A DNA stretch of 36,230 bases from positions 1 through 36,230 of the forward strand of contig JAAYBJ010000291.1 in NCBI GenBank assembly GCA_012730105.1, in the 5' to 3' direction. Position 1 is the stretch's first letter, and each line of letters begins with the position of its first letter. Below the pieces are notes generated by a model. The model searched no databases and was not told the origin of the DNA. It worked only from the letters and a program-made list of their open reading frames with translations. The translations under genes and the position numbers were made by a program. Of this stretch, positions 1-36,230 are shown piece by piece. Source of the DNA: Candidatus Hydrogenedentota bacterium (GTDB lineage: Bacteria > Hydrogenedentota > Hydrogenedentia > Hydrogenedentales > CAITNO01).

Positions 1-154
1 ACGCGGCGATAGAGGGTAGTTGGGAATCACCTAATGGGTGAGACGCGGGAACAAGCGTTGTAGTATCCATGACCCTTATTTTGTTACATTTAAACGCAGC
101 GCAACAAATTTAACTGCCGTTTTTAGGTTGATGCCTTGTTTTACCGACTACCAT
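1..154 (-). other. Possible 5' part of a gene running off the window edge, preceded in frame by a short ORF
   Basis: On the minus strand an ATG at 70..68 opens a frame (MDTTTLVPASHPLGDSQ...) that stays open to the edge of the window. In the same frame, further upstream, a 14-codon ORF runs from an ATG at 154..152 to a TAA at 112..110. It has a good GGAGG eight bases before its ATG, whereas the downstream ATG has only a weak AAGGG. This could be a leader peptide before a gene, or a gene whose 5' end carries a stop. The visible piece is too short to recognise. A small GC palindrome (CGGGCCT-G-AGGCCCG, 173-187) lies just upstream. No other feature is seen in 1-235. Confidence 0.2.
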
Positions 155-235
155 GATACGGCCTCCTGTCTTCGGGCCTGAGGCCCGTATGGAATCAAAG
201 TCATCTATATAACGCCGGGGGCGCGTATTTTATTC

Positions 236-270
236 AAAAAAAAGCCGCACCGCGGCGTGCGCGGTGCGGC
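236..270 (-). terminator. Rho-independent terminator of the acpP-fabF-rnc-hppA unit
   Basis: A perfect 10-bp stem (GCCGCACCGC at 244-253 with GCGGTGCGGC at 261-270) has a 7-base loop. Read on the minus strand it is followed by eight T residues (236-243). It starts about 20 bases after the hppA stop codon, the expected place for an intrinsic terminator. Confidence 0.92.
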
Positions 271-291
271 AAATAAACAATGGAGCTAAGA

Positions 292-2346
292 TCACCCGGC
301 GAAAAGCGGGGCCAGCACGAGGGAAATAACGCACATCAACTTGATCAGAATGTTGATGGACGGTCCGACGGTGTCCTTCAGCGGGTCGCCGACGGTGTCG
401 CCGACCACGGCCGCTTTGTGCGCCTCGGAGCCCTTGCCGCCGAAATGGCCTTCCTCAATGTATTTCTTGGCATTGTCCATGGCGCCGCCGGAGTTGGCGG
501 TCTGGATGCCCAGCATGACGCCCGTGGCGATGGCGCCGACGAGCATGCCGGCCAGTCCGGCAGTGCCGAGCGGCGAGAAGCCGATGATGACCGGGAACAG
601 GATGGCGAGGCCGCCGGGCAGCAGCATGCCCTTGATGGCGCCCTGCGTGGCGATGCTGACGCATTTGGTGCTATCCGGAACAACGCCCTCTTTGCCTTCC
701 TTCAGCCCGGGGATTTCACGGAACTGGCGGCGCACTTCCTGGATCATGGTGTCCGCGCATTTGCCCACCGCGCCGAAAAGCATGGAGGAGAAAAAGAAGG
801 GCATCATGGCGCCGATCAGCAAGCCGGCCAGGATCATGGGATTGCTGATGCTGACTTCTGTGACGTTGGCCGCCAGCATAAAGGCGCTGAGCAAGCCGAT
901 GGCCGCGAAGGCCGCGGAACCGATGGCGAAACCTTTGCCGATGGCGGCGGTGGTGTTGCCCACGGCGTCCAAGTTGTCCGTGATCTTGCGGACGCTGGGA
1001 TCCATGTGCGCCATTTCAGCAATGCCGCCAGCGTTGTCGGCGATGGGACCATAGGCGTCCACCGCCACAACCATACCGGTGGTGGCCAGCATGCCGAGGG
1101 CCGCGATGGCCACGCCGTACACGCCGGCAAAATGGGCCGCTAAAACCACGGCAATGGCAAGAACGATTACCGGGCCCAGGGTGCTCTGCATCCCGACGGC
1201 GGTGCCACCGGTCACTGCGATTGCGGGGCCGGTCTGGCATCCTTCCGCCAGTTTCTTGACGGGTTTATACTTGCCGGAGGTGAAATATTCGCTGGCGAAA
1301 CCGACGGCCATACCGGCGATAATACCCACAACACAAGCAATGGCGGGACCGAATTTCCCATATTCCACGCCGTCAAGGGTGAAGCCTTCCCCCCTGAGCG
1401 CGGTATAAGCGAATACGCCGACGATGGCAAGAATCGCGCTGATATAGGTGCCGTTCATCAGGGCGCTCTGCGGGTTGCTTTGCGCGAATTTCTTTACATA
1501 CATGACGCCGATGATGGAGGCGATGATGCCGATGGCGGCCACGTAAAAGGGGAACGACTTCACGAACACGGTGGTACCCGGATTGGCGGTGAACATGATG
1601 GCCGCCACAGCCAGCGCGGCGATGATGGCCTCTACATAAGACTCCAGCAGGTCGGCGCCCAGACCGGCCACGTCGCCCACGTTGTCGCCCACATTGTCCG
1701 CGATGACGGCGGGATTACGAGGATCGTCTTCCGGGATGCCCGCTTCCACCTTGCCCACCAGGTCGGCGCCCATGTCGGCGCCTTTGGTGAAGATGCCGCC
1801 GCCGGAACGGCCGAAGAGGGCCAGCAGCGACGCGCCCATGGCGTAACCATTTACAATGACCGGATCGCCGTTGAAGATCTTGTACACAATGACCAGGCCG
1901 AGCAGGGCCACGCCGACCACGGTAAGGCCCATGACGGCCCCGCCGCTGATGGCCACGTCCAGGGCGGCTTTCACGCCGCCGCTTTCGGCCGCCGCCGCGG
2001 TGCGCGCGTTGGAACGGGTGGCGATCCACATGCCGATGACACCCGCGAGAGCGCTGGCAATAGCACCGGCAATGAAGGACACCGAAGTCATCCAATTCAA
2101 GCCAAGATCAGGCTTGACCAGGCCGACCAACGCGAGAAACACGGCAATGACAATCACAAAGCCGCTTACCCACGTGTATTCTTGTTTAAGAAATGCGGCT
2201 GCGCCCTGTTGCACCGATTTGGACAGGAACGCCATTTTTTCCGTTCCCTGCGGTTTGGACAGGACATACCGTATCAGGTAGACCACGAAAAGCAGGGCCG
2301 CGATGGCGGAAACGCCCGCCACGACCAGGAATCTATCCAGTACCAT
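292..2346 (-). CDS. hppA: Membrane-bound, ion-translocating pyrophosphatase (potassium-dependent type)
   Basis: This 684-residue integral membrane protein hydrolyses pyrophosphate and uses the energy to pump H+ or Na+ across the cytoplasmic membrane. The family signature DMGADLVGKVE lies at residues 191-201, followed by the acidic pyrophosphate/Mg-binding stretch (EDDPRNP, DNVGDNVGD, 206-225). At 463-472 the sequence reads GNTTAAIGKG. Alanine at the first diagnostic position (467) and glycine three residues later (470) mark the K+-dependent subfamily, because K+-independent enzymes have Lys there. K+-dependent members include Na+ pumps, so the transported ion cannot be settled here. The frame opens upstream at 2454, but the ATG at 2346 is chosen because AAGGAGAG sits just before it and the protein then starts at the usual first membrane helix. 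It follows rnc by 85 bases and is closed by a terminator. Confidence 0.96.
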   Translation of the reverse strand: MVLDRFLVVAGVSAIAALLFVVYLIRYVLSKPQGTEKMAFLSKSVQQGAAAFLKQEYTWVSGFVIVIAVFLALVGLVKPDLGLNWMTSVSFIAGAIASALAGVIGMWIATRSNARTAAAAESGGVKAALDVAISGGAVMGLTVVGVALLGLVIVYKIFNGDPVIVNGYAMGASLLALFGRSGGGIFTKGADMGADLVGKVEAGIPEDDPRNPAVIADNVGDNVGDVAGLGADLLESYVEAIIAALAVAAIMFTANPGTTVFVKSFPFYVAAIGIIASIIGVMYVKKFAQSNPQSALMNGTYISAILAIVGVFAYTALRGEGFTLDGVEYGKFGPAIACVVGIIAGMAVGFASEYFTSGKYKPVKKLAEGCQTGPAIAVTGGTAVGMQSTLGPVIVLAIAVVLAAHFAGVYGVAIAALGMLATTGMVVAVDAYGPIADNAGGIAEMAHMDPSVRKITDNLDAVGNTTAAIGKGFAIGSAAFAAIGLLSAFMLAANVTEVSISNPMILAGLLIGAMMPFFFSSMLFGAVGKCADTMIQEVRRQFREIPGLKEGKEGVVPDSTKCVSIATQGAIKGMLLPGGLAILFPVIIGFSPLGTAGLAGMLVGAIATGVMLGIQTANSGGAMDNAKKYIEEGHFGGKGSEAHKAAVVGDTVGDPLKDTVGPSINILIKLMCVISLVLAPLFAG

Positions 2347-2431
2347 AAAACTCTCCTTCCTGTTTGTCTGGTTGTACACCATGAATGTGCGCCGACAGGA
2401 GGCGGATATCGCCCTTGTCTGCGCGCATTCC

Positions 2432-3157
2432 TTACGCTTGTTGCTGTATGGCAAACAGCGCCTGTTGCGCTGCCTGTTGCTCGGCTTCTTTCTTGCTCAG
2501 TCCTGTGCCGCGCCCGAAGCTTTGTTCGCGTACATAGACTTCAACTTCAAATTTCTTGCGGTGGTCCGGTCCTTCGCTGCTGATTAACTCAAAACGGGGC
2601 AACGCAATGTGCGCGGCCTGACAATAATTCTGCAAGAGCGATTTGTAATCCCACACCGGCGGCCTGTCGCGCAGTTCTTCGAGTTCCGGGGCGAAGATGC
2701 GCAACACAAAGTCACGCGCCGAAGGCCATCCGGCTTCCCGGTAGACCGCCCCGATCATCGCTTCCAGGCAGTCAGCCAGCAGGGCAACGCGTTTTCGCCC
2801 GCCGCCGGCCTCCTCGCCCTTGCCTAAACGCACCAAAGGCCCGATTTCCACACGCCGCGCCACGCGTGCGACACCGTTCCGGTTCACAATTGTGGCGCGC
2901 AGTCTCGTATAATCGCCCGGACTACGCCCGGGAAACATCTCAAACAGGTAATGGGATATGGCCAGCTCCAGCACGGCGTCTCCCAGAAACTCAAGCGCTT
3001 CATAATCCCGTCCTGCATTTTCGGGGGATTCCGTCAGGCTGGAGGCATGGGTCAACGCTTCATCCAGTAGCGCGTAGGACGAGAGCTCAAGGCCCAAGCG
3101 TTTTGCCAGCCCGCAAAGCGCGTCATAACGTTCCGCATCAATCTCCGGATTATTCAT
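2432..3157 (-). CDS. rnc: Ribonuclease III
   Basis: This 241-residue double-stranded-RNA endonuclease acts in rRNA and mRNA processing. The catalytic domain has the signature LEFLGDAVLE at residues 55-64 (Glu56, Asp60) and the second metal-binding stretch LADCLEAMIGAVY. The C-terminal double-stranded-RNA-binding domain begins near DYKSLLQNY and ends with the KKEAEQQAAQQAL helix. The frame opens at 3193, but the ATG at 3157 gives a normal N-terminus. That ATG overlaps the fabF stop by eight bases and has no clear Shine-Dalgarno, which suggests translational coupling. The acpP-fabF-rnc order is a widely conserved bacterial arrangement. Confidence 0.96.
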   Translation of the reverse strand: MNNPEIDAERYDALCGLAKRLGLELSSYALLDEALTHASSLTESPENAGRDYEALEFLGDAVLELAISHYLFEMFPGRSPGDYTRLRATIVNRNGVARVARRVEIGPLVRLGKGEEAGGGRKRVALLADCLEAMIGAVYREAGWPSARDFVLRIFAPELEELRDRPPVWDYKSLLQNYCQAAHIALPRFELISSEGPDHRKKFEVEVYVREQSFGRGTGLSKKEAEQQAAQQALFAIQQQA

Positions 3158-4373
3158 AGCGCTTGAAGACCAGCGTTGCGTTGTGCCCGCCAAATCCTAA
3201 CGAGTTTGACACGGCGATGTCAACTTTGGCTTCCCGCGCCGTATTGGCCACCACGTTCACCGGGCATTCCGGATCGGGTGTATCGTAGTTGATATTCGGA
3301 TGGATGGTATTATACCGAATGGTAAGTACACATGCAACCGCCTCCACCGCACCGGCCGCGCCGAGCAGATGGCCAATCATGGATTTCGTGGAACTTACGG
3401 GCGGCGGCGCCGGACCGAACACTTCAAGAAACGCCAGGGATTCGGCGGCGTCATTCAACTTGGTACTGGTGCCGTGGGCGTTACAATAATCCACCTTTTC
3501 CGGTGGGATTCCGGCCTGCCGGAGGGCCAGGCGCATGGCCGCCGCGGCACCGGAACCGTCCGGGCGGGGCGCGACGGGATGATAGGCATCACAGGTTTCG
3601 GCTGATCCGGCGAGTTCCGCCAGGATGACCGCGCCCCGTTGCCGGGCATGCGCCTCTGATTCGAGCACCAGTATTCCCGCCCCTTCCGAGAGGACGAATC
3701 CGTCCCGGTCACGGTCAAAGGGTCGGCTGGCCTTTTCCGGGGTGTCATTGCGGGTGGACAGGGCGCGCATAGCGCTGAATGCGGCCAGTCCATAGGGGAT
3801 GATGGTGGCTTCCGTGCCGCCGGTCAACATTACATCAGCCTGTCCAAGACGGATGGTATTGGCGGCGGCGGCGATGCTCTGCGCGCCGGTGGCGCATGCG
3901 GTGACGATGCAGGCATTGGGTCCCTGGAGTCCGAAATGAATGGCGACGGCGCCTGCGGCCATGTTTGACAGACCTTTGACCATCAGCAGCGGCGAAACGC
4001 GCCGCGGGCCGCCTTCATGGAGTCGCAAGGCGTTTTCCTCGATATCCTGCACCCCGCCGATGCCGGTGCCGACGAGGGCGCCGCAACGGTAGGGATCTTC
4101 GGTGTTGATGTCCAGTCCGGCCTGGTTCCAGGCCTGGTTGGCGGCTTCCAGCGCGAAGAGGATGAACCTGCCCTGACGTTTTACTTCCTTTGACGGCACG
4201 TTGTCGGGGATGACATCTTCCGCGATCCCGGCGATTCTGGAGGCGGTGCGTTCATCGACGAAGTCCACGGCGCGTATGCCTGAACGTCCGGCGACAAGAC
4301 TGTTCCAGAACGCTTCACGGGTATTTCCCACGGGTGAGACAACGCCCATCCCGGTAATCACAACACGATTCAT
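3150..4373 (-). CDS. fabF: Beta-ketoacyl-ACP synthase II
   Basis: This 407-residue enzyme condenses malonyl-ACP with acyl-ACP in the elongation step of type II fatty acid synthesis in the cytoplasm. The catalytic triad is complete: Cys160 in TACATGAQS, His300 in NAHGTSTKLND, and His335 in SMIGHLLGAAGA. Length and start (MNRVVITGMGVVSPVG) match the family. A 250-base spacer with no recognisable feature separates it from acpP upstream. Its last codons overlap the rnc start. KAS I (FabB) is the alternative name, but the neighbourhood and sequence fit FabF better. Confidence 0.97.
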   Translation of the reverse strand: MNRVVITGMGVVSPVGNTREAFWNSLVAGRSGIRAVDFVDERTASRIAGIAEDVIPDNVPSKEVKRQGRFILFALEAANQAWNQAGLDINTEDPYRCGALVGTGIGGVQDIEENALRLHEGGPRRVSPLLMVKGLSNMAAGAVAIHFGLQGPNACIVTACATGAQSIAAAANTIRLGQADVMLTGGTEATIIPYGLAAFSAMRALSTRNDTPEKASRPFDRDRDGFVLSEGAGILVLESEAHARQRGAVILAELAGSAETCDAYHPVAPRPDGSGAAAAMRLALRQAGIPPEKVDYCNAHGTSTKLNDAAESLAFLEVFGPAPPPVSSTKSMIGHLLGAAGAVEAVACVLTIRYNTIHPNINYDTPDPECPVNVVANTAREAKVDIAVSNSLGFGGHNATLVFKRYE

Positions 4374-4623
4374 GGCTGGATCCGTTTCCTGGGAGCCCTG
4401 CGGTTACGCGGGGTCGGCCGTGCCCAAATACAATGCGTCCCTTCCGGCGCTGGAATCAAAATCGCGTTGATGCCGCGACAGCATCGGTCAGAGGAACTAA
4501 CACTACGCTGGATACCTTAAACAAACGAGATCGGAATATCCCGGTCCCATGTGGAAGGGAAGGCCCCATCAAGTCGGGCGTTGCCGGACCCTGCGGTACG
4601 GGCTGCGCTGCGCGAAGCGGAGG

Positions 4624-4863
4624 TTAGTTGGCAGCGCGCTTTTGTATGTAGGCGATCGCTTCGCCTACGGTGGTGATGGAATTGGCCTCATCATCAATTT
4701 CAATGTGAAATTCTTCTTCCAGGGCCATCATCAGCTCGGTGGTATCCAGGGAATCCGCGCCCAAATCTTCGTTGAAGCGGGCGTCATCGGTTATTTCCTC
4801 GATACTGCGCTCAAACCGTTCCGCAATCAATTGCTTAACTTTGCTGGAGATATCTTCGCTCAT
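4624..4863 (-). CDS. acpP: Acyl carrier protein
   Basis: This small acidic carrier of 79 residues holds growing acyl chains on a 4'-phosphopantetheine arm. The attachment serine is Ser38 in [22 protein letters not shown] six bases further upstream (4869) could also start it, but AAGGA lies eight bases before the ATG at 4863 and only two before the GTG, so the ATG is preferred. It is the first gene of the acpP-fabF-rnc-hppA series. The divergent symporter gene starts about 235 bases away. Confidence 0.96.
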
Positions 4864-4941
4864 ATTCACTGTCCTTCTTTAACATAAAGGGTGTTTTCAA
4901 CATGACCGTGCGCTCCGCCGGACCTTGGTCCACCCTGGGCC

Positions 4942-4968
4942 ATTATAGTCCGTGCGGGCGCAATTATA
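4942..4968 (-). promoter_or_regulatory. Candidate promoter region of acpP (two TATAAT boxes)
   Basis: On the minus strand two exact TATAAT hexamers occur at 4968..4963 and 4947..4942, 21 bases apart, about 80-100 bases before the acpP start. Neither has a convincing TTGACA at 16-18 bases, so only the -10 match is seen. Confidence 0.3.
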
Positions 4969-4997
4969 CAACCGCTGTCGCCGCGTGTACGGTAAAG

Positions 4998-5027
4998 TTG
5001 TCTGGAAACGGCAACAATGCGTATTAT
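4998..5027 (+). promoter_or_regulatory. Candidate sigma-70 promoter of the symporter gene
   Basis: TTGTCT (4998-5003) and TATTAT (5022-5027) are separated by 18 bases, about 70 bases before the symporter start. The match is partial (4/6 and 5/6), so this is a weak prediction. Confidence 0.3.
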
Positions 5028-5098
5028 GGCATAATCATACAGGCATTGCCAAATTGTTTGCAGGCTAACAGTTTAACGGAAAAATTAACGTGGGATTC

Positions 5099-6541
5099 AT
5101 GTTGTCCAGTTCTCTTTCCTCCGGGCCTTCCAGGCTCTCCCTGCTCTTGTACGCCGTTGCGGCGGCGCTGCTCGGTGTTGCTTCGGTCTGGATGCCTCTT
5201 ACCGTGGTGGACCTGTTTCGCGGTGCGGTACACGGCGCGGTTCTTTTTGTCACATTGTGGCTTTTTTGCGGCTGGTTGCCGCGCCGCCTGTCGCTGCCGG
5301 GCCAAATCTTGGCGGCCATGCTGCTGGGTGTCCTGGTCGGCCTGCTTTTTCCCGCGCTTGGCGGCGCCGTTTTTGTTCGCGAGTACCTTGGCATTTTTGG
5401 GCGTCTCTTTATTCTCCTGCTTACCTTTGTAATCCTTCCCCTGATATTCGTGTCCGTGCTGACCGGAACGGCCGGCATCGGCGACCCGGCGAAGCTGGGT
5501 TCCGTGGGGGCAAAAAGTCTGATCTACTATTGTTGCACAACGGCTCTGGCGGTCATCGTGGGGCTTTCCCTGGTGAATATTATCCGTCCCGGCGCCGGTC
5601 GTGAAGCGTTGATTCAGAGAAGCGCGCCCGTCGAGAGACGGTTGGCCCCGGGAGAAAATGAAGCGGCGGAGCCTCAAGAGGAACCCCTGTCTATCGGCAT
5701 GCGTCTCCAGGAGAAAATTTTGCCCGCCATTATCCGCAATCCCGTAATGGCGGGAGAAAACCCGCTTGTGGTGATTTTGCTGGCCCTTGTTCTGGGCGCG
5801 GCCCTGGCCACCCTGGGGCCCGCGGGGGAGCCCGCCCTGCGCGTCTTTCAAAGTTTGGACAAGGCTTTTATCACCATTATCCTGTGGGTGATGCGGCTGG
5901 CGCCGATCGGGGTGTTCGCCCTGATGACCTGCGCTGTTTCCGACTTGGGCCTGGTCTACATGGTTACTCTGGCAAAATATTTTTGCACGGTCATGCTGGG
6001 CCTGTCGTTGCATTTCTGCCTGTTGTGCCTGGTGATCTGTCCGCTGCTGGGCGGGGTCTCGCCCCGGCGCTTTCTCCGGCATATGATTCCCGTGTTTCAG
6101 GTGGCTTTCAGTACATCGTCGAGTTCCGCGACCCTGCCTGTTTCCATCGAATGTGTTTCGAAGCGGGTGGGCGCGGACCGCGACATCACCCATTTCATGC
6201 TGCCTGTGGGCGCTACTATCAATATGGACGGCACCGCCCTGTATCTCACTGTCGCGGCGGTTTTTATTTCCCAAGTGTACGGGATGGACCTTGGATTTCA
6301 ACAGCAATTCATGATTTTTCTCACCGCGATTCTGTCATCCGTGGGAACCGCGGGAATACCCGGCGCCAGCATCGGGCTGATGGGAATCGTCCTGGCCTCG
6401 GCGGGCATTCCCGTCGAGGGTATTGCCATCGTCATCGGGGTGGACAGGCTTTTGGACATGAGCCGCACTGTCGTCAACGTTACGGGGGATTGTGTCGGGG
6501 TGCTCGTGGTTTCGCGCAGTGAGGGGAAAATGTCGGCCTGA
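5099..6541 (+). CDS. Dicarboxylate/amino acid:cation symporter (GltP/DctA family)
   Basis: This 480-residue inner-membrane carrier belongs to the DAACS family and takes up glutamate, aspartate or C4-dicarboxylates with Na+ or H+. The transport core is textbook. The first hairpin has SSSSATLP (340-347), helix 7 has NMDGT (375-379), the second hairpin has SSVGTAGIPGA, and helix 8 has D-x-x-x-D-M-x-R-T-x-x-N-x-x-G-D (Asp453, Arg456, Asn460, Asp464). The Arg and second Asp correspond to the acidic-substrate-binding pair, and NMDGT plus Asn/Asp are sodium ligands in studied homologues. About 60 extra residues precede the core and include two more hydrophobic segments. A GTG at 5090 is an alternative start. 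Neither start has a strong ribosome site. Confidence 0.9.
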   Translation: MLSSSLSSGPSRLSLLLYAVAAALLGVASVWMPLTVVDLFRGAVHGAVLFVTLWLFCGWLPRRLSLPGQILAAMLLGVLVGLLFPALGGAVFVREYLGIFGRLFILLLTFVILPLIFVSVLTGTAGIGDPAKLGSVGAKSLIYYCCTTALAVIVGLSLVNIIRPGAGREALIQRSAPVERRLAPGENEAAEPQEEPLSIGMRLQEKILPAIIRNPVMAGENPLVVILLALVLGAALATLGPAGEPALRVFQSLDKAFITIILWVMRLAPIGVFALMTCAVSDLGLVYMVTLAKYFCTVMLGLSLHFCLLCLVICPLLGGVSPRRFLRHMIPVFQVAFSTSSSSATLPVSIECVSKRVGADRDITHFMLPVGATINMDGTALYLTVAAVFISQVYGMDLGFQQQFMIFLTAILSSVGTAGIPGASIGLMGIVLASAGIPVEGIAIVIGVDRLLDMSRTVVNVTGDCVGVLVVSRSEGKMSA

Positions 6542-6591
6542 TATCAACGCGTTAGATTTGAACATTGATGAAGGGGATGAACAGGATAAGG

Positions 6592-7041
6592 CGCTTAGGG
6601 TCATTTCGCTGCCAATTTAATTATGAGCTCTGTTTTAAGTATAGGTAACCAAGAAGAGGATCATATTTTGATTTGTCTCAAAGACCCAAAAACAACGCGT
6701 CACTCCGGTTTTTCGCTGTGGGGAAAAGACATGTATCGAAGCGTGTGCCAAGCCGCGAAAAGACCGGAATCTATCTTTGGAAGCCGCACGTGAGGAACAG
6801 CCCGTATCAGATGTATTTTTTAAGATGGGAAATGGGCATTCATTGCAGCGAGACGAATCTGGATTCCGGTCTTTTTCGCGTTGTACAGTACCGTTCTTCG
6901 CTACAAGTCAGAGATTGCGAAAAAACCGGAATGACAGTGCTTACGGTTGTTTATAATGAAACGAGAAATACGTTGATACGGGCGTGTTTCATGTGTTTCT
7001 TTCTGGCTGAGATACTGCGTTTCGGTTGCGCCGAAGGCGTC
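6592..7041 (+). repeat. Long interspersed repeat, copy 1 (non-coding, nested inverted elements)
   Basis: About 450 bases match 35781-36230 in the same orientation at roughly 91% identity (31 differences in 366 aligned bases counted by hand), with one indel near the left end. Inside lie four related 16-19-base elements: A 6701-6716 and C 6863-6880 in one orientation, B 6754-6770 and D 6917-6935 reversed. A pairs with D and B with C, giving a nested dyad, and A-B or C-D can also pair. A typical element is ATTCCGGTCTTTTTCGCG. The reading frame from 6649 through the repeat is open, but the differences between copies are mostly amino-acid changing, so it is not treated as a gene. Confidence 0.85.
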
Positions 7042-7072
7042 CCTTCTTCCGGGCGAAGTCCCGGACGAAGGG
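7041..7072 (+). terminator. Strong hairpin, possible terminator
   Basis: A 13-base stem with one mismatch (CCCTTCTTCCGGG at 7041-7053, CCCGGACGAAGGG at 7060-7072) closes a 6-base loop. On the plus strand it is followed by TAGCTTCTTTTTG, a delayed T-tract. It could end transcripts from the symporter or the repeat, or be part of the repeat boundary. Confidence 0.45.
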
Positions 7073-7132
7073 TAGCTTCTTTTTGTTTCTTATCTCGCCA
7101 TATCGGCAATAAGGCACAAACACCTGTTCAGG

Positions 7133-7675
7133 CTAAAGCAAAGCGGTAATAGAAGAACGCAGCGTGCTTTCCGGCAAGGAGCCCACGGTTACCTGCGATA
7201 CCTTGCCGTCTCGGCCGATGAAGACCATGGTGGGAATGCTTCTGACGTGATACAGGCCGCCCACGGCATTGCCTTCGTCCAGGGCAACGGGTACCTGCAC
7301 AGACTTGCTTTCCAAAAAGTCGGCAATACTTTCCACGGAATCGCCTTGGTTTACGGTCAGAATTACGACATCTTTCCCTTTGAATTCATTCAAGGCCGAG
7401 GCGACTTTCGGGATGGCCTCGCGGCAGGGCGGGCACCATACGGCCCAGAAATCCAGCACGATGGGGCGTTTGCCCAGATGTTCCTCCAGGTTGAATACGC
7501 CGCCGTCCATCAACTTCAAGGAGAAGGCGGGTGCGGCTTTGCCTTCCAGGGGGCTGGGCATGGCGCTGCACTGCGGGCCGATTATCGCCACAATAGCCGT
7601 AAGTACCAATAAAATCCGGGGTGGTGTATATTTCTTCGACCGTTTTATATGGTTAACGTTTTGTGTAGTATTCAT
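7133..7675 (-). CDS. TlpA/ResA-like membrane-anchored thioredoxin
   Basis: This 180-residue thiol-disulfide oxidoreductase probably acts outside the cytoplasmic membrane. A short basic N-terminus and a hydrophobic segment at about residues 20-34 form a signal or anchor. The thioredoxin fold follows, with active site WCPPC (Cys81, Cys84) and the cis-proline loop RSIPT (Pro148). The opening GKAAPAFSLKLMDGG and the central insert before the cis-Pro are typical of TlpA/ResA proteins, which reduce cysteines of apocytochromes or other exported proteins. AGGG lies nine bases before the ATG. The gene is divergent from the sodium symporter operon. The partner protein cannot be told from context. Confidence 0.9.
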   Translation of the reverse strand: MNTTQNVNHIKRSKKYTPPRILLVLTAIVAIIGPQCSAMPSPLEGKAAPAFSLKLMDGGVFNLEEHLGKRPIVLDFWAVWCPPCREAIPKVASALNEFKGKDVVILTVNQGDSVESIADFLESKSVQVPVALDEGNAVGGLYHVRSIPTMVFIGRDGKVSQVTVGSLPESTLRSSITALL

Positions 7676-7764
7676 TATTATGTTCCCTTTTTTGATTGGT
7701 TAAAAGTAAAAGGTCGACTATATAAACCAGCTTAATGTTGATTTCATTCCCGTTTTTCGAGTTT

Positions 7765-7779
7765 TGGCGGTTCCGTTGC
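7765..7779 (+). promoter_or_regulatory. Predicted sigma-54 (-24/-12) promoter of the symporter operon
   Basis: TGGCGGTTCCGTTGC matches the sigma-54 consensus TGGC-N7-TTGC at every invariant base, with the required ten bases between GG and GC. It lies in the 280-base gap between the divergent thioredoxin gene and the symporter, facing the symporter. Transcription would start near 7791, giving a leader of about 165 bases. An NtrC-type activator is encoded just beyond the operon. No obvious upstream activator palindrome was identified. Confidence 0.65.
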
Positions 7780-7955
7780 CGGGAACTGAAGTTGTCGATC
7801 CCCGGAAAGGATTCCGGCATAAGCACTATCTGGACAAAAACCGGAGAACAACTCTTGGAATATACGACTGGGCTGTGTCATAATAACCCCCCTGTCCGGA
7901 TAATTTCGGGAAGTGCTGTTATCCCCAAGGAACCGTTGTTCATGGAAGGGTGGAT

Positions 7956-9518
7956 ATGCAAGAAATAATCGGTTTAAGCAACATCGACATCAGCATTATC
8001 GTGGTATACATGCTGGGTACGCTTGCCCTGGGCTTTTTTTGCACCCGGTACGTGGGCAATGCGGAAGATTTCTTTGTGTCCGGCAAGGCGCTGCCCTTCT
8101 GGGCGATCGGATTTTCCATTGTGGTCAGCGATATCGGCGCCATGGACTTTGTCGCCGTAGCCGGGGCCACCTTTCAGAACGGGGTGTCGGCGGCGAATTT
8201 TGACTGGATGGGATCCATGCCCGCCATGGTATTCGCCGCCTTCGTGTTCGTGCCTTATTTCTGGCGCACGGGCGTGTTCACGATTCCGGAATTTCTCGGG
8301 CGCCGGTACAACTCCGCGGTCCAGTTTCTCAACGCCGTGATCTGGGCCGTCGTGCTGTTTCTGAGCCTGTCCATCATGTTGTGGGTGTCGGCCGACAAAC
8401 TGATGCATACCGTGCTGGGCTGGGACGCGATGTGGTCGCTTTGGCTTATGGCCATTGTCACCGGCCTCTACACCTTTTCAGGCGGCCTGACCGCGGTGGT
8501 GTTCACCGACGTGGTACAGCTGGTGGTGATGTTTGTGGGCGGGTTCGGCCTGCTTACCCTGTCGCTGTGGGAGGTGGGCGGCTGGAGTTCCCTGCGCGAA
8601 CAGATTCTTGCCAAGGGCCCCGAATTTCAAAACCATTTCACCATCCTCCTGCCCCATGATACGACCGGGCCCTTCCCTTGGACGGGCATTGTTTTCGGCT
8701 TGGGCATCGTGCTGGCCATCGCCTACATGAGCGGTAACCAGGTCATTGTGCAGCGGACCCTGGGCGCCCGGACCGAGTGGGACGCCAAGGGCGGCATGCT
8801 GCTGGGCGGCTTTCTGAAATCCATGATTCCGCTGATGGTGGCCCTGCCCGGGCTTTGCGCCCTGGTGCTGGTGCCGCAACTGCCCATGGAGGAGGCGGAC
8901 CGGGCCGTGCCCGAAATGATCCGCCTGTTGATGCCGGCGGGGCTGCGCGGTCTGATGTTCGCCGCCCTGTTCGCGGCGCTCATGTCGAGCATCTCCGGCA
9001 CGCTCAATTCGGCAAGCACCATGTTTATCACCGACATTTGGGGCCAGATCCGGGGGTGGCTGGGCAGGCCGATGCTTACCGAACGCCAGGCGCTCCGCAT
9101 GGGCCGGGGCTTCACCGCGGCCTTGATCATTCTTTCCGGCCTCCTTGCCAAACCCATTGCGGACCGGGAAAGCATTTATGTGTTTATGCAGACGATCCTG
9201 AGCATGTTCCAGGGGCCGACGCTGGCCATACTTTTGCTGGGTATTACCTGGCGGCGCGCGACGCAATGGGGCGGCCTGGCCGGCCTGGCGCTGGGTGTCG
9301 CCTTTTGTTTCATTCTCAAGTACACCCCGGGACTGTTCACCTCGGATGATCCCTTCCTGTTCGTGGCCTGGTGGTCGTTCGTGTTTTCCATGGTTGTCAC
9401 CGTGGTGGTGAGTCTGATGACCCGGCCGGAATCGGACGAAAAGTTGCGGGGACTCACCTGGGGTTCGGTCATACACAGTGATGAGGCGCAGGCAGCCCTT
9501 CAAGAAAGGAACTCCTGA
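7956..9518 (+). CDS. Sodium:solute symporter (SSS family)
   Basis: This 520-residue polytopic membrane carrier should take up a small solute with Na+; the solute is not recognisable. The N-terminus (SNIDISIIVVYMLGTLALGFF), the DFFVSGKALPFW segment after the first helix, and the later SGTLNSASTMFITDIW followed by the R-x-G segment (LRMGRGFTA) are characteristic of the family, and about 13 hydrophobic helices are visible. The ATG at 7956 is chosen because GGAAGG lies six bases before it; a GTG at 7950 would overlap that site. It is the first gene of a tight four-gene set (7956-10648) behind a predicted sigma-54 promoter. Confidence 0.93.
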   Translation: MQEIIGLSNIDISIIVVYMLGTLALGFFCTRYVGNAEDFFVSGKALPFWAIGFSIVVSDIGAMDFVAVAGATFQNGVSAANFDWMGSMPAMVFAAFVFVPYFWRTGVFTIPEFLGRRYNSAVQFLNAVIWAVVLFLSLSIMLWVSADKLMHTVLGWDAMWSLWLMAIVTGLYTFSGGLTAVVFTDVVQLVVMFVGGFGLLTLSLWEVGGWSSLREQILAKGPEFQNHFTILLPHDTTGPFPWTGIVFGLGIVLAIAYMSGNQVIVQRTLGARTEWDAKGGMLLGGFLKSMIPLMVALPGLCALVLVPQLPMEEADRAVPEMIRLLMPAGLRGLMFAALFAALMSSISGTLNSASTMFITDIWGQIRGWLGRPMLTERQALRMGRGFTAALIILSGLLAKPIADRESIYVFMQTILSMFQGPTLAILLLGITWRRATQWGGLAGLALGVAFCFILKYTPGLFTSDDPFLFVAWWSFVFSMVVTVVVSLMTRPESDEKLRGLTWGSVIHSDEAQAALQERNS

Positions 9519-9520
9519 TC

Positions 9521-9799
9521 ATGGAAGCCAGAATCGAAGCGTTTTGCACGGCGGTATTCTACCCTTTTCTGAGCAGGATTTTTCATCCCATAAACGACCT
9601 TTTAAGCCCCATTTATCAGCCGTGGGCGACCATTACCGCCATTACTTTCTTTGTGGGAACCATGCTCTGGATCTGCCTGATTCTGAAGGAATCCTATGTG
9701 AATGAGGGCCGCCCGAACAAGCGCTGGTACAGCGATCTGCGCCTTTGGACCGTTCTGTCCATGCTGCCGCACGTGTTTGTTTATTTCTATTTTTATTAA
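9521..9799 (+). CDS. Small membrane protein associated with the symporter
   Basis: This 92-residue protein is not recognised. It has two hydrophobic segments, about residues 36-55 and 75-91, separated by a charged loop (KESYVNEGRPNKRW), and ends in a striking aromatic tail (FVYFYFY). It begins two bases after the symporter stop, so the two are almost certainly co-transcribed and probably coupled. By analogy with small subunits of other secondary carriers it could stabilise or regulate the symporter, but this is inference from position only. Confidence 0.7.
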   Translation: MEARIEAFCTAVFYPFLSRIFHPINDLLSPIYQPWATITAITFFVGTMLWICLILKESYVNEGRPNKRWYSDLRLWTVLSMLPHVFVYFYFY

Positions 9800-9809
9800 G
9801 GAAAAAACC

Positions 9810-10070
9810 ATGTCCCAAGCGATTGATAAGGATGTCAGGGAAAAGACTTCTGACAACGATATGGACAAGCGCGACGGTGAAACCAACATAGCGGTGGGCT
9901 TGTTCCTTTTTGTGCTTGGCATTCCCGTGCTGCTGGGCACGTTCTGGGCACTTGACCGTCCCCATGCCGCCTTTGTCAACGCCGTCTGCGGGGGGGTGCT
10001 CCTGCTCCTGGGCGCCGGTGTCGTGTTCCATGGCTGGCGGGGGTTCCGCAAGGCTACCAAGAAAAAATAA
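9810..10070 (+). CDS. Small two-helix membrane protein
   Basis: This 86-residue protein of unknown function has a charged, lysine/aspartate-rich N-terminus (residues 1-23), two hydrophobic helices (about 25-48 and 52-75) and a basic tail (RGFRKATKKK). AAGGA is seven bases before the ATG at 9810; the frame is open from 9702 but the upstream part overlaps the preceding gene. It lies ten bases after that gene, and its TAA shares its last base with the next ATG. The layout suggests an accessory protein of the symporter at the inner membrane. Confidence 0.75.
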   Translation: MSQAIDKDVREKTSDNDMDKRDGETNIAVGLFLFVLGIPVLLGTFWALDRPHAAFVNAVCGGVLLLLGAGVVFHGWRGFRKATKKK

Positions 10071-10648
10071 TGGACTCCCTGTATCTTCCCGCGCGGGTCG
10101 GCGCCGCCGACGCGGTCCGGCAATTCGGACGGCCGCGTTTCAGGAATCTTTTCGGCCTGTGGCGCGCGCGTCCCGTCAAAAGGACACCGGACGGACAAGC
10201 AGCCTCCCTGGAACTGGTCTGGATGCCCGCCTATGCGTTCCGGCTGGCTCTTTCCAAGGGAGAGATACGGAGTAGCACCTGGGTGTCGGTGGACGCCAGT
10301 TTCGGGGGATTTGCCCTGTTTGAACGGATGAATGTTCTCGAGGAGGGGGAACCGGAGGGCCCGTGTTTTCCCCCGGTCTTGCCTCAGGACAAAGCGGAGA
10401 CATTGGCCCGGCAGGGACTGCTCCGCTACGTGCTGCGCAAGCGCGGGGTCAAGCCGCAGATTGAGGCTACGGAAGACACGATTCTTTTTTATGCGCCGGT
10501 ATGGGTTTTTTATTTCTACCGTTCCGGCGGGCGAATTGACGTGGCCATCCTGGACGGGTATACCGGGGGTCCCATGGGCGGGCAAATGCGCGCCGCGATC
10601 GTCAATGCCTTCATTCGGAAACGGCAGGAAAGCGCCGTCTCTCCCTGA
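10070..10648 (+). CDS. Hypothetical protein, last gene of the symporter operon
   Basis: This 192-residue protein is not recognised. It has no signal peptide. It is mixed alpha/beta in character, with a basic N-terminal third, a motif-like stretch ILFYAPVWVFYFYRSGGRIDVAILDGYTG near residues 140-168 that looks like two beta strands with a hairpin, and a positively charged end. The start overlaps the previous stop as TAATG, a sign of translational coupling. The gene ends 32 bases before the convergent sigma-54 activator. A cytoplasmic regulatory or assembly partner of the symporter is possible but unproven. Confidence 0.75.
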   Translation: MDSLYLPARVGAADAVRQFGRPRFRNLFGLWRARPVKRTPDGQAASLELVWMPAYAFRLALSKGEIRSSTWVSVDASFGGFALFERMNVLEEGEPEGPCFPPVLPQDKAETLARQGLLRYVLRKRGVKPQIEATEDTILFYAPVWVFYFYRSGGRIDVAILDGYTGGPMGGQMRAAIVNAFIRKRQESAVSP

Positions 10649-10680
10649 AAAAGGAATTTATTTGCCTGCGGACCGGGCCT

Positions 10681-12075
10681 TCATGCGTCTTCCATGCCGC
10701 CGGACGGCGGCTCGATGTTGTATTCGCGCATTTTGCGCCACAGGGTGGAACGGGATATGCCGAGTTTCCTGGCCGCCTGGCTCTGGTTGCCCTTCAACAC
10801 CTCCAGCGCGTGACGGATGTGCTGTTCTTCCATTTCCGCCAGCGACAGGAGGGTTTCCCGTTTCTGGTAGGCCAGCGCGGGGCGCGCTGTGATGCCCTGG
10901 CGCATGTATTCCGGCAGGTCGATGCTGGTAATCCACTCGCCGTCGGCCATGATGACGGCATGGGCCATGATGCTTTCCAGTTCGCGAACATTGCCCGGGT
11001 ATTCGTACTGCTGCAGGTACCGCGCCGCCGTGGTGTCCACGCCCCGCACGTTCTTGTTGTGCCGGCCGTTATACAGCGCGAGAAAATGGTTCACCAGCGC
11101 GGGCAGCGCGTCCATGCGTTCGCGGAGCGGCGGGATGCGGATTTGAATCACGTTCAGGCGGTAATAGAGGTCCTCGCGGAATGCCAATGACTGCACCGCC
11201 TCCAACAGGTCGCGGTTGGTGGCCGCGATGACGCGCACGTTGACTTTTCGCGTCACCGGGTCCCCGACGGGCCGGATCTCGCCGTTCTGCAGCACGCGCA
11301 GCACCTTCGCCTGGGTGATGGGTTCCATGTCCCCCACTTCATCCAGAAAGAGCGTGCCGCCGTCCGCGGCTTCGAACAGGCCCATCTTGTCCGTATCGGC
11401 GCCGGTAAATGCGCCCCGGACATGGCCGAACAGCTCGCTCTCAAGAAGCGTTTGGGTTAAAGCCGCGCAGTTTACCGCCACAAACGCTTTGTCCCGGCGC
11501 GGACTCAGCCGGTGCAGGGTCTGGGCGACCACCTCCTTGCCCGTGCCGCTTTCCCCAAGCAGCAGCACGGTGCTGTCGGTGGGGGCCACCTTGCGGATAA
11601 GTTCCACCACACGGCGCATGGCATCGGTACGCCCCACCAACTCCTCGAACACGGACTGTTCATAGTCATCCAGGTGCAGTTCCGCCTGGCGGTTGTCCAG
11701 CGCTTTTTGCACCGCCAGCGCCACATCGGAAGGCGGGCTGGAACGGGGCAGATAAAAAAATGCGCCATGCCGGATGCCTTCCAGGGCCTTTTCGAGGTCT
11801 TCCATTTCAAAAAGCAACACCATGCGGGTGGACGGATTGCGTTGCTGCACAAAAGACACGAGATTGATATCGGCTTCTTTGCTTAAGGTCAAGTCCAACA
11901 CGATTACCGTCATTTCGCGACGGCTTACCGCGCGCAACAAACCGGCCATGTCATGGCAGCGTTCAATGGCCAGCTCGGGCCGTTCCACGAAACGCTCCAA
12001 AGTCATACCGAATTCGATATCCGGACTGGCTATGAGCAATCGCGCTCCCGTTGGCACTACGTTCTTGTTTCTCAT
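10681..12075 (-). CDS. NtrC-family sigma-54-dependent transcriptional activator with a degenerate receiver
   Basis: The 464 residues form three parts. The N-terminal receiver-like domain (about 11-128) keeps the phospho-acceptor position Asp61 in VIVLDLTL. It lacks the usual acidic pair (LLIASPD instead of a DD pair) and has Arg instead of the conserved Lys (FYLPRS, 111). The AAA+ domain has Walker A GESGTGKE (174-181), the sigma-54 contact loop GAFTGA (221-226), Walker B TLFLDEVGDM and the REDLYYRLNV sensor region. The C-terminus is a Fis-type helix-turn-helix (NQSQAARKLGISRSTLW). No histidine kinase adjoins it. It is convergent with the symporter operon, whose predicted -24/-12 promoter makes it the best candidate target. 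Because the receiver is impaired, activity may be set by ligand binding or expression rather than phosphorylation. Confidence 0.93.
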   Translation of the reverse strand: MRNKNVVPTGARLLIASPDIEFGMTLERFVERPELAIERCHDMAGLLRAVSRREMTVIVLDLTLSKEADINLVSFVQQRNPSTRMVLLFEMEDLEKALEGIRHGAFFYLPRSSPPSDVALAVQKALDNRQAELHLDDYEQSVFEELVGRTDAMRRVVELIRKVAPTDSTVLLLGESGTGKEVVAQTLHRLSPRRDKAFVAVNCAALTQTLLESELFGHVRGAFTGADTDKMGLFEAADGGTLFLDEVGDMEPITQAKVLRVLQNGEIRPVGDPVTRKVNVRVIAATNRDLLEAVQSLAFREDLYYRLNVIQIRIPPLRERMDALPALVNHFLALYNGRHNKNVRGVDTTAARYLQQYEYPGNVRELESIMAHAVIMADGEWITSIDLPEYMRQGITARPALAYQKRETLLSLAEMEEQHIRHALEVLKGNQSQAARKLGISRSTLWRKMREYNIEPPSGGMEDA

Positions 12076-12104
12076 TGAAGCACCCCGATTTTATTGATGG
12101 GAGT

Positions 12105-12133
12105 ATTGTATCACATTGAAGCACGCCCTGCAA
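12105..12133 (-). promoter_or_regulatory. Weak candidate promoter of the sigma-54 activator gene
   Basis: On the minus strand TTGCAG (12133..12128) and TACAAT (12110..12105) are 17 bases apart and about 30 bases before the start codon. The -10 is good (5/6) and the -35 poor. Confidence 0.3.
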
Positions 12134-12269
12134 TAAGCAAGAGTATACAGAATGAAATGGCAGCGGGAATACCCTTCATGGGACGTGTAGGACTTATAAG
12201 ACCTATATTACTTTTATGCTCTGGTATCCCTGTTGGTAGAGGAGGGTATCTGGGGCAATCCACTTTGGG

Positions 12270-12644
12270 TCAGACGTGTTCTTGCGGTTTCTTTGACCAG
12301 GATGTGAATACCAGGTGGAACAATTTCATTAACAGGAGTATGGGCAGCAGTGGTGCAAAACCGACCAGAGTAGCGACAAAGACAATAAACAAGATGGTTT
12401 TGTTGCCTTTGGAGCTTGTAGGTGACTTAAGCGTCTTCAGACTGTCTACCCAAAAGCCTGCAAGAAAAGGTATGTTGATAAAGGGCAGATAGGGTGTCAG
12501 TGTATTCGCCACATGACCGCAGTAGGGACAATAATAGATGTTCTCGGGAAGGGGCCGCAGACAGCGCAGGCATAAGGGAACTTCCGCTTCCCCGTCCCCG
12601 GAATCTTCTGTAGTGATTTTATCTTCTGTACTCATGCGAATCAT
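12270..12644 (-). CDS. Zinc-ribbon membrane protein
   Basis: This 124-residue protein of unknown role has an acidic N-terminus, a four-cysteine zinc ribbon (CLRC at 25-28 and CPYC at 39-42), and then a hydrophobic segment at about 82-112 long enough for one long or two short membrane helices. AGGAT sits eight bases before the ATG at 12644, which is preferred over an in-frame ATG at 12635. Its base composition is lower in GC than most neighbours. It lies alone between the sigma-54 activator and a lipoprotein gene on the other strand. A putative regulator or scaffold at the membrane is the most that can be said. Confidence 0.7.
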   Translation of the reverse strand: MIRMSTEDKITTEDSGDGEAEVPLCLRCLRPLPENIYYCPYCGHVANTLTPYLPFINIPFLAGFWVDSLKTLKSPTSSKGNKTILFIVFVATLVGFAPLLPILLLMKLFHLVFTSWSKKPQEHV

Positions 12645-12892
12645 TATAGGTATCCTATACAGATTGCGCAACTGTGGCACCTGATTTCATAGGCTTCGGC
12701 GCGTATCCGGCCTTCTGTCGGCGAACGTATTTCCTGGGTCAGGTTGAAAGCAAGCGGCCGGTTTCACTATGCTATACACCATTGACACCCCCGTCTAACA
12801 TGCAGTGCGCCCATGCAAGTGAAGTGAACTGACTGTCTGTGAGTGGCGTGTTGCCCTAAGCAACAGGCGGGTAACGCGATCAGGAGGTAGGT

Positions 12893-13405
12893 ATGGTAAG
12901 AGTATTAAATGTTTTAGTCGTCGGGATATTGCTGGCAGCGGTGTCCGGCTGCGAAACGATGCCCTGGAAGAAGGATACGATGCCTCCCGTGGAATTGCTT
13001 GACGAGACCAAGGCCGCGAGCGGTGGTGAGGATACGATGACCGGGCCTGCCGAAAAACCTGCCGCATTGCAGATGTCCACCAGCCAGCGCATCAAGGACA
13101 TTCCTCTTCCCGCAAAGGCCAAGGAGGATCTTGACCGCACCTATGTGTATGAGTCCTCCACGCTTCAGCTGGGGCGCATGGTGTATACCATACGCGCGTC
13201 GGTGAATGAAGTGGCCCAGTTTTACATTGACAACATGACGGCGGCCGGGTGGGAGCGTATTGACCTCAACCAGGCGGAAGGCGGCACAAAGATCCTGTAT
13301 CGGAAACCGGGCAAGAAACTTGATGTGTCCGTAATCCCACTCGGGGCAATGCGCGGCCAGCGCCTGATACTTCACCTGGTTCCGGACCAGGCAACGGGAA
13401 TGTAA
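12893..13405 (+). CDS. Lipoprotein of unknown function
   Basis: The 170 residues start with a lipoprotein signal: a hydrophobic run, then AAVSGC with Cys20 as the lipidation site. A low-complexity linker follows (21-60). A folded domain from about residue 67 (DIPLPAKAKEDLDRTYVY) carries the pattern of short lipoproteins that begin with a 'D-x-P-x-P' strand and contain an FYxxxMxxxGW helix (FYIDNMTAAGWERI, about 107-120). The exact function of that group is not known to me. The ribosome site GGAGG is strong, five bases before the ATG. It lies four bases before a second exported protein gene, so they form an operon. The 212-base gap upstream has a TTGAAA/TATGCT pair at 12744-12773 that could be its promoter. 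Confidence 0.85.
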   Translation: MVRVLNVLVVGILLAAVSGCETMPWKKDTMPPVELLDETKAASGGEDTMTGPAEKPAALQMSTSQRIKDIPLPAKAKEDLDRTYVYESSTLQLGRMVYTIRASVNEVAQFYIDNMTAAGWERIDLNQAEGGTKILYRKPGKKLDVSVIPLGAMRGQRLILHLVPDQATGM

Positions 13406-13409
13406 CTTG

Positions 13410-13883
13410 ATGCAATTTTTCCGCGTGGCAAGCATGGGTCTTCTCACGGCCTGCATATTCTGCGCATGTCAATCCCGGATAACATCGGACATCGGCCGCA
13501 TAACCGGCCTGACGATGAGCGATGAGGAGAAAATCGCGCTGGTCCTGGAAGATGTGCAGCGGGGCATGCAGAACCGTCGCGTCTACCAGGTACTTGCCCA
13601 CGTGTCCCACGGATACCGGGACCGGGCGGGCAGGGATTATGCCGCCCTGAGCGAAGATTTGAGCGCGTTGCTGCGCAATTACCGGAACATCCGCATCACG
13701 CGCGCGACCCCGACCATCCAGGTGCAGGGGGATCGCGCCAAGGTGATCGACACGTTCGGGACGAGCGCGGACGCGGCGGAGGCCCGGGAGAACCCGCCTG
13801 TCAACCTTCAGGGCCAGGTGGTCATTCTGATGGAACGCTATAAAGACACGTGGCAGATTTTGGAGTGGGGGCCGATAAGCTGA
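13410..13883 (+). CDS. Exported lipoprotein, NTF2/SnoaL-like
   Basis: This 157-residue protein has a short basic start and hydrophobic core, with cysteines that could be lipidated at LTAC (Cys15) or at Cys20. The mature part looks like an NTF2/SnoaL-type cone fold: helices with EEKIALVLEDVQRGMQNRRVYQVLAHVS, then strands (RITRATPTIQVQGDRAKVIDTF, QVVILMERYKDTWQILEWG). Such domains often appear in envelope proteins without a known reaction. The ATG at 13410 is preferred to the TTG at 13407. It directly follows the 12893 lipoprotein. Confidence 0.8.
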   Translation: MQFFRVASMGLLTACIFCACQSRITSDIGRITGLTMSDEEKIALVLEDVQRGMQNRRVYQVLAHVSHGYRDRAGRDYAALSEDLSALLRNYRNIRITRATPTIQVQGDRAKVIDTFGTSADAAEARENPPVNLQGQVVILMERYKDTWQILEWGPIS

Positions 13884-13993
13884 TTTTCCGGCGACATACG
13901 GGCCGGCGCGGGCGGTGTTGCGGCAAGGGAAGAAGAAGTCAACGATAACCAAGAAACGGCAGCCTTTATCCAGTTGGAGTGAAAGAAAAATCC

Positions 13994-14797
13994 ATGGCAA
14001 GACCCAAAAAGAAAAGCGCCTCTGTGAGCCATTTGCTGGTTCCTGAAGAGCCCAAAACGGAATGGCAGAAGTTCCTGGCGCACTTCGAAGAGAACATTAA
14101 ACTTTATGTGGCGGGGGCCTTGTTCGTCCTCATCTGTGTGGCGATAGGCGCCCTTATCCGGGTCAACATGCTTGTCAAGGAACAAGAGGCTATGACGCGG
14201 TATGCCGAGGCCGCTCTGGAAACGGACGCCGCCGCACGGCTTGAAAAATACCAGGCCATTGGCGACAGCGCGGGCCGGTGGACGGCCGAGATGCTGTACA
14301 TGAAGGGGGAGACCGCGGTGGAGGCGGGCGATACGGAGACCGCGCGCCAGGCCTTTGAAAAAGTGTTGTCCGATTATGGCGACAGCACCTATGCGGCGCA
14401 GGCCACCGACGGCCTGGCGTTTCTCGCATGGAACGAAGGGCGCCTTGAAGACGCGGTAAAAGAGTACGAAAAACTCGTCGGCCAATGGCCGGGCGAATTC
14501 GTGGCACGGCGCGCCCATTATTCCATGGGCCAGGTTATGGAGGAACTCAAGCGAACGGAGGACGCCATTGCCGCGTATCGCAAGCAGACCACCGTGTTTC
14601 CGGAATCCTCCGTGGCCCGGAAAGCGGAGGAGGCCCTGCAGCGCCTGGAAAAGGAATTCCCGGATTTGTTCCCGGATGACGCCGCTGAGGGCGAAGGAAC
14701 CGTCCCGGCCGAGGCGGGCGCCATTATCAGCGGCGCGGATGCGGCCCAGACCGGGGCCCTGGCCGTTGAAGGGCCTGCGCCCGCGGAAACTGAATAA
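13994..14797 (+). CDS. Membrane-anchored tetratricopeptide-repeat protein
   Basis: The protein has 267 residues: a basic cytoplasmic N-terminus, one membrane helix (about 36-56), then a periplasmic domain with TPR-like helix pairs from about 75 to 220 (for example EMLYMKGETAVEAGDTETARQAFEKVL and GRLEDAVKEYEKLVGQWP). The C-terminal 50 residues are acidic and alanine/glycine-rich, probably disordered. Topology and layout resemble YfgM/BamD-like scaffold proteins, so a role in envelope protein assembly is possible. A GTG at 13979 is an alternative start; GGAG lies between the two and does not decide it. Confidence 0.8.
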   Translation: MARPKKKSASVSHLLVPEEPKTEWQKFLAHFEENIKLYVAGALFVLICVAIGALIRVNMLVKEQEAMTRYAEAALETDAAARLEKYQAIGDSAGRWTAEMLYMKGETAVEAGDTETARQAFEKVLSDYGDSTYAAQATDGLAFLAWNEGRLEDAVKEYEKLVGQWPGEFVARRAHYSMGQVMEELKRTEDAIAAYRKQTTVFPESSVARKAEEALQRLEKEFPDLFPDDAAEGEGTVPAEAGAIISGADAAQTGALAVEGPAPAETE

Positions 14798-14862
14798 CGG
14801 CTTCCAACCGCGCAGCCGCTTTGTATTCTGTCGCGTTCAGCGGCGCAGGGAAAGCGAAAGTC

Positions 14863-16029
14863 GTGTCTGAAACGGATACACATACGCGCAGCCGCGCAGC
14901 ATTGTCGCTCATGGCCGCGAATGTCTGGCGCGTCTCGAACGTGATGGTCAACCGTTATCTCGGGCGTCCGCCCAGGTATCTTCCGGTGATCCTGTTATTC
15001 GTCACCGATCGCTGCAACCTGCGGTGCCGCATGTGCGGTGTTTGTGAACGGGAGGGCACGCAGGACACCAGTGGTGAATTGACCACGGACCAGTACAAGG
15101 CGGTGATCACGTCGGCCGCCACACGACTGGGCACCTCTCTCGCCTCCATAAGCGGCGGTGAACCGCTGTTGCGCGCGGACATTTTTGAGATTATCCGTTT
15201 CGCGGTGGACGCGGGGATTTCCACGCACATCTGTACGAACGGTCTGTTGCTTAACCGGGAGCGGGCCGAACGGTTGCGTGATGCCGGCATTGCCGCGGTT
15301 TCCGTGTCCGTGGACAGTCCGGATGCCTCGATCCATGAGTACTTGCGCGGGTCCGGTACCTTTCAGGGCGCCGTGGACGCCATTCAACTGCTTCGCGACA
15401 CGGCCCCGGACATCCAGGTCGGCATCAATTACCTGATTACCCGCCTGAATTACCGGAATATGACGGATATGGTCGCCTATGCCGAGCGGCTGGGGGTGCA
15501 GCAGATCAAGTTCGCGCCCGTTCATGCCAACCTGCTCCACCGGCTCAAAGCGAAATCGGAACTGGATGAATTGTATTTTGCTCCGGAGGATCTTGCCGAT
15601 CTTCAGCGGGAAATTGACCGTCTGAAAGAACGTTGCCGCACGACATGGCTGTCCACAACCTCCGCGACATTTCACGACGGCATCGTTTCTTTTTATGCGC
15701 AGCCCCGAAAGTTCAAGTGTTATGCGGGCTACATGGTCTGCGCCATCGGGCCCGCCGGACAGGTGGCGCCCTGCTGTGATATGGACAGCCCCTTTTCGGT
15801 CCAGGACAGGCCGCTGGATGTCATTTGGCGCGACCCGGCGTTTCATGAACTCAGGCGCAGGGTGGACCGGTGTGACGTGCCCTGCTGGGATACCACCAAC
15901 ACGGAACTGAGTCTGCGGCTGCAGCCGCGGACGCTGTTGCGCAACCTGGCAGCGAACTGGCGCGATTTGCGTTTTTATTCGGGTACACGGGGCAGACGGG
16001 CAAATAAACGGGAAAATACACACGAATGA
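14863..16029 (+). CDS. Radical SAM protein with SPASM-like C-terminus
   Basis: This 388-residue enzyme should bind a [4Fe-4S] cluster through CNLRCRMC (Cys51, Cys55, Cys58) and cleave S-adenosylmethionine. The SAM-binding SISGGEPLLR motif follows. The C-terminal region has a cysteine set (CYAGYMVC, APCCDMD, CDVPCWD) typical of SPASM-type auxiliary clusters. Many relatives modify peptides or act in envelope/sugar pathways; the substrate is unknown. The start is uncertain: a TTG at 14821, the GTG at 14863 (chosen; AGGG lies upstream) or an ATG at 14911. Its stop overlaps the next ATG as ATGA, so it works with the small membrane protein that follows. It does not resemble anaerobic sulfatase-maturing enzymes closely enough to assign that role. 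Confidence 0.85.
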   Translation: MSETDTHTRSRAALSLMAANVWRVSNVMVNRYLGRPPRYLPVILLFVTDRCNLRCRMCGVCEREGTQDTSGELTTDQYKAVITSAATRLGTSLASISGGEPLLRADIFEIIRFAVDAGISTHICTNGLLLNRERAERLRDAGIAAVSVSVDSPDASIHEYLRGSGTFQGAVDAIQLLRDTAPDIQVGINYLITRLNYRNMTDMVAYAERLGVQQIKFAPVHANLLHRLKAKSELDELYFAPEDLADLQREIDRLKERCRTTWLSTTSATFHDGIVSFYAQPRKFKCYAGYMVCAIGPAGQVAPCCDMDSPFSVQDRPLDVIWRDPAFHELRRRVDRCDVPCWDTTNTELSLRLQPRTLLRNLAANWRDLRFYSGTRGRRANKRENTHE

Positions 16030-16526
16030 ATGACGAAGACAAAAAAACAGCAGAGGCCGGCGGTTCGCTGAGTTTTCAGGATATTACCGCCGAGATCGGG
16101 GATGTGCAGTTGCCGTTGCGTGAGGACAGGACGGAAGCGGATCGACTTGACGCGACCGCGGATCTACCCGGTGGCACGGTGATTGTAAATGAGAAGGTGT
16201 CCCTCCCGACCTTTGAGGAAACCCTGAGCACGCGCGTGCTGACCGGGAGTTCTCCCAAACCGCGGCCCATGTGGCTGGACGGGGTAGTCAGTGTTGGACT
16301 GGGATTTCTGTTCCTGATCCCGATTGTACTGAATATGGGCCTGAGGCGCTATCAGCCCTGGATTTCTTTCATGATCATGCTGCTTGCCCTCGGGGGGGGC
16401 GCCTGGTCGCTTTTCGGACTTCAGGTGGAGAAGGAACCGGCGGGCAGAAAATGGTGTTTCGGGGTGGCGGTTGCCGGCTTAGTCGTGGCGTTTATCGCCT
16501 TTCTGATGCGCGCGCCGCTACGGTAG
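16026..16526 (+). CDS. Small integral membrane protein paired with the radical SAM protein
   Basis: This 166-residue protein has a hydrophilic, acidic N-terminal half (1-80) and three hydrophobic helices (about 86-104, 112-131, 143-162). No known domain is recognised. It overlaps the radical SAM gene by four bases (ATGA). The coupling suggests a joint role, perhaps recruiting the enzyme to the membrane, but this is inference. It converges on the 16542 lipoprotein gene with a 15-base gap. Confidence 0.75.
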   Translation: MNDEDKKTAEAGGSLSFQDITAEIGDVQLPLREDRTEADRLDATADLPGGTVIVNEKVSLPTFEETLSTRVLTGSSPKPRPMWLDGVVSVGLGFLFLIPIVLNMGLRRYQPWISFMIMLLALGGGAWSLFGLQVEKEPAGRKWCFGVAVAGLVVAFIAFLMRAPLR

Positions 16527-16541
16527 GGTGTCCGGCCGGAT

Positions 16542-17144
16542 TCAGGGAAAGGTGACCCAGGCGGATGGTATGCATTGATCCCCCAGCCGCTTGCCTGCGG
16601 CGGAGCCTTTGATACCGTCAAAGGCGGGGCCCGGTTCGGGCATCTCGAAACTCTCCCCCGGGTGACCCCGGTTCAGCCGCGTCAGAAAATAAACGTACTG
16701 CACCGTTGCCACGGTTATATCGGGCAGATCCCGGTTAAGCCGCACGATTTCATTGTACAGCGCCTTGCGGTCTTTGTTTTCTTCGGCGACAACTTTTTGC
16801 GCGGCGTTTTGCGCCTCCGAATCCTCTATGGCGTCGCAGTCTCTCAGTTCCACCAGCCCGCGGCTGGTTTCGCCAAGACAGCCCTGTTGTTTCAGCGCGG
16901 CGATTTCCGGGTGATGCAGGCGCATCCTGCCGGCAATCTCCATCAGTTGCGGCGATAGCGCCTCCGGTTGCCCGGAAAGCGCGTCCCGGCTGCCTTCCAC
17001 AAAATCAAGCACCATGACTGCCTGTTCTTCGATGTAACGGAAATTCGGGGCGGTGTTTGAAATGATCCCCTGCTCTTCCTGCGTGACACACCCCAAGAGA
17101 GACGTCAGCGCCAAAAGCAATCCCCAAGCACTTGCCTTCTTCAT
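16542..17144 (-). CDS. Lipoprotein with a DUF1318-like segment
   Basis: This 200-residue lipoprotein has a signal peptide ending in LTSLLGC (Cys19). The central part, AAQKVVAEENKDRKALYNEIV (about 114-134), resembles the conserved helix of YdbL/DUF1318 proteins, whose role is not established. The C-terminal third has two cysteines that could form a disulfide. AGGAG lies nine bases before the ATG. It is encoded alone, convergent with the radical SAM pair, and upstream of it is a 257-base gap before the transglutaminase-like gene's end. Confidence 0.75.
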   Translation of the reverse strand: MKKASAWGLLLALTSLLGCVTQEEQGIISNTAPNFRYIEEQAVMVLDFVEGSRDALSGQPEALSPQLMEIAGRMRLHHPEIAALKQQGCLGETSRGLVELRDCDAIEDSEAQNAAQKVVAEENKDRKALYNEIVRLNRDLPDITVATVQYVYFLTRLNRGHPGESFEMPEPGPAFDGIKGSAAGKRLGDQCIPSAWVTFP

Positions 17145-17354
17145 GACGCTATACTCCTTTTTTTATATGCTTTAGACATGCCCCGGAGGTATTTTATTCA
17201 TTTCCGGCTCATTATAATCCAAAGATTACCGCGACCGTTATTCATGTATGGCCCACTGGACATAAAAGCCGTGTCCGGTTTTCGCGGGGATAATTTCCGA
17301 AGGGGTATTCCATAGGCGGGTGGACGTCGACGCCCGCGCACGTGTGCGGATACA

Positions 17355-17401
17355 ACCGCCGGCAACGGCGGTATTGACGCTGCAGGACCCGAACCCGGGT
17401 C
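17355..17401. other. Two hairpins after the transglutaminase-like gene
   Basis: ACCGCCG-GCAA-CGGCGGT (17355-17372) forms a 7-bp stem with a GCAA tetraloop, and GACCCG-AACC-CGGGTC (17386-17401) forms a 6-bp stem touching the stop codon of the minus-strand gene. Neither is followed by a T-tract, so they may stabilise the 3' end of the mRNA rather than act as classic terminators. The rest of 17145-17354 shows nothing recognisable. Confidence 0.45.
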
Positions 17402-18931
17402 TCAGGGCGACGCGGTTTCGCTCTTGCTTTCCATAGGCGCCGTTTGGCCGTGTTCCAGTTCCCCTGCGTCGGGCTGCGTTTTTTGCTCTGCTTTCGGGGC
17501 GGGCGGTTCCGACAACACCTCAATGCCCAATCGTCCTATAAGCGGCAGTATCTTCGCCTGACGGAACAAATCACCCTCGGCCAGCCGGATATGGGTCACA
17601 TCCACCGGCAACTGGTTGAACGCGGGATCCACGTCGATCCAGTCGCCCAGCCAGACGCTCGCCCACTGGTGGAAATAAAATCCCGGCGGACTGCCTGCCA
17701 CGTAGATGAGCCCGGCAACCTCCCTCGCGGGCAGGCCGATGGCACGCGCCAGCCCGACAAACAGCACGGTATGTTCCGTGCAGTCGCCCTCCAGGCTTTC
17801 CAGGGCTTCCAGGGCGTTCGACAGCCGCGCCGAAAACACGTTGCGCATGTTTTTGTTGACCCAGGTGCACAGTTCGCCCGCCGCCTTCAGCGCGTCGGTT
17901 TCATCGCCGACAATATCCCGGGCTTTTTCAATGAGTTTTGGGTCGTCGCTTTGCACGTACGTGCCGGGTTTCAGATAGTGCTGCACGCTCTCCTCGGTGA
18001 CGGGCAGTCCCGGAACCGGCAGCGGCGCCAGATCCGTTTTCACGGAATGGAAGTAGATCCGCTCATTTTCCAGGGTCATTGTTTGCCGCCGGTCATTGAA
18101 GAGGTGGGACTCGCGCAGGGGCCCGGTCAGCAGCAGGTGCAGTCCGTCCCGCTCGCGCGGGTCGTCTATGGGCTTCTCCAGCAGCACCGCGTTCGACACC
18201 ATGGTGTCCACGCTGTAATCCACATCCTTCGCCGCGTCCTCCGGTTCGAGGCGCGTGGTGAACACGCCGGAGATGACGTCCTCCACCGTGATGCCGCTGT
18301 CCGTCACATACGTGGTGGATTCGATGTCCATCAGGTCGAGCACGCTTTGTATTTCGTAGACCTTGGTGGGCACCCCGTTGAACACGCGCTCTTCCGTCTT
18401 GACGATGCGGCTGATGCCGGACACTTCCTTCTGGTACATGGGTTCGAAGGTGGAGAAGTTGACCACATCGCCCACCTGCGGCCCGCGCCGCGCCCACAAG
18501 GCGTGGCGCAGCGAATCCTGCAGCGTTTCACCCGGCCTCGGGAAGGTGTCCTCCCGCGTGGCGCCGCCGAGAACGCTGTTCATCTTCAACGTGTCCCCTT
18601 CGACCACCGCCACGAAAACGGAGGACTGGGCCGGGTCGTTCATTTCCATCTCGATGCGGAGCAGCCCGCCCTTGGCGTTATAAACGCGTTTCGAGTACAT
18701 GCGCATGGCCTGCTTCGCCCCCGACATGGACACCCGGAAATGGGCGTCCTCGACCACCTCCGTTTCTCCCGCGTCGTTCCGGGACACCACCTTCTCCATG
18801 TAGCCCACCTTCTCACCGTTGAAGTACAACCCATACCAGCTTGTGCCCAGGAACGGGGTGATGTCAACGGTTTCCCCGAAAGCGATTACGGTTCCCGCAA
18901 CTAAGGAGGTCATAAGCAGCCATTTCTTCAT
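17402..18931 (-). CDS. Secreted transglutaminase-like cysteine protease/amidase family protein
   Basis: The 509 residues begin with a signal peptide (KKWLLMTSLVAGTVIAFG). The long N-terminal half (about 25-330) is rich in beta strands and probably forms a substrate or envelope-binding domain. The C-terminal domain is transglutaminase-like with a full triad: Cys384 in LEGDCTEH, His421 in FYFHQWASVW, and Asp435 in DWIDVDPAF. Members of this superfamily cleave or form amide bonds. The substrate is unknown, but extracellular peptides or cell-wall material are plausible. The C-terminal tail is low-complexity and charged. The ATG at 18931 is chosen because AGAGGA lies ten bases before it; the frame opens at 19000. 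Confidence 0.88.
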   Translation of the reverse strand: MKKWLLMTSLVAGTVIAFGETVDITPFLGTSWYGLYFNGEKVGYMEKVVSRNDAGETEVVEDAHFRVSMSGAKQAMRMYSKRVYNAKGGLLRIEMEMNDPAQSSVFVAVVEGDTLKMNSVLGGATREDTFPRPGETLQDSLRHALWARRGPQVGDVVNFSTFEPMYQKEVSGISRIVKTEERVFNGVPTKVYEIQSVLDLMDIESTTYVTDSGITVEDVISGVFTTRLEPEDAAKDVDYSVDTMVSNAVLLEKPIDDPRERDGLHLLLTGPLRESHLFNDRRQTMTLENERIYFHSVKTDLAPLPVPGLPVTEESVQHYLKPGTYVQSDDPKLIEKARDIVGDETDALKAAGELCTWVNKNMRNVFSARLSNALEALESLEGDCTEHTVLFVGLARAIGLPAREVAGLIYVAGSPPGFYFHQWASVWLGDWIDVDPAFNQLPVDVTHIRLAEGDLFRQAKILPLIGRLGIEVLSEPPAPKAEQKTQPDAGELEHGQTAPMESKSETASP

Positions 18932-19051
18932 GTTAGGGATTTCCTCTTGATGGTTACTGGTAATTCTACCGTATTCTTGAAGAAAATGTGTACCTTCCAC
19001 CTTTTTTTAAACCTGAAAACGGCAGTTAACGAAGGGAAGGACGGTCAAAAG

Positions 19052-19144
19052 AAAGGACCGAAAGGACTCAAGGGACACAAAGGACGAACCAATCAGCAGA
19101 TCGTTTTACAGTCCTTCCGGTCCTTTATGTCCTGAATGTCCCTT
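19052..19144. repeat. Fold-back element built from 9-base tandem units
   Basis: The left arm (19052-19085) is four units of AAAGGACNN (AAAGGACCG, AAAGGACTC, AAGGGACAC, AAAGGAC). The right arm (19111-19144) is the same type of unit on the other strand. A 25-base spacer separates them. The arms can pair imperfectly in several registers because each arm is itself periodic. It lies in the 336-base gap between the transglutaminase-like gene and the divergent oxidoreductase gene. The rest of the gap shows no clear promoter. Confidence 0.7.
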
Positions 19145-19267
19145 GGTTTGAAACCTGCTTCTGAATTCAAAAACTTCTTGGCACCTTTCCGTGTGTTGTG
19201 ATACATTCATGGTGGTGATACTGGCGCGGTATTCTGGTCACAGGCATTCAAGAACGGGAGAAAAGTC

Positions 19268-20590
19268 ATGTCAGACGACACACGGCGCGGTTTTCTGAAG
19301 CGATCTTCGATGGCGGTTGCGGCTTCGGCCCTAGGCGGCGCGGCCCTTTCCGCGGGGCGAAACAAGACGGTTTCCGCGAATGACAAAATCCTGATCGGCG
19401 CGATCGGGTGCGGCGGCATGGGGCGCGGCGACATCGCCACCTTTTTGCATAACGAGGAAGTAGAGTGTCCCATCATCTGTGATGTGGATGACGCGATGAT
19501 GGCCGAGGCAGCCCGGCTCATCGAAGGACGACGGGGCCGTGCGCCGGAAATGGTCAAGGACTTCCGCCGGGTCATCGACCGGAAAGACCTGGACGCCATC
19601 CTGGTCGCCACACCGGACCACTGGCACGCGCTGCCGACGGTGTATGCCTGCCAGGCGGGCAAGGACGTGTACTGCGAGAAGCCGCTGGGCAAGACCATCG
19701 ACGAAGGCCGCGCCATGGTGGAGGCGGCGAAGGACAACAAGCGCGTGGTTCAGATGGGCACCCAGTGGCGCAGCGGCGAGCATTACAATGAGGCCATTGA
19801 TTTCGTCCATTCCGGCAAACTGGGCAAGGTGCGCATGGTGCGCGCATGGGCGTACCTGGACTGGCTGGGCGGCATCGGCAACCCGCCGGACGAGGCGCCG
19901 CCCGAGGGGGTGGACTACGACCTGTGGCTGGGCCCGTCGCCGGCGCGCCCCTTCAACAAGAACCGGTTCCACTTCAACTTCCGGTGGTTCTGGGATTACG
20001 CCGGCGGGCTCATGACCGACTGGGGCGTGCATCTGCTGAACGTGTGCCAGTGGGGCATGGGCTATGAGATGCCGAAGCGGGTCAGCTCAACAGGCGGTAA
20101 ATTCGCGCTGGACGACAACAGCGAGACGCCCGATACCCAGGCGGCACTGTACGAGTTCAAGGACTACATGCTGATTTTCGAACACCAGATGGTGGGCGGG
20201 CTCGGGCCCGGCGGCCAGCCCCACGGCATGCTGTTCTGCGGCACCGAGGGCACCGTCATCATCCGCGAAGGGGGCTGGGAATTCATCCCGGAACCCAAGA
20301 AAACGGGCCTGGAAGCCATCAAGAAGGAGAACACGGCCGACGCGCGCCCGGCCCATGTGCGCAATTTCCTCGACTGCATGCGCACGCGGGAAGCGCCCAT
20401 CATGAACTTTGAAGTGGGCCATTTCGTGTCGACCGTGGCGCACTTGGGCAATCTCGCGCTGCGCACGGGCGCCGAAGTGCATTGGGATGCCGAAACCGAA
20501 CGGGTGACGAACAACCCGGAGGCGGACGCCCTCGTCGGCTGCCCGTACCGCGCCCCATGGACGCTGCCCTACAGCCGGCGCAACGCCTGA
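19268..20590 (+). CDS. Tat-exported Gfo/Idh/MocA family oxidoreductase
   Basis: This 440-residue NAD(P)-dependent dehydrogenase-fold protein probably acts on a sugar or cyclitol derivative. A twin-arginine leader (TRRGFLKRSS, 5-14, then an Ala-rich hydrophobic stretch) directs it out of the cytoplasm as a folded protein with its cofactor. The Rossmann motif is GAIGCGGMG (44-52), and the family Lys lies in CEKPLGK (EKP at 137-139). WDYAGGLMTDWGVHLLN supplies the usual active-site His region. Exported members are numerous in Planctomycetes-like bacteria and often sit near sulfatases, as here. GGGAG precedes the ATG. Its last 13 codons recur at 22148-22186. Confidence 0.92.
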   Translation: MSDDTRRGFLKRSSMAVAASALGGAALSAGRNKTVSANDKILIGAIGCGGMGRGDIATFLHNEEVECPIICDVDDAMMAEAARLIEGRRGRAPEMVKDFRRVIDRKDLDAILVATPDHWHALPTVYACQAGKDVYCEKPLGKTIDEGRAMVEAAKDNKRVVQMGTQWRSGEHYNEAIDFVHSGKLGKVRMVRAWAYLDWLGGIGNPPDEAPPEGVDYDLWLGPSPARPFNKNRFHFNFRWFWDYAGGLMTDWGVHLLNVCQWGMGYEMPKRVSSTGGKFALDDNSETPDTQAALYEFKDYMLIFEHQMVGGLGPGGQPHGMLFCGTEGTVIIREGGWEFIPEPKKTGLEAIKKENTADARPAHVRNFLDCMRTREAPIMNFEVGHFVSTVAHLGNLALRTGAEVHWDAETERVTNNPEADALVGCPYRAPWTLPYSRRNA

Positions 20591-20793
20591 GACTATACTA
20601 TCTCTTAACCATCTGGCAGGGTATATGCGCTATTTCGCTTGGGATACGTATTGAGGAATCAGAGGGCGGCGCTGATCGTTCAGGTGATAGCGTCACGCCG
20701 CTGTCGCAAGGGTGGATCAGACAGCATCTTTTCCCAATATCACCTTACCCATTTTGAATCCCTTGGGATCGCCTCTCCGCATCCCGAGTTCAA

Positions 20794-20991
20794 CTAGTTG
20801 GCCCTATCGTAGGTGTAGGTCGTGACGGACAGGTCCTTGGCACTTACGTGGACAGTATCAAAGGCATACACGCCTTACACCGTGACCACCAGGTTACTCT
20901 TGGCGCCGAATAGCGCCATGGTTATATTTCCGAAGATCCAACTGTCAATGTCATTACTGTATTGAGGCGGACTTCTTTGATTTCTTGGGAA
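20794..20991 (-). pseudogene. Possible decayed fragment of an exported protein gene
   Basis: On the minus strand one frame from 20991 to a TAG at 20794 reads as ordinary protein (for example SNDIDSWIFGNITMALFGA and VYAFDTVHVSAKDLSVTTY), with a single internal TAA at 20877..20875 and no start. It could be the C-terminal beta-rich end of a secreted enzyme. The source family is not identified, and chance is possible over 65 codons. The rest of 20591-21020 shows nothing. Confidence 0.3.
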
Positions 20992-21024
20992 TTACAGCGT
21001 GGCTGTGTTAAAAAAGCGTTGACG

Positions 21025-21117
21025 TAACCCTTTCAGGGTAACCAAGTTTGGGCATCATTCTACCCAGGGTAGCGGAGTACCACAACCCTGGGCTAATAGA
21101 TACAGCCCCTACGGGGC
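21025..21117. repeat. Cluster of three GC hairpins, dispersed-repeat type
   Basis: Three stems follow each other: ACCCT-TTC-AGGGT (21027-21039), CCCAGGGT paired with ACCCTGGG (21063-21070 and 21085-21092), and GCCCC-TAC-GGGGC (21105-21117). The pattern is like non-coding repeats scattered in genomes of this kind of bacterium. No coding frame is convincing. From 21118 to 21351 nothing is recognised. Confidence 0.5.
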
Positions 21118-21351
21118 ATAAAATACATACAGGCCAAAGGTCGCTGTTTCATGCCGTTATCAAACCCATGACCTCCTGTCATTGTTTCATCACTAATATC
21201 CCAACCGGATTCAGATTCATTCATGTAAAAAGATTTCCGTCACGGTCGCCCGACGGTTGGGAATACTTCTTCCATAATCCGTTGCGAATCATTAATAAGT
21301 ATAGACCCTTGGAATTATGCAATATATCCGAAAATACGCGCAGGCTTAATA

Positions 21352-21360
21352 TGTTATAAT
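21352..21360 (+). promoter_or_regulatory. Extended -10 promoter of the toxin-antitoxin pair
   Basis: TGTTATAAT is an exact TATAAT (21355-21360) with the upstream TGN of extended -10 promoters. It lies 28 bases before the antitoxin ATG. No good -35 is present, which is usual for this class. Confidence 0.6.
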
Positions 21361-21388
21361 GAAAAAATAAGGATTAAAGGCAACACGA

Positions 21389-21697
21389 ATGGAAGCAATT
21401 CCCCATATTACAGTGGACAATCCGGCGATAGCGGCGTTCTGTCGCAAATGGAACGTTCGGGAATTATCCCTTTTTGGTTCCGTACTGCGGGATGATTTCA
21501 GGCCGGAAAGTGATATTGACATCCTGGTTGAACTTGCCCCCGGGCATGGTCTTGATCTGTTTGACTGGGTGGATATGCGTGAGGAACTTAAGCACCTTTT
21601 TCAGCGCGAGGTTGACCTGGTGTCCAAGGGGGGGCTGAAGAATCCAATCCGCAAAAAGGCGATATTGTCAAGTGCGAGGGTGGTATATGCTGCCTGA
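21389..21697 (+). CDS. MNT-type nucleotidyltransferase antitoxin
   Basis: The 102-residue protein carries the minimal nucleotidyltransferase motif GS-x10-D-x-D (Gly30-Ser31, then Asp42 and Asp44 in ESDIDILVEL). In MNT-HEPN modules such proteins neutralise the partner HEPN ribonuclease, in studied cases by attaching AMP to it. AAAGG precedes the ATG by about eight bases, with the extended -10 promoter just upstream. Its stop overlaps the HEPN start by 11 bases, the usual operon layout. GC content is lower than in the surrounding genes, suggesting transfer. Confidence 0.88.
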   Translation: MEAIPHITVDNPAIAAFCRKWNVRELSLFGSVLRDDFRPESDIDILVELAPGHGLDLFDWVDMREELKHLFQREVDLVSKGGLKNPIRKKAILSSARVVYAA

Positions 21698-22043
21698 AGA
21701 ACGCGACAGGGGTGCTTTGCTCGATATGCTCGAGTAATGCAGCGGAATAACGGCATCGGTGGAGGGCAAGTCTTTTCCGTTGTACTGCGCGGACGATAAT
21801 TTACGGTATGCCATTGAGCGACGCATCGAAATTCTGGGCGAGGCGGCAAAACATCTTTCCGATTCCATCAGGAAGAACCATCCGGAAATCCCGTGGCAAA
21901 AATTAGTGGCGATACGAAACATCCTTGCCCATGAATATGGAGAGGTCGAAGATGAAATCATCTGGCGGGTAACGCAAACGCATATACCCGAATTGACCAC
22001 ACAACTCCGGGCGATTCTTTCCACCCTTCCCGAAACAGAATAA
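21687..22043 (+). pseudogene. HEPN (DUF86) toxin gene with a nonsense codon
   Basis: From the ATG at 21687 the frame reads MLPEERDRGALLDMLE and then meets TAA at 21735-21737. The same frame continues without interruption to 22043 and contains a complete HEPN domain, including the ribonuclease motif R-N-x-x-x-H (RNILAH; Arg77 and His82 counted from the ATG). The full frame would be 118 codons, the normal DUF86 length, so one base change or a sequencing error explains the break. A restart at the GTG at 21759 would give 94 residues but has no ribosome site and would lack the first helix. The gene is most likely inactive, leaving the antitoxin without its toxin. Confidence 0.8.
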
Positions 22044-22147
22044 CGCTGGCGCCGGTATGTCCTGTGGCTCTTTCAGCCTTTCCAACTTATATGAGTTTTG
22101 CGGGAATTATGGGACCATTTTCTGGATTTTAGGCGCACCCCGGAAGC

Positions 22148-22186
22148 GCCCCCTGGACGCTGCCCTACAGTCGGCGCAACGCTTAA
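22148..22186 (+). pseudogene. 3' remnant of a second Gfo/Idh/MocA gene
   Basis: Twelve codons plus stop encode APWTLPYSRRNA, identical to the C-terminus of the 19268 oxidoreductase. The DNA differs at four positions, all silent (CCA/CCC, AGC/AGT, GCC/GCT, and the stop TGA/TAA). Similarity stops abruptly upstream of 22146. It lies in the 278-base gap before the sulfatase. Nothing else is seen in 22044-22321. Confidence 0.7.
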
Positions 22187-22321
22187 GGCGGGAAAATTCC
22201 GCTGTCAGAATTCAATAAGGGTGATTTCCGGCCTGCACACAAAGCGCACGGGCTCCACTTTCGATCTTTTACCCGGTCCGCCATATCATTTACACTGTTA
22301 ACCGGATGAAAGGAAAAGCCG

Positions 22322-23935
22322 ATGTCACCACAAGAGCTAACACGCAGGTTTTTCATGGGAACCATGGCGGGCGGTATGGCGGCCTTGTCCGCCGCGGCGG
22401 AAAACCCCGGGGAACGCAATGGCTTGGGTTCTCAACACCCCAACATCCTGTTCCTGATGACGGATCAGCAGCGTTTCGACACGATCGCCGCGCTGGGAAA
22501 TAGCAGCATTTACACGCCCAACCTGGACCGTCTTGTCCGGAGGGGCCTGTCGTTTACGCGGGCCTATTCCACCTGTCCCGTGTGTGTGGCATCTCGCTAC
22601 ACCATCCGCACGGGGCGGCTCGAGCCGACCACGGGCATCTATGCCAACATGCGCCCGGACCTGGTCCCGGGCCAGCCGGAAAACATGGAGGAGCGCTGCG
22701 GACCTTACCTGGCCCGAACCCTGCGGTCGCGAGGCTACCGCACCTTCGGCATCGGCAAGTTTCATACCGCGCCCTGGGAAGAGAACCTGGGCTATGACAC
22801 ACACCTCCACAGCGAGGAACTGTACGGCAGCCCTGACCAGCGCAAGCGGGATGCTTACGCATCTTTTATCGCCCGGGAATACCCGGCGTATGATTTTATC
22901 GAAGGGCTGATGGGCGAACGCACGGAAATGTACTACATGCCCCAGATGAGCCCGATACCCGCGCATGCGGGGGTGGAGGCCTGGGCGGCCGACCGGGCCG
23001 TGGAACAGATCCAGGTGCCGGGCGCGCAGCCTTTCTTCGGGTTCGTTTCCTTTGTGGGGCCCCATCCCCCCTTCGCCCCGCCCATCCCGTTCAACCGCAT
23101 GTACGATCCCGACCGCATGCCCAATCCCGTACGTGGTAGTCTTGAGATTGATCATATGGATGAACAGATCCCCTGGATGAACCATGCCATCTGGGCGGAG
23201 GATATCAATGATTCCCATGCCCGTGTTCTGCGCGCGCGGTATTACGGAGAAATCAGTTATATCGACCAGTGTATCGGAAAGATCCTGGACGCTGTAGAGG
23301 CTCGGGGGGATGGTGACAATACCCTGATTTGTTTTTTCGCCGACCACGGCGATCATCTGGGCGACCATCATGCCTGGCAGAAAGAAAGCTATTTTGAGTC
23401 CTCCTGCCATATCCCCTTTCTCGTAAGTTGGCCCGCGCGTCTGCCCGGGAACGTGCGTCGCGAGGAACTGGTATGCCTTGCCGACCTGTTCGCCGTCGCC
23501 ACGGCCGCGTCGGGCATGGCGGAGACCCGGGACGGCCTGGACATTCTGGGCATGACGGAAGGGAGGGTGCCTCCCCGCGATGCGCTGATTGCCTTCTACG
23601 GCACGCCGGGCACACCGCTCTTCAAACTCATGATTCGTTTGAATGAATGGAAATACATTTATATGGCGAACGGCGGCCGGGAACAGTTGTTCAATCTTAT
23701 GGAAGATCCGAACGAACTGATTCAGCGACTGGATAGTGAACCAACCACAGCCGCCCAAATGCGCCACATGGCCATTGCGGCCTTGAGCCGGCCCAACGCG
23801 GACCGTGCCCTGGAAAACGGCGCGCTGAAGGTCTTTCCCTTTGAGGCGCGGCCGTTGACCCGAATCTACCAGTTCGACCATTCCCGGGGGGTGACGGGAT
23901 TTCCGGAGAAGCCGGGGGATTTGACGGGACAATAA
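22322..23935 (+). CDS. Tat-exported sulfatase
   Basis: This 537-residue family S1 sulfatase removes sulfate esters, probably from sulfated polysaccharides, outside the cytoplasm. The leader has a twin-arginine motif (LTRRFFMG) and an Ala-rich hydrophobic stretch. Metal-binding residues appear in NILFLMTDQQ (Asp48) and in FFADHGDHLGDH. The formylglycine site reads CVASR (Cys88-Arg92) within CPVCVASRYTIRTGR: the usual Pro is Ala, a variant accepted by anaerobic-type maturation enzymes. AAAGGA lies seven bases before the ATG. The substrate is unknown. No maturase is identified in the window. It sits downstream of the oxidoreductase, separated by the decayed accessory stretch. Confidence 0.92.
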   Translation: MSPQELTRRFFMGTMAGGMAALSAAAENPGERNGLGSQHPNILFLMTDQQRFDTIAALGNSSIYTPNLDRLVRRGLSFTRAYSTCPVCVASRYTIRTGRLEPTTGIYANMRPDLVPGQPENMEERCGPYLARTLRSRGYRTFGIGKFHTAPWEENLGYDTHLHSEELYGSPDQRKRDAYASFIAREYPAYDFIEGLMGERTEMYYMPQMSPIPAHAGVEAWAADRAVEQIQVPGAQPFFGFVSFVGPHPPFAPPIPFNRMYDPDRMPNPVRGSLEIDHMDEQIPWMNHAIWAEDINDSHARVLRARYYGEISYIDQCIGKILDAVEARGDGDNTLICFFADHGDHLGDHHAWQKESYFESSCHIPFLVSWPARLPGNVRREELVCLADLFAVATAASGMAETRDGLDILGMTEGRVPPRDALIAFYGTPGTPLFKLMIRLNEWKYIYMANGGREQLFNLMEDPNELIQRLDSEPTTAAQMRHMAIAALSRPNADRALENGALKVFPFEARPLTRIYQFDHSRGVTGFPEKPGDLTGQ

Positions 23936-24061
23936 TCGCTGATGTGGGTCTTGCCCGCGGCCCAAAAACAATCACGTAGTTTCAGACTTCCTGATCCCGA
24001 CAGTTTCTTTAATGCTATTTCGGAATTCTTTTTGAAGTTATATTCGCATAGGACCGCAAGA

Positions 24062-24142
24062 AGGGGACAGACAACGAAATAGCCAATAACAGTAAAGGGC
24101 ATTGATTATTTGTTAGTCATGGCTATTTCGTCATCAGTCCCT
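24062..24142. repeat. Fold-back element (REP/MITE-like)
   Basis: The left arm 24062-24084 ends in ACGAAATAGCC and the right arm 24121-24142 starts with GGCTATTTCGT. The outer parts (AGGGGAC and GTCCCT) also pair, with a few mismatches, around a 36-base spacer. Such ends resemble dispersed hairpin elements mobilised by REP-type transposases. A T5 run after the right arm could also help end sulfatase transcripts. The rest of 23936-24321 shows nothing. Confidence 0.6.
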
Positions 24143-24321
24143 TTTTGCTCCGTCTTTATGTTTGTTTACGAGTGCCATACGCATTTCCGACGAGATCAGG
24201 AAGCCTGACCTTGAGCAAAAAATGGGGCTGCTTCCGGCGCGCGTAAAAAACGAGTGTTGAAATGCTCCCGAACCGCGCCGGTGGCTGTCATGTATTTATG
24301 CGGACGCGATGCGTTGAACCC

Positions 24322-25242
24322 CTAAACCTTGTGACGAAGATCGAGGAAAACGCCGGTTTTCTCCGAAGCCAGGGCCTTGTTGCGCAGGTGCGCAATGGTG
24401 TCAAAGTATTCCTGGGTGGAATGGGCGCCCACCACGCCGCTGCCGGTCGCGCAGATCATCAGACTGAGATCGGGAAGTTCCTCGTCAGCGCGCAAATTCT
24501 CCCCATTCCCTTCATGCGTTTTCGCGGCCGGGTTCAGTTTGTGAAGGTGCTTCTTCCATTCTTCGTTCAGGGCTTTGCAGAATCGGGCCGCCTTGTCCGG
24601 CTCCACAATACATACGAAATGTCCCGCGCCCATATGGCCGGCTTCGAACAGGCCCTCGCCATATTTTTCCCCCCAATGCGTCAGCAGTCTTGCCAACTGC
24701 CTGATTGCCTTGTCCCGCAGTTCCACCCCGTGCATTCGGGCAAAATTCGGCACGCCCAGCATTTCAATATACGCCAGCACAAAACTTTGGCGTTTTGTGA
24801 TGGCGCGCTGAACGCTGGACTTGATTCTTCCCGAACTGTACAAACCCGTAAGGGGATCATTGGTCGCGGCGGAAGCCGCTTCGGCGAGTTTGTGGGAAAC
24901 ACAGGACACCAGCGCATCGGGATCCACCGGCTTGGTCAGATAGGCGTCGACGCCCTGGGTGTACCCGTATTGAAGCTCGGTCTCCTCCGACATGGTGGAC
25001 AGCAGTATGACTGGGATCATGAAATGGTTTTCATGGCTGCGGATGCGCCGGCTGATGCCGAAACCACACACATCCGGGAGCATGGCCTCGCAAATAACCA
25101 CATCAACGCCATGCTTCTCAACAAATTCCAGAATATTTTCCCCCGTCTTCTTGTAGAAACAGGCATGCCCCGCCCCTGTTAAATGACCGCATAAGTAACG
25201 GGCATACTGTTCATCCGTATCAATAAACAAAACCTTTGCCAT
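24322..25242 (-). CDS. Degenerate response regulator with receiver and GGDEF-like domains
   Basis: The 306 residues have an N-terminal receiver fold (about 1-120) and a C-terminal GGDEF-like domain (about 125-300, starting with the typical NDPLTGLY). Both look catalytically altered. The phospho-acceptor is Glu52 (VICEAMLPD) instead of Asp, while Asp8/Asp10 and Lys104 (YLTKP) are kept. The GGDEF signature is replaced by MGAGHF, and the early metal-binding Asp is missing. It therefore probably cannot make cyclic di-GMP and may act as a phospho-independent binding or scaffold protein. GAGGGG precedes the ATG by eight bases. It lies downstream of the porin gene on the same strand, separated by a hairpin, with no histidine kinase nearby. 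Confidence 0.88.
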   Translation of the reverse strand: MAKVLFIDTDEQYARYLCGHLTGAGHACFYKKTGENILEFVEKHGVDVVICEAMLPDVCGFGISRRIRSHENHFMIPVILLSTMSEETELQYGYTQGVDAYLTKPVDPDALVSCVSHKLAEAASAATNDPLTGLYSSGRIKSSVQRAITKRQSFVLAYIEMLGVPNFARMHGVELRDKAIRQLARLLTHWGEKYGEGLFEAGHMGAGHFVCIVEPDKAARFCKALNEEWKKHLHKLNPAAKTHEGNGENLRADEELPDLSLMICATGSGVVGAHSTQEYFDTIAHLRNKALASEKTGVFLDLRHKV

Positions 25243-25410
25243 TGCGCTAGCCCCTCACACTTGCTTCGCCTAATATAAGATACCTATATGATTACAAATG
25301 GCAATTTCTACGACTAAGGTTTCCTTCCTATTCACCGTTTAAAGTATACCATGGCACGGTGGAAAGATGTATTGCATTTTTTTTGCAGTATACCCGTGCC
25401 GATAGTGAAA

Positions 25411-25439
25411 GTGCCCGCCGGCTTTAAGCCGACGGGCAC
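25411..25439 (-). terminator. Hairpin after the porin gene, probable terminator
   Basis: A 12-base stem with one mismatch (GTGCCCGCCGGC / GCCGACGGGCAC) closes a TTTAA loop about 20 bases past the porin stop codon. On the minus strand it is followed by TTTCACT, a weak T-tract. Confidence 0.55.
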
Positions 25440-25461
25440 AAGAATTATCCAGAAGAAAAAC

Positions 25462-26772
25462 CTAGAATTTGAGTTCCGTTTCGAGGAACAGGTAATCATA
25501 GTCATCGTCACGGTCACCGTTCCAGGCTTCGAGGCCGCTGGCCAGGATCATGTTGCCTTCCAGGCCGTCATCGCCGAAGAAATGAGCGTACCCGGCCCGG
25601 ATGGCCAGGTCTTCACTGTACTGGTAGTTGGCATAGAGCCCGGCTTCCCAACCCAGTTCGGAATCGGCGCCGCACGCTTCCTCATCCACGTCAAAATAGG
25701 ATACGACCATCTTCAGTTCCAGGCATTCGGTGGGCATGACCTGCATGCCCAGGCTGTAGAACAGCACATTGGAGAGGGCCGCCTTGTACACGGAGGAGGG
25801 GTCGTTGTCCAGAAATTCACTGTACTTGATGTCTGAAGTCAGGCGCATGAAGGGCAGGTCCCAATCGTTCGACCAGCAGGAGTTGTCGGGATCGCCGCCA
25901 CCCAGGTAGGCGAAGCGGGCGAAGAGCCGGGGCTGCCAGGCAGTGTCGAAGGTATATCCCAGTTCAAGGTTCACACCGAACTCGTCAAAGCCCACATCGG
26001 CGTCGCCGAAGCCAAGGGGACAGGCGGACGGCATGCCGTCCACATCGCCGAACTGGTAGGCCACTTCCGCCTCGAAGTCAAAGCCGCCCACCACGCCCGC
26101 GCCGCGCAGGCCGAGCACGTGCAGATCCACCTCGTCTCCGATGGCGCCGACCCGGTCGCGCACATAGAGCCAGTAGGCGTCCAAGGAAACATCTTCGATG
26201 CCGATGTAACTCAAATAGGTACCGAACAGGTCGGCGTCATCTTCGAGAAAATCGCCATACTGTTCGACCGTCTTGGCCGTAACGGCATTGATCATCAGCT
26301 GATCGGTGGCATAGGTCAGGCGGATGGCGTCGAAGGACATCCCGGTGAAGAAGGCTGAGGACTCATCGGTACCGATAAAGAAGGCCGCGCCCAGGCGGAA
26401 TTCCTGGCGGCCGACGCGCAGGCTGAGCGGGGTGCCCCAGAGATTTTGCACGTCGATATAGGACTGGTAGAGGTTGACGGTGTTGAGCCCGGAGCGGTAG
26501 TCCGAACCTGTCAGATAATTGGAACGAAAATCTTCGCCCCAAAAATCATAATAGTCAAATTCGATGAAGGCGGATACATCGTCGGTAAAATCCGCTTTCA
26601 CATTCAGGCGGGTCCGCTGTTCCACAAAACTGTAATCACCCATGGAATCCATGTTGTAGTAATTGCCGCGGATGCGAATACTGCCGCCCAGTTCCACGTT
26701 CTGCAGTTCCGCCATCGCCGTGACGCAGCAGAGGCAGGCCAGCAGAACAACTGTCAAGGTTGAAATACGCAT
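25462..26772 (-). CDS. Outer-membrane beta-barrel porin (alginate-export-like)
   Basis: The 436 residues begin with a signal peptide (RISTLTVVLLACLCCVTAMA). The mature protein starts LQNVELGGSIRIRGNYY and continues with repeated amphipathic strands (RTRLNVKADFTDDVSAFIEFDYYDFWG, PLSLRVGRQEFRLGAAFFIG). It ends in Phe, the usual barrel-insertion signal (ETELKF). The layout is that of AlgE-type barrel proteins that pass sugars or other small molecules. Six cysteines in the mature part are unusual for a porin. It is rich in Asp/Glu. GAGGAG precedes the ATG at 26772 by eight bases. The frame opens at 26802, but only the ATG at 26772 gives a clean signal peptide. Confidence 0.85.
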   Translation of the reverse strand: MRISTLTVVLLACLCCVTAMAELQNVELGGSIRIRGNYYNMDSMGDYSFVEQRTRLNVKADFTDDVSAFIEFDYYDFWGEDFRSNYLTGSDYRSGLNTVNLYQSYIDVQNLWGTPLSLRVGRQEFRLGAAFFIGTDESSAFFTGMSFDAIRLTYATDQLMINAVTAKTVEQYGDFLEDDADLFGTYLSYIGIEDVSLDAYWLYVRDRVGAIGDEVDLHVLGLRGAGVVGGFDFEAEVAYQFGDVDGMPSACPLGFGDADVGFDEFGVNLELGYTFDTAWQPRLFARFAYLGGGDPDNSCWSNDWDLPFMRLTSDIKYSEFLDNDPSSVYKAALSNVLFYSLGMQVMPTECLELKMVVSYFDVDEEACGADSELGWEAGLYANYQYSEDLAIRAGYAHFFGDDGLEGNMILASGLEAWNGDRDDDYDYLFLETELKF

Positions 26773-26813
26773 AAAACAATCTCCTCGATGTATGGAATTC
26801 ATGATTATATCGC

Positions 26814-26819
26814 ACCTAT
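26814..26819 (-). promoter_or_regulatory. Candidate -10 box of the porin gene
   Basis: An exact TATAAT on the minus strand lies 42 bases before the porin ATG; no matching -35 is seen. The remainder of the 26820-27107 gap shows nothing recognisable. Confidence 0.3.
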
Positions 26820-27107
26820 ACGTTCACGGAGATTCGCCGCTTTAAATCACGGTCAATTAGAAATCATCCCTCCTTTCCTGTGTTGATTCAACGAATCTTC
26901 TCCGCGTTTTGTCCCGTCCCAAAAAAATCACGTTTCGTAGAATTGTAATTGTTTCAGAATGATCTTGATAAAATCAACTCTTCTTTTATTCGGGTTGCGC
27001 GGTTTGGAGCCCCACAAACCCGCAAAGGGTGGACCGTCGATATTCTTGTCCTGTTCTGCAGAGGAGTCCGTTTCAGACGGTTCGGCGGACATCGCTTTCA
27101 AAGGTAT

Positions 27108-27141
27108 GAAAGAACCGGCCTGAACGGGTGGTTCAGGCCGG
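27108..27141 (-). terminator. Rho-independent terminator of the hydrogenase operon
   Basis: A perfect 11-bp stem (CCGGCCTGAAC at 27115-27125 with GTTCAGGCCGG at 27131-27141) has a 5-base loop. On the minus strand it is followed by TTCTTTC. It lies 54 bases past the hydA stop. Confidence 0.85.
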
Positions 27142-27194
27142 CAGGTATGGAAACACGGACAGCGCCGTGAAAAGGAGACGGCGGTATGCTCCCG

Positions 27195-29234
27195 TTATTG
27201 TACTGTTGCCATGATACCGGCCAGTCTTTCGTCCAGCGCGGCGCGGGCAGCGTCAAAGGTGCACCGCTCCAGGTGGGTGTCGCCCACGCGCACATTCGGA
27301 CTCTGGCCGCAGCGTTCCATGCAGAACGTGGCGCTGAGATGGACGCGGTCTTCCAGGTTTTTGTTTTCCACATAACGTGTCAGTTTACGAAGGAGTTCCT
27401 GAGATCCGTTGAGGAAACAGTTGGTACCTACGCACACCTGCACCGGGATCTTCTCAGCTTCCTGTCCCTCGATGATTTCGAGGTTCAGCTCGTGAAGACG
27501 GCGCCGGTGCTGGTATTCCGTGTGCAGGGCGTCGTGCGCGGCATGGCCGCCGACTTCGCCAAAATGCTCCCGGTAGCATCGCGCCAGTTCCGGATTTTCC
27601 TGGGCCTTGTGAAGTTCGAGCCCCTTGTCATTGTGGTAAATCGCCCTGGCGCGCTGCCTGCGGACTTCCGGGCCGGGCGCATGGGGTTGGCCGGCCCCGG
27701 CGACGCATCCGCCCGGGCAGGCCATGACTTCGACCAGGTGGTAGGGGCATGCGCCGTTCTGGATGCTTTCGACCACGGTCTTGACGTTCGCCAGGCCGTT
27801 CACGATGGCCAGCCGCAGCTCCACGCCGTTCACGGTAATAACGGCCTCGCGCAGCCCGGCCTCGCCGCGGACTTCCTTGAAGTCCACCTGTTCGAGGGGT
27901 GTTCCCCGCATTTTTTCAACCGCGTAGCGAAGCACGGCCTCGGTAACGCCGCCGGATACCCCGAAGAGGACGCCGGCGCCGGTTTTGAATCCCAAGGGCA
28001 TGTCAAAGGATTCCGGTTCGAGCGTGTCCAGTTGCAGGCCGCATTGGCGCAGCATCTGGCCCAGTTCCGTTGTGGTGATGACATGGTTTACCTCGGGCAC
28101 GCCGTCGTGAATGAATTTATCCTGCTTGGCCTCAAATTTCTTTGCCGTGCAGGGCATGACCGAAACGATCACCAGTTCTTTGCCTTCTAGTTTCATCTGT
28201 TCCGGCAGCATTTTTCGCGCGACCGCGCCGAACATCTGCTGGGGCGACTTGCAGCTGGACAGGTTCGGGAGCAGCTCATGATGGAACTGCTCGGCGTATT
28301 TGACCCAGGCGGGACAGCATGAAGTGAACAGGGGCAGCGGGCCTCCGTCGCTGAAACGGCGCAGGAATTCTTCGCCTTCCTCCAGCACGGTCATGTCGGC
28401 GGTAAAGGAGGTGTCGTACACCTTGTCGAAGCCGATGGCGCGCAGCGCCGCCACAGCCTGGCCGGTGGTGATGCTGCCCGGCTTCATGCCGAAATATTCA
28501 CCGAGTCCGACGCGCACGGCCGGCGCCAGCTGGGCGATCACCACCTTGTCCGGGTCGTCGAGGTCGGCCCAGACCGCGTCCATTTCGGGCCGGGGCGTCA
28601 GCGCGCCCGTGGGACACACCGACGCGCACAAGCCGCAGTTCACGCATTCCCCGGTGTCCAGGTTCTGGCCGAAAGCGGGCAGCACGGCGCTGTGCGCGCC
28701 GCGGAAGGCGAAATCAATGGCGCCGACGCCCTGCAGTTCCCGGCAGGCGCGCACGCAGTCGCCGCAAAGCACGCACTTGTTGGGATCACGCACGAGGGAC
28801 AGCGACGATTTGTCCTTGGGTTGCCGCTCGTGAACCGGCTTGTAGCGCACTTCGTCAATGCCCATGCGCTCCGAAAGCTCGCGCAGCCGGCAGGTGGCGC
28901 TGCGCGCGCAGGTGGGGCAGTTCATGTCATGGTTGGCCAGCAGCAGTTCCAGCGCGATCCTGCGGATGTCGCGGACCTGTTTGGTATTGGTGCGGACCTG
29001 CATGCCCGGTTCGGGAACGATCGAACACGACGCCTGCACGCCGCGGCCCTCGATTTCCACCAGGCACAGGCGGCACGCGCCGTACACGCTCAACTCGGAA
29101 TGGTAACAGAAGGTCGGTATGTCGATGCCGGCTTTGCGCGCGACCTCGAGCACGTTACGCTCGCCTTCCAGCGGCAGTTCACGCCCGTCAATAATCATGG
29201 TTGCGGGTTTCGGGGTGTCTGGTGTGGTGTTCAT
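27195..29234 (-). CDS. hydA: [FeFe]-hydrogenase catalytic subunit of a HydABC-type complex
   Basis: This 679-residue subunit interconverts H2 and protons. From the N-terminus it has a [2Fe-2S] ferredoxin (Cys43, 54, 57, 70), a His/Cys cluster site (NHDMNCPTCARSATC), two [4Fe-4S] sites (154-164 and 197-207), and the H-cluster domain with all three signatures: TSCCPAW (Cys306, Cys307), MPCTAKK (Cys362) and MACPGGCVAGAGQP (Cys506, Cys510). The proton-relay Cys306 is present. A C-terminal thioredoxin-like [2Fe-2S] domain follows (Cys601, 606, 638, 642), as in bifurcating HydA proteins. Its start overlaps hydB by four bases. With HydB and HydC it can couple H2 to both NAD(H) and ferredoxin. Maturases HydEFG are not in the window. 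Confidence 0.96.
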   Translation of the reverse strand: MNTTPDTPKPATMIIDGRELPLEGERNVLEVARKAGIDIPTFCYHSELSVYGACRLCLVEIEGRGVQASCSIVPEPGMQVRTNTKQVRDIRRIALELLLANHDMNCPTCARSATCRLRELSERMGIDEVRYKPVHERQPKDKSSLSLVRDPNKCVLCGDCVRACRELQGVGAIDFAFRGAHSAVLPAFGQNLDTGECVNCGLCASVCPTGALTPRPEMDAVWADLDDPDKVVIAQLAPAVRVGLGEYFGMKPGSITTGQAVAALRAIGFDKVYDTSFTADMTVLEEGEEFLRRFSDGGPLPLFTSCCPAWVKYAEQFHHELLPNLSSCKSPQQMFGAVARKMLPEQMKLEGKELVIVSVMPCTAKKFEAKQDKFIHDGVPEVNHVITTTELGQMLRQCGLQLDTLEPESFDMPLGFKTGAGVLFGVSGGVTEAVLRYAVEKMRGTPLEQVDFKEVRGEAGLREAVITVNGVELRLAIVNGLANVKTVVESIQNGACPYHLVEVMACPGGCVAGAGQPHAPGPEVRRQRARAIYHNDKGLELHKAQENPELARCYREHFGEVGGHAAHDALHTEYQHRRRLHELNLEIIEGQEAEKIPVQVCVGTNCFLNGSQELLRKLTRYVENKNLEDRVHLSATFCMERCGQSPNVRVGDTHLERCTFDAARAALDERLAGIMATVQ

Positions 29235-31162
29235 AGTATGGCTCCCTGCACGATGGCGTCAAAGCGGCAGCTTTCAATGCACGCGCCGCATTTTATGCAC
29301 TGTTCCTGGTGAATGGTATGGGGTTGTTTCTTTTCTCCGGTGATGGCGTTTACGGGGCACTTCCGCGCGCATACGCCGCACCCGATACATTTCTCGGCCA
29401 GTATGACGGGTGCGCAGAGGTTCTTGCACACGCCCGCGGGGCAGCGTTTTTCAAAGACATGGGCTTCGTATTCCTTCCGGAAATACCGCAGCGTGGAGAG
29501 AACGGGGTTGGGTGCGGTCTTGCCAAGTCCGCAGAGAGAACCGATCTTGACGGCCCGGGCCGTCTGCTCCAGGATTTCCAGGGTTTTCGCGTCCGCCTCG
29601 CCCGCGATGATTTCATCGAGCAGCATGAGCATCTGCCGGGTGCCCTCGCGGCAGAGCACGCACTTGCCGCAGGACTCGTTCTGGGCGAACTGCATGAAGA
29701 ACCGGGCCACGCTGACCATGCAGGTCTTGTTGTTCATGACCACGAGGCCGCCGGAGCCGACCATGGCGCCGACGCTGCCCAGCGAGTCGAAATCCAGGGG
29801 CAGATCGGCATGTTCCTCGACCAGGCAGCCCCCGGAAGGGCCGCCAATCTGGACGGCCTTGAAGGGCTCGCCGGAGACGGCGCCGCTGTTGTCTGTGACA
29901 CCACCGCCGATCTCGTACACAATCTCGCGGAGGGTGGCGCCGAAAGGCACCTCGATGAGACCCGTGTTCGCCACGTGTCCGGTCAGGGCAAAGGTCTTGG
30001 TGCCGGGCGATTTTTCAGTGCCCCGGGCGCGGTATTGGGCGGCGCCGTGCCGCACGATAAGCGGCACGCTCGCCAGGGTTTCCACATTGTTGATGACCGT
30101 CGGCTTTCCCCAGAGCCCGCTCTGCGCGGGGAAGGGCGGTTTGGGCATGGGCATGCCGCGCTTGCCCTCGATGGAGGCGATAAGCGCCGTCTCCTCGCCG
30201 CAGACAAAAGCGCCCGCCCCTTCCATGATATGCAGGGTGAAGTTGAATCCGCTGCCGAAGATATTTTCCCCGAGCACGCCGTATTCGCGGGCGGCCTGTT
30301 CGGCCCGGTTGAGGCGCTTCACCGCCAGCGGGTATTCCATGCGCACGTACACATACCCTTCATGGGCGCCGATGGCCCGCGCGGCAATCAACATGCCCTC
30401 GATAACGGCGTGGGGATTGCCTTCCATGACGCTGCGATCCATAAACGCGCCCGGGTCGCCCTCGTCGCCGTTGCAGATGACATATTTTTCATCGCCGGGC
30501 TGCACCCGGGTCAGTTCCCATTTCCGCCCCGTGGGGAAGCCGCCGCCGCCCCGTCCGCGCAAGCCGGATTCGAGAATCAGGGCGCAGACCTCCTCCGGTT
30601 GCATGTCACACACGGCGCGCCGGGCCGCCTCATAGCCGCCGTGATGCACGTATTCGGCGATATCTTCCGGATCAAGCATGCCGCATTCCTTGAGCACTGT
30701 CCGGGTCTGCCGCTGGTAGAAGGGGATGGTGTCCTTTCCCTTGCAGTGCTCGCCGGTTCGGGGATGGCGGTACAGCAGGCGTTCTACAACCTCGCCGCCG
30801 GCAAGCGTTGTTTGAATAATTTCGGCCACATCGTCCGGCGTCACCCGCGTGTACAGGATTTCCTCGGGTTCAATGGTGACCAGGGGCCCCATCTGGCAGA
30901 ATCCCTGGCAGCCGCTCTTGGAGAGGTAAATATCAATGGCTCCGTCGGGTGTAGCGGCGTCTTCCCCTTCCAGCCGGGTGACCACGTTCAGCCCCATCGC
31001 GCGAAGCTGTTCGGAAAAGGCGTCGCGCACCTGCAGCGCGCCGCCGGCCACACAGCCGGTGCCCGCGCAAATGATGATGCGCCGTTTAACGCGGGCGATA
31101 CGGTCCGCGTAGTGTGCGGCGGTTTCCGTCAAATCTGGTATGGCGATTGTCGCGGTTGTCAT
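29231..31162 (-). CDS. hydB: NuoF-like NAD(H)/FMN subunit of the HydABC hydrogenase
   Basis: The 643 residues form the diaphorase and probable bifurcation subunit. The N-terminal thioredoxin-like [2Fe-2S] domain uses Cys32, 37, 85 and 89. The FMN/NADH domain has GLRGRGGGGFPTGRKW (200-215) and CNGDEGDPGAF. The NuoF [4Fe-4S] site is ESCGKCVLCREGT (Cys498, 501, 504). Two [4Fe-4S] ferredoxin motifs close the protein (CIGCGVCARKCPVNAITG, CIKCGACIESC). This is the full HydB domain order, unlike the shorter NuoF of complex I. It overlaps both hydC and hydA by four bases, so the three are translated together. Confidence 0.96.
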   Translation of the reverse strand: MTTATIAIPDLTETAAHYADRIARVKRRIIICAGTGCVAGGALQVRDAFSEQLRAMGLNVVTRLEGEDAATPDGAIDIYLSKSGCQGFCQMGPLVTIEPEEILYTRVTPDDVAEIIQTTLAGGEVVERLLYRHPRTGEHCKGKDTIPFYQRQTRTVLKECGMLDPEDIAEYVHHGGYEAARRAVCDMQPEEVCALILESGLRGRGGGGFPTGRKWELTRVQPGDEKYVICNGDEGDPGAFMDRSVMEGNPHAVIEGMLIAARAIGAHEGYVYVRMEYPLAVKRLNRAEQAAREYGVLGENIFGSGFNFTLHIMEGAGAFVCGEETALIASIEGKRGMPMPKPPFPAQSGLWGKPTVINNVETLASVPLIVRHGAAQYRARGTEKSPGTKTFALTGHVANTGLIEVPFGATLREIVYEIGGGVTDNSGAVSGEPFKAVQIGGPSGGCLVEEHADLPLDFDSLGSVGAMVGSGGLVVMNNKTCMVSVARFFMQFAQNESCGKCVLCREGTRQMLMLLDEIIAGEADAKTLEILEQTARAVKIGSLCGLGKTAPNPVLSTLRYFRKEYEAHVFEKRCPAGVCKNLCAPVILAEKCIGCGVCARKCPVNAITGEKKQPHTIHQEQCIKCGACIESCRFDAIVQGAIL

Positions 31163-31650
31163 TGGGTTGCCTCACTTTCCAGGATCTTGTCCAATACTTC
31201 ATCGCACTTTGCCGGGGTCATCATGCCGTGGACGACCTCATTAACCACCATCACGGGGGCCAGGCCGCAGGCGCCGAGGCAGGATACGGTCTCCACCGTG
31301 AACAGCAGGTCGTCCGTGGTGTTTTTGCCTTCTTTCAGAGCCAGTTTTTTACGGATGGCGGCCAGCAGGCTTTCGGAGTTCTTCACGTGACAGGCCGTGC
31401 CGTCGCAGACATGCACGACATACTTGCCCTTGGGCGTCAGCGCGAAATGGGCGTAGAAGGTCGCCACGCCGAAGACGCTGGACGGGGACAGGCCCAGGGC
31501 CGTGGCCACGTAGGCCAGCGCTTCCTTGGGCAGGTAGCGGTATTCCGCCTGCACCGCCTGCAGGATGGGAATGAGTTTCGCCGGTTTTCGTTCGTACCGG
31601 TCGAGAATCTCGCAGATCTTTTCGAACTGTCGGGTTGTTGTTTGTTTCAT
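31159..31650 (-). CDS. hydC: NuoE-like [2Fe-2S] subunit of the HydABC hydrogenase
   Basis: This 163-residue thioredoxin-like ferredoxin has a helical N-terminus (QFEKICEILDRYERKPAKLIPILQAVQ) and one [2Fe-2S] cluster (Cys82, Cys87 in VCDGTACHV; Cys124, Cys128 in VSCLGACGL). It passes electrons between HydB and HydA. AGGAG lies 11 bases before the ATG. A 49-base gap separates it from the phosphatase gene upstream, and it overlaps hydB by four bases. Confidence 0.95.
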   Translation of the reverse strand: MKQTTTRQFEKICEILDRYERKPAKLIPILQAVQAEYRYLPKEALAYVATALGLSPSSVFGVATFYAHFALTPKGKYVVHVCDGTACHVKNSESLLAAIRKKLALKEGKNTTDDLLFTVETVSCLGACGLAPVMVVNEVVHGMMTPAKCDEVLDKILESEATQ

Positions 31651-31699
31651 GGCTGTTGTAACTCCTGGGACATCATTTCGGGGATGCGCGTTTAGGGTT

Positions 31700-32878
31700 T
31701 TAAATACAGGTGATGCTGGTTTCTTTCAGGTAGTTCTTCTCAAGAACCCCGGCAAGGCGGCGCACAATGTTCCGCCGTATTTCCAGGTCCATTGGAAGTT
31801 TCGGATCCTGGTGGGCCTCGTTGATCCGGCTGCCGACCACAAACTCGATGACATCGCTTTCGAGCAACACGGACGCCAGGCGCGCGGCGGGGTCGTGCGC
31901 GGGAAGCGTTTTCTGCTCTTCGAGCATCCGCGCCGCCCGGGTCAGCGTGAGAATGCCTTCGGTCACGAGATCCACGCCGTCCATGACGGAAAGCGGCGGT
32001 ATGTCGTCGGACAGGCTTTTCAGATCCATTCGTATTTCACGCCCGAGTTCACGGGCGATAATGCCCGCTGTCGTGCCGCCGCATATGACGCTTTTCCCTG
32101 CAAACTCCGCGAGTTTCCGGGCATATTCCGCGTCGCGGCTCTTGTCGTAGGGCGGTCCGGTCAGCAACAGCAGGTTGCGCGGCCGACGAAAATAAATCAC
32201 GCCGCAGGTCATGTCATCCTGGGCGGTGCGTCGTGGTTCCTTCTCCAGGGCCTCGCGGATGACCCGTTCCGCCAGGGCGTGTGCGGACAGTTCCGGGTTC
32301 TCGTTCAGCAGCTGCGTCACGAAGGCGTTCACTCCCGCTTCGCGCCAGCCCAGGGGCCAGGCCTTCGTGCCGATGCCCGCCTGGGTGATGCCGTCCGACA
32401 CAAGCACGACGCGGTCCTCGGGAAGGGTGTCCGTTTCCGCGACGCGCAGCACGCGGTCCTGCCACTTGGGGGATACCATCTTGCGGTACCGCAGGGGTTG
32501 TTCCTTGTTGCACCGGAGAAACAGGGTTTCCGGGTTGTCCATCTCGATAATCCGGGCGCGTCCATCCAGCGCGCAGTCCACAATGGTGAAGGTGGCGTAG
32601 CTGATTTTGCGCACCTGGCACACGGGCAGGGCGTCCATCATGATCTCCGCCGAGTGGATGAAATCCATGTTGCTCGCGGTGAACTTGAGCGCCATGGCGG
32701 CCGTCATGCCGGACAGTATGCTCGCCTTCACGCCGCTGCCCAGGCCGTCGGAAAGCACGGCCAGCACGCGCGCGCCGTCGTCCAGCCGCTTCGACTTGAA
32801 GGCGTCGCCGCAGATGTCCTGGCCGTGTTTGCGGCACTGGACATGATCCACTTCCAGGAACAGGGGCATGCTGGTCAT
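31700..32878 (-). CDS. SpoIIE-type PP2C serine phosphatase with an extra C-terminal domain, in the hydrogenase operon
   Basis: The 392-residue protein has an N-terminal SpoIIE/PP2C phosphatase domain (about 1-232). Metal-binding acidic residues are Asp25 (CGDAF), Asp44 in LSDGLGSG, the LVSDGITQAG segment and AQDDMTCGVIYF. A C-terminal domain (about 235-392, LLLLTGPPYDKSRDAEYARKL... onward) is not recognised; it looks like a Rossmann-type fold (GKSVICGGTTAGIIA). Its start overlaps hydS by four bases. HydS and a SpoIIE phosphatase recur together in hydrogenase operons, where they are thought to sense H2 or redox state and act on a kinase or anti-sigma pathway. No target is encoded here. Confidence 0.88.
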   Translation of the reverse strand: MTSMPLFLEVDHVQCRKHGQDICGDAFKSKRLDDGARVLAVLSDGLGSGVKASILSGMTAAMALKFTASNMDFIHSAEIMMDALPVCQVRKISYATFTIVDCALDGRARIIEMDNPETLFLRCNKEQPLRYRKMVSPKWQDRVLRVAETDTLPEDRVVLVSDGITQAGIGTKAWPLGWREAGVNAFVTQLLNENPELSAHALAERVIREALEKEPRRTAQDDMTCGVIYFRRPRNLLLLTGPPYDKSRDAEYARKLAEFAGKSVICGGTTAGIIARELGREIRMDLKSLSDDIPPLSVMDGVDLVTEGILTLTRAARMLEEQKTLPAHDPAARLASVLLESDVIEFVVGSRINEAHQDPKLPMDLEIRRNIVRRLAGVLEKNYLKETSITCI

Positions 32879-34623
32879 GGCGCGCCCTCCCTGTCCCGGC
32901 CGTCGAGGGGGAAATGGCCGTTGTCCGCGGCATAGCCTTCGGCGATGCTGCGCAGCAGGATTTCCGTGTCGGCCATGTGTTCGCCGAGGCGGCAGGCGAT
33001 TTCCTGCACCGTGGAAAGATTGCGGCGGATCACTTCCTGGGCGCGCTGGGCGATCTGGTCGCGCTGCATTTCGCGCCGGGTCACGTCCAGGATGACCGCG
33101 CCGACGACCTGGCCGGGCTCCAGCGTGAAAATGGTGATGTTCAGCAGGCGGTTCCCGTCGCGGTAATGGTCGTAATGAACCTCGCGGTCAAAGGTCAACG
33201 CGGTGCGGAACATGTCGGCGAAGGGCAGCACCTTCTCCAGCGAACAATTCTTGAGGCCGGGGCAGGCGTCGTAAACTTCCGAGACCTCTTCGCCGAACAT
33301 GCGCCCGAAGCGCTCATTGCATTCGACGATACGCAGGTCGGCGTCTACGATGACCACGCCCGACGGCATGGAACGCAGGAGCGCGTTGGCTTTCTTGTGG
33401 GCCAGGTCGCGCATGTAGGACACGCACATGGACGGCTCGGCCGAACCGGCCACCAGGGCGGCGGCGAATTCACGGCAACTGTTGTACCCGCAGCCCGAGC
33501 AGTTCAATTCATCTTCACGGCGTTTCTTTCCAATCTGGCGCAGGGCGTCCTGGATTCGGACCGGATCCGGTTCAGGGATATTCGCCGCTTCGGGGGCCAA
33601 CACCCGCTCAATATCCACCCGGGGTGTGCGTGCGACCGGCGCGGGCGGCGTTTGCGCGCGATCTTCCACTTCCATGCGTTTTGCCAGCGTCGGCGCAGGC
33701 GCCGTGGCGCAGGGGCCGCCGATGCAGCCGCCCTCGCAGGCCAGCGCCTCGACAAACACGGGGTGTTCCAGGGTCGCCGGGTCCAAACCTGTAAGGGCCT
33801 TGCGAATATTGTCAACGCCCGAGACGGTGACAAAGCGCACGTGGCTGTAATCACCCAGGAGGCGGATGCTCTCCGTCATGCCGCCCTCGATGGGATACAG
33901 GGCGCCTTCCGCGGCGGTTTCGGGGACAAACGCGTCCCCCGCCGCTGTGGTTTGAGCAGGCGTGATTCCCGCCAGGGTGAACCACTCGCGCAGTTCCTCA
34001 AAAGTCAACGCAAGGTCCAGCAACTCCGGATACGTGTCCGCCTCATTTTTCTTGGCAATGCACGGCCCGAAAAAAAGGATGCGTATGTCCGGGCCGAACT
34101 GCCTGCGCAGCAGGGCGCAATGGGCCAGGACCGGCGAATGGAGTTGGGTAAGCACGGGCGAATGGACGGGCAGGTACTTGCGCACCAGCGACACCGCGGC
34201 CGGGCAGGCTGAAGAAATATGGATGCCCGGCGTTCCGGCGGCCAGCGATCGTGCCACGGTCGCCGACACTTCCTGGGCGCCCAGGGCGGTTTCGCTCACA
34301 CCGGCAAAGCCAAGGCGTTTCAGTGCCGCGACCATGCGGGTCGCGGGCACGCCGGGAAATTCGCCGACCCACGAGGGGGCCAATGAGGCATACACTGCGC
34401 CGCCACGGCCCAGGAGGTGCCGGGCCCGGCTCAGGTCGTTCCGGATTTTTTTCGCGTGGGCGGGGCATACTTCCACGCAGGAGCCGCAGGTGATGCATAG
34501 CGACGGGGTGACCCTGGCGTGTCCGTTTTCCACGCGAATGGCCTTCACCGGGCACTGCCGCAGGCATTTGTAGCAGTCCTGGCAGGCGGTCTCCGCGGTG
34601 TATATCGGAAATTGCCGTTCCAT
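32875..34623 (-). CDS. hydS: Sensory [FeFe]-hydrogenase with PAS domain (HydS, group C)
   Basis: The 582-residue protein has two N-terminal [4Fe-4S] ferredoxin motifs (14-24, 43-53), a hydrogenase-like domain, a four-cysteine cluster (CSGCGYNSC, 375-383, plus Cys400) and a PAS domain (about 412-515), ending in a short helical segment without a kinase. The H-cluster ligands are kept as Cys140, Cys188, Cys296 and Cys300. The first signature reads SSACPA, so Ala139 replaces the proton-relay Cys, and GPCIAKK replaces MPC. These are marks of sensory rather than catalytic enzymes. The ATG at 34623 has GGGAG seven bases before it; a GTG at 34629 is less likely. It follows the small ferredoxin gene by two bases and overlaps the phosphatase gene. 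Confidence 0.93.
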   Translation of the reverse strand: MERQFPIYTAETACQDCYKCLRQCPVKAIRVENGHARVTPSLCITCGSCVEVCPAHAKKIRNDLSRARHLLGRGGAVYASLAPSWVGEFPGVPATRMVAALKRLGFAGVSETALGAQEVSATVARSLAAGTPGIHISSACPAAVSLVRKYLPVHSPVLTQLHSPVLAHCALLRRQFGPDIRILFFGPCIAKKNEADTYPELLDLALTFEELREWFTLAGITPAQTTAAGDAFVPETAAEGALYPIEGGMTESIRLLGDYSHVRFVTVSGVDNIRKALTGLDPATLEHPVFVEALACEGGCIGGPCATAPAPTLAKRMEVEDRAQTPPAPVARTPRVDIERVLAPEAANIPEPDPVRIQDALRQIGKKRREDELNCSGCGYNSCREFAAALVAGSAEPSMCVSYMRDLAHKKANALLRSMPSGVVIVDADLRIVECNERFGRMFGEEVSEVYDACPGLKNCSLEKVLPFADMFRTALTFDREVHYDHYRDGNRLLNITIFTLEPGQVVGAVILDVTRREMQRDQIAQRAQEVIRRNLSTVQEIACRLGEHMADTEILLRSIAEGYAADNGHFPLDGRDREGAP

Positions 34624-34625
34624 GA

Positions 34626-34886
34626 TCACACTCCCGTTTCCCTGACAAAATGGTTTTCCAAAAGATCCAACAACATGCCCTCGTCCACATGAGGATAGCG
34701 TGTCCCGTCGATCACCAGGTTGGGTCCGTCCGCGCAGCGCCCTTCACAGCGGCTGCCCGTGATCTCCACCAGGTCCTTCAGGCCCCGCTCCACAAGGAAT
34801 TCTTCAATCATCGGCAGCAGGCGCCGGTTGCCCCGGGCGAAACAGGAACTGCCCATGCAGATGATGATGGTGTGGCGCGCGTTCAT
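34626..34886 (-). CDS. Free-standing thioredoxin-like [2Fe-2S] ferredoxin
   Basis: The 86 residues form a single [2Fe-2S] domain with Cys10, Cys15, Cys47 and Cys51 (CMGSSC and SRCEGRC), like the C-terminal part of NuoE or the N-terminal part of HydB. It overlaps rex by four bases and ends two bases before hydS. It could carry electrons to the sensory hydrogenase or to HydABC; position favours HydS. Confidence 0.88.
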   Translation of the reverse strand: MNARHTIIICMGSSCFARGNRRLLPMIEEFLVERGLKDLVEITGSRCEGRCADGPNLVIDGTRYPHVDEGMLLDLLENHFVRETGV

Positions 34887-35590
34887 GATGTCGTCTCCTG
34901 GCGGCGTGCCTGCCTTGCCCGGTCTTTCTTGTCTTCACCGCGCAGCAGCGCCGTCAGTTTGCTGGACAGCACGCCCAGCGAGTTGAACAGGTTTTCGTTC
35001 TGTACGATGATGCCGTCAGGGACTGTGAGCGCGGTGGGCGCAAAGTTCCACAGCGCCCGTATCCCGGTCATGATCATAAGATCACACACCGGCTGGGCCT
35101 GTTCCGCGGGTACGGTGAGAATGCCGATATGCACCTTCATCCGTTCCAGCAGGTTCGGCAGTTTCAACAGGGGGAATACGGGAATGCCGTGCACTTCCGA
35201 ACCCTGTTTCATCGGATTGGTGTCGAAGGCGGCGACGATGTTGACACCGTAGCGGTTGAAGGGCCGATAACCCAGCAGGGCGGTGCCCAGACTGCCCACG
35301 CCGACCAGCACGGCGTCGCGGGCGTTGTTCCAGCCCAGGAAATCTTCCATCTGCTGGAAAAGGGCTTCCGTTTCGTAGCCGACCTTGGGCCGGCCGACCG
35401 CCCCGGCCAGCGCCAGGTCTTTGCGCACCTGGGTGGGATCCAGATTCAGTTCGTTGCCGATTTGGGTGCAGGACACGCGTGCCACCCCTTCCCGGGCGAG
35501 TCGATGCAGTACTTGGCAGTAATTGGGCAACCGCCGCAAGGTCGGTTCCGGAATACCTTTAATTGCGCTGTTTTTGGGTTGTGGCGTCAT
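34883..35590 (-). CDS. rex: Redox-sensing transcriptional repressor Rex
   Basis: The 235-residue protein has an N-terminal winged helix (about 14-66; EPTLRRLPNYCQVL, SCTQIGNELNLDPTQVRKDLA) and a C-terminal Rossmann domain that binds NADH/NAD+ (VGVGSLGTAL, 96-105). Rex leaves its DNA when NADH is high. It is the first gene of the hydrogenase operon and should repress it and itself, matching the operator-like repeats at the promoter. AGGA lies 12 bases before the ATG. Confidence 0.95.
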   Translation of the reverse strand: MTPQPKNSAIKGIPEPTLRRLPNYCQVLHRLAREGVARVSCTQIGNELNLDPTQVRKDLALAGAVGRPKVGYETEALFQQMEDFLGWNNARDAVLVGVGSLGTALLGYRPFNRYGVNIVAAFDTNPMKQGSEVHGIPVFPLLKLPNLLERMKVHIGILTVPAEQAQPVCDLMIMTGIRALWNFAPTALTVPDGIIVQNENLFNSLGVLSSKLTALLRGEDKKDRARQARRQETTS

Positions 35591-35641
35591 GGTGTTAAGG
35601 TATCCTATTGGTTTGGCGTTGGTTAGTGCGATTTCATGCGG

Positions 35642-35693
35642 CTTTTATTCGAGAACTATTTATCGAGAACTTCTTATCGAGAAGATTTTCTCG
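35642..35693 (-). promoter_or_regulatory. Operator-like repeat cluster at the start of the rex-hyd operon
   Basis: On the minus strand the sequence has three 14-base tandem units starting with TTCTCGA (35683..35670, 35669..35656, 35655..35642; TTCTCGATAAGAAG, TTCTCGATAAATAG, TTCTCGAATAAAAG). The first unit also forms half of an inverted repeat CGAGAA-N4-TTCTCG (35678-35693), directly after the -10 box and covering the predicted start site. The size and position suit a repressor; Rex is the obvious candidate, though the sequence is not the classic TTGTGA-type Rex box. Confidence 0.65.
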
Positions 35694-35694
35694 T

Positions 35695-35723
35695 ATTATA
35701 CCCAAAAAAAAGGGCCGTGTCAA
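35695..35723 (-). promoter_or_regulatory. Perfect-consensus sigma-70 promoter of the rex-hyd operon
   Basis: On the minus strand TTGACA (35723..35718) and TATAAT (35700..35695) match the consensus at all 12 positions with the ideal 17-base spacer, which contains a T8 run. The start site is expected near 35688. The rex ATG is about 100 bases downstream. Confidence 0.9.
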
Positions 35724-35780
35724 GCTTTTCCGAAATTTTTTTTCACGAGGACATACGGGCAAGCCGACAGGCAGAAAAAT

Positions 35781-36230
35781 CGCTTAGGGCCATTTCGCTG
35801 ACAAATAATTATGCGTTCTGTTTTAAGTATAGATAACCGAGAAGAGTGCCATGTTTTGATTTGTCTCAAAGACCCAAAAACAACGCGTCATTCCGGTTTT
35901 TCGCGGTGGGGAAAAGACAGGTATCGAAGCGTGTGCCAGGCCGCGAAAAGACCGGAATCTATCTTTGGAAGCCGCGTGTAAGGAACAGATCGTGTCAGAT
36001 GTATTTTTTAAGATGGGAAAAGGGCATTTATTGCAGCGGGACGAATCTGGATTCCGGTCTTTTTCGCGTTGTACAGTACCGTTCTTCGATGCTGGCCAAA
36101 GATCGCGAAAAAACCGGAATGACGCTGCTTAAGGTTGTTTATAATGAAACGATAAATACGTTGATACGGGTGTGTTTCACGTGTTTGTTTCTGACTGAGA
36201 TGCTGCGTTTCGGTTGCGCCAAAGGCGCCA
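35781..36230 (+). repeat. Long interspersed repeat, copy 2 (cut by window end)
   Basis: Same element as at 6592-7041, same orientation, about 91% identical. The four inner elements lie at about 35888-35903, 35942-35958, 36051-36068 and 36104-36123. The two inner elements (B, C) are unchanged between copies, while the sequence around them differs. The stretch 35724-35780 shows nothing. Confidence 0.85.

Follow-up and report, generated by a model that had tools for sequence, protein, structure and literature searches.

A repeat that carries REP-like palindromes between fixed ends: a probable non-autonomous transposable element in Candidatus Hydrogenedentota

The repeat and its hairpin core

The stretch of DNA analysed here (the window) is one entire contig of 36,230 bp (G000:C266) from the 5.6-Mb metagenome-assembled genome G000 of a Candidatus Hydrogenedentota bacterium. 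It contains two direct copies of a repeat, and the likeness of about 91% given for them in an earlier note on the window was confirmed over the 448 bp that they have in common; this is the gapped and valid figure, the ungapped comparison giving 32% owing to an early indel. The length of 450 bp stated in the same note has to be revised: the full unit measures 487 bp (6589-7075), and copy 2 appears 450 bp long because the contig end at 36230 falls inside it. The description of the repeat as noncoding stands, as no reading frame is open in all copies, and a Pfam search of its one long ORF gave no match. Its G+C content is 45%, compared with 58% for the window. Copy 2 adjoins an [FeFe]-hydrogenase cluster (27195-35590) that comprises NuoF- and NuoG-like subunits, a SpoIIE phosphatase and a PAS-hydrogenase sensor and ends in a Rex-like repressor. 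Both copies belong to a subfamily termed type 1, with the following parts:

6589-7075, + strand: copy 1, a complete type-1 element of 487 bp; own-genome loci supply 68 distinct 5′ ends and 54 3′ ends; absent at the orthologous locus of G001 and G002
6589-6641, + strand: head, the conserved 5′ end module (AGGCGCTTA-GG-CATTTCGCTGACAATTA...); 63 matches at up to three mismatches, 0 in the reversed control
6697-6775, + strand: REP unit 1, the CGTC-tagged A-B hairpin (A 6699-6716, B 6753-6771); compensatory pairs
6858-6937, - strand: REP unit 2, the C-D hairpin, an inverted version of the A-B unit (C 6862-6880, D 6917-6935); alignment of 47 cores
7023-7075, + strand: tail, the 3′ end module of two hairpins followed by GGGTAG (consensus GCGTAG); covariance model R1, E 5.1e-22, and pair counts
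35778-36230, + strand: copy 2, which lacks the tail as the contig ends first; DNA search, head matches and contig end
35887-36123, + strand: A-B-C-D core of copy 2 (A 35887-35904, B 35941-35959, C 36050-36068, D 36105-36123)

The inverted arms of the four elements A to D were recovered mechanically in the window sequence, at the coordinates listed above. The earlier note had allowed two folds, either A:D with B:C or A:B with C:D, and had proposed a search for covariation across copies. Among 47 cores aligned from G000 and its congeners, 98.3% of cells pair under A:B plus C:D, the covariation score exceeds that of every shuffle and double changes occur in 3 pairs (0 of 500 shuffles), a signal carried by few variable pairs (5 cells). 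All covariation measures for A:D plus B:C, by contrast, lie at or below those of the shuffles. Since compensatory changes accompany only the former pairing, the core consists of two inverted hairpin units rather than one nested dyad. Examples of such changes are TTTTTTGCGG/CCGCAAAAA in A and B of type-3 copies and ATCCCGG/CCGGGAT in C and D of locus L150; templated repair of palindromes can produce compensatory changes without selection.

In 47 of 47 cores, A-B and the reverse complement of C-D represent one and the same unit of ~78 nt in inverted orientation, with the approximate layout CGTCATTCCGGTTTTTCGCG-(~40 nt with TATCGAAG)-CGCGAAAAGACCGGAATCCAG. The unit begins with ATTCCGG and forms a stem of ~16 bp with a bulge and a loop of ~40 nt; in most cores, CGTC lies ahead of A and GACG behind D. 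The core is thus an inverted dimer of a hairpin unit that resembles a CGTC-tagged REP but has a longer stem and a longer loop.

Ends, target site and distribution of type-1 elements

Further copies, for which the earlier note had suggested searching, number at least 60 in G000. A DNA search returned at least 47 matching stretches (40 of 161 candidates scored), element C has 111 matches at up to three mismatches (17 with the reversed control), 72 at up to one mismatch and 57 exact ones, and the tail pattern was counted 50 times (control 0), next to the 63 heads listed above; the tail covariance model gives 62 matches. The assembly breaks ~127 bp into the repeat and many copies sit exactly at contig ends. 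Because contigs end within copies, the copy count is a minimum, and in most cases a left flank cannot be assigned to its right counterpart; both flanks of one insertion are known for about a dozen intact copies. The proposal that the two direct copies recombine to excise the 29-kb hydrogenase and sulfatase interval between them found no support: the copies are 91% alike, there are more than 60 others, and no product of such a deletion was observed.

Type-1 ends are sharp. The 5′ end is AGGCGCTTAAGGCC and the 3′ end consists of two hairpins followed by GCGTAG, the first bases being AGGCGCTTARGGCC and the last ..CGGACGAAGCGTAG. In the tail hairpins, 94% of cells are paired and 6 pairs show double changes, a count reached in 6 of 500 shuffles and also by one slid control. 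The flanks are constrained as well. To the left of 68 heads, T is found in 55 at position -1 and in 44 at position -2, and TTAG flanks most copies. To the right of 54 tails the pattern is NNNCTTA, with C in 41, T in 48 and T in 48 at positions +4 to +6, followed by A in 37. CTT is present in 16 of 27 right flanks without visible other repeat units, a set picked by eye (P ~2e-22 against the local CTT frequency), and in 30 of 42 flanks drawn mostly from other genomes, among which at least three loci (L289, L294 and L301) belong to G000 itself. As read from these flanks, type-1 insertions sit at TTAG^NNNCTT-like sites.

Comparison of the flanks, likewise suggested in the earlier note as a check for target-site duplications, revealed none in intact type-1 copies. 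One exception, L003, has GGGACTTA at both flanks, within a GGACTTAAAGGAC repeat; tracts of GGACTTAAAGGAC are another high-copy repeat of G000 and adjoin the insertions L003, L005, L008, L009 and L175. Head-to-tail tandems occur in contigs C134, C138, C214, C276, C56 and C289, and their junction sequence is GCGTAG|GCGCTTAAGG.

The lack of duplication, together with tandem arrays that are extended at the 5′ edge of units already present, would also suit an integron-like process in which a tyrosine or DEDD (IS110-type) recombinase acts on circular frames and uses the tail hairpin as its recombination site; the target TWAGNNNCTWA is near-palindromic and the hairpin extends across the tandem junction. 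However, the base before TT (-3) is not conserved (T 23, A 15, C 16, G 14), so that the GTTRRRY crossover core of attC is absent from type 1, and the insertions are scattered in both orientations instead of being clustered at one site. We consider this reading unlikely.

At the copy-1 locus, the repeat lies between genes for an SDF symporter and a TlpA-like protein, an orthologous pair that is 118 bp apart in G001 (690 bp in G000) and 236 bp apart in G002 (747 bp in G000). The shorter spacing implies that the insert is absent from both congeners, an absence read from gene spacing, as the congener intergenic DNA is too diverged to align exact empty sites. The distribution among the 68 genomes of the class that were searched with the tail model is patchy: G000 has 62 tails, its congeners G002 and G003 have 50 and 53, and the 95% complete congener G001 has 0; G040 has 54 and three further members of its genus have 0; G015, G010 and G024 have 26, 9 and 9, and each remaining genome has at most one. 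These uneven counts among relatives fit mobile DNA. The head module is also present in genera g1 and g3, and element C is carried by the public 'Candidatus Hydrogenedentota' MAGs UR.bin34 and RA.bin58, with no match in viral contigs.

Cargo exchange and a second vehicle for the core

The ends of type 1 are not tied to one content. We read out 34 head-to-tail elements of 121-496 bp with various cargos, and in G000 as well as in genus g3 the same ends also enclose unrelated palindromes. These include CTGGGAACGCC palindromes (L208, L303, L067, L296 and others), canonical-looking CGTC REP dimers CGTCATTCCCGTGAAAACGGGAATCCA in G015 (L053, L068) and GTGTCCATCCGTGG/CCACAGATGAACAC in G010 (L047, L054); L302 carries one long REP unit, and no palindrome is evident inside L282 and L061. 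The cargos of L180 and L208 are identical except that the segment between their inverted repeats is flipped, suggesting inversion between the palindromes. By this comparison of sequences, the core is cargo within a fixed frame whose head measures ~45 bp and whose tail measures ~53 bp. A second frame family, with the head TACCTTATGG, palindromes GTTCACGCTTTAGCGTG and the tail ..GGGCAAAGCCCACGTTAG, was observed at L161, L166, L169-L172, L179 and L203; it often lies directly 3′ of a type-1 tail and occurs by itself at L203, where ..TTATTAG precedes it.

Conversely, some copies share only the core region (model positions 54-420) and then run to other ends. These delimit a second vehicle of ~530 bp, CCCGGATCGCCGGATAAAA ... 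TTTTCTTATCCGGCGATCCGGG, with terminal inverted repeats (TIRs) and target duplications of 6-8 bp, such as AAAACTC (L140), GTCCGTT (L129), TCCCGG (L122) and CTCTTC (L123), which identify these copies as MITEs. The earlier statement that no terminal repeat is seen is thus correct for type 1 and does not extend to this sister subfamily, types 2 and 3, with the same core. The TIR of the second vehicle occurs 52 times in G007, of genus g5, a genome with high-copy MITEs of ~260 bp whose TIR reads CCCTGATCGCCGGATAAGA (e.g. L267-L270). Among the four G007 TIR pairs read out, three enclose CGTCATTGCGAGG palindromes and the fourth a GGGCGCGGCAAGCGGCGCCCC pair. A TIR search in 20 relatives for an autonomous IS found no transposase between any TIR pair. 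A RAYT that adjoins one TIR in G007 and G012 was rejected as the partner, since the two genomes share just this one locus and it lacks a second TIR.

Could the repeat instead be a structured RNA or protein-binding array with a host function, spread by duplication and recombination? Conservation is far higher in its 18-nt arms than in the rest of it, as the exact copies of element C illustrate, and single-strand folding of the repeat is stronger than that of shuffles (z -3.7). Yet an Rfam covariance search at gathering thresholds gave no match, a nearly complete congener has no tails, cargo is freely exchanged between the same ends, and no conserved position relative to orthologous genes was seen in the congeners (one locus tested); nor would a regulatory array be expected to have sharp ends and a target preference. 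This makes a host function highly improbable, and the structured RNA reading of the earlier note is not needed. Its suggestion of a non-autonomous mobile element, in turn, agrees with the high copy number, sharp ends, target preference, tandems, presence/absence and patchy distribution.

Mobilisation and relation to known systems

Taken together, the repeat is probably a non-autonomous transposable element, consisting of a fixed frame with cargo and moved by an enzyme acting in trans. Sharp ends, a target preference without duplication, tandems, exchange of cargo and presence/absence are shown by sequence comparison. The trans-acting enzyme, a circular or single-stranded intermediate and cuts after TTAG and GTAG are what we infer from them. 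Such a putative enzyme would recognise head and tail and cut the target 3′ of TTAG and the tail hairpin 3′ of GTAG; the frame would move via the circular or single-stranded intermediate, as IS200/IS605-type HUH transposases do, and the tandem junction is that expected of a circle. CGTC REP dimers would then spread as passengers of the frame, without a transposase of their own.

No pair of type-1 head and tail was found to enclose a transposase gene. One candidate is a host RAYT (TnpA_REP), which would move the repeat as a REPIN family, with the hairpin units as its substrate and the rest as carried flanking DNA. The core is indeed an inverted dimer, and one of the 10 Y1_Tnp matches in G000 (C107) adjoins a copy, although a single such neighbour is about what chance predicts at ~100 copies per 5.6 Mb, leaving a RAYT as mobiliser unsupported. 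The other nine Y1_Tnp loci are not flanked by core, head or tail, nor is the sole Y1 gene of G015 by tails of that genome, while the sharp ends of the element lie far outside the REP pair and its GTAG follows the tail hairpin on the 3′ side instead of preceding it. RAYT gene L104 (G000:C186:56124-56492) is flanked by its own, different GTAGGCCGGGTGGAG repeats of the GTAG type and represents an ordinary, distinct REPtron. A REPIN/RAYT origin is accordingly very unlikely in our estimate. The only IS200-type gene (C185) has TTAG nearby and other hairpins, but is single-copy with ends that are not definable, and no IS200/IS605 element with ends matching type 1 was found.

The leading source of the enzyme would be an unbinned autonomous copy. 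Eight heads in G000 (L185, L186, L187, L189, L190, L194, L209 and L217; contigs C72, C94, C145, C184, C42, C272 and C7) share near-identical inner DNA, whose reverse strand holds the end of an open frame, ..NALSDEIPPKRKPQPKSNLEKQYVAVQQHMSDLFKTLGIAA (..FKTLGIAA), ~40 bp from the 5′ end. The rest of the frame is missing from the G000 bin; the candidate unbinned contig begins AGGCGCTTAAGGCC...GAGTTCATGCGGCAATTCCC. The C-terminal 41 aa of the candidate gene (P0001) have no Pfam or NCBIfam match and none in phages, and the last 26 aa have none in plasmids. The near-identical, numerous copies and their place beside the head suggest that the candidate partner is an autonomous element that was active recently.

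CGTC-tagged REPs occur in several phyla and include Neisseria dRS3 and Rickettsia RPE-4/6 (Di Nocera et al. 2013, PMC3733652). They are defined by an unpaired CGTC (or TGTC/CCTC) at one end, have a stem of 8-9 bp beginning with AT and a loop of 4-5 nt, mostly form inverted dimers, and were reported without a dedicated transposase (PMC3733652). The units described here share the CGTC end, the AT at the start of the stem, the inverted dimers, a CCA-like tail on the C-D unit and the lack of a linked transposase, a Y1 gene lying beside one copy only; the dimers in G015 frames match the published CGTC-1 pattern. They differ in the longer stem and loop of the core and in that the dimers are enclosed in larger elements with defined ends. 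In TnpA_REP systems, GTAG is the guide, with the cut at CT (PMC8266576), and lies directly 5′ of the hairpin, unlike the GTAG of type 1. REPINs likewise comprise two REP units in inverted orientation; type 1, however, has long units, fixed outer ends and no RAYT flanked by its repeats.

MITEs and IS200-type elements are already known. Types 2 and 3 resemble DDE-type MITEs in having TIRs, duplications and no gene, whereas type 1 has neither TIR nor target duplication. The latter is more like palindrome-associated elements derived from IS200/IS605, given the missing duplication, subterminal 3′ hairpins and a constant left tetranucleotide, TTAG, that resembles the GTAG of the 3′ end, but its right flank (NNNCTT) is constrained too, while the known IS200/IS605 target lies on the 5′ side only. 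Type-1 elements are best classed as non-autonomous REP-carrying elements. Tentatively, the frames might even constitute a new class of transposon, TTAG^NNNCTT-preferring and duplication-free, whose fixed head and tail acquire, exchange and spread palindromes including CGTC REPs, and whose autonomous member would encode an undescribed enzyme ending ..NLEKQYVAVQQHMSDLFKTLGIAA beside the head.

A limited search of the open-access literature found no report of CGTC REP dimers as exchangeable cargo of framed elements. At a practical level, these repeats are a cause of fragmentation in the metagenome assemblies concerned. Palindromic cargo swapped between identical ends is an unusual form of modular mobile DNA, and now that CGTC REP dimers have been seen in two unrelated mobile vehicles whose ends can be defined, the movement of these REPs becomes testable by seeking the enzyme for the ends rather than for the REP. 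Frames that carry palindrome pairs may explain how CGTC palindromes spread.
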